Source: Kordiimonas sp. (GTDB lineage Bacteria; Pseudomonadota; Alphaproteobacteria; Sphingomonadales; Emcibacteraceae). Taken from it: a DNA stretch of 64,000 nucleotides. Under the pieces are notes generated by a model. That model saw only the letters and a program-made list of their open reading frames with translations, was not told where the DNA came from and searched no databases. This document shows, piece by piece, positions 1-64,000 of the stretch (the first letter of the stretch is position 1; every line of letters begins with the position of its first letter). The translations under genes and the position numbers were made by a program. The DNA lies in contig PADB01000010.1 in the NCBI GenBank assembly GCA_002700365.1, positions 358,504 through 422,503 of the forward strand. Direction: 5' to 3'.

Positions 1-863
1 ACACTGGCACAACATCACCTATTAGAGGAGGGCTTGTTGCGGATTGACCAGATTTTCTGAATAGCTACACTGACAGCGTGGGACGGGGAACAGAAGCCCC
101 AGTTGCGGATTGACCAGATTTTCTGAATAGCTACACTTCGGCTAAGTCGTGGGCTAATGCATCGTGTGTTGCGGATTGACCAGATTTTCTGAATAGCTAC
201 ACTCCTTGGCCGATGGCTTTAAGTCCTGTTCAAGTTGCGGATTGACCAGATTTTCTGAATAGCTACACTTGGGGGCGGATATTGTGCCGTTTGATGAAAG
301 TTGCGGATTGACCAGATTTTCTGAATAGCTACACTGGTAGCCTGTGAAGGCAATGAGGTCTATCAGTTGCGGATTGACCAGATTTTCTGAATAGCTACAC
401 TAGAGAATTCAGGCACACCCTCTGTTGGGCTGTTGCGGATTGACCAGATTTTCTGAATAGCTACACTATAGTCTCCTGTATTAGACGCTGCTGAATAGTT
501 GCGGATTGACCAGATTTTCTGAATAGCTACACTCTGTTCGTAATGTTCATCCCCGTGTTGTAAGTTGCGGATTGACCAGATTTTCTGAATAGCTACACTC
601 AGCTCGGCTGTGTTGCGATGAATGTTTGTGTTGCGGATTGACCAGATTTTCTGAATAGCTACACTATATCCATTAACCAGCCCTCCAATGTCGCCGTTGC
701 GGATTGACCAGATTTTCTGAATAGCTACACTTCCGGTCGTCTTCTGGCAGTTCGTGGGCCTGTTGCGGATTGACCAGATTTTCTGAATAGCTACACTGGG
801 CCTCACCACGCGCGGCGGAGCCACATAGTTGCGGATTGACCAGATTTTCTGAATAGCTACACT
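1..863 (+). CRISPR. Type II-C CRISPR array, 13 spacers visible
   Basis: Thirteen complete identical 36-bp repeats (beginning GTTGCGGATTGACC, ending GAATAGCTACACT) plus the last five bases of another at the left edge alternate with thirteen different spacers, each exactly 30 bp. The first full repeat is 36-71, the last 828-863, and the period is a strict 66 bp. The array continues off the left edge. The plus strand is taken as the crRNA strand because the tracrRNA anti-repeat at 5414-5449 pairs with this orientation. No repeat is degenerate, so neither end can be called old or new from repeat decay. By eye no spacer matches another part of the window. The cas genes follow directly, in convergent orientation. 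Confidence 0.98.
44..71 (+). promoter_or_regulatory. Promoter inside the CRISPR repeat (repeated every 66 bp)
   Basis: Repeat positions 9-14 read TTGACC, five of six matches to a sigma-70 -35 box. Positions 31-36 read TACACT, a fair -10 box, with a 16-bp spacer. Transcription would start inside the following spacer, giving short crRNA precursors without a leader promoter. Repeat-borne promoters with the -10 at the 3' end of the repeat are known in type II-C systems such as that of Neisseria meningitidis. The coordinates give the copy in the first full repeat; the same element recurs in every repeat up to 836-863. Confidence 0.65.
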
Positions 864-869
864 GGATGA

Positions 870-907
870 GGGCTAACCTGTTGAAAAAACTGATGGGTTA
901 GCCCTTT
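870..907 (+). terminator. Hairpin between CRISPR array and cas2
   Basis: A 9-bp perfect stem (GGGCTAACC at 870-878 with GGTTAGCCC at 896-904) encloses a 17-base loop and is followed by only three T. It sits 7 bp after the last repeat and 29 bp beyond the cas2 stop codon, where transcripts from the two sides converge. It may end array or cas transcripts. The long loop and short T run make it a weak intrinsic terminator. Confidence 0.4.
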
Positions 908-935
908 CCATTTTTGGAAACGCTCTACTGTCCCA

Positions 936-1283
936 TCAAAACAGCTGCAGCTGATCCCTTTTTTCCGCCTCTTCACGCTGTTTTCCCTTAAAAAAACGAA
1001 TATTTTCATATTGTTTGTCGGTAATAGCGACAATATGAACCGACCCATATTCTGGCAGATTCGCCTGAATCTTTTTTTCCATGGTCTGCGCGGTATCCTT
1101 ACCCGATAACATCCGATAATACACGGAAAACTGTGCCATGGTGAAGCCCTGATCCAACAGAAAATTACGAAACGCCGTTGCCGCCTTACGGTCCGACTTT
1201 TCCACCACCGGCAGATCAAACATCACCAACATCCACAAAATACTATACCCGCTTAACCAATGTTCCTGTTCCCGCAACATCAT
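936..1283 (-). CDS. cas2: CRISPR-associated endonuclease Cas2
   Basis: This is the small ferredoxin-fold subunit that dimerises and bridges two Cas1 dimers in the spacer integration complex. The 115-residue product has the family's first strand ending in Asp (LWMLVMFDLPV, about residues 16-26), the usual position of the metal-binding acidic residue, and the normal family length. The start ATG overlaps the cas1 stop by one base (TAATG), so the two are probably translationally coupled. A second ATG follows directly. It is the last gene of the cas9-cas1-cas2 operon, and its 3' end faces the CRISPR array. Confidence 0.93.
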   Translation of the reverse strand: MMLREQEHWLSGYSILWMLVMFDLPVVEKSDRKAATAFRNFLLDQGFTMAQFSVYYRMLSGKDTAQTMEKKIQANLPEYGSVHIVAITDKQYENIRFFKGKQREEAEKRDQLQLF

Positions 1284-2203
1284 TAAAATAAATTCCCCGC
1301 CGGGATCAGACCGGGAAATTCCACCCTGTTATCTTTTTCCTGCAAACTGCTGACAAAGGTCTGCGCCACACGATGCAGGGCATTCATTACCGTGGACATC
1401 CCCTTTGCCGTCTGCACATCCATATCCAGTATGCGGGCCAATTGCCGTTTTGTTTCCGGTGTTAGGCCATCTTCATCCCCACCCCCGTCATCCATAATCT
1501 GGCGCACAACCATATCCACCAATGGACGGAAAGGTTCCATAAAGTCATCCACCAATGCGAAGGGGTTCTTGCGATTGCGGTGATGAATACCCAGTGCAGG
1601 TGTCAGGCCCGCCCCACAAACGGCCCGTGCCGCGGCCGCCCGCAGGATACTGTACCCGTAATTCAGCAGGGAATTTTCTAATCCCGTTTCCCGGTCCCGC
1701 CGGAAATCATCCCCCAGCAAATATTTCCAATAAAGCCGCGCGGCCTGGGCTTCCATATTTTCCGGATCGCCGGATTTCACCCGCCGGATCAACAAGCCCA
1801 GTTCCTGTACTGGCTGATCCGGTACGGCGAAATGTTCCAATATAATTTTCTGATTGGTGATTTTCTCACGCACCACGGCCTGCCATATCCGCTTGGCCAA
1901 TGGCTGGCTACAGTCAATCTGCGCCCATAAAACACCCACCTGATCAAAATGACTCGCGTAAGGCAGGGAAAAGGCCTGCGGGTGATAATTCTTGCCACAG
2001 GTCATCACCGGCGCGTTACGTTCCGCCAATTCCATTATCAACGTTTTCGACAAGGTAATTTGATGAGCAGATAAAATTAACGCGGTAATATCATCCAGCG
2101 GCACACGCCCCACTTCCACGCCATCGCGTTTTACCTGCATAAAACCACGATATTTGGACAAATGATGACCGTCTTCGGCGACTTCAACAACCTGTGTGAC
2201 CAT
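1283..2203 (-). CDS. cas1: CRISPR-associated endonuclease Cas1
   Basis: Integrase subunit of the Cas1-Cas2 spacer acquisition complex. The chosen start gives 306 residues, normal for type II Cas1. The N-terminal beta domain (VKRDGVEVGRVPLDDITALILS) and the helical catalytic domain (QAARLYWKYLL, then LNYGYSILRAAAARAVCGAGL and PALGIHH) match the family. These contain the expected metal-binding Glu, His and Asp/Glu positions. I prefer the ATG at 2203 because GGGGGTG lies just upstream; a longer reading frame starts at 2230. Either start overlaps the end of cas9, so the two are coupled. There is no csn2 or cas4, which makes the system subtype II-C. Confidence 0.95.
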   Translation of the reverse strand: MVTQVVEVAEDGHHLSKYRGFMQVKRDGVEVGRVPLDDITALILSAHQITLSKTLIMELAERNAPVMTCGKNYHPQAFSLPYASHFDQVGVLWAQIDCSQPLAKRIWQAVVREKITNQKIILEHFAVPDQPVQELGLLIRRVKSGDPENMEAQAARLYWKYLLGDDFRRDRETGLENSLLNYGYSILRAAAARAVCGAGLTPALGIHHRNRKNPFALVDDFMEPFRPLVDMVVRQIMDDGGGDEDGLTPETKRQLARILDMDVQTAKGMSTVMNALHRVAQTFVSSLQEKDNRVEFPGLIPAGNLF

Positions 2204-5200
2204 GACGCACCCCCATTGTGCCATCTTCACGGATAGACAATTTATGTAAGGAAAGAGTCTTTAATACATTAATAGAATAATACTTCCTCGCCTCTTGCGT
2301 TTCATATTGTGGGCGCAGATCGATTCTATTGTCTGTCGTACTGAAACCGGCCACCCGCATAATCTGCTGCACACCATTTTCTTCAATTTCAATCATATCG
2401 TTCTTAAACAGGCGCGTGATAAATTTTGCGGCTGGATGGATGGGCTTCCCGTCAATCTGCCCCTGATTTTTATCGGGGCTTTGGCCCTTACAATCTGCAT
2501 AGGACCAAAAGGCCCCCTTCCAGTCAAATTCGCCTTTTTTCCATTTCCCCTGGCGGCCCTTGGGCACCTGCCAGATATCCACGCAGACAAATGAATCCGG
2601 GGCATAAGCCTTGTACGGCGCTGACGGGATCGGCACGGCGGACTGGTTCGACACCAAAATCCGTATGGTTTTGATGTTATTGTCCTGTCCAAAATCCGCC
2701 AACGCTTTATCCAGCTTCACGCCATTGGCTTTGGCCCCGGCCACGTGCTCAAAAATACGTTCCCGCCAACCCGGATTACGAATAGCCAGAATTTCTTTAT
2801 CTGTCAGGCTGGCCAGTTTTTTTCGCGTGACCAGACCGTATCCCTTCAATTCTGGATCTTGCTGTTCCGGCGGCACAATGCCGTAAGCCGTTTCCTTATA
2901 CATTTTGCCGTTGGTCCCATGATCGGGCTTATAGGAAATAATCATATTATCCAGACGCGCCTTTAACTGGTTACGCAAGGGCGTAATATCGGGCAGATCA
3001 ATCTGCACCCGGTCATCCGCCCTGCGGTTCGCCTGGCTGGATACCCGTTGCAGCATGGACCGATCCGTCAGTCCCACCACAAAGGCATCCACCGCATGAT
3101 GGCGGTGATCATTACGTTCCTTAAAATTGTGGTCCCCCAATAAACTGTTGAGATACCATTTACCGCGCATCATCGCCGTCAGGCCACCAGGGATAGTGGC
3201 AATTTTATTCTGGTCGCAAACATGGCTCAGATAACGTTTTGTCAGCCGGGAAATATAGGCATTATCGGTTAATTGCCGGGCCAGAAATCCCCCTTCCCGT
3301 TCAAAGCGGTCCATGGCATCAGCATCAAAACGCCAGCGTTTATTCTGGGGCAACAGCTTTGCCCGCGCGGCAATGTCCTGCCAGACCATCCCTTGCCCCT
3401 CATGCTGCCCATGGGCAAACGCCTCATACGGAGTCCGGTTGCCCTTTAACCGGTTGGCCTGCCGAACAGCCACCGTCAGATTAGCTGTACTGTTATCCAG
3501 CGTCCGCGAAAACGGTAATATATGTTCAATCTCCGCCTCACCATTAAAGAGCATCTGTGCAGAAATGATCCGACCTGAAAACGGACAATGGCGTGTCAAT
3601 TGGTCCGGTCCCAATTCCTCCCACAAACGCATCTTTTTCAGATCCAGACCCGAAGGTGCCTGGCCACCATGCAACCCCTGGAACAGGTCCGCGCGCTTTT
3701 CATTGGCCTTGGCAAATTTCTTGTTCTGTTTGGCGATATCATCGCGGGCCTTGGTACTTTTCTTCAAATCCCGCACCAGCTCCACATGAATTTCTGCCGG
3801 TGGCCCAAAACGTTCTATCAAACAGTTCACCAGTTTACGCAGCTGATTTAACGCCACATGCACCGTGGGGTTATTGATTTTACCGAAATGTTGTTCTGGA
3901 TTTTTCTTTGGATCATGTTTATCCGGCTGCCCGCCAATCATGCTGCCCTTTAGGACCTCACCATAATACGGAAGCTTCGGCAACAACTGGTCCACCACGT
4001 AGCGACTATGGTGAAAGAACACACCATCATCGTCATAGACTTCACGCACCGCCGCATCATAGCCCAGATGGTCTTCACGCATGATCGCGGCGCAGCGTGT
4101 CATAAATTTTCGCGATAAATGCGTTGTCGCCGAAGACAATTTGAATTTGCTGACCGCTTCCGCCTGCTCTGCTGAAATACCGAAGCGGTCCACCAGATCT
4201 TCGATCAGTTGGTGATCATCTTCCGCCTCATGCAGCATTTCCAACAGATCATTCTGATCATCTGCTGTCAGAGCATCCCAATGATCCCCCAACAGTTCAG
4301 CCTTGCGCATATCACATGCGGTGGCATTGCCATTCAGTTTATCGCGGGGGCCACTTTCCAGATTAAATAGGCATCCCCGTGGAAATACAAAACGGCCATC
4401 CGCATGTTTCAGCTTCCGCAATGCCCCAAAGGATACTGTCTTTTGCTGATTTAACAGATCAATGACAATGTTACGCTGCTGTTCATCCAACGCATGTTTT
4501 TGCTGATTCTCATCATAATATTGCAGGTTGCCCACTTCCTGGAGAATACGGAATTCATGGGCAATGGGCAGGTCTTTGTGGGCACGATATTCATCAATAA
4601 AGAATTCACAACGGCCCCGTTCAACAGGTTTTAATTTTCGTTGAAAAAACAGCCCGTCAAATTGCTGATCACGGTTGCCATTGCGGATATTATCCCAATC
4701 CTGAGCCGACAGACTATGATGTGGTTGCTGTTTGGCTCTAATGGCATCAAATTCATGGAGATACATAGCCCGGTCTGCAAAAAAGTCACCTTCTTCCCCG
4801 CGGAAACGAATTGGCTTCCCCTGTTCTTTTTGCTCATGAAGCCACTGCCCCAGCGTTTTCTTGTCCAACAGCCTGCGCAATTCTGAAATTCTAGGTTTGA
4901 TTTTACCTGTTTCTTCATCATTGCCATCACTTTTACGATTGGACAGAAAACCCCGGCGTTGCCCCATATGGAACAAAACCCGCCCCAATTCATGGGGGGT
5001 CAGCACACGCTCCACGCCGGTAGCTCTTAAGGCATAAGGGTCCAGCTTGATAATTTCTGCGCGAGCAGCTGCATCTTGCGGCAGCAAATCAAACTGCACC
5101 AATCTGTCAGTGAGCCTCTGCTTACGTGATAACTGTCGTCTGCGATTACGGCGTGCCCCACGGGCCAAACGCCGCTCCACTGCCAAACTATCACCGACAC

Positions 5201-5342
5201 GATCTTTACTGGAAGGCTCGCGCCCGTCTGGGAAGATGCGCACCCCGGCGTCCTTCAATCCTTCCACCTGACCTGCGGCATTTAAGGCAAACACAGCCCA
5301 CCCCAGTGAATTGGTCCCCATATCCAAAGCTAGTCGCCACAT
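2184..5342 (-). CDS. cas9: Cas9 RNA-guided DNA endonuclease, subtype II-C
   Basis: A 1052-residue effector nuclease, in the compact range typical of II-C. Visible parts in order: RuvC-I with Asp7 (LALDMGTNSLGWAVF), Arg-rich bridge helix at about 57-76, helical recognition lobe to about 500, RuvC-II with Glu521 (IHVELVRDL), HNH domain with the motif EIEHILPFS (His607) and Asn630, and RuvC-III with HHAVDAF (His748/749, Asp752). A C-terminal PAM-interacting region follows. All catalytic residues are present, so it should be active. The HNH motif has Glu where Neisseria Cas9 has Asp before the His. The start is preceded by a G-rich site. It is the first gene of the cas operon and is divergent from the tracrRNA. 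Confidence 0.98.
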   Translation of the reverse strand: MWRLALDMGTNSLGWAVFALNAAGQVEGLKDAGVRIFPDGREPSSKDRVGDSLAVERRLARGARRNRRRQLSRKQRLTDRLVQFDLLPQDAAARAEIIKLDPYALRATGVERVLTPHELGRVLFHMGQRRGFLSNRKSDGNDEETGKIKPRISELRRLLDKKTLGQWLHEQKEQGKPIRFRGEEGDFFADRAMYLHEFDAIRAKQQPHHSLSAQDWDNIRNGNRDQQFDGLFFQRKLKPVERGRCEFFIDEYRAHKDLPIAHEFRILQEVGNLQYYDENQQKHALDEQQRNIVIDLLNQQKTVSFGALRKLKHADGRFVFPRGCLFNLESGPRDKLNGNATACDMRKAELLGDHWDALTADDQNDLLEMLHEAEDDHQLIEDLVDRFGISAEQAEAVSKFKLSSATTHLSRKFMTRCAAIMREDHLGYDAAVREVYDDDGVFFHHSRYVVDQLLPKLPYYGEVLKGSMIGGQPDKHDPKKNPEQHFGKINNPTVHVALNQLRKLVNCLIERFGPPAEIHVELVRDLKKSTKARDDIAKQNKKFAKANEKRADLFQGLHGGQAPSGLDLKKMRLWEELGPDQLTRHCPFSGRIISAQMLFNGEAEIEHILPFSRTLDNSTANLTVAVRQANRLKGNRTPYEAFAHGQHEGQGMVWQDIAARAKLLPQNKRWRFDADAMDRFEREGGFLARQLTDNAYISRLTKRYLSHVCDQNKIATIPGGLTAMMRGKWYLNSLLGDHNFKERNDHRHHAVDAFVVGLTDRSMLQRVSSQANRRADDRVQIDLPDITPLRNQLKARLDNMIISYKPDHGTNGKMYKETAYGIVPPEQQDPELKGYGLVTRKKLASLTDKEILAIRNPGWRERIFEHVAGAKANGVKLDKALADFGQDNNIKTIRILVSNQSAVPIPSAPYKAYAPDSFVCVDIWQVPKGRQGKWKKGEFDWKGAFWSYADCKGQSPDKNQGQIDGKPIHPAAKFITRLFKNDMIEIEENGVQQIMRVAGFSTTDNRIDLRPQYETQEARKYYSINVLKTLSLHKLSIREDGTMGVRHGHTGC

Positions 5343-5410
5343 TACATTCCCCCATTTAAATTTATGACGTTTTTATATTGACGGGCGTATTTTAAAAATG
5401 CAATCTACTT

Positions 5411-5497
5411 ATGAGTGTAGCTACTCAGAAAATCTGGCAATTCGTTAACAAGACGAATGTCATAAAATTAAAAGACCGGGTCCGCCCGGTCTTTTTT
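5411..5497 (+). ncRNA. tracrRNA of the type II-C system
   Basis: Bases 5414-5449 are an anti-repeat. The first 24 bases match the reverse complement of the CRISPR repeat at 23 positions. The rest still pairs with the repeat's 5' part (CAATTCG with CGGATTG, then TTAAC with GTTG), leaving one bulged base on each side as in other crRNA:tracrRNA duplexes. A short nexus-like hairpin (GAC-GAAT-GTC, 5452-5461) and a strong terminator hairpin ending in T6 follow. A -35-like TTGACG lies at 5378-5383, but I see no convincing -10, so the 5' end is approximate. It is transcribed away from cas9. The RNA would pair with crRNA, be trimmed by RNase III and load Cas9. Confidence 0.88.
5472..5497 (+). terminator. 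tracrRNA terminator
   Basis: Perfect hairpin AAGACCGGG-TCC-GCCCGGTCTT-like stem around 5472-5492 followed by TTTTTT. This is a classic intrinsic terminator and also the 3' hairpin of the tracrRNA. Confidence 0.9.
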
Positions 5498-5636
5498 ATT
5501 TTTGTCCCGCAACTATCCATATTCCGCAAACAAATACGATTTGCGCATTTGCGTCAGAATGGGCCCCGACAAATAGGGACTTCCCATGAGCATAGATGCA
5601 TTCAATCGTACTTAATGTTTTTGGTAACTTTGTGTA

Positions 5637-5723
5637 TGGTGCCCCCGGTCCGACTCGAACGGACACGGCCTTGCGGCCACCAGATTTTGAGTCTGGCGTG
5701 TCTACCAATTCCACCACAGGGGC
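5637..5723 (-). tRNA. tRNA-Leu (anticodon CAA)
   Basis: Reading the minus strand, the gene begins GCCCCTG and ends CGGGGGC plus discriminator A and an encoded CCA, so the acceptor stem pairs fully. It has the D-arm GGAATTGGTAGACAC and an anticodon stem CCAGA/TCTGG around CTCAAAA. A long variable arm GTGGCCGCAAGGCCGT marks a class II tRNA, and TTCGAGTC forms the T-loop. The CAA anticodon reads UUG leucine codons. Its 3' end points toward the CRISPR-Cas locus, with about 140 bp between it and the tracrRNA terminator. Confidence 0.97.
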
Positions 5724-5946
5724 TCTGGGCTGGAACTGCTAAGAAGCAGTGCAGCGCATATTACCCATACCGCTACACGGGTCAATAAAAACATCGCTTC
5801 CCGATGAAAGTTTTATACCCATCGGCATCTTAGCGTTTATATTTTCCCCGTTCCCTGCTATATGCGCCCTTAAGGTTTCATCACCGAACGCTCTACTGGC
5901 GCATACGGTCACGTATAAACATGTCAATCAGGAAAGTCGACAGCTT

Positions 5947-6525
5947 ATGCTTAATCGTCTCTATAGCCGCATCATGACACTGGCAACCCATCCCCATGCC
6001 ATGATCTATCTGGCGATCATTGCCTTCATCGAAAGTTCCGTCTTTCCTATTCCCCCTGATGTGATGTTAATCCCCATGATTTTAGCGGCCCCGGGCAATG
6101 CCTGGAAAATCGCCGGACTATGCACTATTAGTTCAGTTCTTGGCGGGCTTCTGGGCTATGCAGTTGGCTTTTACCTTTTCGACCTGATTGGCCAACCAAT
6201 GCTGGAATTCTATGGCTATATGGAAAAATTCAGCCATTTTCAGGGCTATTATAATGAATGGGGGGCGTGGATAGTGGCCTTTTTCGGCCTGACACCTTTT
6301 CCTTATAAGGTGATCACCATTGCCAGCGGCGTCACCGCCCTGGACCTGCCGACATTTCTTATTGCCAGCCTGCTTTCCCGCGGGGCACGTTTTTATCTGG
6401 AGGCCTTCTTGCTGTGGAAATTTGGGGACCCCATGCGTGACTTTATTGAAAAACGTCTGGGGTTACTCACCTTGTTATTTTTCGTCTGCCTGTTTGGTGG
6501 CTTTATTGCCTTAAAATACATATAA
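5947..6525 (+). CDS. YqaA/DedA-type inner membrane protein
   Basis: A 192-residue polytopic membrane protein of the YqaA/SNARE-associated (VTT) family. It shows the early motif FIESSVFPIPPDVMLIP, the glycine-rich GGLLGYAVGFYLFDLIG and a conserved GLTPFPYKVITIASG segment, with four to five hydrophobic spans. Members of the wider DedA group are linked to membrane homeostasis and lipid carrier flipping, but the substrate of YqaA is unknown. The frame is open from 5749, yet the upstream 66 codons are not family-like. The ATG at 5947 with AGGAAAG upstream gives the usual length. It is followed 11 bp later by dsbB, probably in one operon. Confidence 0.8.
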   Translation: MLNRLYSRIMTLATHPHAMIYLAIIAFIESSVFPIPPDVMLIPMILAAPGNAWKIAGLCTISSVLGGLLGYAVGFYLFDLIGQPMLEFYGYMEKFSHFQGYYNEWGAWIVAFFGLTPFPYKVITIASGVTALDLPTFLIASLLSRGARFYLEAFLLWKFGDPMRDFIEKRLGLLTLLFFVCLFGGFIALKYI

Positions 6526-6536
6526 TCAGAGTTAAG

Positions 6537-7055
6537 ATGCATAATATCCTAAATCACCTGCCCCACCCCCACCGCAACGGTGTTCAGCTGATTTTTATTA
6601 TCAGCCTGCTGACGTTAGCGATTGTATTCGGCTTCGAATACATAGGCGGCTATCCCCCGTGTGAACTATGCTGGTATCAACGTTATCCCTATATGCTGAC
6701 GATGGCCCTGTCCGCGCTCATCTTATTGCTGGAAGTTAATGAGGGCTACGCCCCAAGCCCCACAAGCCGCGCACTGTCTGCCATTTGTTGTCTGGCTTTT
6801 ATCACCGGCGCGGGCATTGCCGCCTTTCATGTCGGGGTGGAACAACAATGGTGGCAAGGGCTGGACAGCTGCAGCGCCCCAATCGTAAAATCAGATGATC
6901 TAAATGCGGTGTTAGACAGTATTATGGCTGCACCCATTGTGAAATGTGATGAAATCGCATGGTCGTTATTCGGCATTTCAATGGCGGGTTATAATTTTCT
7001 ATTATCACTCGGGCTTATTTTCCTCAGCGGCCTCGCAACAATCGCAAGGAAATAG
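6537..7055 (+). CDS. dsbB: Disulfide bond formation protein B
   Basis: Inner membrane quinone-dependent oxidase that reoxidises DsbA. The 172-residue protein has four predicted membrane spans. The first periplasmic Cys pair is in PPCELCWYQRYPYM (about residues 41-44). A second pair of cysteines (DSCSAPIV and VKCDEI) lies in the long periplasmic loop about residues 111-137. Cysteine arrangement and length are typical. A DsbA gene is not in the window. It is followed by coq7, whose product helps make the ubiquinone that DsbB reduces. That is a metabolic link, not proof of co-regulation. Confidence 0.93.
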   Translation: MHNILNHLPHPHRNGVQLIFIISLLTLAIVFGFEYIGGYPPCELCWYQRYPYMLTMALSALILLLEVNEGYAPSPTSRALSAICCLAFITGAGIAAFHVGVEQQWWQGLDSCSAPIVKSDDLNAVLDSIMAAPIVKCDEIAWSLFGISMAGYNFLLSLGLIFLSGLATIARK

Positions 7056-7091
7056 TATACTGACGGCATAGTTAAGTTGGCACCAAAGCCG

Positions 7092-7700
7092 ATGAAAAAA
7101 GAACCACGAAAGAAAAAAATGGCTAAAAAAACACGAAAGACGGCAAAACAAAAAACCGCCGCGGGGCGCATCGCCGCCGACCCCACCGCCAAAGAACTGG
7201 TGGACCGTTTTATTCGTGTAGATCATGCGGGCGAATACGGCGCAACGCGTATTTATGCCGGACAATTAGCCGTTTTGGGGGAAAACCACCCTCTCTGTCC
7301 CACCATCCGCCATATGGCCGCGCAGGAAGACGTCCATCTGGACCACTTCAATCACCTCATTACCCAACGCGGGGTAAGGCCCACGGCCTTGACACCTTTT
7401 TGGCATGTTGCCGGGTTTGCTCTCGGCGCCGCAACCGCCCTCATGGGAGAAAAGGCGGCCCTGGCCTGCACCGCCGCTGTTGAGGACGTGATTGATGAAC
7501 ATTACCGTGAGCAGCTCGATAGTCTGGGCAGTGATGAACAAGAATTGGCGGAAACTATTGAAAAATTCCGCCAAGAAGAACTGGAACACCACGACACCGC
7601 CCTGGATTTGGGAGCCGCAGACACACCTGGCTATGAATTACTGTCCGGCCTAATCAAAGGGGGATGCCGTTTGGCAATCAAGGTCGCCGAAAAAATATAA
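7092..7700 (+). CDS. coq7: 2-nonaprenyl-3-methyl-6-methoxy-1,4-benzoquinol hydroxylase (Coq7 type)
   Basis: Di-iron monooxygenase for one ring hydroxylation in ubiquinone synthesis. The ferritin-like four-helix core starts at VDRFIRVDHAGEYGATRIY, carries the iron ligands E (AGEYG), ExxH (AAQEDVHLDHF), E (AAVEDVIDEHY) and ExxH (EELEHHD), and ends in a short hydrophobic tail. A Lys/Arg-rich N-terminal leader of about 30 residues precedes the domain. The start is uncertain: TTG at 7077, ATG at 7092 and ATG at 7119 are all in frame and none has a clear ribosome site. The last would give 193 residues. Confidence 0.9.
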   Translation: MKKEPRKKKMAKKTRKTAKQKTAAGRIAADPTAKELVDRFIRVDHAGEYGATRIYAGQLAVLGENHPLCPTIRHMAAQEDVHLDHFNHLITQRGVRPTALTPFWHVAGFALGAATALMGEKAALACTAAVEDVIDEHYREQLDSLGSDEQELAETIEKFRQEELEHHDTALDLGAADTPGYELLSGLIKGGCRLAIKVAEKI

Positions 7701-7724
7701 TCCCCCTCCTCATCCGACATATCA

Positions 7725-7780
7725 GGCCCAGGATGTCAGGTCCAACATGCCAGGCCCAGGATATCAAACCCAGGATGTCA
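7725..7780. repeat. 14-bp tandem repeat, four units
   Basis: Four head-to-tail 14-bp units: GGCCCAGGATGTCA (7725-7738), a degenerate GGTCCAACATGCCA (7739-7752), GGCCCAGGATATCA (7753-7766) and AACCCAGGATGTCA (7767-7780). A weaker unit may precede at 7711. It lies between the coq7 stop and the shared terminator. I see no coding role. Confidence 0.75.
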
Positions 7781-7837
7781 GGCGACTTAAAAAACAATCC
7801 GTGGCCATCGGAACAGCCGATAACCACATTACATGTA

Positions 7838-7866
7838 AAAAAGCCGGGAATTCATCCCGGCTTTTT
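7838..7866. terminator. Bidirectional terminator between coq7 and the PEP-CTERM gene
   Basis: A 12-bp perfect stem (AAAAAGCCGGGA, 7838-7849, with TCCCGGCTTTTT, 7855-7866) has a 5-base loop. A and T flanks give a U-tract on either strand, which fits the convergent genes on both sides. Confidence 0.9.
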
Positions 7867-7905
7867 CAGAGCTAATAAGCTTTTAGGGACACAGCCCTAA
7901 AACCA

Positions 7906-8796
7906 TCAGGCATTACGACGGCGCAACACCAGCAGCCCCATGCCCGCTAACATCAATACTGCAGCCGCTGGTTCAGAAACGCCATTTGGACGTGGCGGAA
8001 CCGTGCTGTTAAAAATGTCATAACCTTGGTAACCGCCCAATTGATTAGACAGCAGGAAAACCTGACCGTTGGCATAACCCATGTCAAAATTGCTGTCCGC
8101 TGTCATGCCCAGGCTGGAGGACCCCAGATAAGACCCCGTTAAATCAAAGACGTAGGCGGCAGCACCGCTCACACCGACCAGCACATCTTCCACGGCATCA
8201 TAGCCGATAAAATGGTCAACCAAATCGGTAATTCCAGCACTCAAGAAATCCAGAGTAATGGTCGATTGCAGTGCGCCGGTTGTGTGGCTGATGACAGATA
8301 CTGAATTACCTGTACTGCCATAACCATAAAACCGATCCCGGCCGGAATCATAAGTCAACATGGCCTGACTGCTGGGCGATCCTGCCATATTATTCAGTTG
8401 TGTCGTATACGTCCCTGTCAACAATCCCGCCGCAGTACGCCCTACGGTCAGAAGATCGCTCGTAAACGTCACCAATTCCATCTGCCCGGTGTTCGCATTA
8501 TAGTTCCAGCCGCGCGCATCCGCATTCATCGGCGACAAACTCTGCTGCAATGTACCGCTGTTATCCCAGACATTTGCTGTGTAGCTGCTGCTACCCGCAC
8601 GAGACGCATAATATAGCCCGGCCACCGGATCATATCCAACCGAAGCAGAATTTGAGACCTGTCCCGACCCCAATAGCTGAATTGTCGCCGTTGCCGTCGG
8701 TTTAATGCTAATCGCTTCCGCCGTATCCGCCACACCAAATGATAAAGTAAGAGCCGCGGCACCAGCCAAAGCCACAGAAGAAAACTTTCTCAACAT
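7906..8796 (-). CDS. Secreted protein with PEP-CTERM-like sorting signal
   Basis: The ATG at 8796, with GGAAGGG just upstream, gives 296 residues. An N-terminal signal peptide (LRKFSSVALAGAAALTLSFG...AEA) leads to a Ser/Gly/Thr-rich body that looks like a beta-propeller (repeats of the type YDPVAGLYYAS, YDSGRDRFYGYG, YDAVEDVLVGV). The C-terminus VSEPAAAVLMLAGMGLLVLRRR is a PEP-CTERM-type tail: short acidic/proline motif, one membrane span, Arg cluster. The motif is SEP rather than the common PEP. Such proteins are usually processed by an exosortase in bacteria that make exopolysaccharide. No exosortase is in the window. Function of the body unknown. The gene stands alone. Confidence 0.72.
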   Translation of the reverse strand: MLRKFSSVALAGAAALTLSFGVADTAEAISIKPTATATIQLLGSGQVSNSASVGYDPVAGLYYASRAGSSSYTANVWDNSGTLQQSLSPMNADARGWNYNANTGQMELVTFTSDLLTVGRTAAGLLTGTYTTQLNNMAGSPSSQAMLTYDSGRDRFYGYGSTGNSVSVISHTTGALQSTITLDFLSAGITDLVDHFIGYDAVEDVLVGVSGAAAYVFDLTGSYLGSSSLGMTADSNFDMGYANGQVFLLSNQLGGYQGYDIFNSTVPPRPNGVSEPAAAVLMLAGMGLLVLRRRNA

Positions 8797-9037
8797 TACA
8801 AATCCCTTCCAGAAATGAACATGCCCTACTATCAAGCAAGCATCATACCAAAATTATTTTTCTATAATAATCAATACATTACGATAAACTAGGGCCATTT
8901 CCGAAATGGAATGACTCAAAATTGTAAAAAATACTGACACATATTCTCTAACAGAGACTTAAAAAGACAAAGAACATTGTCCCGCTTTATGATAACCGCC
9001 ATATAAGACCGCATCACAAAGACAAACCGCCTTTGCC

Positions 9038-9664
9038 TTAAGGCTCCAGTTCCGCATCCCAATACAGATAATCACGCCAGCTTTCATGTAAATAATTGGG
9101 CGGAAACGCCCGCCCGTTTTTCTGCAGCTGATGAATTGTTGGTTGCTCTGGCTTGCTCAGAAGGGGCATCACTGCCTCTTTCGGGGTCCGCCCCCCCTTC
9201 CTTAAATTACAGGGGGAACAGGACGTCGTTACATTTTCCCATGTTGTTTTTCCCCCTGCACGGCGCGGGATCACATGATCGAAAGTCAAATCACGAACCA
9301 GACGTGTCTGTTGTCCGCAATATTGGCAGCTAAACCGATCGCGCAAGAATAAATTAAACCGGGTAAATGTTGGGAATAGTTTAGGGGTAACATATTCTTT
9401 TAGGGCGATAACGCTTGGCAGCCTCAATTCACAACTGGGAGAACGAATGACTCTGTCATATTCACTGACCACCTGCACACGTTCTAAAAACACGGCCTTC
9501 AGTGCGGATTGCCAGGACCATACAGATAAAGGAAAATAGCTAAGCGGTTGATAATCTGCATTTAAGACAAGAGCAGGACATTTTTCTGGCGAGGTCCAGG
9601 TATCATAAGACTGGCTAAGGCTAGGCCTATGGCTATCATCGGTCAAATCAATGTCGGATAACAC
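9038..9664 (-). CDS. HNH endonuclease family protein
   Basis: Small zinc-binding HNH nuclease of the kind common as a housekeeping-like gene in alphaproteobacteria. About 208 residues. After an N-terminal domain (LNADYQPLSYFPLSVWSW) comes the HNH module with CQYCG, the core DLTFDHVIPRRAGG, WENVTTSC and CNLRKGGRTP. These provide two CxxC knuckles and the H-N-H metal site. I start at the GTG at 9664 because AGGAGG stands at ideal spacing before it. The frame is open to 9760, but the upstream ATG codons lack such a site. The physiological role of this family is not established. Confidence 0.82.
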   Translation of the reverse strand: MLSDIDLTDDSHRPSLSQSYDTWTSPEKCPALVLNADYQPLSYFPLSVWSWQSALKAVFLERVQVVSEYDRVIRSPSCELRLPSVIALKEYVTPKLFPTFTRFNLFLRDRFSCQYCGQQTRLVRDLTFDHVIPRRAGGKTTWENVTTSCSPCNLRKGGRTPKEAVMPLLSKPEQPTIHQLQKNGRAFPPNYLHESWRDYLYWDAELEP

Positions 9665-9846
9665 ATTTTCCTCCTGCACCGCCTGTCTGCACATCGTCCT
9701 GTACAAGGTCAATGTTGCAATAAACAAGGGTATTAAGCAACAGACAGATGACGACTTCATGACAATCGAAGCTTATCTTAACACAACAATGAAATAGCCC
9801 AAACCCCCTGCACGTTTACCCCGCATCTCTTGTCGTCTGCCCGCCC

Positions 9847-9889
9847 GCGGAAATTCCATAGCGGAAATTCCATGGCGGAAATCCCCATG
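9847..9889. repeat. Tandem repeat GCGGAAATTCCAT(A/G), three units
   Basis: Units of 14, 14 and 15 bp at 9847-9860, 9861-9874 and 9875-9889 lie in the gap between the divergent HNH and gluQ genes. They contain the inverted core GGAAATTCC. Possible regulator-binding sites or a simple repeat expansion. Confidence 0.7.
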
Positions 9890-9993
9890 ACGGCAGTATA
9901 ATATTATTCTGCATAGCTTTAACCTGTCACCGGCCACCACAGTGAGGCGAACAATTCATTCTCATTAACCGCCAGTCATGCTATGACATATCC

Positions 9994-10905
9994 ATGTCGT
10001 CCACGTCCTTTAAACAGAATACAGCCCCGGTGATCCCGGTGATTACCCGTTTTGCCCCAAGCCCCACGGGTTTATTACATCTAGGTCATGCCTATTCCGC
10101 CCTTACCGCATATCATCTGGCCCGGGACCTCAACGGGGACTTTCTGCTGCGGCTGGAAAATATTGACAGCAGCCGTTGCCACCCCAATTACGAACAGCAT
10201 ATCATACGCGATCTCAAGTGGTTAGGCATCGACTGGTCTGACCCACCTCGTCGTCAGTCGGATCACATGGCAGATTATCGCGATGCCCTGGAGGTCCTGC
10301 GGCACCGCGGCCTTATCTATCCGTGTTTTTGTACCCGCAAAGAAATACAGGACGAAATCAGACGCGCCGCACACGCACCGCACGGTCCGGAAGGGTATCT
10401 ATATCCCGGGACATGTCGCACCTTGTCCCCCGCCGCACAAAAACAGAAAATAGCAGAAGGATACCGTCCCGCATGGCGACTGCATATGGACGAAGCATTA
10501 GCCCAGGTAGGGACAACATTATTTTGGCAAGACTACGAACAAGGAGACATCAAGGCCCAACCCGCGATAATGGGCGATGTCGTACTGGCCCGCAAAGAGA
10601 CACCGACCAGCTACCATCTATCCTGCACCGTAGACGACCACCAACAGAATATTACTCATGTCGTGCGGGGCGATGATTTATTTCATGCCGCACATTTACA
10701 CCGCCTGCTGCAGCATTTATTAGGGCTGAAAACGCCGCTTTATTATCATCACCGCCTGTTATTGAATGAACAGGGTAAGCGTTACGCCAAACGCGACAAG
10801 GGCATCACATTACAGTCTTTACGTGAAAAGGGACACACCCCTAAAGATATTCAGGCCCTTATAGCTGCAGCACGCAAAAGCCCCGGTAATGATGAATATC
10901 CATAA
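9994..10905 (+). CDS. gluQ: Glutamyl-Q tRNA(Asp) synthetase
   Basis: Truncated class I glutamyl-tRNA synthetase paralogue that attaches glutamate to the queuosine base of tRNA-Asp. 303 residues, matching the family and lacking the anticodon-binding domain of GltX. The signature TRFAPSPTGLLHLGHAYSA holds the HIGH-type motif at His29-His32. A zinc-like cluster (CFCTRK ... YPGTCR) follows around residues 110-141. The KMSKS-equivalent is KRYAKRDKG near residue 265. It is divergent from the HNH gene and followed by an unknown gene 93 bp downstream. Confidence 0.93.
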   Translation: MSSTSFKQNTAPVIPVITRFAPSPTGLLHLGHAYSALTAYHLARDLNGDFLLRLENIDSSRCHPNYEQHIIRDLKWLGIDWSDPPRRQSDHMADYRDALEVLRHRGLIYPCFCTRKEIQDEIRRAAHAPHGPEGYLYPGTCRTLSPAAQKQKIAEGYRPAWRLHMDEALAQVGTTLFWQDYEQGDIKAQPAIMGDVVLARKETPTSYHLSCTVDDHQQNITHVVRGDDLFHAAHLHRLLQHLLGLKTPLYYHHRLLLNEQGKRYAKRDKGITLQSLREKGHTPKDIQALIAAARKSPGNDEYP

Positions 10906-10998
10906 AGCCCCCCCTTAAGTAATTGTTAGCTTCACGCTGCGATAATAAACGACAAAGGCACCTGCACATACCGTAATTGCGCCCAACAGAGAGACGAT

Positions 10999-11526
10999 AT
11001 GACAGATCATACGTCACATGACCGCCCTGGTAAGTCAAACGATCAACTGGCTGATACCCATGTTGAGGCGACATCCGAAGAGTTCAGTCAGGGACTTGCA
11101 AAAACGGCTTTACGGCCCTATCCGGATGCTCTTGCCGAAGCGGAAAAAACGATCAATAAGCTGGCTGATGAATATTTGCACTGGGTGCAAAATAATGTGG
11201 ATGGTATTTCCGACAAACTCAATGCCGCACACAATAACCCCCGAAGCAGTGCTTACGCGCTTGATAGTATAGCCGACATTGCCAAAGGACTGAGTAGCAC
11301 AGGACATGGTTTTGGGTATGCGTTAATCACAACGATTGCCGATAGCCTGCATCATTACAGCTGCAACACAACACAATTTGACTTTGACAATATAGAAATA
11401 ATTGCCGCCCACATCCGGGCCTTACGCTTTGTCCGCGAACAAAACATGCAAGGACACGGTGGCCTTACAGGACGCCGCCTAACCGCCCGCCTTCATGATG
11501 CTGTCGAAAAATCATTAACCGGCTGA
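10999..11526 (+). CDS. Conserved-looking protein of unknown function
   Basis: I do not recognise this 175-residue protein. It is acidic to neutral, without signal peptide or membrane span. After a polar tail it is mostly helical: a segment around EKTINKLADEYLHWVQNNVD, a second around YALDSIADIAKG, a third with SSTGHGFGYALITTIADSLHHY and a final helix EIIAAHIRALRFVREQNM. The four-helix pattern with a histidine in a helix recalls Hpt or CheE-like phosphotransfer proteins, but no certain motif supports that. The start ATG follows GAGAGACG. It is convergent with meaA. Confidence 0.7.
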   Translation: MTDHTSHDRPGKSNDQLADTHVEATSEEFSQGLAKTALRPYPDALAEAEKTINKLADEYLHWVQNNVDGISDKLNAAHNNPRSSAYALDSIADIAKGLSSTGHGFGYALITTIADSLHHYSCNTTQFDFDNIEIIAAHIRALRFVREQNMQGHGGLTGRRLTARLHDAVEKSLTG

Positions 11527-11612
11527 CATCTCGCCTGACGTTTCACTGGCTCTAATTCTACTGGCGTTTTCCGTAGCCGCCATCTCCATCACCGCATTTT
11601 GCCCGGACACAA

Positions 11613-13595
11613 TCAGGCTTCCGCATCAGCAACAATCGTGACGATATCATCCATAATTTTAGCCATTTCGAAATTCTTTGGCGTATAGATGCGCGCCACC
11701 CCGGCGGCCAGCAATAATTTTTCATCCTCTGGTGGAATAATACCCCCAACAACTACAGGCACGCTGCTTAATCCCTGTTCATTCATCAGGGACATAAACT
11801 CGGCCACCAACGGCACATGCGACCCTGACAATATTGACAGGCCCACACAATGCACCCCCTCCTCCAGGGCCGCGTTTGCAATCTGCGCCGGGGTAAGACG
11901 AATGCCTTCGTAAACAACTTCCATGCCCGCATCACGGGCCGTGACCGCGATTTGCTCCGCCCCGTTCGAATGCCCGTCCAGGCCCGGCTTACCCACCAAA
12001 AACTTTAATCGGCGGCCCAGCTTGGCGGAAAGATGATCAACCCGCTCACGCACTGCCGTTAGATGATCCCGGCCTGTGATATTTGCTGCCCTGCTGACAC
12101 CTGTAGGCGCACGATACTCACCATAGACATCCCGCATGACACGGCCCCATTCCCCTGTCGTCACCCCTGCTTTCGCTGCCGCGATGGATGGTTCCATTAT
12201 ATTCTGTCCTTCCGTAGCAGCCTCTTTCAGCTTTGCAATGGCTTGCTGCACGGCCTTATCATCACGGTCTGCGCGCCAGGTCTGCAATCGTTCGATTTGC
12301 TCTGCCTCTGCGGCGGGATCCACTGTCATAATGCCCCCATCGTTGGCCGACAATAAGGGGGACGGTTCTGTCTCCGTATATTTATTCACCCCGATCACCA
12401 CCTGTTCACCAGCTTCGATCGCCTGTAGACGTTGATTATTGGACGCAACCAGTTTCTGCTTCATATAGCTATTTTCCACAGCGGCCACAGCTCCCCCCAT
12501 TTCATCTATATGGGCCAGCTCTGCTCTCGCCTCTGCTTTCAGGGCCTCGACCTGCGCCTCAATCGCTATAGATCCATCAAAAATATCTCCATATTCCAGC
12601 AAGTCTGTCTCATAGGCCATGATTTGCTGCAGCCGCAAACTCCATTGCTGATCCCACGGCCGCGGCAATCCTAATGCTTCATTCCACGCGGGCAATTGCA
12701 CTGCACGTGCACGCGCTTTTTTGGATAACACCACGGCCAACATTTCAATTAAGATCCGGTACACATTATTTTCCGGTTGCTGCTCCGTCAGGCCTAAACT
12801 ATTTACCTGAACCCCATAACGGAACCGTCGGAATTTGGGATTTTCTACCCCGTAACGTTCGCGGGTAATTTCATCCCAAAGATCAACAAAAGCCCGCATT
12901 TTACAAATTTCTGTCACAAAACGGACACCCGCATTAACAAAGAAACTTATACGCCCTACAACTTTGGGGAAATCTTCTGCAGGGACTTGTCCGCCATCCC
13001 GTACTGCATCCAATACAGAAATAGCCGTCGCCAACGCATAAGATAATTCCTGCACCGGTGTCGCCCCGGCCTCTTGCAGATGATAAGAGCACACATTGGT
13101 TGGATTCCATTTAGGAATTTCACGATACGTAAAGCTGATGATATCGTTAATCATCTTTAGGCTTGGTTCCGGCGGAAAAATATACGTACCACGGCTAAGG
13201 TATTCTTTAATCAGGTCATTTTGCACGGTTCCCTGCAATACCTCGCGCGAAACGCCTTGTTCTTCGGCGGCGGCAACATAAAGAGCCAATAACCAGGGTG
13301 CGGTGGCATTAATCGTCATAGACGTATTCATCTCTGCCAATGGAATACGGTCAAACAGCGTGCGCATATCTCCCAAATGCGCGATGGGCACACCCACCTT
13401 ACCGACTTCCCCCCGGCTTAACTCATGATCGCTGTCATAACCCGTCTGCGTTGGCAGATCGAACGCTACGGATAAGCCCGTTTGTCCTTTTTCCAGATTG
13501 GCACGATACAATCTATTGGAAGCCGCGGCGGACGAATGCCCCGAATACGTCCGAAACAACCAAGGGCGATCACGTTCCTGCATATCCTTCTCCAT
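11613..13595 (-). CDS. meaA: Ethylmalonyl-CoA mutase
   Basis: Adenosylcobalamin enzyme converting (2R)-ethylmalonyl-CoA to (2S)-methylsuccinyl-CoA in the ethylmalonyl-CoA pathway. 660 residues. The N-terminal TIM barrel opens with LFRTYSGHSSAAASNRLYRAN and contains AFDLPTQTGYDSDHEL and NTSMTINATAPWLLALY. The C-terminal B12 domain has GLDGHSNGAEQ (DxHxxG, cobalt-ligating His near residue 543), GLSILSGSH and VVVGGIIPPED. Ethylmalonyl rather than methylmalonyl specificity is inferred from its single-chain MeaA-like form and from ccr and mcd next door. An alternative ATG four codons in (13583) has GGAG at better spacing. It is divergent from ccr across a 383-bp control region. Confidence 0.93.
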   Translation of the reverse strand: MEKDMQERDRPWLFRTYSGHSSAAASNRLYRANLEKGQTGLSVAFDLPTQTGYDSDHELSRGEVGKVGVPIAHLGDMRTLFDRIPLAEMNTSMTINATAPWLLALYVAAAEEQGVSREVLQGTVQNDLIKEYLSRGTYIFPPEPSLKMINDIISFTYREIPKWNPTNVCSYHLQEAGATPVQELSYALATAISVLDAVRDGGQVPAEDFPKVVGRISFFVNAGVRFVTEICKMRAFVDLWDEITRERYGVENPKFRRFRYGVQVNSLGLTEQQPENNVYRILIEMLAVVLSKKARARAVQLPAWNEALGLPRPWDQQWSLRLQQIMAYETDLLEYGDIFDGSIAIEAQVEALKAEARAELAHIDEMGGAVAAVENSYMKQKLVASNNQRLQAIEAGEQVVIGVNKYTETEPSPLLSANDGGIMTVDPAAEAEQIERLQTWRADRDDKAVQQAIAKLKEAATEGQNIMEPSIAAAKAGVTTGEWGRVMRDVYGEYRAPTGVSRAANITGRDHLTAVRERVDHLSAKLGRRLKFLVGKPGLDGHSNGAEQIAVTARDAGMEVVYEGIRLTPAQIANAALEEGVHCVGLSILSGSHVPLVAEFMSLMNEQGLSSVPVVVGGIIPPEDEKLLLAAGVARIYTPKNFEMAKIMDDIVTIVADAEA

Positions 13596-13701
13596 AGCGC
13601 ATAGGCATCTTTTTTAAACCACAAGTCGACTTAAAGCCATCGGACCTAAAAACAGCTTGCCATTATTATTGTTTTTTTATATCAAATATTTTTATAAAAG
13701 T

Positions 13702-13745
13702 GTTATATAATTTCGTCATATTGATTAATAAAGAAATTATATAAC
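13702..13745. promoter_or_regulatory. 13-bp perfect inverted repeat in the meaA-ccr control region
   Basis: GTTATATAATTTC (13702-13714) is repeated inverted as GAAATTATATAAC (13733-13745) around an 18-base centre. There is no T run, so it is not a terminator. On the minus strand the right arm contains TATAAT (13742 to 13737), a perfect -10 for meaA. It could be an operator for a dimeric regulator or an upstream-region hairpin. Confidence 0.6.
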
Positions 13746-13746
13746 T

Positions 13747-13847
13747 TATTTTGCGATGCAATATATTTATAGGCTATAATGGTAACCCGCAAAGAACAAG
13801 GGATTAGACGCAATTATAGACTAATTTATATATTGCGCCGCAAAATC
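13747..13847. promoter_or_regulatory. Paired TTGC-N3-GCAA operators and ccr promoter
   Basis: Two palindromes, TTGCGATGCAA (13751-13761) and TTGCGCCGCAA (13833-13843), extend to ATTTTGC-N3-GCAATAT and ATATTGC-N3-GCAAAAT. They are themselves inverted relative to each other. A perfect TATAAT at 13775-13780 lies 18 bp after TTGCGA (13751-13756), so the first palindrome would cover the -35 of a ccr promoter. The same palindrome precedes etfB. The TGC/GCA half-sites resemble those reported for PhaR, which is encoded at 22406-23032. Confidence 0.6.
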
Positions 13848-13978
13848 AAAGGCTTAAACTATAGTTTTAGATGAGTAATTTTATAAAAAACTACCCGTAA
13901 CAACAGCACATTCACATTTATCCCTGTCCGAAAAATATGGACGCCGCGAAAGAACGAATAGGTATGTAAGGATCAAAC

Positions 13979-15283
13979 ATGACCCAAAATACAGTCGAAA
14001 AACCGCAGGAAACCTTGGCTGAGACTATTGGCTACAAAGATCTTTATGAGGTTGGTCAGATCCCCCCATTGGGACATGTACCAAAACAAATGTATGCATG
14101 GGCGATTCGCCGTGAACGCCATGGACCTCCGGAAAAGTCTATGCAGCTCGAAGTTGTCGATACACCTGATATCGATTCTGATGAAGTGTTGGTGTTAGTT
14201 ATGGCCGCAGGTGTCAACTATAACGGCATTTGGGCAGGATTGGGGGAACCTATCTCGCCTTTTGATGTCCATAAAGCCGAATACCATATCGCTGGCTCCG
14301 ATGCGTCCGGCATCGTCTACAAAGTCGGTAGCCGCGTCACCCGCTTCAAGGTCGGTGACGAAGTTGTGGTTCACTGTAATCAGGATGAAGGTGATGACGA
14401 AGAATGTAATGGCGGTGATCCTATGTTGTCGCCATCACAACGGATCTGGGGTTATGAAACACCGGATGGTTCCTTCGCACAGTTTTGTCGGGTACAGTCC
14501 CGCCAATTAATGCCGCGGCCAAAACACCTGACTTGGGAAGAAAGTGCCTGTTACACCCTAACACTGGCCACAGCCTACCGTATGTTGTTTGGCCATCGCC
14601 CGCATATCCTGCGTCCAGGTCATAATGTTTTGGTCTGGGGGGCCTCCGGGGGGCTTGGGTCCATGGCGATCCAATTGATTGCCGCAGCCGGGGCCAATGC
14701 CATTGGGATCATTTCTGATGAATCCAAACGTGACTTTGTTATGTCACTTGGGGCGCGGGGCGTCCTGAACCGTAAAGATTTTGATTGTTGGGGGCAGCTC
14801 CCGAAAGTCAATTCGGACGAATTCCGCGATTACATGAAACGCACCCGTAAATTCGGGAAAGCCATTTGGGAAATTACGGGCGGCAAAGATGTTGACTTTG
14901 TGTTTGAACACCCCGGTGAGCAAACTTTCCCTGTTTCCTGCTTTGTTGTGAAACGTGGTGGTATGGTCGTTTTCTGCGCGGGCACAACCGGTTTCAACCT
15001 TACTTTTGATGCCCGTTTTGTCTGGATGCGCCAAAAACGTATTCAGGGTAGCCATTTTGCCCATCTGAAACAGGCCTCTCAGGCCAATAACATGATGATC
15101 GAACGGCGGATCGACCCTTGTATGTCAGAAGTCCTAAGTTGGGCGGATATACCCCGGGCGCATACCAAAATGATGAATAACGAGCATCTCCCTGGCAATA
15201 TGGCGGTATTGGTTTCTGCTAAAACTTCAGGACTACGAACCCTTGAAGATGCCATTGCCTTAGGAAACGAGGGGGCGTCTTAA
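13979..15283 (+). CDS. ccr: Crotonyl-CoA carboxylase/reductase
   Basis: Key enzyme of the ethylmalonyl-CoA pathway: NADPH-dependent reductive carboxylation of crotonyl-CoA to (2S)-ethylmalonyl-CoA. 434 residues, the normal size for this medium-chain dehydrogenase/reductase. The catalytic-domain motif GVNYNGIWAG (Asn80, Asn82), the acidic insertion NQDEGDDEECNGG, the cofactor motif WGASGGLGSMAIQ near residue 220 and GSHFAHLKQA (His359, His362) are those seen in carboxylating family members rather than plain crotonyl-CoA reductases. AAGGA lies 8 bases before the ATG. It is divergent from meaA and followed 80 bp later by mcd. Confidence 0.96.
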   Translation: MTQNTVEKPQETLAETIGYKDLYEVGQIPPLGHVPKQMYAWAIRRERHGPPEKSMQLEVVDTPDIDSDEVLVLVMAAGVNYNGIWAGLGEPISPFDVHKAEYHIAGSDASGIVYKVGSRVTRFKVGDEVVVHCNQDEGDDEECNGGDPMLSPSQRIWGYETPDGSFAQFCRVQSRQLMPRPKHLTWEESACYTLTLATAYRMLFGHRPHILRPGHNVLVWGASGGLGSMAIQLIAAAGANAIGIISDESKRDFVMSLGARGVLNRKDFDCWGQLPKVNSDEFRDYMKRTRKFGKAIWEITGGKDVDFVFEHPGEQTFPVSCFVVKRGGMVVFCAGTTGFNLTFDARFVWMRQKRIQGSHFAHLKQASQANNMMIERRIDPCMSEVLSWADIPRAHTKMMNNEHLPGNMAVLVSAKTSGLRTLEDAIALGNEGAS

Positions 15284-15363
15284 CGCCCCCATCGCTTTCC
15301 ACCGCCCTTCACCCCATAGGCCAGCCGACCAGACCATACCACCGAAAACGGACGATCATAACA

Positions 15364-17025
15364 ATGACAACAGAACTTCTCACACAGTGTCAGGCGGCCG
15401 TTGCCGCAGCCACGCAGCTATTGGAAACGGCCCGTTCCGGCCTGCGTGATCACCTATGTCAGGATGGAAAACTGGACCGTGAGCGCATTGCGGCCCATCA
15501 ATACGAAGCCCATGGCTTCTCATGGCTGGCGACATATGTAGAAACACTGCGTCAAACACTGCACTGGGCTGAAAATCTGAACACAGAAGGAAAGCTCACT
15601 GATCTGGAAGTCTTGATTGTCAAAATTGGCTTCGGTGAATATCTGTCCCAAATTGCAGGCGGTATCGCCATGAGCCAGGGGGAGATCATCCGCCCGGCAG
15701 ATATGTGGGTTACTAATGATGTCCTGCAAAATTTTGTTCAGGCTCCTGATGTTGCCCACTTAATCGAAAACGGCAATACCCCGGAAAACAGATTGGCATT
15801 GGCACGCCTCATCGAACACAGCGTTGATACTGGCGCCTTTGGGCAGACCGGACTGGACGAAATGGATGACATGATCCGCGACCAGTTCCGTCGTTTTGCC
15901 AATGAACAAGTCATTCCCCATGCCCACGAATGGCATTTAAATGATGAACTTATTCCATTGACGGTCATCGAATATATGGGGGAAATGGGTGTTTTTGGAC
16001 TGACCATACCTGAAGAATATGGTGGTATGGGCATGGGAAAAACATCTATGTGTGTCGTCTCCGAAGAACTCAGCCGCGGCTATATCGGTGTTGGCTCTTT
16101 GGGAACCCGTTCGGAAATCGCCGCAGAACTGATTATGGGTGGGGGCACAGAAGACCAGAAACAGTATTGGCTCCCTAAACTGGCAACGGCGGAGATTTTA
16201 CCCACCGCCGTATTCACCGAACCCAATAACGGATCTGACCTTGGGGGACTGCGCGCCCGCGCCACTCTGGGCAAAAACGCTGCAGGAGAAGATATTTATA
16301 CGGTCACGGGCAATAAAACCTGGATTACCCACGCGGCACGCGCGGACCTGATGACATTGCTGGTACGAACCGACCCGAACCAACCCGGCTATCAGGGCCT
16401 CAGCATGTTATTGGCGGAAAAACAGCGCGGCAATGACGATGATGCATTTCCCACCCCCGGCATGACCGGCGGTGAAATCGAGGTGCTGGGCTATCGCGGT
16501 ATGAAAGAATATGAACTGGGGTTTGATGGCTTTGAAGTCCCTGCGGACAACTTGCTGGGGAAAGAAGAAGGTCATGGCTTTAAACAGTTGATGGCCACCT
16601 TCGAATCCGCCCGCATTCAAACCGCGGCGCGCGCCTTAGGTGTGGCCCAAAGTGCTCTGGAACTTGGATTACGATACGCCACGGAAAGGATACAATTCAA
16701 CCAGCCCATTTTTAATTTCCCGCGCGTCCATAGCAAGATCGCCTGGGCCGTGACAGAATTAATGATGGCCCGGCAGCTGACCTATTTTTCCGCCCGGCAA
16801 AAAGACGAAGATAAACGCTGCGACCTCGAAGCGGGCATGGCTAAATTATTAGCGGCACGTGTCGCCTGGGCCAATGCGGATACGGCCTTACAAATTCATG
16901 GCGGTAATGGTTATGCGCTGGAATACCCGATCAGCCGTGTTCTGTGCGATGCCCGCATCCTCAACGTCTTTGAAGGGGCCGGGGAAATTCAAGCAGACGT
17001 TATTGCCCGTCGGCTTCTTGCCTGA
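15364..17025 (+). CDS. mcd: (2S)-methylsuccinyl-CoA dehydrogenase
   Basis: FAD-dependent acyl-CoA dehydrogenase oxidising methylsuccinyl-CoA to mesaconyl-CoA. 553 residues, about 150 more than ordinary acyl-CoA dehydrogenases. The N-terminal extension (to about residue 150, including SWLATYVETLRQTL) is typical of methylsuccinyl-CoA dehydrogenase. The dehydrogenase core has PEEYGGMGMG, TAVFTEPNNGSDLGG, the substrate/FAD region KEEGHGFKQLMATFE and IHGGNGYALEYPISR, ending in FEGAGEIQADVIARR. Electrons would go to the EtfAB pair encoded at 18260-19941. It lies downstream of ccr, probably co-transcribed. Confidence 0.93.
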   Translation: MTTELLTQCQAAVAAATQLLETARSGLRDHLCQDGKLDRERIAAHQYEAHGFSWLATYVETLRQTLHWAENLNTEGKLTDLEVLIVKIGFGEYLSQIAGGIAMSQGEIIRPADMWVTNDVLQNFVQAPDVAHLIENGNTPENRLALARLIEHSVDTGAFGQTGLDEMDDMIRDQFRRFANEQVIPHAHEWHLNDELIPLTVIEYMGEMGVFGLTIPEEYGGMGMGKTSMCVVSEELSRGYIGVGSLGTRSEIAAELIMGGGTEDQKQYWLPKLATAEILPTAVFTEPNNGSDLGGLRARATLGKNAAGEDIYTVTGNKTWITHAARADLMTLLVRTDPNQPGYQGLSMLLAEKQRGNDDDAFPTPGMTGGEIEVLGYRGMKEYELGFDGFEVPADNLLGKEEGHGFKQLMATFESARIQTAARALGVAQSALELGLRYATERIQFNQPIFNFPRVHSKIAWAVTELMMARQLTYFSARQKDEDKRCDLEAGMAKLLAARVAWANADTALQIHGGNGYALEYPISRVLCDARILNVFEGAGEIQADVIARRLLA

Positions 17026-17105
17026 TACCTGACTGAACTATAGAGGCAGCGGTTAAGAAGCATAATTCAGCTTTTCTGTGTAATGCAGGGCTTCCATATA
17101 ATACA

Positions 17106-17135
17106 GGGCGGGATATATCCCGCCCTTTTTATTTT
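17106..17135 (+). terminator. Terminator after mcd
   Basis: Stem GGGCGGGA-TATA-TCCCGCCC (17106-17125) followed by TTTTTATTTT. A strong intrinsic terminator closing the ccr-mcd transcript. Confidence 0.92.
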
Positions 17136-17255
17136 ATGATTGCCGCTTATTTATAGTGAGTGGCCTCTCTATAAAATACGGTACTGACCACCACATAGAC
17201 AACCCAACCTTAACAGGATAGGAATAACGCAACATGAATTCTGTAAGGACCTAAT

Positions 17256-17441
17256 ATGCGTATTCTGATTTTAATCGGCCTGATTATTGTGGGCGTCATT
17301 CTCATGGCGGGCATCGTCTCCATGACGGCGGGCGGGGAGTTTAATAAAAAATGGGGCAACAAACTTATGCGCGCACGCGTATTTTCACAATTTGCATTTG
17401 TCGCCCTTTTAGCAGCCTATTTTATGACGGGTGGCGACTAA
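17256..17441 (+). CDS. HIG1-domain twin-transmembrane protein
   Basis: A 61-residue protein with two hydrophobic helices (residues 3-25 and 43-59). The connecting loop carries NKLMRARVFSQF, the HIG1-type signature. Bacterial twin-TM/HIG1 proteins are small inner membrane proteins. In mitochondria the domain is found in respiratory complex assembly factors, but the bacterial role is not known. It ends 36 bp before the cobalamin adenosyltransferase gene, an arrangement I believe is frequent in alphaproteobacteria, and probably shares its transcript. Confidence 0.85.
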   Translation: MRILILIGLIIVGVILMAGIVSMTAGGEFNKKWGNKLMRARVFSQFAFVALLAAYFMTGGD

Positions 17442-17477
17442 CTATCTTTTACAACAATATAATTTCAGGGACATTTC

Positions 17478-18047
17478 ATGGTTAAGTTGACAAAAATTTA
17501 CACCCGGGGAGGGGATAAAGGTAAAACATCACTTTCTGATGGAAGCCGCGTAGCAAAACATTCTCCGCGGCTGGAATCATACGGCACTTCGGATGAAGCA
17601 AACGCCATTATCGGACTCGCCCGCCTGCATACAGAAGGTGAAATGGATGCGATGCTTGGACGAATCCAGAATGATCTGTTCGATCTAGGCGCAGACCTCG
17701 CCACCCCTTACGGAAAATATGACGAAGAAGGCACTGCGTTGCGGGTCACCAAAGAACAGGTTGAACGGCTGGAGGCAGAAATAGATGCCATGAATGCTAA
17801 TCTCACCCCCCTCAACTCTTTCATTTTGCCCGGCGGCACGGCTGCAGCGGCGCATCTGCATCAGGCCCGCACGGTAACACGTCGTGCGGAAAGATTACTG
17901 ACACGGGCCATGGAAGAGGAAGAAGGCCTCAACCCGGTGACATTACAATACCTCAATCGCCTTTCCGATCATCTCTTCGTTTTGGGCCGCGTAGCCAATA
18001 ATAATGGCGCAGATGACGTACTATGGGTTCCTGGTGCCACCCGATAA
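17478..18047 (+). CDS. Cob(I)alamin adenosyltransferase, PduO type
   Basis: Transfers the adenosyl group of ATP to cob(I)alamin to make adenosylcobalamin. 189 residues. The N-terminal ATP site KIYTRGGDKGKTSLSDGSRV, the FILPGGTAAAAHLHQARTV segment with RRAERL, and LNRLSDHLFVLGR near the C-terminus are the PduO/MMAB signatures. The cofactor is required by ethylmalonyl-CoA mutase 4 kb upstream, which explains the location. It is preceded by a ribosome site (CAGGGA) after the HIG1 gene. Confidence 0.94.
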   Translation: MVKLTKIYTRGGDKGKTSLSDGSRVAKHSPRLESYGTSDEANAIIGLARLHTEGEMDAMLGRIQNDLFDLGADLATPYGKYDEEGTALRVTKEQVERLEAEIDAMNANLTPLNSFILPGGTAAAAHLHQARTVTRRAERLLTRAMEEEEGLNPVTLQYLNRLSDHLFVLGRVANNNGADDVLWVPGATR

Positions 18048-18160
18048 GCAAGCATCACATAAATATACGCTGAAGATTTCGACCTGTATCACATTCTCTG
18101 ACGTGATACAGGTCACCACTTTCCATTGACACCCCCCTACCCCTTGGGTAACACTTGTGC

Positions 18161-18178
18161 TATATTGCGCTGCAATAT
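18161..18178. promoter_or_regulatory. ATATTGC-N3-GCAATAT operator upstream of etfBA
   Basis: A near-perfect palindrome (arms ATATTGC and GCAATAT, centre GCT, 18162-18178) lies 82 bp before etfB. It overlaps a TATATT -10-like box at 18161-18166 and would suit repression. TTGACA is at 18126-18131. It is the same motif as the two in the meaA-ccr gap, and suggests common control of the pathway enzymes and their electron carrier. Confidence 0.6.
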
Positions 18179-18259
18179 TACATGATTATGGAAGCTGGTA
18201 TTAATACCCCCTTCCCCTTATTATTATCAGCCTATGCTGCTTAATCGGAGACCGGCCAT

Positions 18260-19009
18260 ATGAAGCTTCTTGTGCCAGTAAAACGTGTTGTTGACTATAA
18301 CGTAAAGGTCCGTGTCAAAGCGGATAAGACAGGCGTTGAGTTGGCAAATGTAAAAATGTCGATGAACCCTTTTGATGAAATTGCCGTCGAAGAAGCCATC
18401 CGCCTTAAAGAAGCCGGCACAGCAGAAGAAATTATCGCCATATCCATCGGCCCCGCACAGGCACAGGAAACCCTCCGCACCGCACTTGCTATGGGGGCTG
18501 ACCGCGCTATCTTGGTCAAAACTGATGTAGATGTTGAGCCGCTGGCGGTTGCAAAAATTTTAAAAGCTGTGGCCGAAGCCGAAAATCCGGAATTGGTTAT
18601 TTTAGGCAAACAGGCCATTGATGACGATTGCAATCAAACCGGGCAAATGCTCGCCGCACTGCTTAACTGGCCGCAAGGCACCTTCGCTTCCAAACTTGAC
18701 CTTGCAGACGGCAGTATCGACGTCACCCGTGAAATTGATGGCGGTCTTGAAACCGTGAAATTAAACCTCCCCGCTGTGGTCACAACGGACCTGCGCCTGA
18801 ATGAACCACGCTATGCGTCTTTACCAAATATCATGAAGGCGAAACGCAAACCGCTGGAAGAAAAAACACCTGAAGACTATGGCGTTGATGTTACCCGGCG
18901 GATCACCACCCTCAAGGTGGAAGAACCGCCCAAACGTGAAGCCGGAATTAAAGTCAAAACTGTCCAGGAGCTTGTTACAAAGCTGCGTGATGAAGCGGGA
19001 GTACTGTAA
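18260..19009 (+). CDS. etfB: Electron transfer flavoprotein, beta subunit
   Basis: Small subunit of EtfAB, which takes electrons from acyl-CoA dehydrogenases and passes them to ETF:ubiquinone oxidoreductase. 249 residues, with the N-terminal [19 protein letters not shown], the signature [21 protein letters not shown] and the AMP-binding-type motif [17 protein letters not shown]. It overlaps etfA by one base (TAATG). The neighbourhood, mcd upstream and a 3-hydroxybutyryl-CoA dehydrogenase downstream, fits a role in ethylmalonyl-CoA and fatty acid metabolism. Confidence 0.96.
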
Positions 19010-19941
19010 TGAGCGTTCTTGTCATAGCCGAACACAATAACAACGAACTCAAAGATGCAACGCTTAACACGGTGACAGCTGCCCGGGCATTAAGTGAAGA
19101 CATCCATATTCTGATTGCAGGATCCAATTGCGCTGCCGTTGCAGAAGCAGCCGCCAACGTCGAAGGGGTCAGCAAAGTGCGGCTGGCCGATCATAGTGCC
19201 TATGAACATGGTCTTGCAGAAAATATCGCCCCATTGATTGTTAGCTTGGCGGATGATTATGATGCGCTGCTTGCTCCTGCAACCACGACGGGGAAAAATA
19301 TCATGCCCCGCGTTGCTGCCCTGCTTGATCTATCGCAGATATCAGACATCGTTGCCGTGGAAAGTGCCGATACCTTTCAACGCCCCATCTATGCGGGCAG
19401 TGCCATAGCCACAGTCCAGTCAGCCGATACAAAAAAGATTATCACTGTGCGCACTACGACCTTTGCCGCTGCGGCCACATCTGAAAGTCCGGCTGAAATT
19501 GAAGCCGTTAATAGTGGTGAAGATGCCGGCATTTCCAGCTTCGTTAGCCACCAGCTCAGTGAATCAGAGCGGCCTGAATTGACGGCAGCAAAAATTATCA
19601 TTTCCGGTGGCCGGGGCATGGGAAGCGGCGAAAACTTCAAACTTGTCGAAGCCGTTGCTGATAAGCTAGGGGCCGCTGTCGGGGCCTCACGCGCCGCTGT
19701 TGATGCCGGCTTTGTCCCTAATGATTATCAGGTTGGGCAAACAGGTAAGATTGTCGCACCGGAGCTCTATATTGCCGTTGGCATTTCTGGCGCCATTCAA
19801 CATTTGGCCGGAATGAAAGACAGTAAAGTCATTGTTGCCATTAACAAGGATGAAGAAGCACCTATTTTTCAGGTTGCCGATTACGGGCTTGTTGCAGACT
19901 TGTTTGATGCCCTGCCTGAACTTGAAAAAGAGCTTGGCTGA
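19009..19941 (+). CDS. etfA: Electron transfer flavoprotein, alpha subunit
   Basis: Large, FAD-binding subunit of the EtfAB heterodimer. 310 residues. The C-terminal FAD domain has [55 protein letters not shown]-type signature segments and the terminal [21 protein letters not shown]. Translation is coupled to etfB by the shared TAATG. 71 bp separate it from the next gene, so the three may form one operon. Confidence 0.96.
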
Positions 19942-20011
19942 TTATAAAATATTACGATAATCTTTTCACGCATTTCATGACCATATAATAAACAAGGAAA
20001 AGGCCAGAATA

Positions 20012-20905
20012 ATGGAACAGAAAAGGCCAGACGCCGTCCAAAAAGTCGGCATTATTGGGGCAGGACAAATGGGCAATGGCATCGCGCATGTCTTTGCCGT
20101 TGCAGGATACGATGTTGTCCTAAGCGACCTGACACAGGAACTTGCCGATGAGGGCTTGGTAAAAATTAAGGCCAGTTTACAGCGTTCCGTCGACAAAGAA
20201 AAAATGACTAAAGACGAAGCCGCGCAGGCACTCGCGCGCGTCTCGGCCGTGTCTAGTTTGGATGATATTGCCAATACCGACCTGGTCATCGAAGCCGCCA
20301 CAGAAAACGAACAAATCAAACGGCAGATTTTCGAAGAGCTTTGCCCGAAATTGCCGGAACATACCATTCTATCTTCAAACACCTCCTCTATTTCTATTAC
20401 CCGGCTGGCATCTTACACCGACCGTCCCGAAAGATTTATGGGACTGCATTTCATGAACCCGGTTCCGGTGATGCAATTAGTCGAATTGATCCGCGGCATC
20501 GCTACCAACGAAGATACATTCCAAGTTTTCAAGCAGGTGACAGATAGCCTCAACAAAGTAACGGCAAACTCAGAAGATTTCCCGGCCTTTATTGTGAATC
20601 GTATCTTGCTACCGATGATTAATGAAGCCGTCTACACGCTCTATGAAGGTGTAGGGTCAGTAGAGGCAATTGACACTGCACTAAAATTAGGTGCGAACCA
20701 CCCAATGGGGCCATTGGAACTTGCTGACTTTATTGGTTTGGATACCTGCCTGTCCGCTATGCAAGTCTTATTCGAAGGGTTAGCCGATTCAAAATATCGC
20801 CCTTGCCCCTTACTGGTGAAATATGTTGAAGCCGGATGGATTGGGAAGAAAGTCGGGCGCGGCTTTTACGATTACCGCGGCGAATTTCCCGTCCCGACCC
20901 GGTAA
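20012..20905 (+). CDS. hbd: 3-hydroxybutyryl-CoA dehydrogenase
   Basis: NAD(P)-dependent oxidation of (S)-3-hydroxybutyryl-CoA to acetoacetyl-CoA, or the reverse. 297 residues. Rossmann fold at the N-terminus (VGIIGAGQMGNGIAHVFA), the catalytic-domain sequence LSSNTSSISITRLA, the His-containing GLHFMNPVPVMQLVE and the C-terminal GANHPMGPLELADFIGLD with GRGFYDY at the end. Length and order are those of the single-domain HbdA/PaaH family, not the fused FadB. It follows etfBA. With phaA and phaB nearby it links beta-oxidation and polyester metabolism. Confidence 0.94.
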   Translation: MEQKRPDAVQKVGIIGAGQMGNGIAHVFAVAGYDVVLSDLTQELADEGLVKIKASLQRSVDKEKMTKDEAAQALARVSAVSSLDDIANTDLVIEAATENEQIKRQIFEELCPKLPEHTILSSNTSSISITRLASYTDRPERFMGLHFMNPVPVMQLVELIRGIATNEDTFQVFKQVTDSLNKVTANSEDFPAFIVNRILLPMINEAVYTLYEGVGSVEAIDTALKLGANHPMGPLELADFIGLDTCLSAMQVLFEGLADSKYRPCPLLVKYVEAGWIGKKVGRGFYDYRGEFPVPTR

Positions 20906-20957
20906 GAGAGCCTAAGCTCAAATATTCAGAGGTGATAACAGCCTCACCTATTTATAA

Positions 20958-20990
20958 CAAGGCCCCTGCACCTAATCGTCAGGGGCCTTG
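20958..20990 (+). terminator. Hairpin after the etfBA-hbd genes
   Basis: An 11-bp perfect stem, CAAGGCCCCTG (20958-20968) and CAGGGGCCTTG (20980-20990), with an 11-base loop. There is no T tract after it, so it may act as a transcript-end stabiliser or a factor-dependent stop rather than a classic terminator. Confidence 0.6.
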
Positions 20991-21156
20991 TCATTGCCAG
21001 GAAGCAAAAATCAAAATGACGTCTTATCTGATAAGGGATAAAGGCGTAGAGTTGCGGTCTGCCTCTATAAAACGCGACCAATAATAAAGCCCATGGCCTT
21101 ATATATTCTTTTGTATACTCTTCTGGTGACTGGCAGGCCGTGAAAAGATCAAATTC

Positions 21157-21312
21157 TTAATGGCTGCGGCGCGCATCCCGTAAGGCACGGATTTCATGTT
21201 CAAGCCCAACCCACTGGTTCTCACGGCAACAATTTAGGGCTTCCGCCAATCCCATCAATTCTATCAATCGGATGGCTGTTTTCTGTAGACGATTTTCAGT
21301 TTGTGTACGCAT
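21157..21312 (-). CDS. Possible small protein, 51 residues
   Basis: The frame starts at ATG (21312), preceded by GGAAAG and AAAAGAAG, and ends in TAA at 21157. The product begins MRTQTENRLQKTAIRL, contains a CC pair and ENQWVGLEHEI, and ends RALRDARRSH. It is soluble, highly charged and probably one or two amphipathic helices. I do not recognise a family. Good start context, helix-like composition and its position alone in an 800-bp gap argue for a real gene. The short length keeps confidence low. Confidence 0.45.
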   Translation of the reverse strand: MRTQTENRLQKTAIRLIELMGLAEALNCCRENQWVGLEHEIRALRDARRSH

Positions 21313-21703
21313 CTTCTTTTACTTTCCGGGCACCGTTCCTCATCACAACTTGTCTTCTTACACTGTGCCCTTAAAACGCGGCGAGCTTATGTCGTAAATG
21401 AGGCAAAAATAAATCATTTCCCCGAATATTCTTATTCTATAATAAATCGCGCTCCCTGTGAATCCATTCTATGAGCCATTCAGCCTCCATATCCCAATGA
21501 CTCTGGCCTGTTCTACCATTCTACTCACGACCTTTTCGCCTGTTTTTAAGACATAGAATTTCTATGACAGAACCTCTCACCTATATTTCATGACAGCGTG
21601 CAAAGCAGCTGGATTTTAAGACAGATGATGACTATGTTCTCCATAAGTCTTACATATACATAAGAACAATTCTTGTTTTCTCAATAAGCATGAAGAGGCA
21701 AAA
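21313..21703. other. Non-coding stretch before the YHS gene
   Basis: About 390 bp of AT-rich sequence with stops in all frames. Only very short frames occur, such as one of 17 codons on the minus strand. I see no tRNA, repeat or clear palindrome. It probably holds the promoters of the two divergent flanking genes. Confidence 0.5.
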
Positions 21704-22213
21704 ATGCAGTGGATGGCGCGTATTTTTATCGGTCTGTCAATACTGGTCGTCATTGTTGGCGGCGGGGGATATTTCTATCTCACAACACAGATTTATTCCC
21801 ATGAAACTGAATACGCTGCTAATGATGCCGATATTGCCATAGATGGCTATGACCCCGTTGCGTATTTCACATTTAATGACGCGGTAAAAGGCGACCCTTT
21901 ATTCGAAGCCGAATGGAAGGGTATAAAATGGCACTTTGCGACAGTGATTAATCGCGATCTCTTTGCGGAAAACCCCCTTAAATACGCGCCTCAATATGGT
22001 GGTTATAGTGCCTTTAACATGATTAAAGGCTATAGCGTGCAGGGCGACCCCAAAGTGTGGAACATCATCGACGATAAACTGTATTTGAATTACTCCATAG
22101 AAGCGCGCGATAAATGGCTTCAGGACGTCAGATATTATATTTCACAGGCGGATATTGCGTGGCCCCAGGTACAAACAACATTGGCCGCCAGACAACGCCA
22201 ACGTAGCCAATAA
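21704..22213 (+). CDS. YHS domain-containing protein
   Basis: A 169-residue protein with an N-terminal membrane anchor or uncleaved signal (residues 5-27, FIGLSILVVIVGGGGYFYL). A periplasmic YHS-type domain follows, with the opening IAIDGYDPVAYFT, the central WKGIKWHFATVINRDLFAENP and YAPQYGGYSAFNM. The domain is found in some metal-handling proteins, but this family member has no assigned function and lacks the YHS cysteine. A tail segment gives KLYLNYSIEARDKWLQD. The ATG follows GAAGAGG. It is monocistronic, with a terminator after it. Confidence 0.82.
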   Translation: MQWMARIFIGLSILVVIVGGGGYFYLTTQIYSHETEYAANDADIAIDGYDPVAYFTFNDAVKGDPLFEAEWKGIKWHFATVINRDLFAENPLKYAPQYGGYSAFNMIKGYSVQGDPKVWNIIDDKLYLNYSIEARDKWLQDVRYYISQADIAWPQVQTTLAARQRQRSQ

Positions 22214-22277
22214 TCATAGAACGTAAAGCAGCCCCCTACCTTACAAATCTGCGTGGAAAGGCCCTATTAGATATAAA

Positions 22278-22303
22278 AAAACGGCACCCGATGGTACCGT
22301 TTT
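22278..22303 (+). terminator. Terminator after the YHS gene
   Basis: Stem AAAACGGCACC (22278-22288) pairs with GGTACCGTTTT (22293-22303) around a CGAT loop, with one C-A mismatch. The A and T flanks allow use in both directions, which suits the convergent phaR gene. Confidence 0.75.
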
Positions 22304-22405
22304 ATCATGGAAAATAGCCCTACCGCCGCAACTCTTTAACATCAACAGCAAAGTAAGGTCAGTCAAAAACAATAGAAATCGGGCCGCTAACCGTTCCCTC
22401 TATTC

Positions 22406-23032
22406 TTACTTCTTGTCTTTGTTTAACCCCAGAAGCTGCGCCTGCATCATTGCCATTTGTTGCTGCAACGCTTTAATTTGATCTGTCGGGCTTGGCATTC
22501 CTGCTGCCCCAGCGGCATTACCGCCCGCGCCATCATCGCTGTTCTCTGTGGGCTGGAATGGGGTAAACATCCCCATGGCTTGTTCAAAGGCCTTCATATT
22601 TTGGCGGGCCATTTCTTGAAATTGCTCTGTAAAGTTTTGCGGGGTAAAAGTTTTACCCCCTTGAAAACTGCCTTCAAAAAATTCTTTCATTTTCTCTTGA
22701 TTGCGTGCGAACGCTTCCATGGACGCTTCCAGATAGCCTGGCACGACCATTTGCATTTGATCCCCATAACAGGAAATAAGCTGTCGCAAGAAATTCGTGG
22801 GCAACAACGCCTCACCCTTGTTTTCTTCTTCAAAGATAATTTGGGTCAAAACCGAATGTGTCAGATCTTCGCCGGTCTTCGCATCCATGACAACAAAGTC
22901 ATCGCTTGCCTTCACCATTTTGCACAGATCATCCAACGTCACGTAACTGCTTGTATCGGTATTATACAAACGCCGATTTGCATATTTTTTTATGACAATG
23001 GGATCGCCAGGGTTCTTAGATTTCTTCGCCAA
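22406..23032 (-). CDS. phaR: Polyhydroxyalkanoate synthesis repressor PhaR
   Basis: DNA- and PHB-binding repressor that controls phasin and polyester genes and, in some rhizobia and paracocci, wider carbon flow. 208 residues. The PHB/PHA accumulation regulator DNA-binding domain is at the N-terminus (VIKKYANRRLYNTDTSSYVTL, then KMVKASDDFVVMDAKTGED and HSVLTQIIFEEE). A helical PHB-binding region with FAEQ-like segments follows, and the tail is glutamine-rich (IKALQQQMAMMQAQLLGL). The start is TTG at 23032, with AAGGG eight bases upstream. It is divergent from a PHA-synthase-like gene pair. Confidence 0.93.
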   Translation of the reverse strand: MAKKSKNPGDPIVIKKYANRRLYNTDTSSYVTLDDLCKMVKASDDFVVMDAKTGEDLTHSVLTQIIFEEENKGEALLPTNFLRQLISCYGDQMQMVVPGYLEASMEAFARNQEKMKEFFEGSFQGGKTFTPQNFTEQFQEMARQNMKAFEQAMGMFTPFQPTENSDDGAGGNAAGAAGMPSPTDQIKALQQQMAMMQAQLLGLNKDKK

Positions 23033-23283
23033 TTCCGATTCCCTTATGTTTTAACTTGCTCACGCATACCGCTCATTCCTTATATAATCACTTCTAATGG
23101 GTGCAAAGCGCAAGCATTATGTTGCAGAACACAAAAAAACATGCCTTACACTTCATTTTTTTACGCTATTGCGAAATTTTACGAAAGAATGCGCCCTCCT
23201 GTTCGCCCTTGTGAATCCGCCCCTATACAATTCGTTTTCATTAGGTTTATACTTTTCATCTTCATGTAAGTTAAGAAACCTGT

Positions 23284-23562
23284 ATGCCACAGCATCCAAT
23301 ATCCCCGCCTCCCTCAGACGACGAACAGTCTCCACTGTTGGTGCTGGCCGATCAGTATTTGGATTTCTGGCAGAATAACATCACAGCCTGGGCCACAGAC
23401 CCGGACATGTTAAATCGCTGGGTTAACGAACTTGCGACTGCCCAATATACCCCACAGCATCAGACTGATGATGGCAATGGCGATGGCAGTCATAGTGACC
23501 AGAACAATCAAAATCCTGAAGTAAAAAAAACTGATGGATCACGTAAAAATGAGGGGAATTAG
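23284..23562 (+). CDS. Small acidic protein upstream of the PhaC-like gene
   Basis: A 92-residue protein I do not recognise by name. The ordered part (residues 18-52, LLVLADQYLDFWQNN and TDPDMLNRWVNELA) looks like two amphipathic helices with a WQ/W pattern, similar in style to the N-terminal region of PHA synthases and their small partner subunits. The remainder is an acidic, Asn/Asp/Gly/His-rich flexible tail. Its stop lies 4 bp before the preferred start of the PhaC-like gene, so the two are tightly coupled. A role as a synthase accessory or granule-targeting protein is inference from this position only. Confidence 0.65.
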   Translation: MPQHPISPPPSDDEQSPLLVLADQYLDFWQNNITAWATDPDMLNRWVNELATAQYTPQHQTDDGNGDGSHSDQNNQNPEVKKTDGSRKNEGN

Positions 23563-23566
23563 CATC

Positions 23567-24886
23567 ATGTCCCCTGTCACCCCCTCTCATGCTCTGCCTC
23601 CCGATACGCCATCAACTCAAAAACGGGCCGGCCCCCGCCCGTTACCTCTACATATTGCGAATGCCTATACCCTTTGGATGAGCGGGGCCGCATCGCTGCC
23701 GCTTTTTATGATGGATGGCCTACAGACCCACCCCAACCGCAAAAAAGAAGCCGCCGCCCTTCGCCATGAGCTAAACAATCATAAAATAGAAGATCTGCAA
23801 CACGCCGTTATCCAAAAAGGCCAACAAAGGTTTCAAGACTTCCTGAATGGTGTAGATGCCTACCGCCATTCGCCCTACCGGCGACAGGTCGCATCACCTC
23901 CGGTCTTTGCCAAATATGGGACAACCCGCCTCTTGGATTATGGCGTAGGGGATTATGGCGGCGGGACCAATCCACAACAGGGGGCAACCATTGCATCCCA
24001 ACCTCCTGTTATTTTTGTCCCTTCTCTTATAAACCCTGCTTACATTCTGGACTTGCACGAACAACACAGCATGATGCGCTATTTCGCGGCCTCTGGCATA
24101 CGTCCCTTATTACTGGACTGGGGGGCGCCCGGTGTTGTGGAAAAACAATTCGGCCTGCGGGAATATGTCACTGACAGGTTAGTTCCCCTGATCCGTGATG
24201 TAGCGGAGCGCTGTGGGCAGCCCGTCATTCTGGTAGGCTATTGTATGGGCGGCACCTTAAGTGTTGCCGCAACCCAGATCCTACGCGCAGAGAACGTCAT
24301 CTCTGCCATCGCGTTATTGGCCACCCCGTGGGACTTCCATGCTGACCGCAGCCCGCAAAGCTGGCAATTTCTTGAAATGATAAAAACCACGCATGATGCA
24401 TGGCAACAAATCGGCTACATGCCCATGGATCTGTTACAGCTATTTTTTATCAGCCTTGATCCCACATTGTCCGACCGTAAGTTTCGCCGTTTTGGACGTA
24501 TGCAACCCGATGACAAGAAGGCCGTGCATTTCGTGGCTATTGAGGACTGGGTGAACGATGGGCACCCCCTGCCTTTAAAGGTGGCTGATGACTGCCTCCG
24601 GGATTGGTATATGGACAATAAGCCTTTGGGTAATCAATGGCAGATTGGTACACATAATATCAATGCAGCCAGCATTGATATCCCTAGCCTGGTTGTTATT
24701 CCGCAGCGCGACCGCATTGTCCCTCATGATTCGGCAATGGCTTTGGCAAAACAATTACCCCATTGTCATACAATTGAAATAGCCGCCGGGCATGTAACAA
24801 TGGTGTCAGGTGAGCGTGCTAAAGAAATACTTTGGCAGCCTCTAAAACAGTGGATGATGGATTATTTCAATAAAAAGTCAGAATAA
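23567..24886 (+). CDS. PHA synthase-like alpha/beta hydrolase (PhaC family)
   Basis: A protein of about 439 residues from the preferred ATG at 23567 (the frame opens at 23534). It has the PhaC-type core: VIFVPSLINPAYILDL, LLLDWGAPG, the lipase-like box GYCMGGTLSVAA with nucleophile Cys, Asp in PQRDRIVP and His in AAGHVTMVSG. Class I synthases are near 590 residues and class III PhaC near 355, so this is an intermediate form. It lacks part of the usual N-terminal domain. It probably polymerises 3-hydroxybutyryl-CoA, given phaR, phaA and phaB nearby. A PHA depolymerase-like or other acyl-CoA hydrolase role cannot be excluded. Confidence 0.8.
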   Translation: MSPVTPSHALPPDTPSTQKRAGPRPLPLHIANAYTLWMSGAASLPLFMMDGLQTHPNRKKEAAALRHELNNHKIEDLQHAVIQKGQQRFQDFLNGVDAYRHSPYRRQVASPPVFAKYGTTRLLDYGVGDYGGGTNPQQGATIASQPPVIFVPSLINPAYILDLHEQHSMMRYFAASGIRPLLLDWGAPGVVEKQFGLREYVTDRLVPLIRDVAERCGQPVILVGYCMGGTLSVAATQILRAENVISAIALLATPWDFHADRSPQSWQFLEMIKTTHDAWQQIGYMPMDLLQLFFISLDPTLSDRKFRRFGRMQPDDKKAVHFVAIEDWVNDGHPLPLKVADDCLRDWYMDNKPLGNQWQIGTHNINAASIDIPSLVVIPQRDRIVPHDSAMALAKQLPHCHTIEIAAGHVTMVSGERAKEILWQPLKQWMMDYFNKKSE

Positions 24887-25110
24887 GAAAGAAATGGAAA
24901 CTTTTCATCTTGAAATACGCCAGAATCATGCTAACAGTCAATATGTTGGGTTATTTTCGGATGGGAATAGTCTCGCATATGGCCACAGGCTCTACGCCAC
25001 CACTGACCAATTTAGGCCAGCCACGATCTATATCAACGACAAGTCGAGTTTAATCGACGACAAACAACCAAATTTTTAAGTAATCCTGATAATTGTAAGA
25101 GGAACCTGAC

Positions 25111-26283
25111 ATGACTGAAGTAGTAATTGTCGCCGCGAAACGGACCCCGGTGGGCTCATTCGGCGGGGGCCTGAGTACAGTCGCCGCATCCGATTTGGGT
25201 GCTGCGGCCATTAAAGCCGTTTTGGAAGACACCGCCGTTGACGGTGCCGATGTAACAGAGGTCATCTTGGGCCAAATCCTTACGGCCGCTACAGGACAAA
25301 ATCCGGCCCGTCAGGCCTCTATTAATGCGGGACTACCAAATGACGTAACTGCGTGGGGCATGAATCAGGTATGTGGTTCTGGCCTGCGTACTGTTGCGCT
25401 GGGCTATCAGGCCATTAAAGCTGGTGACAGCAGCATCGTTATCGCCGGCGGGCAAGAGAATATGTCATCTTCTGCCCATGCAACTAATTTACGTAATGGG
25501 ATTAAGATGGGCCCGGCAAAGTTCGCGGATACCATGATCGTAGATGGCCTGACCTGCGCCTTTAATGATTATCATATGGGCATTACGGCAGAAAATATTG
25601 CCGAACAATGGCAAATCACCCGTGACGAACAGGACCAGTTTGCGGTTGCCTCACAAAACAAGGCCGAAGCTGCGCAAGAAGCAGGCCGTTTTAAGGATGA
25701 AATCACACCCGTGACGATCAAAACCCGCAAAGGGGAAGTCGTCGTCTCTGAAGATGAATACATCCGTAAAGGGGCAACGGTTGAAGGCATTAACGGCCTG
25801 CGGCCTGCCTTCAAAAAGGATGGTACTGTTACGGCGGGTAATGCCAGCGGTATCAATGATGGTGCTGCGGTCGTTATGCTGATGAGCAAAGAAGAAGCGG
25901 AAAAGCGCGGCCTTACCCCATTGGCAACTATCAAATCATGGGCAACAGCCGGTGTTGATCCCAGCATCATGGGAACGGGTCCCATCCCTGCAAGCCGCAT
26001 AGCGTTGGAAAAAGCTGGCTGGACAGTAGATGATCTTGACCTGATCGAAGCCAACGAAGCTTTTGCAGCGCAGGCTATCTCTGTAAACCGTGACTTGGGC
26101 TGGGATACCGAAAAAGTCAACGTCAATGGCGGCGCAATTGCTATCGGCCATCCGATCGGGGCCAGTGGGGCGCGCATCCTGTGTACATTGCTACACGAAA
26201 TGAAGCGTCGTGATGCCAAACGTGGTCTTGCCACTTTGTGCATCGGTGGGGGCATGGGCATTTCGCTTTGTGTCGAACGCTAA
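25111..26283 (+). CDS. phaA: Acetyl-CoA acetyltransferase
   Basis: Condenses two acetyl-CoA into acetoacetyl-CoA, the first step of polyhydroxybutyrate synthesis and of the ethylmalonyl-CoA pathway. 390 residues. Biosynthetic thiolase signatures are all present: active Cys in [19 protein letters not shown] (about residue 88), [30 protein letters not shown] with the catalytic His, and the terminal [21 protein letters not shown] precedes the ATG. phaB follows after 100 bp containing a hairpin. Confidence 0.96.
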
Positions 26284-26297
26284 TTCTATGCAACAGG

Positions 26298-26327
26298 CCG
26301 GATGCACATAGGTGAGTGTGCCTCCGG
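26298..26327 (+). promoter_or_regulatory. Hairpin between phaA and phaB
   Basis: CCGGATGCACA (26298-26308) pairs with TGTGCCTCCGG (26317-26327) around an 8-base loop with one mismatch. There is no T tract. It could stabilise the phaA message or lower phaB expression relative to phaA. Confidence 0.5.
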
Positions 26328-26383
26328 TCCTGCACACATATCTTATGAATGATATTTTATAATTAGGTGAGGAGTATCTGAGA

Positions 26384-27103
26384 ATGTCAAAAGTAGCAAT
26401 CGTCACAGGCGGGTCACGTGGTATCGGTGCCGCCGTCGCAAAAGCCCTGAAAGAAGCAGGTTATACCGTCGCCGCCAGCTATGCTGGTAATGACGAAGCC
26501 GCAGCGGCCTTTACCGCAGAAACTGGTATTAAAACCTATAAGTGGGACGTTGGGGATTTTGATGCCTGCCAAGCGGCTGTAGAACAAATTACAGCGGACC
26601 TAGGGGAAGTCGCCGTTCTTGTCAATAACGCTGGTATCACCCGTGATGGCATGTTCCATAAACTCTCAAAAGAAAACTGGGATGCGGTCATCAACACCAA
26701 CTTGACGTCATTATACAACATGTGTCAATCGGTGTGGGGTGGCATGCGTGACCGTGCCTTTGGACGCATCATTAACATCAGCTCCATTAACGGTGTTGCA
26801 GGTCAAATGGGCCAGACCAACTATTCCGCAGCCAAGGCTGGTGTCATCGGTTTTACAAAGGCACTGGCGCAAGAAGGGGCCCGCAAGAACATCACTGTGA
26901 ATGCGATTGCACCGGGTTACATCAACACGGAAATGGTTGCTGCAGTTCCTGAAAAAGTCATGGAAGGCATTTTATCGAAGATTCCTGTAGGCCGATTGGG
27001 CGAAGCAGATGAGATTGCCCGCACTGTGGTCTTCCTGGCTGACGACAACGGCTTTACAACAGGTGCGACCATAAACGTAAACGGTGGTCAATACATGCAA
27101 TAA
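26384..27103 (+). CDS. phaB: Acetoacetyl-CoA reductase
   Basis: NADPH-dependent reduction of acetoacetyl-CoA to (R)-3-hydroxybutyryl-CoA, the monomer for polyester synthesis. 239 residues, short-chain dehydrogenase. Cofactor motif TGGSRGIGAAVAKAL at the N-terminus, NNAGITRDGMFHK, the catalytic Ser in INISSINGVAGQMGQTNYSAAKAG with YxxxK, and the C-terminal NVNGGQYMQ typical of PhaB. TGAGGAG precedes the ATG. A strong terminator follows. Confidence 0.96.
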   Translation: MSKVAIVTGGSRGIGAAVAKALKEAGYTVAASYAGNDEAAAAFTAETGIKTYKWDVGDFDACQAAVEQITADLGEVAVLVNNAGITRDGMFHKLSKENWDAVINTNLTSLYNMCQSVWGGMRDRAFGRIINISSINGVAGQMGQTNYSAAKAGVIGFTKALAQEGARKNITVNAIAPGYINTEMVAAVPEKVMEGILSKIPVGRLGEADEIARTVVFLADDNGFTTGATINVNGGQYMQ

Positions 27104-27129
27104 TCGCCTGTACCGTTCACACTCTTCAG

Positions 27130-27169
27130 CGCCCTGCCCAGAGTATCATCCCTGCGGCAGGGCGTTTTT
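27130..27169 (+). terminator. Terminator after phaB
   Basis: CGCCCTGCC (27130-27138) pairs with GGCAGGGCG (27156-27164), followed by TTTTT. The loop is 17 bases. It closes the phaAB transcript. Confidence 0.85.
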
Positions 27170-27256
27170 GTTGCCACTCTTCATTGTGGTCTGAAGGCAT
27201 ACTCTGGGGTATAGTTCACATCATGTCTATCCCCTGCAAGAGACCTAATCGCTGCA

Positions 27257-28024
27257 ATGTATCCTGATGTCGTTGAATTACGTAGTTTTTATGAAAGCCC
27301 CCTAGGTCGTGTCTCCGCACGTCTCATTCGCCGCAAACTCCGTCACCTGTGGCAGGATCATCGGGGTCTGGATATTCTGGGATTAGGCTATGCCATTCCC
27401 TATCTTGGACTTTTTCAGGAACACGCGCGTTGCAACATCGCCCTCATGCCCGCCGCCCAAGGCGTCATTCACTGGCCCCGTCACGTGCAGACAGACACAT
27501 CAACACCACCACAACGTCAGGGAAATCTGGTTGCCCTGACAGATGAACAACGCCTGCCGCTGGCAGATGACAGTATGGACCGCATCTTACTGTCTCACAT
27601 TCTGGAAAACACCGAAAATACCCGGGCATTATTGCGCGAAGTATGGCGGACGTTAACCCCGGGCGGGCGGCTTCTGGTTATTGTACCGAACCGGTTGGGC
27701 TTCTGGGCACGCGCGGAACGCACGCCCTTTGGGGCAGGCAGGCCCTTTTCCGCCCAGCAATTACGCCTCATGCTGGCCGATAGCATGCTAACGCCCACAC
27801 GTACAGCCTGCGCACTAACCCTTCCTCCTTATGAAAATAGGGTATTGCTAAAATCCATGGTCTTTATGGAAAAAAGCATGGAACAGTGGTGCCGCAATTT
27901 TGCTGGCGTTCTGATCGTTGAGGCCGAAAAACAAATTTATGCGGCCAACCCGCGCCGCGGCCTGAAACAAAGCCTCATTCCGGCGATTAAAACCGCACAG
28001 AACTTAGCCTGCGATCACGATTAA
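27257..28024 (+). CDS. Class I SAM-dependent methyltransferase domain protein
   Basis: A 255-residue protein with an unusual opening (MYPDVVELRSFYESPLGRV and LRHLW) and a Rossmann-like methyltransferase core. This has the weak motif I GLDILGLGYAIPYL, the acidic loop ADDSMDRILLSHILEN and the LREVWRTLTPGGRLLVIVPN strand. Alphaproteobacteria carry a conserved gene of this type, often near gloB, without known substrate. Motif I lacks the usual GxGxG form, so catalytic activity is not assured. It is followed by the convergent metW-metX pair. Confidence 0.78.
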   Translation: MYPDVVELRSFYESPLGRVSARLIRRKLRHLWQDHRGLDILGLGYAIPYLGLFQEHARCNIALMPAAQGVIHWPRHVQTDTSTPPQRQGNLVALTDEQRLPLADDSMDRILLSHILENTENTRALLREVWRTLTPGGRLLVIVPNRLGFWARAERTPFGAGRPFSAQQLRLMLADSMLTPTRTACALTLPPYENRVLLKSMVFMEKSMEQWCRNFAGVLIVEAEKQIYAANPRRGLKQSLIPAIKTAQNLACDHD

Positions 28025-28070
28025 TCACAAAACCTCAGCTTTAATCACACTTCACCAAGGGACCGTGCTT

Positions 28071-28730
28071 CTAATCATCCTGTCGTTTGATAACAAACAA
28101 TCCCTGAGTACCGAACACATTGGCCATCCACAGATTGCCGCTCACAGGCATCGGCTGGCCAAAACTGTTAATACCCTGTCCTTCTTCGATGACAAAGTTG
28201 AGATCCGCACAAAGATTCACAAAATCACGCACAGTGCAAAAATGAATATTCGGCGTTGAATACCACGGATAATCCAGACGCTTTGTCACTGGCATTTTAC
28301 CGGCCAGTAATAAATTCAACCGCACCCGCCAATGACCAAAATTAGGAAAAGAGACAATGGCACGCCTCCCGATGCGTAATAACTCCTGCAAAACCTTATC
28401 CGGCCTATGGGTCGCCTGAAGTGTTTGACTTAAAATCACATAATCAAAACATTTATCAGGATAAAATGCCAAATCCGTATCAGCGTTCCCCTGTATCACC
28501 GATAACCCCCGGGTCACACAGCGGTTCACCCCTTGCTGACTCAATTCAATCCCCCGGCCATCTACACCGCGTTGATGCACCAAATGATGCAGCAAATCAC
28601 CATCACCACAGCCCACATCCAGCACCCGGCTACCAGCCGGTATTTTATTGGCAATCAACAACAGGTCTATCCGAATATCCGCCGGACGATCAGCGTTAAA
28701 CGGTGCCGTAGTGGTTCGCTTACCCGTCAT
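28071..28730 (-). CDS. metW: Methionine biosynthesis protein MetW
   Basis: Methyltransferase-like protein that works with MetX in homoserine acetylation in many proteobacteria; reported to activate MetX. About 219 residues from the ATG at 28730, which overlaps the metX stop by 11 bp. Motifs: [15 protein letters not shown] (SAM fold), [36 protein letters not shown] and [12 protein letters not shown], all typical of MetW. The frame is open to 28778, but that start lies inside metX and the chosen one fits the family N-terminus ([20 protein letters not shown]). Confidence 0.93.
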
Positions 28731-29916
28731 CTGTCGAAATTCCACGTTGCTCAGCCGCACTGCGTACAAAACCGGCAATAATCTCTAGCATTTCCGGTTC
28801 ATCCAGCAGGAAGGAATCATGACCGTTATTAGAGTCAATCTCCACAAAGCTTACCTGTTTACCCACCGCGTTTAAAGCCCGCACAATATTTCGGCTTTCT
28901 GCCGTCGTATATAACCAGTCCGTTGCAAAAGACATCACGCAAAATCTGGCCTCAGTCTCACGAAACGCATCCGCAAGAATACCACCGTGATTAATTGTCA
29001 GGTCATAATAGTCCATGGCCCGGGTAATATAGAGATAGGAATTTGCATCAAACCGGTCGACAAAAGAAATTCCCTGATGGCGTAAATAACTTTCAATCTG
29101 AAAATCCGCGTCAAAGCCATAAGTCACACCGGAACGGTCCTGCAAACTGCGCCCAAACCGACTGGTCAGACCTGATTCCGACATGTATGTGATATGTGCT
29201 GCCATCCGCGCGACAGCTAATCCTGCATGGGGCGTCACCCCGTGGTCATAATATTTTCCATGGTGCCAATTGGGGTCTGCCATAATTGCCTGCCGTCCGA
29301 CTTCATGAAAAGCTATGTTCTGCGCGGAATGTCGCCATGTTGTGGCAATGGGAACCGCGGAAAAAACCCGTTTGGGATAATCTACCGCCCACTGCAAAAC
29401 CTGCATGCCCCCCATGGAACCACCGATCACACAGAAAATATCTTCAATCCCCAAAGCATCCAGCAGCATGGCCTGGGCGCGCACCATATCGCTAATCGTC
29501 AGCACGGGAAAATCCAACCCATATGGCTTGCCCGTTTTCGGATTGACTTCTGCGGGCCCGCTTGTTCCCGCACATGACCCCAATACATTGGCGCAAATGA
29601 CAAAATATTTGTTTGTGTCCAATGGCCGTCCCGGTCCACACATCAAAGGCCACCATCCCTCCCGGCCTGTCAACGGGTTTACCCCCGTCACATACTGATC
29701 GCCAGTTAATGCATGACAAACAAGAACCACATTTGATTTATCCGCATTTAATTGCCCCCAACTTTTATACGCTACCTGAAAGGGTCCCAGTTCTTCCCCA
29801 CTATCCAAAGTAAGAGGATCTGTTTGGCCCAGCGTTATGCTTTGGGCTTTCCCGTCACGAGCGACAGAGGATGTTTCGGTTACGGTCATTGGCGTATAGC
29901 GGACAAAAACGCCCAT
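28720..29916 (-). CDS. metX: Homoserine O-acetyltransferase
   Basis: First committed step of methionine synthesis: acetyl-CoA plus homoserine to O-acetylhomoserine. 398 residues, alpha/beta-hydrolase fold. It has [27 protein letters not shown] split around residue 60, the nucleophile Ser in [15 protein letters not shown] (about residue 163), Asp in SFATDWLYT and His in [12 protein letters not shown]. The start may be the ATG at 29889 (MTVTETSS) rather than 29916. No SAM riboswitch could be recognised upstream. It forms an operon with metW. Confidence 0.94.
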
Positions 29917-30049
29917 CCTTTTCTTTACAGAACATAAGAATAGCTAGGACCGGCACCGGATAATGTCAATATTTACTTTATTTTACGCCCTAACAGGACT
30001 AGTACAGAATAAAGACTCTCTTGGTGACAAGAACAATAGGTATGACACC

Positions 30050-30895
30050 ATGGCCGATCAGGACTGGACCACACTCACTTTGGATGAACTCCGGCAGGAA
30101 ATTGATAAGATTGACGAAGAAATTCACAATCTCTTGTTGCGCCGTACCGAAGTTGTCACAGTACTGGGGGAAGCAAAACGACGAAGCGAAGATGAAAATA
30201 CCCCGCTGTCCAACCGGATGCGGCCTGGACGCGAAGCTATCGTCTTACGCCAGCTAATTAAACGCCATAATGGCGATATCCCCTATGATTCCATCACGGG
30301 CATCTGGCGGTCCATTGTTTCAACATTTTTACGCCTGCAATTCCCCTTCGAAGTCAGTGTCTATGATGCTGCAGATGCCGTCTATTACCGCGATCTTGCA
30401 CGCGTGCATTTTGGGGCAGGGACACCGTTACATGCGGGCGGCAATACCGCCATGATATTAGGCAAAGTCGCCACACAGGATTTAAGCGTGGGATTGCTGC
30501 CCGCGCCGGGTATTGATGCTGACAGCCGCTGGTGGCTGGACCTGCCTGATGACGGTCAGATACAGGTCGTGATGCGGCTACCTTTCCTCTGTCGCAACGA
30601 GGCCGAAGCCGAAGAGCGTCCCGCATTCATCATTGCCAAAACTGACCGCGAAGACAGTGGCGATGACGCGAGCTGGATACGCATTACCGGTTTAGATGTT
30701 GACAGTATCCACAGCATTCTGGACCAGACGGGCTTTCATTATGCAATTCTATCACAGGCCGAACACACCCTATTGTTGGAAGTAGACGGCTATCTGACGG
30801 ACAACCATTTCATCGTTAGTCTCTTAAAAGAAAAAGCTAAAGGTAAGGTCAGTATTATTGGTGGATATGCACGGCAAATCATTGTAAAGGAATGA
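30050..30895 (+). CDS. Chorismate mutase (AroQ-type) with extended C-terminal region
   Basis: Converts chorismate to prephenate for phenylalanine and tyrosine synthesis. About 281 residues from the ATG at 30050. The N-terminal helical AroQ domain (LDELRQEIDKIDEEIHNLLL, RRTEVVTVLGEAKR, RPGREAIVLRQLI) is clear. The rest resembles the part of bifunctional P-proteins between mutase and ACT domain. It lacks a recognisable complete prephenate dehydratase catalytic segment and ends in an ACT-like region (YAILSQAEHTLLLEVDGYL). hisC and a tyrosine-pathway dehydrogenase follow as one cluster, a common alphaproteobacterial order. Confidence 0.88.
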   Translation: MADQDWTTLTLDELRQEIDKIDEEIHNLLLRRTEVVTVLGEAKRRSEDENTPLSNRMRPGREAIVLRQLIKRHNGDIPYDSITGIWRSIVSTFLRLQFPFEVSVYDAADAVYYRDLARVHFGAGTPLHAGGNTAMILGKVATQDLSVGLLPAPGIDADSRWWLDLPDDGQIQVVMRLPFLCRNEAEAEERPAFIIAKTDREDSGDDASWIRITGLDVDSIHSILDQTGFHYAILSQAEHTLLLEVDGYLTDNHFIVSLLKEKAKGKVSIIGGYARQIIVKE

Positions 30896-30957
30896 CGCAC
30901 AATAGCCGTGATAGCTATGCTATACTCTTAAGTTCTCAGTTGCAGTCAGGATTATAT

Positions 30958-32049
30958 ATGCAAGGGCCTACACCCCGTCCATGGATTGATACACTTGGCA
31001 TTTATCAAGGTGGCAAATCAAAAATCGCCGGCATTGATCGCGCCATAAAATTATCATCTAATGAATCTGCTCTTGGGCCAAGCCCTAAGGCCATGGCCGC
31101 CTATAGGGAAGAAGCAACACAGTTACACCGTTATCCTGACCCTATCTATCATGATCTGCGTGCGGCACTGGCCCAGAAATATGATCTGGATCCCGGTCGT
31201 ATTGTCTGCGGTCTGGGATCCGATGAAATTTTAAAGAACCTGTGCCGTGCTTACGCTGCCCCCAGTGACGAGGTAATCTATAGCCGATACGGTTTTATGA
31301 TGTATCCAATTGCCGCACAAGCAGTGGGGGCTGTACCTGTCGAAGCAGATGACGATAATTTTGTAGCCCATGTCGATAGCCTGCTGGCGGCCGTTACGGA
31401 CAAAACACGCATCGTCTTTCTGGCAAACCCCAATAATCCTACCGGCACGTACTTATCCGCCCAGGAATTGGACCGCCTGCATGCCGGCCTACCCACAAAT
31501 GTTATTTTGGTTATTGATTCCGCTTATGCCGAATATGTTAATTTCGATGATTATGATGCCGGTCTGGAACTGGTTGCAAAGGCCCCTAACGTGGTCATGA
31601 CCCGTACTTTTTCAAAACTGTATGGTTTGGGCTCACTGCGTATTGGCTGGGGTTATGCACAGTCGGAAATCGCCGCCGTTCTTGATAAAATCCGTGATCC
31701 CTTCAATGTATCCGGCCCGGCGCAAAAAGCCGCCATAGCCGCCCTGCAAGATCATGAATTCGAAGAAAAAGCACTGGCACATAATAGCTACTGGAGACGC
31801 TGGTTATCCGATGAATTAACCGCGCTGGGTCTTACCGTCATTCCCAGCGCTGCCAACTTCGTATTGGTCCGTTTCGCTGACACGACGATCAGCGCAGAGC
31901 AGGCCAATAACTACCTTATGCAAAAAGGCTATATCCTGCGTTGGTTACCCGGTCAGGGACTGGCAGATTGCCTACGGATGACCGTTGGCCTGCAAGAAGA
32001 AAATGAAGCGGTGATTGGCCACCTAAAAGAATTAATGCAGGGGGCCTGA
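30958..32049 (+). CDS. hisC: Histidinol-phosphate / aromatic aminotransferase
   Basis: PLP-dependent class I/II aminotransferase. Starting at the ATG at 30958 (AGGA upstream), 363 residues. Motifs: LSSNESALGPSP, GLGSDEILKNLCRAY, FLANPNNPTGTYL, VIDSAYAEYV and the PLP lysine in TFSKLYGLGSLRIGWG (Lys220). Family-typed as HisC. Between chorismate mutase and an arogenate/prephenate dehydrogenase it may chiefly transaminate prephenate or aromatic keto acids, perhaps as well as histidinol phosphate. The substrate cannot be read from the sequence. Confidence 0.92.
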   Translation: MQGPTPRPWIDTLGIYQGGKSKIAGIDRAIKLSSNESALGPSPKAMAAYREEATQLHRYPDPIYHDLRAALAQKYDLDPGRIVCGLGSDEILKNLCRAYAAPSDEVIYSRYGFMMYPIAAQAVGAVPVEADDDNFVAHVDSLLAAVTDKTRIVFLANPNNPTGTYLSAQELDRLHAGLPTNVILVIDSAYAEYVNFDDYDAGLELVAKAPNVVMTRTFSKLYGLGSLRIGWGYAQSEIAAVLDKIRDPFNVSGPAQKAAIAALQDHEFEEKALAHNSYWRRWLSDELTALGLTVIPSAANFVLVRFADTTISAEQANNYLMQKGYILRWLPGQGLADCLRMTVGLQEENEAVIGHLKELMQGA

Positions 32050-32054
32050 TTCAT

Positions 32055-33002
32055 ATGGCTGCAATATACGACACTATTAGCATTATCGGCATGGGCCTAA
32101 TCGGTTCCTCTATCGCCTTGGCCAGTAAAAAATACGGTTTGGCAAATCATGTTATTGGCTGTGCCCGCACAGAAGAGACTTGCCAAACTGCCCTGGATCT
32201 TGGCCTCGCGGAACGGATGGAGACAGATCCGGCCAAGGCCGTTGAAGGGGCAGACCTTGTTATCCTATGTACACCAGTGGGCACATTTAAGGAAATCGGC
32301 ACGGCTATTGCCCCCCTTATGAAACCGGGTGCGACACTCACCGATGTGGGTTCCGTCAAACAGGCTGTTGTCGATGCGTTAGAAGATATTGTACCCGCTG
32401 ACATTCATTTTATTCCCGGACACCCTGTTGCCGGTACCGAACAGTCTGGCCCGACCGCTGGCTTCTCCTCATTATTCAAGGGGCGTTGGTGCATCCTTAC
32501 CCCCCCCGAGAGTAATGTTTACCAGCCAGATATAGACGAAGCGGAACAGGCTCTGGAAAAACTAAAGTCTTTTTGGATGGGGATGGGCTCCATGGTGGAA
32601 ATTATGACACCGACCCATCACGACCTGGTGCTTGCCATTACCAGTCACGTCCCCCACCTTATTGCCTATAATATCGTCGGCACCGCGCGGGATCTTGAAA
32701 CCGTGACGGCCTCCGAAGTCATTAAATACAGCGCGGGTGGCTTTCGCGATTTTACACGGATTGCCTCTTCGGACCCCACAATGTGGCGGGACATTTTTTT
32801 GACCAATAAAGACGCCGTGCTGGAAATGCTGGGGAGATTTACAGAAGACCTTAGCGCCCTGCAGCGCGCAATCCGCTGGGGGGATGGAGAAAGCCTCTAT
32901 GATTTCTTCGCCGAAAGCCGGAACGTACGACGCAGGGTCGTCGAAGCTGGTCAGGACGAAGACACACCGGATTTTGGTCGCGCACACGAGGACGAATCCT
33001 GA
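32055..33002 (+). CDS. tyrC: Prephenate/arogenate dehydrogenase
   Basis: NAD(P)-dependent oxidative decarboxylation on the tyrosine branch. 315 residues. Rossmann motif IIGMGLIGSSIALA at residues 10-23, the prephenate dehydrogenase signatures DVGSVKQAVVDAL and FIPGHPVAGTEQSGP (catalytic His), LAITSHVPHLIAYNIV and SAGGFRDFTRIASSDP. It starts 5 bp after hisC, so the chorismate mutase, aminotransferase and dehydrogenase form one operon. Confidence 0.93.
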   Translation: MAAIYDTISIIGMGLIGSSIALASKKYGLANHVIGCARTEETCQTALDLGLAERMETDPAKAVEGADLVILCTPVGTFKEIGTAIAPLMKPGATLTDVGSVKQAVVDALEDIVPADIHFIPGHPVAGTEQSGPTAGFSSLFKGRWCILTPPESNVYQPDIDEAEQALEKLKSFWMGMGSMVEIMTPTHHDLVLAITSHVPHLIAYNIVGTARDLETVTASEVIKYSAGGFRDFTRIASSDPTMWRDIFLTNKDAVLEMLGRFTEDLSALQRAIRWGDGESLYDFFAESRNVRRRVVEAGQDEDTPDFGRAHEDES

Positions 33003-33116
33003 CATTTATCCTGAAACGGGTATTAATTCCCCTTAGACCCTCTTGCAGCGAATAGCCTGATATGAAGGCCGGCAGCAGAATGTGCGGTGACGTCATGCCG
33101 CCCGCCTGCATTGCCT

Positions 33117-34343
33117 CTACGCTCCAGATTTTACATGGGCTTCAGATTTCACATGGGCTTCAGACTTTTGATGAGCGCCAGACTTTATATCGGCCATAAC
33201 ATTCATCATGGGAAATTCAAATACCGGCACGGGCCCTAAAAAAAGATAGCCACTTTGAAATGTCAGTGAAAAAGGAAGTGGTCGTGACAAAGACGACCTT
33301 ACGTCATCCATCGTTTGCGTTGACGGGCCTGTAACCGCGGGCTCCGCCATATCGGACAACCCCTGCAATAGCACCTGGCCATATTCATTTTTCTCTAAAC
33401 CGGCGGTTACAAGACGGCCTCTTACGCGTTCATAATCCTCCAGTCGGACATGAAGAATACCTTCTGGCCGCAACCCTGCATCAAACTGCAATGCCCCTTG
33501 CATACGTGCCGTGATATCACCACTACGCACCTGAAAAGAACGAATATCAAACACCCCGTTACGTTGTCGCCAATGGCGCCAATAATCCATCGTCATGGGG
33601 GGAAGTTCATCGACCATAAACTCTGCCGTAAAAGAGACATCATCTATGCCTTCTTTCATTAATCTAACGGGAAGGTATGGGCTTTCCATATGTTGAATAT
33701 GCAACCTAACCGTCGCCAAACTATTAGATCGATTATCCGCTGCTTTTTTATCCGCTGCGGCATTACCCGTATCCCGGTCCATAGTTCTCAGGTCAAGCGT
33801 ATTCAGATTAATGCTGACATGTTGCGCCTGTGACAACAGGTGCTCAGCAGAATTTATTTTTCCCCGTATCATCTCTTTTCCCCAAGTCACCTCACCAATC
33901 TTTAATAGCAATTCTTTGGGTAAAGAGCGGCGATCTGTGACCACAACATCCGAATTTATCGTCTGCATTTTTGCATTAACCCGGCCGTAACGCCGATCTT
34001 CATAATCTAACTGTGCGCTGGGTACCGTCAATTTGAATTGCCGGAAATCCCATCCTTTGAGACGCAATTCAATATCCGCAATACGCGCCGTCGCTTTCGT
34101 GGCGGCCTCACCTGCCTCATTCTTTTTCTGAAGAGTCACGTCAACAGCCTGCATATGTAACACAGGCTTATACGGATAGCCCTCAATCTGCATCTTCTCA
34201 TATTCGATATGCAACCCGCGGGCCTGTTGCGCGGCAATCCAGGCGTCTACTTCTGACTGCACAGTTACGGCCATATGATCCCAGCCCGCGCTATAGGCGC
34301 TTAATCCCGTCGCCAGGATGCTGGAAAACAATTTTGCCCGCAT
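33117..34343 (-). CDS. DUF2125 domain-containing protein
   Basis: A 408-residue protein with a short N-terminal signal or anchor. The DUF2125 region opens with MAVTVQSEVDAWIAAQQARG and IEGYPYKPVLHMQAVDV and continues through VPSAQLDYEDRRYG to LRPEGILHVRLEDYERV. It is an alphaproteobacterial family of cell-envelope proteins without known function, AsmA-like in its repeated beta strands. The C-terminus ends in a short tandem peptide repeat (HQKSEAHVKSEAHVKSG) encoded by 18-21-bp DNA repeats at about 33120-33185, probably a recent expansion. The gene is convergent with tyrC. Confidence 0.85.
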   Translation of the reverse strand: MRAKLFSSILATGLSAYSAGWDHMAVTVQSEVDAWIAAQQARGLHIEYEKMQIEGYPYKPVLHMQAVDVTLQKKNEAGEAATKATARIADIELRLKGWDFRQFKLTVPSAQLDYEDRRYGRVNAKMQTINSDVVVTDRRSLPKELLLKIGEVTWGKEMIRGKINSAEHLLSQAQHVSINLNTLDLRTMDRDTGNAAADKKAADNRSNSLATVRLHIQHMESPYLPVRLMKEGIDDVSFTAEFMVDELPPMTMDYWRHWRQRNGVFDIRSFQVRSGDITARMQGALQFDAGLRPEGILHVRLEDYERVRGRLVTAGLEKNEYGQVLLQGLSDMAEPAVTGPSTQTMDDVRSSLSRPLPFSLTFQSGYLFLGPVPVFEFPMMNVMADIKSGAHQKSEAHVKSEAHVKSGA

Positions 34344-34454
34344 TTGCTACCCTCTATTTGACCTGCCACATATAAAAAACATTGTCCCCTCTTGCCACAC
34401 ACGACATGACAGAACAATATGATCACTCTTTAGTCCTCCTTAGAACGTGAAAAT

Positions 34455-34982
34455 ATGGCAAATTTATGGGTATTCGCGTACGGGTCTTTAATGTGGGATA
34501 CCTTTTTCCCCTTTGAAGAACGCCTGCCTGCAAAATTATATGGCTACCACCGGGCTTATTGTATTTATTCCTGGCATTATCGCGGCACAGAGCAACGTCC
34601 CGGTCTGGTACTAGGATTAGACCGGGGAGGCTCTTGCCGGGGTATCGTCTTCCGCTTACCCCGCGACAATGGCAGAGAAATCCTGCAACGCATTGATGAA
34701 AGAGAACTGGTCACAAGCGTCTATCACGCGCGAAACTTGAACTTATATCTTGATAGCGGACACAAAGTGATGGCGCGTTGCTATATTGCGGATCCCACAC
34801 ATCGTCAATATGCGGGAAGACTGACCCTGCACGAACAACAGCAACTCATTACAAACGGCCAAGGTGTCGGCGGTCATAACCTTGATTATTTTAAGTCAAC
34901 GCAACAACACTTATTTCAGGAAGGCATAGAAGACCGGGGTCTCAAAAAACTCGCAGATCATTTTCAAAAAAGGCCTAACTGA
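34455..34982 (+). CDS. Gamma-glutamylcyclotransferase (ChaC-like)
   Basis: Cytoplasmic enzyme of the ChaC type, which releases 5-oxoproline from glutathione. 175 residues. The opening LWVFAYGSLMWD is the glycine-containing substrate loop. GYHRAYCIYSWHYRGTEQRPGLVLGLDRGGSC and GIVFRLPRDNG-type segments follow, with the catalytic Glu in IDERELVTSVYHARNL and GRLTLHEQQQLI near the end. A close fit to the family. It is divergent from the DUF2125 gene. Confidence 0.9.
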   Translation: MANLWVFAYGSLMWDTFFPFEERLPAKLYGYHRAYCIYSWHYRGTEQRPGLVLGLDRGGSCRGIVFRLPRDNGREILQRIDERELVTSVYHARNLNLYLDSGHKVMARCYIADPTHRQYAGRLTLHEQQQLITNGQGVGGHNLDYFKSTQQHLFQEGIEDRGLKKLADHFQKRPN

Positions 34983-35119
34983 TTGTTCGTTTCGGACTTA
35001 TTTTTCGTTTAGGTTTGGCCACTTTCCCTGGCTACACTTGTCAGGCCCTGATCGTACCTTGTCAGGCCTGCTCAGTTCGCCATAACCGTGCCCATACCAT
35101 CACCAGTAATACGATTAAC

Positions 35120-35872
35120 TTATGCCGCCTTTCGTGGGGCTGAGACATCTTGGGCTTTCCCGTCCTCGGCCTCTTGCAAAGCATCACTAGCCTCTTCAAT
35201 ACGACTTTCCAGCAACGCCATAAAATCCTTTTTCTTCAACCCTGGTTCTATTGGCGGTAAAAATTCAAGAACAATCACGCCCGGTCGTGGCAGCAAATGT
35301 CCACGCGGCCAAAAAGTCCCGGAATTTAATGTCACCGGCACAGCCGGCACATCGCATGTTTTATAAATTCCAAAAACACCCGCATGATATGGCCTTTTTG
35401 TGCCCGGTGCGACACGTGTTCCTTCTGGAAAAATAATAATTGTTTTTCCCTCAGCAATGGCGTTGCGGGCTTTACGCACCATATCCCGCAAGGCTGACGC
35501 CGCCCCTCCGCGATCCACAGGGATCATGCCCGACTTTTTGCAGTAACGCCCATATATTGGAATCCGCAGCAATTCTTTCTTCATAACAAAAACGGGTTTG
35601 GAAATGATGCCATGCATCACCATCGTTTCCCATGCAGATTGATGTTTCATCGCCAATAAGGCAGGGCCTTCAGGAAAATATTCCTGTCCTCTGATTTCAA
35701 AGCGCAGTCCCACGACATAACGTAAAAGAAACACCATGCTCCGCGACATCAGAACTTGTACACGATAGAGATATTGAGGAGGTAAAAATAAGACGGGAAA
35801 AGTAATCAGGGCCAGCATCAACAGCCAACTGTAAAAGAAGATAACAAAACATACAGAACGCAGTTTAACCAC
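35120..35872 (-). CDS. plsC: 1-acyl-sn-glycerol-3-phosphate acyltransferase
   Basis: Membrane acyltransferase of phospholipid synthesis (lysophosphatidate to phosphatidate). 250 residues with an N-terminal hydrophobic region (residues 9-31). Acyltransferase block I is KHQSAWETM with His77, where the usual HX4D becomes HX4E (Glu82). Block II VDRGGAASALRDM, block III IIIFPEGTRVAPG and block IV VPAVPVTLNSG are present. The Glu is a conservative change that I believe occurs in other alphaproteobacterial PlsC proteins, so activity is likely. It belongs to a minus-strand run with a YdcF-like gene and ftsEX. Confidence 0.9.
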   Translation of the reverse strand: MVKLRSVCFVIFFYSWLLMLALITFPVLFLPPQYLYRVQVLMSRSMVFLLRYVVGLRFEIRGQEYFPEGPALLAMKHQSAWETMVMHGIISKPVFVMKKELLRIPIYGRYCKKSGMIPVDRGGAASALRDMVRKARNAIAEGKTIIIFPEGTRVAPGTKRPYHAGVFGIYKTCDVPAVPVTLNSGTFWPRGHLLPRPGVIVLEFLPPIEPGLKKKDFMALLESRIEEASDALQEAEDGKAQDVSAPRKAA

Positions 35873-35916
35873 AACGCCCGCCTTTTCTATAAAGCCACGT
35901 CTTGTACTTTAAAACG

Positions 35917-36486
35917 TTACGTGGCAGAGATATTCTTTAATAAACGGGCCCGCATTAAGCTGATCCAGTATTTACTATATTCATACGTTAAGCGACGGCT
36001 ATTGGAAAGCGTAAAGCGACCTGTCTGCACCGCATAAGGTGTGATCCCAACGTCTGGCAGGAAACGTTGTAATTCAATTTGGGTGCGCGGCATGTGCGTC
36101 CGCGCGGTAACAACAATTAATGATTTATAACCATGTTCGATCGCCCAATGGGCGATTTCTGCCGCGTTGCCTTCCGTATTCTTAGCCTCTCGCCCCACAT
36201 CAATACAACAGGCAGACAACTCATCACTACTACCCAATAAATTATATACGCGCTCAAGACTGGTCCGTTCATATACGCCGGAAATCAGCAGACGCTCCCC
36301 TTTGTTTTGTTCTAATAATTCATACGCCGCTGCCAGACGGCCCGGCCCACCCGTCAGCACGGCAATGGCCTCTGCCGGGGCAAGATTCTGTATTTTCCCG
36401 GCTGGCGGTAATGACAGACAAAACCACAACAGCCCCCCTGACCACAACAAAAGTAAAATCAGACATAAGCGTAAAACCGCTTTCAA
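35917..36486 (-). CDS. YdcF/SanA-type (DUF218) envelope protein
   Basis: A 189-residue protein with an N-terminal membrane anchor (residues 5-27) and a periplasmic DUF218 domain. This has IAVLTGGPGRLAAAYELLE, LLISGVYERTSL, the NTEGNAAEIAHWAIEHGYKSLIVVTARTHMPRT core and the LLISG strand. ElyC, SanA and YdcF relatives are linked to envelope integrity; biochemical role unsettled. It lies between plsC and ftsX in the common alphaproteobacterial order ftsE-ftsX-ydcF-plsC. Confidence 0.85.
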   Translation of the reverse strand: MKAVLRLCLILLLLWSGGLLWFCLSLPPAGKIQNLAPAEAIAVLTGGPGRLAAAYELLEQNKGERLLISGVYERTSLERVYNLLGSSDELSACCIDVGREAKNTEGNAAEIAHWAIEHGYKSLIVVTARTHMPRTQIELQRFLPDVGITPYAVQTGRFTLSNSRRLTYEYSKYWISLMRARLLKNISAT

Positions 36487-36554
36487 TGATTTTTCCTCAT
36501 CTTTCCGTTTTGTATCTGCACCCGCGCCTCATTCGACCTGCCACAATCGTTTCC

Positions 36555-37436
36555 TTACAACATGCGCTGTAATTCACGCATGACGGTCCATCGCGCCGTG
36601 ATGGCAGAAAAGACCGCCGCTGCAAAAGGTAATAATAATATCGCCATTGCTTTGATCCATGAAAGGCTGACTGTCGTTAGCACGCTGCCTTCGATCTGTG
36701 TAATGAGTTTGGCCAGCGCAAATAATGTAATCGCCGCAATCACCACACCAATCAGCCCCCCTTTAAAACCATGATGCATAAAGCGGCGTTGGAATTCCGT
36801 TGCTATCATCGTGTCATGCGCCCCCATAAGATGCATGATTTCAATGGTGTCACGGTGTTCCGCCATGCCGGCCTTCGTGCCGAATATGACAATGCAAATT
36901 GTTGCCAGCACCACCAACAGCACAATCCCCCAGAAAGTTGATTGCAAAACCACAGATAATTCCATCAAATCCCCTAACCACTGTTGGTGGTCATCCAATA
37001 CCGCCTGGGGAGAAATCGTTCTTAATCTGGCCTGAACGGCTGTCAGGTTAATGGTTTTGTTCTTCTCTACGACAATATCAATCAACGACGGGATCGGTAA
37101 ATCATTTGTTATATTATCACGCCCCAACCATGGCGCCAGAAGGTCTTTCATCGCATCGCCATCAATACGCTCTGCACTCTCTAATCCCGGCACAGAAGCC
37201 AAATACGATAGGGCGGCCTCTGTCTGCTTCTCCCTTTCCACCGGGTCGGCCACGGTAATCTGCACGGTTAAACGATGTGTCAAATCGCTTGTCCAGGCCG
37301 TCAGTGATCCTTGCAACGATAAGCTGCCCGCCAATGCCAGGGCACATAGATAAACCATCACGGCCATCACCCAGGGCAGCAGACTGGTCGCTGCCCTGTC
37401 CTGGCTATCAGATAGGAAAACAACACGCGATGTCAT
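36555..37436 (-). CDS. ftsX: Cell division protein FtsX
   Basis: Membrane subunit of the FtsEX ABC-type complex, which regulates septal murein hydrolases of the EnvC/amidase type. 293 residues with four membrane spans: one near residues 22-43 and three after residue 160. A large periplasmic loop lies between them (LTHRLTVQITVADPVEREK ... LRTISPQAVLDDHQQWLGDLM). The FtsX-like permease domain follows, including GTKAGMAEHRDTIEIMHLMG. Its start overlaps the ftsE stop (ATGA). An EnvC-like gene occurs at 58659-59942. Confidence 0.92.
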   Translation of the reverse strand: MTSRVVFLSDSQDRAATSLLPWVMAVMVYLCALALAGSLSLQGSLTAWTSDLTHRLTVQITVADPVEREKQTEAALSYLASVPGLESAERIDGDAMKDLLAPWLGRDNITNDLPIPSLIDIVVEKNKTINLTAVQARLRTISPQAVLDDHQQWLGDLMELSVVLQSTFWGIVLLVVLATICIVIFGTKAGMAEHRDTIEIMHLMGAHDTMIATEFQRRFMHHGFKGGLIGVVIAAITLFALAKLITQIEGSVLTTVSLSWIKAMAILLLPFAAAVFSAITARWTVMRELQRML

Positions 37437-38110
37437 ATGATATCCCCCGCTCCGTCCAAACGGGACACAAATCTGTCGCGCAGGTGCAATTGCGGCGCAC
37501 CGATCTTACGAACCAGATTCATATCATGGGTTGCGATCACGGTTGTTGTCCCCAATTTGTTTAGTTCCACAAACAAATGCATTAAACGTTCTGACATGGC
37601 CGGGTCCACATTTCCCGTGGGCTCATCCGCCAGTAATAAGTCTGGTTTTGCGATCACTGCCCGTGCAATTGCCACACGCTGTTTTTCCCCACCGGACAAT
37701 ACAGGTGGGCGGGATTTCATGCGGTCCTTCAGCCCAACCCACACAAGCAATTCTTCCACGTGCTGGTCGATCTCGCGCCCACTGCCCCCGGCAATACGCA
37801 AAGGCAAGGCAACATTTTCCACCGCCGTCAAATGGTCCAGAAGTCTGAATTCCTGAAACACCACACCGATCCGTCGACGCAGGCGCGGAAGGTCATCCCG
37901 CTTAAGATCTGTGACATTCTGTCCAAACATTTCTAATCGCCCCCGGGATGGACGATGCGCCAGATAAAGCATCTTCAGTAATGAACTTTTCCCCGCACCA
38001 CTTGGCCCCGTTAGGAAATGGAACGATCCCTGCGGCAATTCAAAGCTGATATCCCTGAGAACTTCGGCTTCCATACCATACCGCATGCCGACATTATTAA
38101 ACGAAATCAC
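37433..38110 (-). CDS. ftsE: Cell division ATP-binding protein FtsE
   Basis: ATPase subunit of FtsEX. 225 residues. Walker A GPSGAGKS at 35-42, Q-loop VVFQEFRLLDHLT, ABC signature LSGGEKQRVAIARAV, Walker B LLLADEPTGNVDP and the switch His in VIATHDMNLV. Closely matches FtsE. First gene of the minus-strand run ftsE-ftsX-ydcF-like-plsC. It faces away from the zinc-ribbon gene at 38344. Confidence 0.95.
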   Translation of the reverse strand: MISFNNVGMRYGMEAEVLRDISFELPQGSFHFLTGPSGAGKSSLLKMLYLAHRPSRGRLEMFGQNVTDLKRDDLPRLRRRIGVVFQEFRLLDHLTAVENVALPLRIAGGSGREIDQHVEELLVWVGLKDRMKSRPPVLSGGEKQRVAIARAVIAKPDLLLADEPTGNVDPAMSERLMHLFVELNKLGTTTVIATHDMNLVRKIGAPQLHLRDRFVSRLDGAGDII

Positions 38111-38343
38111 GTGCTTTCCTTATAATTCTATCGTCATAATTTTATTGTTCGGCCCGCCCCTGACAGCTTTTTCTCCCTTTCAAAGCTGCCCGTCCTGCAT
38201 TATTTTTTCATTTATATCTTAAAGCATATCTTTGCACTTCTGCAAAGTGCCCATGGTTTTGATCGTGAAGAATCCCTGCTCTTGCCAAGCGGGGATGTGA
38301 TGCTTATAAATATCTGAAATACAATAGTATCACAGGCGTTTAG

Positions 38344-39252
38344 ATGATTCTGACCTGCCCGGAATGTTCCACACGTTATGTGGTTGATCCCAAAAAACTT
38401 CTGCCCAGCGGCCGCGTGGTGCGCTGTGCTAAATGCAGTCATAGTTGGCAAGAACCAGCCCCCGCAGATGATATCCCTGTTGTGGAAGAGCCCCCAACGG
38501 CACCAGAAACCCCTGGAAATGCGCCACATTCAGGGGGTCACACCGCAAAACCATCGCCCCAGACATCCTCGGATGATAACGACTTAGCCCAACAAATTGA
38601 TTCCGGGCACCGGGCAGAAGAAAACACGGCGCAAGACAGCACTGATAATTTTGACTTTCCTATACAACGTAATCGCCCTAAACGCCCACGCCCTCCCCGG
38701 ACAAGCCACGCTAACCTGCCCATGGTGCAATCTCGGTCGCCTGATGGTAACCGCTGGGGCTGGGTCAGCCTTATTGTATTTATAGGCTGCATCATTACTG
38801 GTTTATTGCTGTTTCCAGAGGAAGTCAGTAAATCATGGCCGCCGGCCTCCAAATTATATCAAAGCATCGGCCTCACCTCCGATACCCCCTCCGCATCAAA
38901 CGCTGATGGGCATATCCGCATGCCCGTGCAAAAACAAACCATTCCAACCACGCCGTCTAAACCATTGGATGAATTGCTGAAAATTCATGGCCTGACGTTA
39001 TCTATGATTGATGAACGTGGAACGCCGACCCTGACCATCAGCGGAAAGATTGCCAACATTGGTGATGAAACCGTCACCTTACCGCCTGTCAAAGTCGAAG
39101 TCACCGATGCACAACGTGTCACCATACGTGAATGGACCATTACCCCCGCCTTGAAATATCTTGCGATAGAGGGGGAAACCACGTTTCAAACCTCCCTGCC
39201 CAATCCACCACAAACGGCCACTGATGTTCGTGTCACTTTTGAAAAAAACTGA
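38344..39252 (+). CDS. Zinc-ribbon (MJ0042) and DUF3426-type membrane protein
   Basis: A 302-residue protein. The N-terminal zinc ribbon MILTCPECSTRYVVD and VRCAKCSHSWQEP gives two CxxC knuckles. A long polar, Pro-rich linker follows to about residue 135, then one membrane span (WGWVSLIVFIGCIITGLLLF). The C-terminal extracytoplasmic DUF3426-like region has LTISGKIANIGDETVTLPPVKVEV and REWTI. Function unknown. A conserved neighbour of ftsEX and a phosphoribosyltransferase in alphaproteobacteria. The next gene begins 2 bp after its stop. Confidence 0.85.
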   Translation: MILTCPECSTRYVVDPKKLLPSGRVVRCAKCSHSWQEPAPADDIPVVEEPPTAPETPGNAPHSGGHTAKPSPQTSSDDNDLAQQIDSGHRAEENTAQDSTDNFDFPIQRNRPKRPRPPRTSHANLPMVQSRSPDGNRWGWVSLIVFIGCIITGLLLFPEEVSKSWPPASKLYQSIGLTSDTPSASNADGHIRMPVQKQTIPTTPSKPLDELLKIHGLTLSMIDERGTPTLTISGKIANIGDETVTLPPVKVEVTDAQRVTIREWTITPALKYLAIEGETTFQTSLPNPPQTATDVRVTFEKN

Positions 39253-39254
39253 CA

Positions 39255-39788
39255 ATGACAGCCGCCACCCCACAGATAGAGCTTTTGTTTTCCGCTGCAG
39301 AAATAGGCAATCGCTTACAACAAATGGCGTCTGAACTGGCGCCAACAATTAATAATAACACCGTTATTATCACCATATTAAACAGCAGTTTTATGTTTGC
39401 TGCCGACCTTATGCGGGCTCTCTATAATGAAGGCTGTCATTTCGAAACCGATTTTTTATGTTTGTCCGGTTATGGTGACGATCAACAGGTCGGGACCATT
39501 AAATTAATACAGGATATAAAAATTCCGCTTCATGGTCGATCTGTCTTACTTCTGGATGACATCCTGGACAGCGGGAATACACTTGCCTATGCCCTGCAAC
39601 ATTTGCGCCCACAGAACCCGTCCCATATTCAGGCTGCATTTCTGTTAGATAAAGGCCGGGGCATACGCCCTGCTGTCCCAACCACCACAGGCTTTAGCTG
39701 CCCGGACCAGTTTGTGGTTGGTTATGGCATGGATAGCGCCCAAAAATACCGCGAATTGCCGTATATCGGGACGGTCAACCAAATGTAA
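39255..39788 (+). CDS. hpt: Hypoxanthine phosphoribosyltransferase-type protein
   Basis: Purine salvage: PRPP plus hypoxanthine or guanine to the nucleotide. 177 residues. The PRPP-binding loop VLLLDDILDSGNTLAYAL (residues about 97-114) and the earlier ITILNSSFMFAADLMRAL region match the Hpt family. The region AAFLLDKGRG and YGMDSAQKYRELPYIG near the C-terminus completes the base-binding hood. Translationally close to the zinc-ribbon gene. Some such genes are annotated only as phosphoribosyltransferases; exact base preference is not visible. Confidence 0.87.
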   Translation: MTAATPQIELLFSAAEIGNRLQQMASELAPTINNNTVIITILNSSFMFAADLMRALYNEGCHFETDFLCLSGYGDDQQVGTIKLIQDIKIPLHGRSVLLLDDILDSGNTLAYALQHLRPQNPSHIQAAFLLDKGRGIRPAVPTTTGFSCPDQFVVGYGMDSAQKYRELPYIGTVNQM

Positions 39789-39835
39789 ACATATCTTTGT
39801 TGTAATGTAACAGCTATGCAGCAAAGGAGAGCAGG

Positions 39836-40204
39836 ATGATGGCACACATCCTCATTGCGGAAGACGACGAAGCCGTAAGAAGTTTTGTCGCCCGCGCACT
39901 TCAACATCATGGACACACAACGCATACCGTAGCTGACGGTGGTGCTGCCGTGCGTGCCCTGCAAACGGCAAAATTCGATCTTCTGCTCACGGATATTGTC
40001 ATGCCTGTAATGGACGGCGTGGCCCTTGCGCTTAAGGCCTCTGCGGACTACCCACATTTACCGATCGTCATGATGACCGGCTATGCCAGTGAGTACAAAC
40101 GCGCGCATAATCTGGAAAGCCTCATTCATGATGTCATCAATAAGCCCTTCTCGCTAACGGATATCTGCACCGCCGTAGATCAGGCCTTAGACCACCGTCC
40201 TTAA
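39836..40204 (+). CDS. cpdR: CpdR-like single-domain response regulator
   Basis: A 122-residue stand-alone receiver. Acidic pocket EDD at residues 9-11, phosphoacceptor Asp53 in LLLTDIVMPVMDG, Thr in MMTGYASEY and Lys in INKPFS. In Caulobacter and related bacteria CpdR is a phosphorylation-controlled adaptor that brings ClpXP to substrates during the cell cycle. Assignment rests on the AHILIAEDDEAVRSFVARAL opening and length. Other single receivers are possible. The gene is convergent with the DUF4175 gene. Confidence 0.82.
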   Translation: MMAHILIAEDDEAVRSFVARALQHHGHTTHTVADGGAAVRALQTAKFDLLLTDIVMPVMDGVALALKASADYPHLPIVMMTGYASEYKRAHNLESLIHDVINKPFSLTDICTAVDQALDHRP

Positions 40205-40267
40205 ACACCACAATAATGATTGTACCGCTGCTCCACGGGATGCACACAGGTTACCGTTGCAGAGTGT

Positions 40268-42223
40268 TTATGGTGCTGAACGCACGCCACCATTTTGCTG
40301 TCCTCTGGCAACTTCCTGCGCCAATAATCGCGACAGACTATGTAAATAAGATACGATCTGGCTTTGGTTTTGCGCGGCTTCTTCAAAACTGTCGGATCGT
40401 ATTTTCTCAATCGCCAAACGGCATGACGTTTGCGCCATCCTTACATAAGGACCCGTATCAATTCCCGCCTGCTCTAACGTTTCTCCCAACAACACTAAAC
40501 TCTCTTGTAGCTTCTGTTGGGTGTCGACCCACTCCTCCCTGTCTGCCACAAAAGACCGACGATCCGGAGGCGGCACTGCGCGCTGAGACTCCAATGCAGG
40601 ATTGGTCTTATAATACGTTGCCGGGTCAGCCATCGCCTGTCCTTTATAACTTTGCCCCAACAGCATTTTTTGTAATTCTATAAGCTGTTCAAGGATGGCC
40701 TTACTCTCCACTGCCGTCACATAGCGCAAATAAGCGCCCCGGTTTGGGAATTCCTTATGGTTATATGTCAGTGCCTCTCGTAGATGCGATATCATTTCGC
40801 GCGCAACAGGGTATTGATTTTTTTCGACTTTATGCAACACACCGTTCAACAAACGCCGCAGATCTTTCTGGTCAATCTGCCCCCCTTCATCGCCATAAGA
40901 TAATATCCCGCCCGGACTACGGCGGAACCGGGCATATAGGCGATCCAGTATTTGTAGCTGGGGCAACAGGTTTGCCACGTCCTGCTCTTGCCATAGCCCC
41001 TGTTCCACATGACCTAATTGTGCCAGTAAGTCGCGCTCCACATGGCCGCGCGCGCCCGCATCCAAACGCCATGAAATATCCCATAATAACCTCGCCACCT
41101 CTGCCGTTGTTTTTTGGTCGTGCGCGCTAAGACGCCAATAGGCACTGCGCAATCCCAGATAAAACACCGGATCCAGCCTCACATCCGCCGGCACCAATGT
41201 CAGTGACAATAGCCGTCGGCGTAGCGCCATGCGCCCTTCGGCCCCGGTTAAAAGTTTCTGGCGGACATTGTCGATTTCCACCGCTAACGGGTGGTCAAAT
41301 TCATAAGGGGTGGGCGTAAACGGGCCAACACGATAACGCACACGTTGTTCCGCGTCATCCAACGCCACAACATCCAGCACATAATCCCGCCCCCCTACAA
41401 AATCAGCCCCAAAATCCAAAGCCCATTTCTGTTTTAAAGCCTTTATATCCCGGAAAGGCAGTTGCTGTTTTTTCAGCAAACGCACGTCCCCGTCATCAGC
41501 CCCCAATACTTCTGACAGGGAAACGTAAACGGCGGAAAGACGGTAATCATCTACAGCCTCTAGCGTAATTTCCGTAAGCCCCTTTGTCGTAACAGCCCTT
41601 AATAATCCGGCATGCACCACCGGGGGCAGGTCATTGATAACTAACAATGGCCATTGCGCCAGCACATGACTTCCCTGACGAATAGACCAATTCATGACAT
41701 CTGTAACCGGAACACGCGCCACAAGAGAGCCCGTATCATCTGCAACGAATGGAAAGGCCATATCTCCGCGTACCAATGTGGTCGCCCAAATGGTTCCACG
41801 CACCCTTATATGCATTTCACTGTCTTCCGGCACCCCTCCCAATGACAGCATTTTATGCATTTCATTTGTACGTAAAGACAACGTCTTTATCGTCTGTCCC
41901 GTGTGGGGGGGCGGCGTTATTGTGATATCCACCTCTAATGGAGCGGCAGGCGACAGCAACGGTAAATGCAGTGCGACATGGAGACGGCGTTGTGCATCGT
42001 CCCCTGCCAGAACATAAAGACCGCCTAACAGCATAAATAGCAACAAATACCGCAGGAAACGCAATTGCGGCGCACGTTCAAGCCCCCAATAACGGTAGGT
42101 CCAGCCCTGCCACAAAAAACCCGCCCCTAACAAGGCAAACAGCACAAGAGTCAATTCCTGCACCCCTGCGGGCGTTGCCCCCCAAGGATCCAGCAGCGAC
42201 AATCCAAAATATAATAACAGCAT
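40268..42223 (-). CDS. DUF4175 (TIGR02302-type) membrane protein
   Basis: At least 651 residues with N-terminal membrane spans (residues 1-11 and about 22-70). A large extracytoplasmic part has RRRLLSLTLVPADVRLDP, Arg-rich helices (LLWDISWRLDAGARGHVERDLLAQL) and a Gln-rich helical C-terminus. The family usually exceeds 800 residues with a longer low-complexity tail, so this is a short form. The reading frame remains open upstream of the first ATG, to just after the lysA stop, without ATG, GTG or TTG. A CTG near 42335, after AGGA, could be the true start and would complete the first span. Function unknown. It is the last gene of argH-lptM-lysA-DUF4175. Confidence 0.82.
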   Translation of the reverse strand: MLLLYFGLSLLDPWGATPAGVQELTLVLFALLGAGFLWQGWTYRYWGLERAPQLRFLRYLLLFMLLGGLYVLAGDDAQRRLHVALHLPLLSPAAPLEVDITITPPPHTGQTIKTLSLRTNEMHKMLSLGGVPEDSEMHIRVRGTIWATTLVRGDMAFPFVADDTGSLVARVPVTDVMNWSIRQGSHVLAQWPLLVINDLPPVVHAGLLRAVTTKGLTEITLEAVDDYRLSAVYVSLSEVLGADDGDVRLLKKQQLPFRDIKALKQKWALDFGADFVGGRDYVLDVVALDDAEQRVRYRVGPFTPTPYEFDHPLAVEIDNVRQKLLTGAEGRMALRRRLLSLTLVPADVRLDPVFYLGLRSAYWRLSAHDQKTTAEVARLLWDISWRLDAGARGHVERDLLAQLGHVEQGLWQEQDVANLLPQLQILDRLYARFRRSPGGILSYGDEGGQIDQKDLRRLLNGVLHKVEKNQYPVAREMISHLREALTYNHKEFPNRGAYLRYVTAVESKAILEQLIELQKMLLGQSYKGQAMADPATYYKTNPALESQRAVPPPDRRSFVADREEWVDTQQKLQESLVLLGETLEQAGIDTGPYVRMAQTSCRLAIEKIRSDSFEEAAQNQSQIVSYLHSLSRLLAQEVARGQQNGGVRSAP

Positions 42224-42349
42224 GGCGGCGGCCGCCAGGAAAGATTTGAGAATCGCTAACCCCGAACGACGCGGTGCATAGTCCGCTGTCGTTTTTTTAT
42301 CCGGGTTGTCTGGTAAAGGCGCGGTCCGTTTCAGCAGATGATCCTAATT

Positions 42350-43618
42350 TTAATCCAGCCATTCCGGTATTATATCAAGACCGATCATATCCTCATAGCT
42401 TGGACGTTGCCGGATGACCTGAAACTGGTCATTTTTCACCAGAACTTCAGGCACCAAAGGACGGGTATTATAGGTTGACGCCATGACAGCACCGTAAGCC
42501 CCCGCTGTCATCAGAGAAACCAAATCACCCATTTTTAAAGGGGGCATCTCACGGCCTTTGGCAAAAACATCCCCGGTTTCACACACAGGACCGACAATAT
42601 CTACCGGATTTAACGCCACATCAGCCGATGCCTCGCGTACAGGTAAAATATCATGCCACGCATCATAAAGACTTGGCCGTAAAAGATCATTCATTGCCCC
42701 ATCGATGATAACAAAGCGGTTCTTCTCACCGTCTTTGACATAGACCACTTTTGAAATCATGACCCCTGCATTGCCCACAATCAACCGGCCTGGCTCCAGA
42801 ATAATCTGGCAGCCTAAATCACCTGTCACCGCCTTAATCATCTGCGCATATTCCACAGGGTGTGGCGGCACGGCATTGGTCCGCATATAAGGGACACCCA
42901 GTCCCCCTCCCAGGTCCAGACGACGAATGTTATGACCAGCGGCCCGCAGCTCTTTGACTAATCCGGCGACACGCTCAAATGCGGCCATAAAAGGCCCCAA
43001 TTCGGTTAATTGCGAACCAATATGCACATCGACACCGACCACTTCAATGCCCGGAAGGGCGGCGGCCTGCGCGTAAACGTCCTGTGCCTTTTTCCACGAA
43101 ATGCCGAATTTATTTTCCGCTTTACCAGTTGCAATCTTTTCATGCGTTTTCGCATCCACATCCGGATTCAGGCGAAAGGCAACCGGGGCTACCTTTCCCA
43201 TATCACTGGCGACACGGCTTAATTGCTCAAGCTCTGCTTCTGATTCCACATTAAATTGATGGATTCCCGACGTCAGGGCAAACGCCATTTCTTCTTCGGT
43301 CTTGGCGACGCCAGAATAAACAATTTTTTCAGCCGGTACACCTGCCGCCAACGCGCGGCGCAATTCCCCTTGGGATACCACATCCGCCCCACAACCCAAC
43401 CGCGCCAATGTACGGATCACCGCCTGATTTGTATTGGCTTTTACGGCATAACACACTAAAGCGTTCTGCCCCGTAAACGCCTCCGCAAAAACCTTATAAT
43501 GGCGTTCCAACGTTGCCGTGGAATAACAATAAAAAGGTGTTCCTACCGCGGCCGCGATCTCACTGATCGGGACATCTTCGGCATGAAGTTCACCATTTTT
43601 GTACTGAAAATGATCCAT
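42350..43618 (-). CDS. lysA: Diaminopimelate decarboxylase
   Basis: Last step of lysine synthesis: meso-diaminopimelate to lysine plus CO2. 422 residues, fold III PLP enzyme. The PLP lysine is Lys60 in VCYAVKANTNQ. HIGSQLTELGPF, the glycine-rich phosphate site RRLDLGGGLGVPY, EPGRLIVGNAG and the C-terminal GPVCETGDVFAKGRE (active Cys) and SAGAYGAVMASTYN-like segment (here TAGAYGAVMASTYN) are present. It is followed on the same strand by the DUF4175 gene and preceded by lptM. Confidence 0.96.
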   Translation of the reverse strand: MDHFQYKNGELHAEDVPISEIAAAVGTPFYCYSTATLERHYKVFAEAFTGQNALVCYAVKANTNQAVIRTLARLGCGADVVSQGELRRALAAGVPAEKIVYSGVAKTEEEMAFALTSGIHQFNVESEAELEQLSRVASDMGKVAPVAFRLNPDVDAKTHEKIATGKAENKFGISWKKAQDVYAQAAALPGIEVVGVDVHIGSQLTELGPFMAAFERVAGLVKELRAAGHNIRRLDLGGGLGVPYMRTNAVPPHPVEYAQMIKAVTGDLGCQIILEPGRLIVGNAGVMISKVVYVKDGEKNRFVIIDGAMNDLLRPSLYDAWHDILPVREASADVALNPVDIVGPVCETGDVFAKGREMPPLKMGDLVSLMTAGAYGAVMASTYNTRPLVPEVLVKNDQFQVIRQRPSYEDMIGLDIIPEWLD

Positions 43619-43678
43619 AACCCTGACCTGATATTCTCGTAATGCTATAGGCTAATGCCTATTTCTATAATCGCCTGC

Positions 43679-43822
43679 TTATGATGAAATACCGTCTTTC
43701 GCAACAGCTTCTTGTGCAGGCGCGTCCCATCCCGGCGGCGGCAATACAGCCCCCTTTTTCCCGCAGGATGACACCCCTACCATTATCAGCACAGCCCCAA
43801 GGATCATTGCTATTTTATGCAT
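43679..43822 (-). CDS. lptM: Small lipoprotein of the LptM/YifL type
   Basis: A 47-residue product. Met-His-Lys start, hydrophobic signal (IAMILGAVLIMVGV), lipobox VSSC with the modified Cys at residue 20, then GKKGAVLPPPGWD. The pattern CGxKGxLxxP is that of LptM, a lipoprotein reported to help maturation of the LptD/LptE lipopolysaccharide translocon. AGGAG lies just upstream of the ATG. Its position between argH and lysA is the conserved location of this gene in proteobacteria, which strongly supports the call despite the size. Confidence 0.85.
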   Translation of the reverse strand: MHKIAMILGAVLIMVGVSSCGKKGAVLPPPGWDAPAQEAVAKDGISS

Positions 43823-43858
43823 TAATTGCTCCTGTTGCAGTCTATCATCTACGCACCA

Positions 43859-45280
43859 TTAACGGTTTGCATGGTGTTCCGCCAGCCGCGTCCGCGCCAT
43901 TTGAATCTGGTCGCGGACCTGTGACGGGGCCGTACCCCCATAACTGGTCCGACTGTTCACTGAACTTTCCACCGATAACACAGTAAAGACATCATCATTA
44001 ATACGCGGTTCTACTGTTTGCATTTCCGTCAGGCTTAAACCATCCAGATCACAGCCTTTCTGTTCCGCCATCGCCACAAGAGAGCCCGTGACATGATGCG
44101 CCTCACGGAACGGCATCCCCAAAACCCGTACAAGCCAGTCTGCCAAATCCGTCGCCGTAATAAAGCCCGCTGTGGTGGACGCCTTCATTTTTTCAGCATC
44201 TGCCTTCAGGTCACGGACCATCCCCGCCATCGCCACAAGACAGAGTGACAGGGATTCTACCGCATCAAAGGTCACTTCCTTATCTTCCTGCATATCTTTT
44301 GAATAAGCTAGCGGCAGGCCCTTCATCACAATAAGCAAGCTGTTGAGGTCTCCAATAATCCGTCCAACTTTGGCCCGGCTCAATTCTGCGGCATCAGGAT
44401 TACGCTTCTGCGGCATTATAGACGACCCCGTGGTGAATTTATCCGTCAGTTGCACATAAGCAAATTGGGCTGAACACCAGATGACAATTTCTTCCGCCAA
44501 CCGGGATAAATGCACCCCGCATAATGACGCCGCACTCATAAATTCAATCGCAAAGTCACGGTCGGAAACACTATCGAGGCTATTGGCCGTTGGCCCTTCA
44601 AAACCCAATGCCTTTGCGGTCATAAATCTATCTGTTGGAAAAGACGTACCCGCCAGGGCAGCAGCCCCCAATGGACTTTCATTCAATCGCTGGCGTGCAT
44701 CCCGGAACCGTCCCCGGTCCCGGTCAAACATTTCGAAGTAAGCCAAAAGATGATGGCCAAATGTCACAGGCTGTGCGGATTGTAAATGTGTAAAGCCCGG
44801 CAGAATAACATCTGCATATTCTTCAGCCCGGTCCACCAAGGCTGCCTGTAAATCTGCTAATGCCTGATCTGTGGCATCAATGGCATCACGGACCCATAAT
44901 TTAAAATCTGTCGCCACCTGGTCATTGCGTGAACGGGCTGTGTGTAAACGCCCTGCGGCCTCGCCCACAATTTCCTTCAGGCGCGCTTCCACATGCATGT
45001 GGATATCCTCTAATTTAGGATCATAGGTAAAATCACCAGCTTCGATTTCCGCCCGCACCTGATCCAGGCCCTGTTGAATAGCCTGTCCATCGTCGCTTGA
45101 AATAATGCCCTGCGCCACCAACATATCGCAATGAGCCTTTGACCCGGCGATATCCTGACGGTACAACTTTTTATCAAAATCAATTGACGCATTTATTTGT
45201 TCCATAATGGCGGCAGGCCCGCCGTCAAAGCGGCCTCCCCATAAGGCATTTGCATCTGAATTTTGTGTTTTATCCGTCAT
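43859..45280 (-). CDS. argH: Argininosuccinate lyase
   Basis: Cleaves argininosuccinate to arginine and fumarate. 473 residues from the ATG at 45280 (the frame is open to 45436, but the upstream part is not family-like). Motifs: [13 protein letters not shown] at the start, [32 protein letters not shown] (catalytic His), and the fumarase/aspartase signature [15 protein letters not shown]. Complete and typical. First gene of argH-lptM-lysA-DUF4175, divergent from tlpA with only about 54 bp between starts. Confidence 0.96.
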
Positions 45281-45334
45281 TGACTTTTCCATCGTCTCGC
45301 AAAGCAATAAAGCAGTAGTGAAGAATATCTGGCC

Positions 45335-45907
45335 ATGAAAAAAACCATTACTTTCATCATAGCGGCGACCGCCGCCCTGGTCATCATTTTCAGCCTGTAC
45401 ATAGGTGGGAATACGCCATACGCCCATCAACTGCAAGCTTTTGCCACAGGGGAGATGGCAAAATTCGCCTTACAGACGGACGCAAAAAATGTTCCGGATA
45501 TTGCCGTCACCAATGCCCGTGGTGAAGACGTCCGCTTATCAGACTATCGCGGCAAAGTCCTGCTGATTAATTTCTGGGCCACATGGTGCGCTCCTTGCCG
45601 CCATGAAATGCCTGCTTTGGAACGCCTGCAACAGCAATTGGGCAGCAAAGATTTTGAAGTCCTGATTATCTCAATGGACCGTGGCGGTCTGAAAACCTCA
45701 CAGAAATTTCTGGATGATATTGGCGTCACGGCCTTAAAGCCGCTGATTGATGACGCCAGCCGCCTTGGGCGCGCCATGGGGGCTTTTGGCCTACCCACCA
45801 CTATTATGGTCGACCGCAATGGCAAGGAAATTGGCCGGCTGGTGGGTCCCGCCGTTTGGGATGCGCCCGAGGCCCTGACCTTAATCCAGCAAAGCCTGCT
45901 ACTTTAG
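45335..45907 (+). CDS. tlpA: TlpA-like membrane-anchored thiol:disulfide reductase
   Basis: Periplasmic thioredoxin-fold protein. 190 residues. N-terminal anchor at residues 4-24, then the AhpC/TSA-type redoxin domain with [20 protein letters not shown]; the active pair is Cys85 and Cys88. The cis-Pro is in [19 protein letters not shown]. TlpA relatives reduce cytochrome c or copper-centre cysteines for respiratory complexes. The divergent position next to argH is a conserved alphaproteobacterial pairing. Confidence 0.92.
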
Positions 45908-45962
45908 GGCCTTTAACACAACGGCAACACAATGTTTTCTGTTGTAATGACACATAACGCCC

Positions 45963-45991
45963 TTGACACCCCTGTTATGTTATAACATAAC
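45963..45991 (+). promoter_or_regulatory. Zur-like operator and promoter of the zinc receptor gene
   Basis: An 18-bp perfect palindrome GTTATGTTATAACATAAC (45974-45991) fits the Zur box of proteobacteria. It lies between a TTGACA -35 (45963-45968) and a CATAAC -10 (45986-45991, spacing 17), so Zur with zinc would block the promoter. The start codon of the receptor is 44 bp downstream. Confidence 0.85.
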
Positions 45992-46034
45992 CTTTAGAAA
46001 ATAATATCAACTTATCTGCAATGGGCTTATCCGT

Positions 46035-48203
46035 ATGTCTTCTCTGAAAAAACTATTGTCACTTAATGTCTCTTTTATTGCTCTGGCCAGCATGACAACC
46101 CTCACCGCACAGGCCGAAAGCCAAAAACAGGATATTAACCACATCACAGGCGTGGAAAATCTGTTTGTCACCACGGCCCCGCACCAGCAAAACAATAGCT
46201 CTCTGTTGCAGGGCCATGCCCTGTTGCTGCAGGAAGACGTCATTAAGAACCTGCGTCCTTCTCTGGGGGACAGCCTTGCGCACCTTCCCGGTGTCTCAAC
46301 AACATTTCATGGCCCTGGGGCCAGCCGCCCCATTATCCGTGGTCTGGGTGGGGAGCGTGTGCGGGTCTTGGTCAATAGCCTTGGCAGTATTGATGCCGGT
46401 AACATAAGCCCTGACCATGCCGTTGCGGCAGAAGGTTTGGGGGCAGAACGCATCGAAATCCTGCGTGGCCCAAGCACACTGGCGTTTGGCAGTAACGCTA
46501 TTGGTGGTGTCGTTAATGTCATCGATAACAAAATCCCCAGCTCCCTGCCCGATGAAATAGACGGTTTTGTCAATGGCGGCGTTGGGAGCAATGCAGATGA
46601 ATGGTCCCTCGCCACGGGCCTGAATGCTCAAATCGGCAAAACGACTGTTATCCACTTGGGCGGCTTTGTTCAGCATCAGGACGACTATGGCATCCCCGGA
46701 CACGCCGAAAGTGCACTTTTCCGGGCCCTGGAAGACGATCATGATGACGACGATGACCATGATGATGATAACCATGACGATCACGATGACGATGAGCACC
46801 ATGAAGAAGATGAAGGCCGGGTGCACAACAGCAATCTTGAAAACAAGGGGGCTTCGATCGGCCTTTCTCATGTCGGCGACAATGGTTTCTTAGGTCTGTC
46901 TTTCAGCCATTTAGATAAAAACTATGGCGTTCCGGGCCATATGCATGGCGAAGATGAACATGACGACGATGATCATGATGACGATGACCACGACGATGAT
47001 GACCATGACGATCATGATGACGAACATCATGACGAAGATGTACGCATTGATTTGCGACAAACACGCCTGGACGTGGCAGGCGAACTGCGTAACCCTATTG
47101 ACGCTATTGAAAAAGCCACGTTCCGCTTTGGTTATGCCGATTACCGTCATACTGAACTTGAAGGGGATGCTGTCGGTACTGTTTTCAAAAATAAAGGCTG
47201 GGAAGGCCGTATTGATGTCAGCCAGCAACAACAAGATGCATGGCGCGGCAGCACCGGCCTGCATGTAAAACGCCGCTCTTTCGAAGCTGCCGGGGAAGAG
47301 GCATTCTCCCCCCCCAGCATTACCAACAACTGGGGCCTGTATACAGTTCAGCAACTGGATTACGGCACATGGCAGGTGGAAGGCGGCGCCCGTCTGGAAC
47401 ATCAGCGTATTAAAAATAAAGACGCAGACGCCACACGCCATTTCACCACCATCAGCGGTAGCGCGGAAGCCAGCTGGACCCCAACTGAAGAACATCAAAT
47501 CGGGATTATTTTATCCCGGACCGCCCGCGCCCCATCCGCAGAAGAGCTGTATTCCGATGGGCCGCATCTGGCAACACAAAGCTATGAACGCGGGGACCCT
47601 GACCTGAAACAGGAAACAGCTATCGGTGTTGAATTGAATGCCGAATATCAGGTCAATAAGATACAGGCGCGCGCGAACATCTTCTATAATTGGTATAATA
47701 ATTTTATCTACGATGTTGACACCGGCGATGAGGAAGATGGTCTGACCCTGCGTGAATTTGTACAACGTGACGTCAAACTATACGGGGCGGAGGTCGAAGC
47801 CCGCTGGTTGATGGTCGAAAACACCAATTATAAATTCAGCATGGATATCGGTGCCGATATCGTCCGCGCCAAGGAACGCGGTATTGGCACGCCGTTGCCC
47901 CGCATTCCCGCACAATCTGTTTCGCTGGGGGCAGAAGTGGAAACTGGCAATATCATAGGGCGCGTTGATGTCAGTGTCGTTGATGAACAAAACCGCACCG
48001 CACTAAATGAATTGCCGACAGATGATTATGTCAATGTAGATGTGCAGGTCACATGGCATCCCTTTAGTGATAAAGACCTGGCCCTGCTTTTCCAGGTCCG
48101 AAACCTCACAGATTCAGAACAACGGGTCCACAGTTCGTATCTTAAGGATCAATTACCACTGCCCGGCCGCGACATCCGCGTCAACGCCACATATCGTTTC
48201 TAA
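46035..48203 (+). CDS. znuD: TonB-dependent zinc receptor (ZnuD-like)
   Basis: Outer membrane beta-barrel for TonB-driven zinc uptake. 722 residues. Signal peptide at residues 1-27, TonB-box-like region (VENLFVTTAP), plug domain with LLLQEDVIKNLRPSLGDSLAHLPGV, GASRPIIRGLGGERVRVLVN and EILRGPSTLAFGSNAIGGVVNV, then the barrel, ending in Phe (NATYRF). Two extracellular loops are extremely His/Asp rich (residues about 233-261 and 302-336), as in ZnuD where such loops bind zinc. These loops are encoded by GAT/GAC/CAT runs. The Zur-like box upstream independently supports zinc. The gene is monocistronic. Confidence 0.93.
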   Translation: MSSLKKLLSLNVSFIALASMTTLTAQAESQKQDINHITGVENLFVTTAPHQQNNSSLLQGHALLLQEDVIKNLRPSLGDSLAHLPGVSTTFHGPGASRPIIRGLGGERVRVLVNSLGSIDAGNISPDHAVAAEGLGAERIEILRGPSTLAFGSNAIGGVVNVIDNKIPSSLPDEIDGFVNGGVGSNADEWSLATGLNAQIGKTTVIHLGGFVQHQDDYGIPGHAESALFRALEDDHDDDDDHDDDNHDDHDDDEHHEEDEGRVHNSNLENKGASIGLSHVGDNGFLGLSFSHLDKNYGVPGHMHGEDEHDDDDHDDDDHDDDDHDDHDDEHHDEDVRIDLRQTRLDVAGELRNPIDAIEKATFRFGYADYRHTELEGDAVGTVFKNKGWEGRIDVSQQQQDAWRGSTGLHVKRRSFEAAGEEAFSPPSITNNWGLYTVQQLDYGTWQVEGGARLEHQRIKNKDADATRHFTTISGSAEASWTPTEEHQIGIILSRTARAPSAEELYSDGPHLATQSYERGDPDLKQETAIGVELNAEYQVNKIQARANIFYNWYNNFIYDVDTGDEEDGLTLREFVQRDVKLYGAEVEARWLMVENTNYKFSMDIGADIVRAKERGIGTPLPRIPAQSVSLGAEVETGNIIGRVDVSVVDEQNRTALNELPTDDYVNVDVQVTWHPFSDKDLALLFQVRNLTDSEQRVHSSYLKDQLPLPGRDIRVNATYRF

Positions 48204-48257
48204 ATCCCCGTCACTAAGACAGATTAGAAGCACTCCCAAAGGGAACAAGGGTCTCCG

Positions 48258-48701
48258 TCACGGCACCACCGTAACGGGGACCTTTGACTTTTGCAGCACA
48301 CTATAGGCCACACTGCCCAATGCCAGCTTGGCCAAAAGACCGCCGCTTTTATGGCCCACAAAAATCTGGTCAGCCCCTTTTTCTTCGGCAACCGCAGATA
48401 TGACTTCCCCCGCATGTCCGACCTGCACGACCGTTTCAACCTCAATATCATAAGTCTCCAGTTTTTCCTGTGCCGGGTCCAGAATATCCGTTTGGGCACT
48501 TTCCAACTGTTCTAATTGCTGCTGATGCCTTACGGCCAATTCTTCTACAGACATGACCTCAAACTCAGACCAGTCAATCACATAAAGCAAAATCAGCAGC
48601 CCCCCTCTTTCAGCCACCTTCTCTGCCGCCAGTTCCATAGCCTTTTGTGAAAGTGCGCCACCATCATATCCGACAAGATAAGTCACATTCTTTTTCTTCA
48701 T
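48258..48701 (-). CDS. Universal stress protein, UspA family
   Basis: A 147-residue cytoplasmic nucleotide-binding stress protein from the ATG at 48701, which has GGAG upstream. The Usp fold is seen in VTYLVGYDGGALSQKAMELA, GGLLILLYVIDW, VQVGHAGEVISAVAEEKGADQIFVGHKSGG and the end SVAYSVLQKSKVPVTVVP. The ATP-binding GxxGx9GS(V) motif appears as GHKSGGLLAKLALGSVAYS. It shares an upstream region with the acetyltransferase-like gene, in which an FNR box occurs. Confidence 0.9.
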   Translation of the reverse strand: MKKKNVTYLVGYDGGALSQKAMELAAEKVAERGGLLILLYVIDWSEFEVMSVEELAVRHQQQLEQLESAQTDILDPAQEKLETYDIEVETVVQVGHAGEVISAVAEEKGADQIFVGHKSGGLLAKLALGSVAYSVLQKSKVPVTVVP

Positions 48702-48893
48702 AATCCAGTCTCCTGTCCGCATATTTAGGGTTAATAACAGTCTATCATGATCCATAGCATCACGACTAGTCTGGTTGGCGGACCACCGCGTCGCTCCAAA
48801 GTTGTGCCGTCAGATTGGCCCGCCGCAAAAAACCGCCAGAAAAAACGCAAAACAAACACACGACATTTTTATATTACATAAGTCTTATGCGGC

Positions 48894-48907
48894 TTGACCT
48901 AGATCAT
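48894..48907. promoter_or_regulatory. FNR/FixK-type binding site
   Basis: TTGAC-CTAG-ATCAT differs from the FNR consensus TTGAT-N4-ATCAA at one base in each half-site. It lies 50 bp before the gene at 48957 and about 190 bp before usp on the other strand. An FNR protein with an ExxSR recognition helix is encoded 650 bp downstream. Confidence 0.7.
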
Positions 48908-48956
48908 GGACGTCACTGCGCCCTTCACGAACACTGGCTGAAAATAAGAGAGCGTA

Positions 48957-49442
48957 ATGACTACCGAAAATATCAGCATAACCCCACTGCAGAGTCACCA
49001 GATACTTCAGGCTTATCCCCTAATACAAACGGGGGACAGGAACTGTAGTCTCGCCCAGTGGAAGAATGATGCCGAACGCCTGATCCAGCTTCCAGAGCAT
49101 CGCGGCGGCATTCTTGCGGTACAAAATGCCAATAGCTATCTCCATGGGCTGACGACATACGAACTTGACGATACCCTGCCGCAACAACGCCTGTTGCATA
49201 TACATTACTTTATTATCGTTGATCTCTTGGTGGAAACCATGGGGCCGCGCCTGTTGCGGAGGCTAGAAAATCTCAGCGAAAGCCTTGAATGTCAGGGGAT
49301 CACAATCAACCTTAGCAATTTACCGAATATAGGGCTTTTGGCAGGCTGCAATACGTCCACGTCGTTACTGACCCGCGCAGGCTATAAACCCCAAACAATT
49401 ATGCTCACTAAAGAATCTTCCCTTTCTCAGCATGCAGGTTGA
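48957..49442 (+). CDS. GNAT-like protein of unknown function
   Basis: A 161-residue soluble protein without a clear name. The pattern of an acetyltransferase fold is suggested by GGILAVQNANSYLHGLTTYEL (strands), HYFIIVDLLVETMGPRLLRRLENL (strand and helix) and CQGITINLSNL with RAGYKPQTIML at the end. The usual acetyl-CoA loop R/QxxGxG/A is not obvious. It may be a degenerate GNAT. It lies between usp and fnr and has an FNR box in its promoter, so an oxygen-related role is likely but unproven. Confidence 0.65.
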   Translation: MTTENISITPLQSHQILQAYPLIQTGDRNCSLAQWKNDAERLIQLPEHRGGILAVQNANSYLHGLTTYELDDTLPQQRLLHIHYFIIVDLLVETMGPRLLRRLENLSESLECQGITINLSNLPNIGLLAGCNTSTSLLTRAGYKPQTIMLTKESSLSQHAG

Positions 49443-49580
49443 ACAGGGCTGGCCATCCCAATTGTTCTACATTATAGTACGGTGTTATTAAGGGGCACTT
49501 CCCGTATGACGGGTCGTGAATGTGTATTTTAAGTAGAGTACAAAGAACATATAATGCTTCGATCAACTAAGGGCCAATTC

Positions 49581-50360
49581 ATGGATTCCAATGGCGGCAG
49601 CAGATCACAGGGCACAGGATCTGGCCGCGCGGGCGATTGTCAACATGGGGAAGTTTGTGGCCATTGTGATGTGCGCCATACCGCCATGTGCAATGTCTTA
49701 AACGATGCCGAACTGGAAAAGCTCAACAGCCTCTCCTCAGACTTCAAACGTGACACACAACAAATCATCTGTTCTGAAGGGGAACCAGCAGACCATTTGT
49801 ATAATCTACGCAGTGGCGTCATTCGTCTTTCTAAAATGTTGCCTGATGGTCGCCGTCAGATCACCGGTTTTCTTTTTGGCGGTGATTTCCTTGGCCTGGC
49901 CTGTAACGAGGCCTATGCCTACACGGCCGAAGCCATTACCCCGGTTGAAATGTGCCGTTTTCCACGCCACAAATTAACCCAGATGTTCGGAGAGCTGCCC
50001 CAGTTAGGGGGACGTGTCTTTTCCATGACCTCCACGGAATTAGAAGCGGCGCAAAGCCAGATGTTGCTTTTAGGGCGCAAGACCGCCGCTGAACGGCTTT
50101 CTTCCTTCCTGTTATCAATGGCGCAAAAACAACATCATTCATCCACAACTGAGCCTGCACAACCAGACGCGGACAAACAGGAAGTCCATCTCCCGATGAG
50201 CCGCACGGACATTGCCGATTATCTGGGGCTGACCGTGGAAACCGTCAGTCGCCATTTTACGAAACTGGCAAAATCCGGGCTGATTGACCTACAGGGTAGC
50301 CACAAAGTCATTCTCAAGGATGCTGATGCTCTTCAGGCCATTGCGGACGGCGACAAATAA
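49581..50360 (+). CDS. fnrL: FNR-type oxygen-responsive regulator (Crp/Fnr family)
   Basis: Cytoplasmic regulator predicted to hold an oxygen-labile [4Fe-4S] cluster. About 259 residues from the ATG at 49581, preceded by AAGGG; the frame opens at 49554. N-terminal cysteines: 20, 26, 29 and 37 (VCGHCDVRHTAMC), plus Cys108 in GLACNEA, matching FNR/FnrL cluster ligands. A cyclic-nucleotide-type beta roll (SEGEPADHLYNLRSGVIRL) is followed by the dimer helix and HTH SRTDIADYLGLTVETVSRHF, with Glu-x-x-Ser-Arg for TTGAT sites. It could control the upstream gene and usp through the box at 48894. Confidence 0.9.
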   Translation: MDSNGGSRSQGTGSGRAGDCQHGEVCGHCDVRHTAMCNVLNDAELEKLNSLSSDFKRDTQQIICSEGEPADHLYNLRSGVIRLSKMLPDGRRQITGFLFGGDFLGLACNEAYAYTAEAITPVEMCRFPRHKLTQMFGELPQLGGRVFSMTSTELEAAQSQMLLLGRKTAAERLSSFLLSMAQKQHHSSTTEPAQPDADKQEVHLPMSRTDIADYLGLTVETVSRHFTKLAKSGLIDLQGSHKVILKDADALQAIADGDK

Positions 50361-50395
50361 CACGTGTGTTTTCGTGACTTTTCTTTGAGTCTTTC

Positions 50396-50423
50396 TTGAC
50401 TCTGGCAGCAGTATGCGTATATT
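50396..50423 (+). promoter_or_regulatory. Probable promoter of rplU-rpmA
   Basis: TTGACT (50396-50401) and TATATT (50418-50423), with a 16-bp spacer, lie about 130 bp before rplU. This is the best sigma-70-like pair in the gap and leaves room for the structured leader. Confidence 0.6.
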
Positions 50424-50459
50424 TCGCCCACTTCAATATCGCATAAACAAAAGCGATTA

Positions 50460-50546
50460 CCGCCTATAGGCGGCATATTCGTCATAAATCGGTCCTGAAA
50501 TACTGCCGTGGGCAGTTACCGACTATGACCAGAAAATAGAGGTAAC
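50460..50546 (+). promoter_or_regulatory. Structured 5' leader of rplU
   Basis: A hairpin from CCGCCTATAGGCGG (50460-50473) comes first. Then a stem TCGGT/ACCGA (50489-50493, 50518-50522) encloses ACTGCC-GTG-GGCAGT (50502-50516). The segment TTACC (50516-50520) can instead pair with GGTAA (50541-50545), which overlaps the ribosome site of rplU. The two pairings exclude each other, the layout of an autoregulatory ribosomal-protein leader. Inferred from sequence only. Confidence 0.5.
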
Positions 50547-50552
50547 CGAATT

Positions 50553-50915
50553 ATGTTTGCAGTCCTAAAGACTGGCGGCAAGCAATACAAAGTCGCAAAA
50601 AATGATGTCATCCGTGTAGAAAAACTGGATGGCGAAGCCGGCACGAAACTGACACTGGACAATGTCCTGATGGTTGGTGACGACAAAGGTGTAAAAGTAG
50701 GCTCTCCTTTCTTGAAAGGCGCGCATGTCACTGCCGAGGTTCTGGAACAGACCCGTGGTGCTAAAATCATCGTTTTCAAGAAAAAACGTCGGCATAATTA
50801 CCGTCGTAAAAAAGGTCATCGTCAGGAATTAACTGTCCTGCGCATTACCGATATCAAGAAAACTGCGGCAAAGAAGGCTGCACCAAAGAAAACCGCTGAA
50901 GACGCAGCAAAGTAA
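50553..50915 (+). CDS. rplU: 50S ribosomal protein L21
   Basis: Component of the large ribosomal subunit that binds 23S rRNA. 120 residues. Starts [19 protein letters not shown], includes [20 protein letters not shown], the L21 signature, and carries a Lys/Ala-rich C-terminal extension ([14 protein letters not shown]) typical of alphaproteobacteria. GAGG precedes the ATG. It is followed 17 bp later by rpmA. Confidence 0.98.
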
Positions 50916-50932
50916 GTTAAGGAGACAACGTT

Positions 50933-51190
50933 ATGGCTCATAAGAAAGCTGGTGGTAGTTCCCGTAACGGCCGCGACTCCGCGGGCCGCCGTTTGGGCGT
51001 GAAAAAGTTTGGCGGTGAAGACGTCATCGCCGGTAACATCATCATTCGTCAACGTGGCACCAAGGTGCATCCCGGTGAAAACGTTGGCATGGGTAAAGAC
51101 CACACGCTGTTTGCGCTCACCGAAGGTAAAGTCCGCTTTGCCAAAGGAAAATTGCGCCGCAGCTTCGTGCACGTCGACCCAAGCAATTAA
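50933..51190 (+). CDS. rpmA: 50S ribosomal protein L27
   Basis: Large-subunit protein whose N-terminus reaches the peptidyl-transferase centre. 85 residues. [20 protein letters not shown] with LGVKKFGGE is the universal L27 opening; no N-terminal processing extension of the Firmicutes type is present. GGAG precedes the ATG. Last gene of the rplU-rpmA unit, closed by a terminator. Confidence 0.98.
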
Positions 51191-51216
51191 TCCGGCCTTA
51201 ATAGAGGCTGGAATAC

Positions 51217-51246
51217 AAAAGGGGAATGCATGCCATTCCCCTTTTT
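51217..51246 (+). terminator. Terminator after rpmA
   Basis: Perfect 12-bp stem AAAAGGGGAATG (51217-51228) and CATTCCCCTTTT (51234-51245) with a 5-base loop and a T run. It separates the ribosomal genes from obg. Confidence 0.93.
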
Positions 51247-51385
51247 GACGTTTGAACATATGCTTTTTGCACAACAAAAAAGCAGTGCCATTGACGGCAA
51301 ACTCCTTATAAAAAAGTCTTACTCAGCGTCTTTTAAGTCCGCATTGTTAATGCGACTACTGTGTTACCCGTATACAGAATTATGA

Positions 51386-52654
<1,269 letters not shown>

Positions 52655-52709
52655 GAAAGTCCTATATATACTTTCTCAATAATCGTCACAGCCCTTACAT
52701 TGCAGAATA

Positions 52710-53840
52710 ATGAATACAAAACTCGACCAGACAAAACGCATCGTGATAAAAATCGGATCTGCCCTGTTGGTGGATTCGACAACAGGCCAATTGCGCCAGG
52801 AATGGCTGGAAAGTGTCGCTGATGACATTGCCCATTTACGTCGCAAGGGTAAAGATATTCTCATCGTCTCTTCCGGCTCGATCGCCTTGGGACGGCATAT
52901 TCTGGGATTAGCGCCCGGGCGTAAATTAGAAGAAAACCAGGCCGCCGCTGCTGTAGGTCAAATTCATCTGGCCCATGCGTATCAAACCTTTCTTGCTAAA
53001 CGCGGCCTGACAGCCGCACAAATTCTGCTGACCTATGGTGACACCGAAGAAAGACGCCGTTACCTGAATGCCCGCAGCACATTAAAAGCGTTGCTCGACC
53101 TTGGGGCCGTCCCCCTCATAAATGAAAATGATACCGTCGCCACTGACGAGGTACGCTTTGGAGACAACGACAGGCTGGCCGCCCGCGTTGCTGCAATGAC
53201 GGGTGCCGATTGCCTCTTTTTGCTATCTGATATTGATGGTTTGTATACCGAAAACCCCAAAATCAATAAAAACGCTGAATTTATTCATGAGGTAGAAAAT
53301 ATCACACCGGAAATTGAGGCCATGGCAGGTGATCCCATCGCCACGGACTTTGGCCGGGGCGGTATGGTGACAAAAATTGCGGCAGGAAAAATTGCAACAG
53401 CAAGTGGCTGTAACATGGTTATTTTGAACGGAACCCGGCAAAACCCCCTCAGCCGTTATGAAACGGAAGGCCACGGCACGTGGTTCCACGCAGCAACAGC
53501 CCCCATGAATGCATGGAAAAGCTGGATACAAGGCACATTGCAGCCCGCTGGCAGCGTCACCATAGACCAGGGGGCCGTCAAGGCGTTACTAAAAGGAAAA
53601 AGCCTCCTGCCAACAGGTGTTATACGCATCAACGGGGTTTTCAAACGCGGCGACACCGTTTCCATCACGGACCCCCATGGACATGTTATCGGCCGTGGTC
53701 TGGTGGCCTATGACAGCGATGCTGCACATAAAATCGCCGGCAAACATAGTGCCGAAATTGAAGAAATATTAGGCTACAGCGGCCGTGAAGTTATGATACA
53801 CCGTTCTGACCTGGCTCTGGACGATATTACGCAAATCTAA
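52710..53840 (+). CDS. proB: Glutamate 5-kinase
   Basis: ATP-dependent phosphorylation of glutamate, first step of proline synthesis. 376 residues. Amino acid kinase domain with [49 protein letters not shown] and [17 protein letters not shown]-terminal PUA domain (about residues 280-370, with [17 protein letters not shown] and [17 protein letters not shown]) marks the longer ProB form. Located after obg and before proA, a standard alphaproteobacterial order. Confidence 0.96.
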
Positions 53841-53886
53841 TCTTTTTGCATGATGACAACAATAAGCAATAAGGATCTATCACGTT

Positions 53887-55155
53887 ATGAGCAGTGACCG
53901 TGCCATCCAAACCATAATGGAAACCATTGGTGCCGATGCCAAAGCCGCCGCAGCCATCCTTGCCAACGCCCGCACCACACAAAAGAATGATGCATTGATT
54001 GCAGCGGCCACAGCAATCCGCGCAAAGAAGGCTGAAATTCTTCAGGCGAATGTTAAGGATCTGGATATTGCCCGTGGCCGCGACCTTAGTCAGGCAATGA
54101 TTGACCGACTATTGCTGGATGATGACCGCATCGAAGCAATCGCCTCAGGATTAGAAGCGATTGCCACACTCCCCGACCCTGTGGGCGACACGATCGCCAG
54201 TTGGGATCGTCCCAATGGACTGAATATTTCCCGCATTCGTGTCCCTTTAGGGGTCATTGGTATCATTTACGAATCCCGTCCAAATGTTACGGCTGATGCT
54301 GGTGCTTTATGCCTGAAATCCGGCAATGCCTCTATTTTGCGTGGCGGTTCGGAAAGCGCAAATTCCAGCCGCGCCATTCATCTTTGCCTTGTTGAAGGCT
54401 TAAAAGCAGCGGGGCTGCCTGAAACAGCGATACAGCTTATCCCAACACAGGATCGTGCCGCCGTAGGAGCCCTGCTCGGCATGGCTGGTATTGTTGATAT
54501 TATTGTGCCCCGTGGTGGCAAAGGCCTGATTGAGCGCGTTCAGAATGACAGTAAGGTCCCTGTCATGGCGCATCTTGATGGTATCTGTCACACCTATGTT
54601 GATAAAGCCGCCGACCCGCAAAAAGCGGTAGATATCGTCGTCAATGCCAAAATGCGTCGCACGGGTATTTGCGGAGCCACAGAAACCTTGTTGATTGACC
54701 ACAATGTCGTCGCCGACCTGCTGCCGGCCATTGCGGATGCCCTGATTGAAAAAGGCTGCGCGCTACGTGGTGACAAAACGGCCCAACAGCAACACAATGC
54801 CATTTCTCCAGCTACTGAAGAAGATTGGGACACAGAATATCTGGATGCCATTCTATCTATTCGGACAGTCGCCGGCGTTGATGATGCGATTGCCCATATT
54901 GCCCGTCATGGTTCACATCACACCGATGCGATCATTACGGAAGACGCTGAGGCGGCGGCAAAATTCCTCAACCAGGTCGACAGTGCTATCGTCGTACACA
55001 ATGCCTCCACACAATATGCAGATGGGGGCGAATTTGGCATGGGTGCGGAAATCGGTATTTCCACTGGCAAAATGCACGCGCGTGGCCCGGTCGGGTTAGA
55101 GCAATTGACCAGCTATAAATATGTTGTGCGCGGCAACGGCCAGACCCGCCCCTAG
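53887..55155 (+). CDS. proA: Gamma-glutamyl phosphate reductase
   Basis: NADPH-dependent reduction of glutamyl phosphate to glutamate semialdehyde. 422 residues of the aldehyde dehydrogenase superfamily. Motifs: [58 protein letters not shown], the catalytic Cys in [15 protein letters not shown], and the terminal [25 protein letters not shown] precedes the ATG. Functional partner of proB just upstream. Confidence 0.97.
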
Positions 55156-55184
55156 GCCCCAAAGCGATGTGAAAGACACAATCA

Positions 55185-56276
55185 ATGTCTCCTACTCCCT
55201 CTTCACAGACATATACGTCACTGTCCGCCACAAAAGGCATTAAACGGTGGCGGGGCGTGGGGCGTTGGGCAGGTCTGCGTATAGGAATTTTGGGTGGTTC
55301 TTTTAATCCGGCCCATGATGGCCACCGCCATATCAGCCTCGAAGCCCTGCGGCGGTTAAAGCTGGATTATATCTGGTGGCTGGTCAGCCCACAAAATCCG
55401 CTTAAATCGACCGCGGGCATGTCGCCTTTTAACCAGCGGTTACGTCAGGCCCGCCATGTGGCGCGTCATCCGCGCATTATTGTTACGGATTTGGAACAAC
55501 AGCTCGGCAGCCAATATAGTGCCGAAACCATGGCCCATATCACCCGACAATATCCACATACGCGTTTTGTCTGGATGATGGGCGCAGATAACCTCGAAAG
55601 TCTGCATCTCTGGCATCAATGGCAGAAACTGGTTAACACAGTTCCGTTTGCGATTTTCGACCGTCCCCAGTATTCTATGAGAAGTGTCACTGGTAAGGCC
55701 GCGCGGCGATTGATGACCCATCGCCTACCTGAAAGAAAGGCTTCTCAGCTTGCTGACGAAACCGCGCCCGCATGGGTTTTCTTTCACATCGTTCGCAATC
55801 CTTTGTCAGCAACACAAATACGCCGTGATATCGCTACCGTCCATAAAGATGGCCAGCAAAACAACTGTGAGGAAAACGCCCCCGTGCAAACCGTTAAGGA
55901 GTCCCGAACGATTAATACGTCCGCACAAACAACATCCGCCTCAGTCCCCGCGCTGATCTTATCCATTTTGGAAGATTACAAAGCAGAAGAAATCGTCCAA
56001 ATCGACCTTAAAGATAAAACATCCATCGCCGATGTCATGATTATCGCCAACGGCACATCGCAGCGTCAGGTCAGTGCTTTAGCAAATTACATTACCCAAG
56101 GCCTGAAAGAAGCCGGCCATGCGGCCCCCAAGGTCGAAGGACTGGCCCAGTCAGACTGGGTCCTTATAGATGCCGGGGATGTTATCGTGCATTTATTCCG
56201 TCCCGAAGTGAGGGAGTTCTACAATCTGGAAAAAATGTGGATGGCAGATTTCACCCCTGACAAAGCTATGAATTAG
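55185..56276 (+). CDS. nadD-rsfS: NadD-RsfS fusion: nicotinate mononucleotide adenylyltransferase plus ribosomal silencing factor
   Basis: One uninterrupted frame of 363 residues. Residues about 30-215 are NadD: IGILGGSFNPAHDGHRHIS (HxGH nucleotide-binding motif), WLVSPQNPLKS, FVWMMGADNLESLHLW and the end RNPLSATQIRRDIA. After a polar linker (about 216-245), residues about 246-350 are RsfS: LILSILEDYKAEEIVQIDL, VMIIANGTSQRQVSALANYI, GLAQSDWVLIDAGDVIVHLF and FYNLEKMW. The two are normally separate adjacent genes. An in-frame GTG near 55885, with GAGGA upstream, could also start RsfS alone. NadD makes NAD precursor; RsfS binds L14 and blocks subunit joining. Confidence 0.9.
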   Translation: MSPTPSSQTYTSLSATKGIKRWRGVGRWAGLRIGILGGSFNPAHDGHRHISLEALRRLKLDYIWWLVSPQNPLKSTAGMSPFNQRLRQARHVARHPRIIVTDLEQQLGSQYSAETMAHITRQYPHTRFVWMMGADNLESLHLWHQWQKLVNTVPFAIFDRPQYSMRSVTGKAARRLMTHRLPERKASQLADETAPAWVFFHIVRNPLSATQIRRDIATVHKDGQQNNCEENAPVQTVKESRTINTSAQTTSASVPALILSILEDYKAEEIVQIDLKDKTSIADVMIIANGTSQRQVSALANYITQGLKEAGHAAPKVEGLAQSDWVLIDAGDVIVHLFRPEVREFYNLEKMWMADFTPDKAMN

Positions 56277-56307
56277 CCTGCTGCGATCCGGATATTAAGG
56301 CCCTGTT

Positions 56308-56766
56308 ATGCGAATCACTCTTCTCGCAGTCGGTAAAATCCGCAACACACCAGAAGCCGCATTGGTCGATACCTATGTCTCTCGCCTCCCTTGGCCCACA
56401 AACATTGTCGAGGTCGAAGAACGCCGCCCTATCAAAGGCCCGGAGAGACAATCCCGTGAAGGGCAATTATTACTGAAAGCCATCCCCAAGGGGGCCTTTG
56501 TCATCGCACTGGACGAACGTGGAAAGTCTTTACGCAGCGAAGCGTTTGCGGACAAAATACGTCAATGGCAGGACATGGGCTATGAACAGTTAGTCTTTAT
56601 GATTGGCGGGGCGGATGGTTTCTCGCAAGAAATCCGCGAACGTGCCGATTTGCATATATCTCTCAGCCAGATGACATGGCCACATATGATGGTACGCGCC
56701 ATGTTGGCAGAACAGCTATACCGTGCATCAACCATTATATCAGGCCACCCCTACCATAAAGACTAA
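56308..56766 (+). CDS. rlmH: 23S rRNA pseudouridine-1915 N3-methyltransferase
   Basis: SPOUT-class enzyme that methylates helix 69 of 23S rRNA. 152 residues. MRITLLAVGKIRNTPEAAL opening, the cofactor knot with VIALDERGKSLRSEAFA, FMIGGADGFSQEIRERAD and the end LSQMTWPHMMVRAMLAEQLYRA, all characteristic of RlmH. AAGG lies 7 bases before the ATG. Follows nadD-rsfS in the usual order. Confidence 0.97.
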   Translation: MRITLLAVGKIRNTPEAALVDTYVSRLPWPTNIVEVEERRPIKGPERQSREGQLLLKAIPKGAFVIALDERGKSLRSEAFADKIRQWQDMGYEQLVFMIGGADGFSQEIRERADLHISLSQMTWPHMMVRAMLAEQLYRASTIISGHPYHKD

Positions 56767-56926
56767 CCACAATGAACCATCGGCCCCGGTCACATTTTAG
56801 TGTTCACAGGAATTTAGGCGGTCATATCGCTAACAGAAACTTGCTTTTTTGGCCTTTTCCGCTAACTAGTAGATAATAAATTCAGGATAAAATGCCTTAA
56901 TGCCTATATAATCAGTTTAAGGCTAA

Positions 56927-58531
56927 ATGCGGACAAAAAACGAAATAACGGACGAATTAATGACAAGCATGGCACCACTTTCAACCCGTCCCGTAGTCCT
57001 TTGTATTCTAGATGGCTGGGGCCTACGCGGAGAGTCGGAAAACAATGCGATTATGATGGCAAAAACCCCCAACTGGGACAGGCTGGTGGGGGATGTGCCG
57101 CTATCTCGCCTTGAGACGTCTGGCCTTGCCGTGGGACTCCCTGATGGTCAAATGGGTAATTCCGAAGTCGGTCATATGAACTTAGGCAGTGGACGCGTTG
57201 TCATGCAAAACCTTCCCCGCATCGACAGCTGTATTGCCAATGGGGAATTACCGGACATCCCTGCCTTTAAAGAATATATCACCCGCCTGAAAGCCACGGG
57301 CGGCACTTGTCATATGATGGGCCTGTTATCCCCCGGGGGTGTCCATAGCCACCAAGATCATATGGTGGCACTGGCACGTGTCTTGGCCGACCAGAATATA
57401 CCGGTCGCTTTCCACGCCTTCCTGGATGGCCGCGATGTCCCGCCACAAAGTGCCTTGGAATTTGTTGAAAAATTTGAAAAGGATATCGCCCCGTTGCCTG
57501 AATGCCGAATTGCCACACTGTGCGGTCGTTATTACGCTATGGATCGTGACAAACGCTGGGACCGCGTGGAAAAAGCATATCATGCAATGGTATCAGCCGT
57601 TGGCAACACAGCACCGGATTCTGCCACCGCTATTCAAAACAGCTATCAGAATGACATTACGGACGAATTCGTACTGCCAACCGTCATCGGACAATACCAC
57701 GGCATGAAAGAAGGCGATGCGATCCTCATGGCTAATTTTAGGGCGGACCGCGCCCGTGAGATACTGACAGCCTTGGTCGATCCGGCCTTTGACGGTTTTA
57801 CCACAGATAACAACCCCGTTTTCTGCGCCCAGATGGGCATGGTTGAATATTCAGCGGACCTTTCCCGCTTCCTGACAACCCTCTTTCCCGCCGAAAAGAT
57901 CACACAAACGCTGGGAGAGATCGTCTCCAGCAAACAGCTAAAACAATTGCGCATTGCAGAGACTGAAAAATACGCCCATGTTACCTTTTTCTTTAATGGC
58001 GGCGCAGAAGATGTCTATGATGGAGAGGACCGTATCCTCGTACCGTCCCCTGATGTCGCGACTTATGATTTGCAACCGGAAATGTCCGCGCCGGAAGTAA
58101 CGGACAAATTAGTCGCTGCCATACAATCAAACAAATATGACCTTCTGGTCGTAAATTACGCCAACCCCGACATGGTAGGCCACACGGGTGTTCTTCCGGC
58201 TGCTATCCGCGCAGTAGAAACCATTGACGATTGCCTTGGGCGGCTTGAAGAGGCCATCACACAATCCGGTGGGGCCATGCTGGTCACGGCGGATCATGGC
58301 AACATTGAACAAATGCGGGACCCCCAAAGCGGCCAACCCCACACGGCACATACCACAAACCTTGTGCCCTTTGCGCTTGTGAATGGGCCAGACGGCAGCC
58401 ATTTGGAAGATGGCCGATTAGCCGATGTGGCCCCCACGATTTTGCAACTGCTGGGGATTTCGCAACCGCCTGAAATGTCCGGCATACCCCTATTGACACG
58501 ACCATCGCAACAGACACGTGCTACAGCATAA
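56927..58531 (+). CDS. gpmI: 2,3-bisphosphoglycerate-independent phosphoglycerate mutase
   Basis: Glycolytic and gluconeogenic interconversion of 3- and 2-phosphoglycerate, manganese-dependent. 534 residues. Alkaline-phosphatase-type metal site opening VVLCILDGWGLRGE, active Ser in QMGNSEVGHMNLGSGRVV, the transferase domain GGVHSHQDHMVALARV and FLDGRDVPPQS, and the second metal site VNYANPDMVGHTG plus VTADHGNIEQM. The start may be the ATG at 56960. Precedes the envC-like gene. Confidence 0.96.
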   Translation: MRTKNEITDELMTSMAPLSTRPVVLCILDGWGLRGESENNAIMMAKTPNWDRLVGDVPLSRLETSGLAVGLPDGQMGNSEVGHMNLGSGRVVMQNLPRIDSCIANGELPDIPAFKEYITRLKATGGTCHMMGLLSPGGVHSHQDHMVALARVLADQNIPVAFHAFLDGRDVPPQSALEFVEKFEKDIAPLPECRIATLCGRYYAMDRDKRWDRVEKAYHAMVSAVGNTAPDSATAIQNSYQNDITDEFVLPTVIGQYHGMKEGDAILMANFRADRAREILTALVDPAFDGFTTDNNPVFCAQMGMVEYSADLSRFLTTLFPAEKITQTLGEIVSSKQLKQLRIAETEKYAHVTFFFNGGAEDVYDGEDRILVPSPDVATYDLQPEMSAPEVTDKLVAAIQSNKYDLLVVNYANPDMVGHTGVLPAAIRAVETIDDCLGRLEEAITQSGGAMLVTADHGNIEQMRDPQSGQPHTAHTTNLVPFALVNGPDGSHLEDGRLADVAPTILQLLGISQPPEMSGIPLLTRPSQQTRATA

Positions 58532-58658
58532 AGACCATCATTTACCACGCCCCAACCCTGCTGCAAAAAGGCGGGGCATCGCCCTGTATTGGTCTCTATG
58601 GCTTTTCTCACACGCCAAGACATGGGACTTCCCAACAGGCCTCGTGCACATAAAAAGG

Positions 58659-59942
58659 ATGGCCATAACGTGTCTCATCATGACTGCCATGGTATTGCCG
58701 ACACCGCTCTCTTCCTATGGAAACATCAGTAACGCGCAAACTATACCGCAAAAGCATACCGGCAAGCTGGAAACCCTACAGGATAAAATTGAAACAACCA
58801 GCCGCAAAGCCGAAGAACTAAAACTGAAAGGTCAGGAAATCAGGACTGAAATATCGTCCTTACAAAAAAAGCTGGTCACACTGGCCGCTGAAATACAACA
58901 GCGAGAAGCCCTGGCATCAGAAATCGAACAACGCATCACCGTCCTCACTCAACAACGGGTAGTTTTGCAACGTCAACTGGATGGTCGCCACGAACAAATG
59001 TCAAAAGCACTGGGGGCCATGCAAAAACTTTCTCTTCAGCCTGCGGCCTATGTTTTTCTGAAACCAGATAGGGCTGTCTCTTCACTGCATACACGTACAG
59101 CCCTAAACCGCATCTTACCTTCTCTGCGCGCCGAAGCCACGGCAATCACAGAAGACATGGAAAAATTACGTGCCGTTAAGGCACAAATAACCGCAGAACA
59201 AGATGACCTGCACGATGAACTATTGGAGCTTGCCAGTTCTAAACAGGAAATGGCTCATATGGTGGAAAATCGGCAGCAGAAATATCAACAATTGATGGAT
59301 GCCAGCCGCGCAGAACGTCAACGCCTGGCGCGATATGCCAGGGAAGCAAAAAGCCTGCGCGAATTAATTACGCGGCTGGAACAGGAAAATCGTCGCCGCG
59401 AAAAAGCCGCACGTGACGCTGCCCGTAGGCTGGCAGCAAAGCCGCAGCTCGGAAAAACGCCACAACAGCAGAAACCTAGCGACATTGCACTGCCACAGGG
59501 TAGCAGCCCCTTTAGTACCGCGCGCGGGACATTGCCCCTTCCCGCCTCAGGCCGGCTGGTACGGGCCTTTGGCCAGAACACCCCCAGCGGGCAAAAAGCA
59601 AAAGGCATCACATTGCGTACCCGCCAAAGTGCCCAGGTCGTCGCCCCTTATGATGGGCGTATTGTCTTCGCGGGGCCGTTTAGAACCTATGGCCAGCTCT
59701 TGATAATCGCCCACGGGGAAGGTTATCATACGTTGCTTGCCGGGTTGGATCAGGTATATGGTGTTGTCGGGCAATGGGTTCTCAAAGGGGAACCAATTGC
59801 ACAGATGGGAATAAATGTTAAAGATCAGGGGGGTGGGCCCTATGCGGGCGCGCCCCAATTATATGTGGAATTACGGCGTCGGGGAAAACCGATAAATCCC
59901 CTGCCTTGGCTGGCCGCCCGTGACAGAAAGGTTCTTGGATAA
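58659..59942 (+). CDS. envC: EnvC-like murein hydrolase activator (peptidase M23 family)
   Basis: Periplasmic coiled-coil protein with a C-terminal LytM domain. About 427 residues from the ATG at 58659, with signal peptide (CLIMTAMVLPTPLSS). The frame also extends to 58518, inside gpmI, which looks unlikely. Coiled coil about residues 30-275, Pro/Gln linker, then the M23 domain (LVRAFGQNTPSGQKAKGITLR, VVAPYDGRIVFAGPFRTYGQLLIIAHGEGYHTLLAGL split, PQLYVELRRRGKPINPLPWL). The zinc-site motifs are altered (KAKGI, and YVELRR in place of HxH), so it is likely an inactive activator regulated by FtsEX, like EnvC. Confidence 0.9.
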   Translation: MAITCLIMTAMVLPTPLSSYGNISNAQTIPQKHTGKLETLQDKIETTSRKAEELKLKGQEIRTEISSLQKKLVTLAAEIQQREALASEIEQRITVLTQQRVVLQRQLDGRHEQMSKALGAMQKLSLQPAAYVFLKPDRAVSSLHTRTALNRILPSLRAEATAITEDMEKLRAVKAQITAEQDDLHDELLELASSKQEMAHMVENRQQKYQQLMDASRAERQRLARYAREAKSLRELITRLEQENRRREKAARDAARRLAAKPQLGKTPQQQKPSDIALPQGSSPFSTARGTLPLPASGRLVRAFGQNTPSGQKAKGITLRTRQSAQVVAPYDGRIVFAGPFRTYGQLLIIAHGEGYHTLLAGLDQVYGVVGQWVLKGEPIAQMGINVKDQGGGPYAGAPQLYVELRRRGKPINPLPWLAARDRKVLG

Positions 59943-61324
59943 TGAAGAAAATGACAGCATTGACCGGGGTCATTTCAGCTTTTTGGCTAAGCGTCAGCAT
60001 CGGCACAGCCGCCGCGCATAGTGCCAGCTCTGAAACCTATCGTATGTTAAACCTGCTGGGGGACGTATTTGAACAAGTCCGCTCTGAATATGTGAATGAT
60101 GTCGATGATACGGAATTGATAGAGGCCGCCATCAATGGCATGCTAACGTCTCTGGATCCGCATTCCACTTATTTGAGTGCCAAACATTTTCAGGACATGC
60201 AGGTCCAGACAAAAGGGGAATTCGGCGGTCTGGGGCTTGAAGTCACCATGGAAAATGGCGTTGTCAAAGTCGTATCCCCAATTGACGAAACCCCCGCTGC
60301 CCGCGCCGGTATGATGGCCGGTGATTATATTACCCATCTGGACGGCGAACAGGTCATGGGAATGACCTTATCAGACGCCGTGGGCAAAATGCGCGGGGCC
60401 GTGGGGACCGTCATTAAATTGACCGTTCTACGTCAGGGCGAAGACAAACCGCTGGACGTAGAAATCACCCGCGATGTTATTACTATTAAATCCGTACGCC
60501 ACCGCATCGAAAAGGAAGTCGGTTACGTCCGCATTACCAGTTTTAACGAACAAACAGAAAGCGGATTAAAGCAGGCCCTGAAAGATATCAGTGCAGAACT
60601 CGATAAGGATTTACAGGGGATCGTGCTAGACCTGCGCAATAATCCCGGCGGACTACTGGATCAGGCGATCGCCGTCAGTGATGCCTTTATGGATAAAGGG
60701 GAAATCGTCTCCACCCGCACACGCAACAATGAAAAAATCCAGCGTTACAACGCCCGCAAAGGCGATGTTCTCAAGAACAAACCCATCGTCGTGCTGATTA
60801 ACAGTGGTTCGGCATCTGCATCCGAAATTGTTGCCGGTGCCTTACAAGATCACAAGCGTGCCGTCATCGTCGGCACACGATCCTTCGGCAAGGGCTCTGT
60901 GCAGACAATTATCCCCTTGGGACAGGACGGGGCCATGAAACTGACAACCGCCCTGTACTTCACACCGTCCGGTAATTCCATTCAGACCACAGGTATTACG
61001 CCTGATATTCTGGTTGAGCAGCTCAAACTTCAAGACAAAAAGAAACCAACGTTTTCTATGCGCAGCGAAGCGTCCTTGCGGGGAAGACTCGATAACCCTA
61101 ACGGGAAAGATCATGACGGCACAGGGAAAGCAGAACCGGCAGAACCGAATGAGGATACCCCTGACGGCAGCTCCAAAAAAGAAGACGCAGCAGACAGCTC
61201 TACTAAACCGGAAGAAAATAAAAAAATATCTGCCTCTTTCACCTCTGCACAGAATGATTACCAGCTAAACTATGCACTTAACCTTATTCGTGGCTTGGCC
61301 ATTGGCATGAATCAGGTTAAATAA
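59942..61324 (+). CDS. ctpA: Carboxyl-terminal processing protease (S41)
   Basis: Periplasmic serine protease with a PDZ domain. 460 residues. Signal peptide at 1-25, N-terminal helical part with LTSLDPHSTYLSAKHF, PDZ domain about 95-170 (FGGLGLEVTMENGVVKVVSP), then the S41 core with LDLRNNPGGLLDQAIAVSD and NSGSASASEIVAGALQDH (287-304; catalytic Ser in the SASAS run). VGTRSFGKGSVQTI carries the catalytic Lys. The C-terminal tail is charged and Pro/Glu/Lys-rich. The start overlaps the envC stop (TAATG). Confidence 0.95.
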   Translation: MKKMTALTGVISAFWLSVSIGTAAAHSASSETYRMLNLLGDVFEQVRSEYVNDVDDTELIEAAINGMLTSLDPHSTYLSAKHFQDMQVQTKGEFGGLGLEVTMENGVVKVVSPIDETPAARAGMMAGDYITHLDGEQVMGMTLSDAVGKMRGAVGTVIKLTVLRQGEDKPLDVEITRDVITIKSVRHRIEKEVGYVRITSFNEQTESGLKQALKDISAELDKDLQGIVLDLRNNPGGLLDQAIAVSDAFMDKGEIVSTRTRNNEKIQRYNARKGDVLKNKPIVVLINSGSASASEIVAGALQDHKRAVIVGTRSFGKGSVQTIIPLGQDGAMKLTTALYFTPSGNSIQTTGITPDILVEQLKLQDKKKPTFSMRSEASLRGRLDNPNGKDHDGTGKAEPAEPNEDTPDGSSKKEDAADSSTKPEENKKISASFTSAQNDYQLNYALNLIRGLAIGMNQVK

Positions 61325-61353
61325 TACAGCGTAGTGAAGACAGGAACATTCAG

Positions 61354-62700
61354 GTGAGCAACAGCAACCATACAACCGCCGCGCCGGGGCGTCGCCGCGC
61401 GCTTAGCCCCGTGATGGTCGCGTGGATTTTGGTGCTGATCGTAATAGGCGCCATTGTCGGCTGGCTGCAGCTGACCTATGACAATGACTCCTCTCCTGTT
61501 GTCGCTGATCGCGATAACGCCACCAACAATACTCCCTCAGATGATAAAGCTGTCTTTATCGGCTCAGCCGACGACAACAGTTATCCTGAGGTATTAAGTC
61601 CCGAAGACATGGTGGGCCAGGATATCGCCAGCAATGAAGAAACATCCCTGACAAGGGATGCAACGCAAAATAACCAATCCATAGACCAATCCACACCACC
61701 CGCGGCGGCAGACGCACCACCGCAGGCCACTTCATCCTTCCGCCCTACAAGGGATATGGACGCGGACGCCGCACTGACGCAACTTGCTGAAGATGTAAAT
61801 ACCTCTTCGCCCACTCAATCACCCCAATCACCTCAGTCTACAGTCAATAAAACTGCGGCGGGTACGATAAAGGTTCAACCTGCTACAAAGGTCACACTGG
61901 ACCCTGCTCCGTTCCCTGTTTTGATTGAACAAAGCCCCCACGGCCCTCTTCCTGCCATAGGTCCCGGCAATATCCAGCCTTGGCAGGCTTACGCCCGCCC
62001 CTATGAAACGAACACAGACCGGCCACGTATTTCTATTGTTGTGACGGGCCTGGGACTTAACCGTAAACACAGCACCCGCGCCATTACCGACCTGCCCGGT
62101 GAAGTCACTCTGGCCTTTTCCCCTTATGGCCGTGATTTACAAGATATACTCAATCTTGGCCGTACCCATGGCCACGAAGCCCTGTTAATGGTGCCGACAG
62201 AACCCCTGAACTATCCCGAGAACGACCCCGGCCCACATACACTAATTTCACATTACAGCCCCCGTGAGAACCTAAAAAGGCTTCATTGGATCATGGGCCG
62301 CGTAACGGGATATGTTGGTGTGATTAACGATATGGGATCAAAATTCACCGCCAGCACAGAAGCCGTCGCGCCCTTCTTAGAGGACTTGAAAAAACGCGGC
62401 CTTTTATTTATGGATGCCCGCGCCAGCCGCTACAGTGTCGCCGCGAAAACGGCCCGTAAAATAGGTGTGCCACGAACAATAAACAATCGCTATTTAGATA
62501 ACACACCCAGCAGCGATGAATTACAAAAACGCCTTGGGGAGCTGGAAAATATCGCCAAAACCTACGGGGCCGCCGTAGGTATCGCCCGCACGTACCCCAT
62601 TAGCATCGAAGAAATCAGCGCCTGGGCGCAAACATTAGATGCAAAAGGTTTTGATCTTGTGCCCCTGTCGGCCAATGCGAACCGCCAACCTGTCCGTTAA
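61354..62700 (+). CDS. Divergent polysaccharide deacetylase family protein (YibQ-like)
   Basis: A 448-residue protein from a GTG start, with AGGA eight bases upstream. N-terminal anchor (VMVAWILVLIVIGAIVGWLQL), a long Pro/Ser/Thr/Asp-rich linker to about residue 195, then the domain. This has RISIVVTGLGLNRKHSTRAI, LAFSPYGRDLQDIL, HEALLMVPTEPLNYPENDPGP, VGVINDMGSKFTAS and RGLLFMDARAS. The family has the deacetylase barrel but altered metal residues, and its substrate is unknown. Conserved neighbour of ctpA and rppH. Confidence 0.9.
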   Translation: MSNSNHTTAAPGRRRALSPVMVAWILVLIVIGAIVGWLQLTYDNDSSPVVADRDNATNNTPSDDKAVFIGSADDNSYPEVLSPEDMVGQDIASNEETSLTRDATQNNQSIDQSTPPAAADAPPQATSSFRPTRDMDADAALTQLAEDVNTSSPTQSPQSPQSTVNKTAAGTIKVQPATKVTLDPAPFPVLIEQSPHGPLPAIGPGNIQPWQAYARPYETNTDRPRISIVVTGLGLNRKHSTRAITDLPGEVTLAFSPYGRDLQDILNLGRTHGHEALLMVPTEPLNYPENDPGPHTLISHYSPRENLKRLHWIMGRVTGYVGVINDMGSKFTASTEAVAPFLEDLKKRGLLFMDARASRYSVAAKTARKIGVPRTINNRYLDNTPSSDELQKRLGELENIAKTYGAAVGIARTYPISIEEISAWAQTLDAKGFDLVPLSANANRQPVR

Positions 62701-62750
62701 CGTCTTACCGTACTAGACGACACGCAATCATTATAGAAATATACCGCGCC

Positions 62751-63461
62751 TTACGACCGTTCCGGATAAAAACGTTCGGCCACACGTTCACAAAAGGCGA
62801 CAAGCTCTGGGAACGTCTTGGCTTTTTCAGATAACGGTGTTTCAAACGGCTGGAACACGAGTTCTGCGACAAAGGCATAAACCACCGCATCTAATGTCGT
62901 TGGGGCTTCCCCAAAAAAGTAAGGCTGTTGACCCAACAGCTTGGATAACGCCATTAAATCTGCCTCACAGACTTGCATGATTTCACTGTCTTCATGGAGC
63001 CCCATACCATGGCTCTTCAAATCGCCTAACAGCCCCTTACGCACCTTTCCCGGAAGCCACGGCTTCAGGTAAAAAGGCAGATCTTCAAAGAAATGGGCTT
63101 TAACGGTCCGCCACCCGGATTCCTGCTGCCAGCGGGAATGCACTATGCCCCAGTAAAAATTCTCATCCAGCATTTTGATCATACTGTGACTGATCGCTTT
63201 GTCTCGCGGGGTTAAGGTATGGTCCAGTTTGTCGCCGTAAGTCTGTTTGAGATAACTGATGATAAATTGTGAATCCGCAACATATTTTCCCTGATCTTCG
63301 ATAAAGGGTAATTTTCCTTTCGGGGCTTTTTGCAGATTGTCCATGCCTGCCACCGTCTCAAACGGCAATCCCGCCATCCGTAAATAGCAATCCACTTTCA
63401 CACAAAACGGGCTGGGATCCGGTAAGCGGCCAAAATCCCCAAAGATGTGCAACTTAATCAT
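62751..63461 (-). CDS. Glutathione S-transferase family protein (metaxin/FAXC-like)
   Basis: A 236-residue GST-fold protein. The N-terminal thioredoxin-like domain has PDPSPFCVKVDCYLRMAGLPFE and APKGKLPFIED with VADSQFIISYLKQTYG. The helical C-terminal domain carries the DAVVYAFVAELVF and CERVAERFYPE segments. The SPFCVK motif and the C-terminal pattern are those of the metaxin/failed-axon-connection-like bacterial GST group. Substrate unknown. The gene stands alone and is divergent from rppH. Confidence 0.87.
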   Translation of the reverse strand: MIKLHIFGDFGRLPDPSPFCVKVDCYLRMAGLPFETVAGMDNLQKAPKGKLPFIEDQGKYVADSQFIISYLKQTYGDKLDHTLTPRDKAISHSMIKMLDENFYWGIVHSRWQQESGWRTVKAHFFEDLPFYLKPWLPGKVRKGLLGDLKSHGMGLHEDSEIMQVCEADLMALSKLLGQQPYFFGEAPTTLDAVVYAFVAELVFQPFETPLSEKAKTFPELVAFCERVAERFYPERS

Positions 63462-63588
63462 GATACCCCCTATCGATCGTCAAAAAATATATTTTCGTTG
63501 CAAACGCTATCTATATTATTGACAGTCTTTTATGGTAACACCAATGATATCTTTATGACGTCCGTTCAATAAATTGTGAGTCTGCGCG

Positions 63589-64000
63589 ATGTCGTCTGCC
63601 ATTTCAGGGTCATCCATAACATCCGGCGGTACCGATCTGCCCTACCGGCCATGTGTTGGTATTATGTTACTGGATAAACGTAATTATGTTTTTGTCGCCG
63701 AAAGAATTGATACCCCTGGGGCATGGCAAATGCCACAAGGGGGTATTGATAAAGGCGAAGAACCTCTTGCCGCGGCATGGCGGGAACTGGAAGAAGAAAT
63801 CGGCACACGTCACGCCGAACTTATTGCCGAATCTCAACAATGGTTGACATACGACCTACCTGCAAATTTACGCGGCAAGGTATGGAAAGGTAAATATCGG
63901 GGACAAAAACAGAAATGGTATGTTCTGCGTTTCACGGGACAGGAAAGCGACATCAATCTGAATACGGCCCATCCGGAATTTGCCGCGTGGAAATGGTCTC
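63589..64000 (+). CDS. rppH: RNA pyrophosphohydrolase RppH, cut off by the window edge
   Basis: Nudix hydrolase that removes pyrophosphate from the 5' end of mRNA to trigger decay. The first 137 residues are visible and the frame is open to the last base. Family opening LPYRPCVGIMLLDKRNYVFVA, WQMPQGGIDKGEEP and the Nudix box GGIDKGEEPLAAAWRELEEEIG in two parts (G-x5-E-x7-REL-x-EE-x-G). WKGKYRGQKQKWYVLRFTG follows. The C-terminus lies off-window. Its place after ctpA and yibQ is normal for alphaproteobacteria. Confidence 0.95.
   Translation, partial: MSSAISGSSITSGGTDLPYRPCVGIMLLDKRNYVFVAERIDTPGAWQMPQGGIDKGEEPLAAAWRELEEEIGTRHAELIAESQQWLTYDLPANLRGKVWKGKYRGQKQKWYVLRFTGQESDINLNTAHPEFAAWKWS

Follow-up and report, generated by a model that had tools for sequence, protein, structure and literature searches.

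A NadD-YbeB fusion protein, YbeB being the same protein as RsfS, was tabulated for Wolinella succinogenes in a 2011 comparative-genomics paper (BMC Genomics 12 Suppl 1:S2; PMC3223725). In that paper, the NadD-YbeB fusion was assayed for NAD cleavage and pyrophosphatase and had neither activity (PMC3223725). The W. succinogenes protein combines the two families that we describe here, named in the same order; it comes from a different phylum, however, and the likeness is at the level of its description, which mentions no internal start (PMC3223725). In Reyranella, NadD-RsfS proteins share with our locus the order of the domains, a short polar linker, and a Shine-Dalgarno site inside that linker. 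Yet the Reyranella fusion is fixed in the genus, has ATC or ATT instead of GTG as its start candidate, and is of separate origin. The long-form NadD family NF005519 (PRK07152; 361 amino acids) likewise consists of NadD with a long C-terminal extension, which we take to be a fusion to the neighboring YqeK. Finally, infC, the gene for IF3, is the classic example of a gene with a non-AUG start and carries an AUH codon after a Shine-Dalgarno site, whereas the favored start candidate of the rsfS examined here is GTG. NadD-RsfS fusions thus form a recurrent kind, already on record and of several origins, and ours is no unique case.

The fused frame and its genomic context

We analyzed a stretch of 64,000 nucleotides, referred to below as the window; all coordinates are positions on its + strand. 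Positions 55185 to 56276 form a single open reading frame of 363 codons that starts with ATG, has no internal stop, and would encode a protein of 41.1 kDa. Its N-terminal part is a complete NadD (about residues 31 to 216; 55275 to 55832), and its C-terminal part is a complete RsfS (about residues 256 to 355; 55950 to 56249). The protein scores 267.6 bits with NF000843, a curated equivalog for NadD (cut-off, 240), and 129.5 with the NadD profile TIGR00482 (cut-off, 112.45). It reaches 118.6 with the RsfS equivalog TIGR00090 (cut-off, 56.9), with residues 257 to 352 covering positions 4 to 99 of the 99 in the profile, and 112 bits with PF02410 (RsfS). With NF005519, in contrast, only the NadD part matched (90 against a cut-off of 315), the extra domain here being RsfS. 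The nucleotidyltransferase motifs of NadD are intact in the translation, HxGH as HDGH (within GGSFNPAHDGH) and SATxIR as SATQIR, and so is the conserved C-terminal half of RsfS. Solved structures of NadD and RsfS each align to their respective half, the RsfS alignment spanning the whole domain. At the sequence level, the protein belongs with the NadD-YbeB fusions, since both domains lie in one uninterrupted frame with NadD first. An earlier note on this DNA had placed NadD and RsfS in one stop-free frame; the open 363-codon frame and the completeness of both domains bear this out, and the fused frame is confirmed as real in the window sequence. The start of NadD is uncertain within 55185 to 55274: ATG 55185 has a weak Shine-Dalgarno pairing (-1.2), and that of GTG 55257 is better (-5.1).

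The genome (2.4 Mb in 12 contigs) has its only NadD and its only RsfS in this frame. No second RsfS was found in it, and a candidate second nadD was rejected, the other PF01467 match being CoaD. The order of the operon around the fusion is obg-proB-proA-nadD-rsfS-rlmH, with proA at 53887 to 55155 and rlmH at 56308 to 56766. This is the usual alphaproteobacterial context, and an annotated Rhizobium record has the same neighbor order, proB-proA-nadD-rsfS-rlmH. On plasmids, nadD and rsfS occurred only as ordinary separate genes among the matches inspected. A search for other genomes of the genus returned none, the genus being known from this one genome. The assembly was scored as 100% complete, yet it yielded no 16S rRNA match and may be a metagenome-assembled genome.

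Probable stop loss and the linker in the window's family

The nearest relative, G001, belongs to another genus of the same family and has the same layout, but with one in-frame TAG between the two genes. Its NadD ends in ...SATAIREKSLYSERL-TAG, and this TAG sits between GAGAGG and the GTG of rsfS. Across the family, nadD and rsfS are neighbors, and the spacing between them ranges from roughly -8 to 27 nt. The earlier note had proposed looking for the same fusion in relatives, and we found it: 3 of 31 family relatives (G016, G019, and G022, from two other genera) have no stop between the genes, and all three keep a GTG or TTG 24 to 25 codons before the RsfS domain. On a tree built from NadD and RsfS, the fused state changes four times, at least three of these changes being forced by well-supported branches. 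Fusions have come and gone among close relatives in this family, and the simplest reading of the sequences would be repeated loss of the stop where nadD and rsfS share a frame and lie almost without a gap.

The comparison also indicates what the linker is. All 29 family relatives with a readable locus have GTG or TTG 24 to 25 codons before the RsfS domain, and the corresponding GTG of the window lies 22 codons before it; the linker must therefore be mostly old sequence. It comprises 17 codons of NadD tail and former intergenic spacer (55833 to 55883, delimited by comparison with family relatives, including G001), followed by the native N-terminal tail of RsfS. The polar linker of 30 residues described previously does join the domains, but it is largely made of these two tails and is not new sequence.

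A base error in sequencing or assembly could in principle hide the nadD stop, in which case the two proteins would really be separate. The single genome of the genus, the missing 16S match with its hint of a metagenome-assembled genome, and the TAG of G001 all lean toward such an error. On the other hand, read-through is also present in unrelated assemblies, including the single-contig genomes G124 and G254 and 56 Reyranella genomes; moreover, the fused frame requires no frameshift, and both flanking domains are clean. We consider a base error very unlikely.

A candidate internal start of rsfS

The earlier note had pointed to an in-frame GTG preceded by GAGGA near 55868 to 55887 and suggested that it may allow free RsfS. 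Both elements are there: GAGGA occupies 55869 to 55873, 10 nt 5' of the GTG at 55884 to 55886, and the position of GTG or TTG in the 29 readable relatives lends support to the suggestion. A second Shine-Dalgarno-like site, AAGGAG (55896 to 55901), lies 9 nt before an in-frame ATT (55911 to 55913), an alternative, noncanonical start candidate. Duplex energies were calculated with a generic anti-Shine-Dalgarno sequence, since the assembly gave no 16S rRNA; on this basis, GAGGA with GTG 55884 is of moderate strength at -5.6 kcal/mol, a value that 14% of NTG codons lying in frame inside genes of the window equal or beat, and AAGGAG with ATT 55911 reaches -7.7 kcal/mol, which makes it the stronger site.

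Initiation at ATT 55911 instead of GTG 55884 would make free RsfS depend on an infC-like start. Besides its stronger pairing, this candidate has a register similar to that of AUH start candidates in many alphaproteobacterial families, an AGGAG and ATT are present in G001 too, and infC of the same genome has GGAG-N7-ATA. Yet the family relatives conserve GTG or TTG nine or more codons further upstream, and AGGAG can stem from conserved Gln/Lys-Glu codons, for which relatives show CAA GAG. An infC-like start is thus not what we find for this rsfS, in which GTG holds the register conserved in the family, although AAGGAG with ATT also exists; we regard ATT as the less likely candidate of the two. 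Internal initiation at the retained GTG 55884 is likely because this codon has been kept in the conserved register. Judging from these comparisons, free RsfS of about 13 to 14 kDa is probably made besides the fusion: 130 amino acids and 14.4 kDa are predicted from GTG 55884, and 121 amino acids and 13.3 kDa from ATT 55911. The first value replaces the approximately 12 kDa given earlier.

We propose, with reasonable confidence, that a tightly packed, same-frame pair lost the nadD stop but kept the start of rsfS inside, and that the fusion has been tolerated and not favored by selection as a new link. Translation of nadD must enter rsfS because no stop lies between them; ribosomes would go on across the former spacer and then the N-terminal tail that RsfS already had, yielding a 41-kDa NadD-RsfS protein. 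Free RsfS would come from the internal start, most likely GTG 55884 after GAGGA and possibly ATT 55911 after AAGGAG. Each half would be expected to keep its usual job, NadD adenylylating NaMN and RsfS binding uL14 and blocking subunit joining. The polar linker would merely join the domains, and the fusion would be tolerated at least in the lineage of the window. Loss of the nadD stop could then recur without removing rsfS, and the locus would be a natural example of a single frame that probably gives two products.

Fusions and candidate non-AUG rsfS starts across the Alphaproteobacteria

In a class-wide sample of 384 other genomes, at least 11 gave a single stop-free match through both domains; this count is a minimum because it overlooks split alignments, for example that of G421. 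These genomes are spread over six further families (f21, f73, f87, f89, f124, and f172). In Reyranella, an unbroken NadD-RsfS fusion is present in 56 of 61 genomes and is fixed in the genus (loci L164 to L193, L204, L205, and L213 to L242). The linkers of these fusions keep an internal AAAGGA, read as the codons AAA-GGA, in 55 of 56 distinct sequences, counts that are not independent given their shared ancestry. In the rest of the same fused genes, AAA encodes 12% of the lysines and GGA 2.6% of the glycines. That codons so rare elsewhere are nonetheless kept here indicates a constraint at the nucleotide level and not only on amino acids. Six nucleotides past AAAGGA, nearly all linkers have ATC (or ATT). 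The conservation of these elements suggests that the Reyranella linker contains a functional ribosome-binding site, for which the evidence is better than at our locus. In the fusions at two loci of f124, L162 and L163, the linker is protein-like and conserved (RQRGGVVVGGQAP), and no internal start is evident.

The fusion might alternatively be obligate and selected, so that only the 41-kDa protein is made; it would then bring NAD synthesis to the large ribosomal subunit or make silencing answer to NaMN, ATP, or NAD. Fixation in Reyranella, occurrence in several families, and the open linkers of L162 and L163 fit such a model, and we regard the latter two as candidates for obligate fusion. In some lineages, as Reyranella and f124 suggest, there may be a use for the fused protein as such. 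In the window's family, however, the four changes of state among close relatives and the internal starts that have been kept argue against it, as does the nucleotide-level conservation of AAAGGA in Reyranella itself. The lack of NAD cleavage and pyrophosphatase activity in the NadD-YbeB fusion might be set against it as well, although that result has no direct bearing on an obligate model (PMC3223725). For the window, we consider obligate fusion unlikely. The related idea, raised in the earlier note, of a tie between NAD synthesis and ribosome silencing through the fusion found no support here beyond adjacency: nadD and rsfS are neighbors anyway, and the fusion state is unstable among close relatives. 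The same assay result likewise gives this tie no support (PMC3223725).

We sampled 95 genomes, one per alphaproteobacterial family (loci L246 to L339). The strongest Shine-Dalgarno-like site 5' of the RsfS domain was picked by a simple word score, blind to codons, and the codons at start spacing were then read; about a quarter of the families had no such site. In the RsfS frame, AUA, AUU, AUC, or CUG stood at start spacing in 39 of 72 cases; the two remaining frames together had such a codon in 12 of 144 (Fisher P = 3e-13), the off-frame rate giving about 6 in-frame matches expected by chance. At the same sites in the RsfS frame, ATG was found 10 times and GTG or TTG 5 times. In 28 of the 95 genomes, the stretch 5 to 44 codons ahead of the RsfS domain, or as far back as the closest stop in frame, has no canonical start. 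Loci L034 to L113 likewise often lack ATG, GTG, and TTG at rsfS and show AUA, AUU, AUC, or CUG in frame behind a Shine-Dalgarno site. The downstream rlmH in the same sample has mostly ATG (42 at the aligned position, with 10 GTG and 4 TTG). Sister genera of Reyranella, in which rsfS does not share the frame of nadD, have no ATG, GTG, or TTG 4 to 45 codons before the RsfS domain; at the aligned rsfS position, they carry GGAG-ATCGCC-ATT or a similar site. The infC of the window's own genome, which served as positive control, showed its GGAG-N7-ATA.

In Escherichia coli, the start codon of rsfS is UUG (PMC10917681). For noncanonical rsfS starts, our search of the open-license literature found only this UUG and no report of AUU or AUA. 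From the sampled sequences, rsfS appears to be another gene, after infC, in which non-AUG starts are widely conserved among Alphaproteobacteria. We tentatively suggest, as a possibility somewhat short of even, that alphaproteobacterial rsfS has been selected for a non-AUG start (AUA, AUU, AUC, CUG, GUG, or UUG), as infC has, tying RsfS output to IF3 or initiation stringency. Fused genes would then give constant NadD-RsfS plus regulated free RsfS through a start gated at initiation. Control of rsfS by IF3 is offered as a hypothesis only, by analogy with infC. If the suggestion is correct, expression of rsfS, which encodes a subunit anti-association factor, may sense initiation stringency as with infC, and many annotated N termini of alphaproteobacterial RsfS would be wrong. 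In the window's own genome, infC (contig C3; L340, about positions 1436 to 1462) appears to start with ATA (ATA GCT AAA AGA CCA), not AUU.
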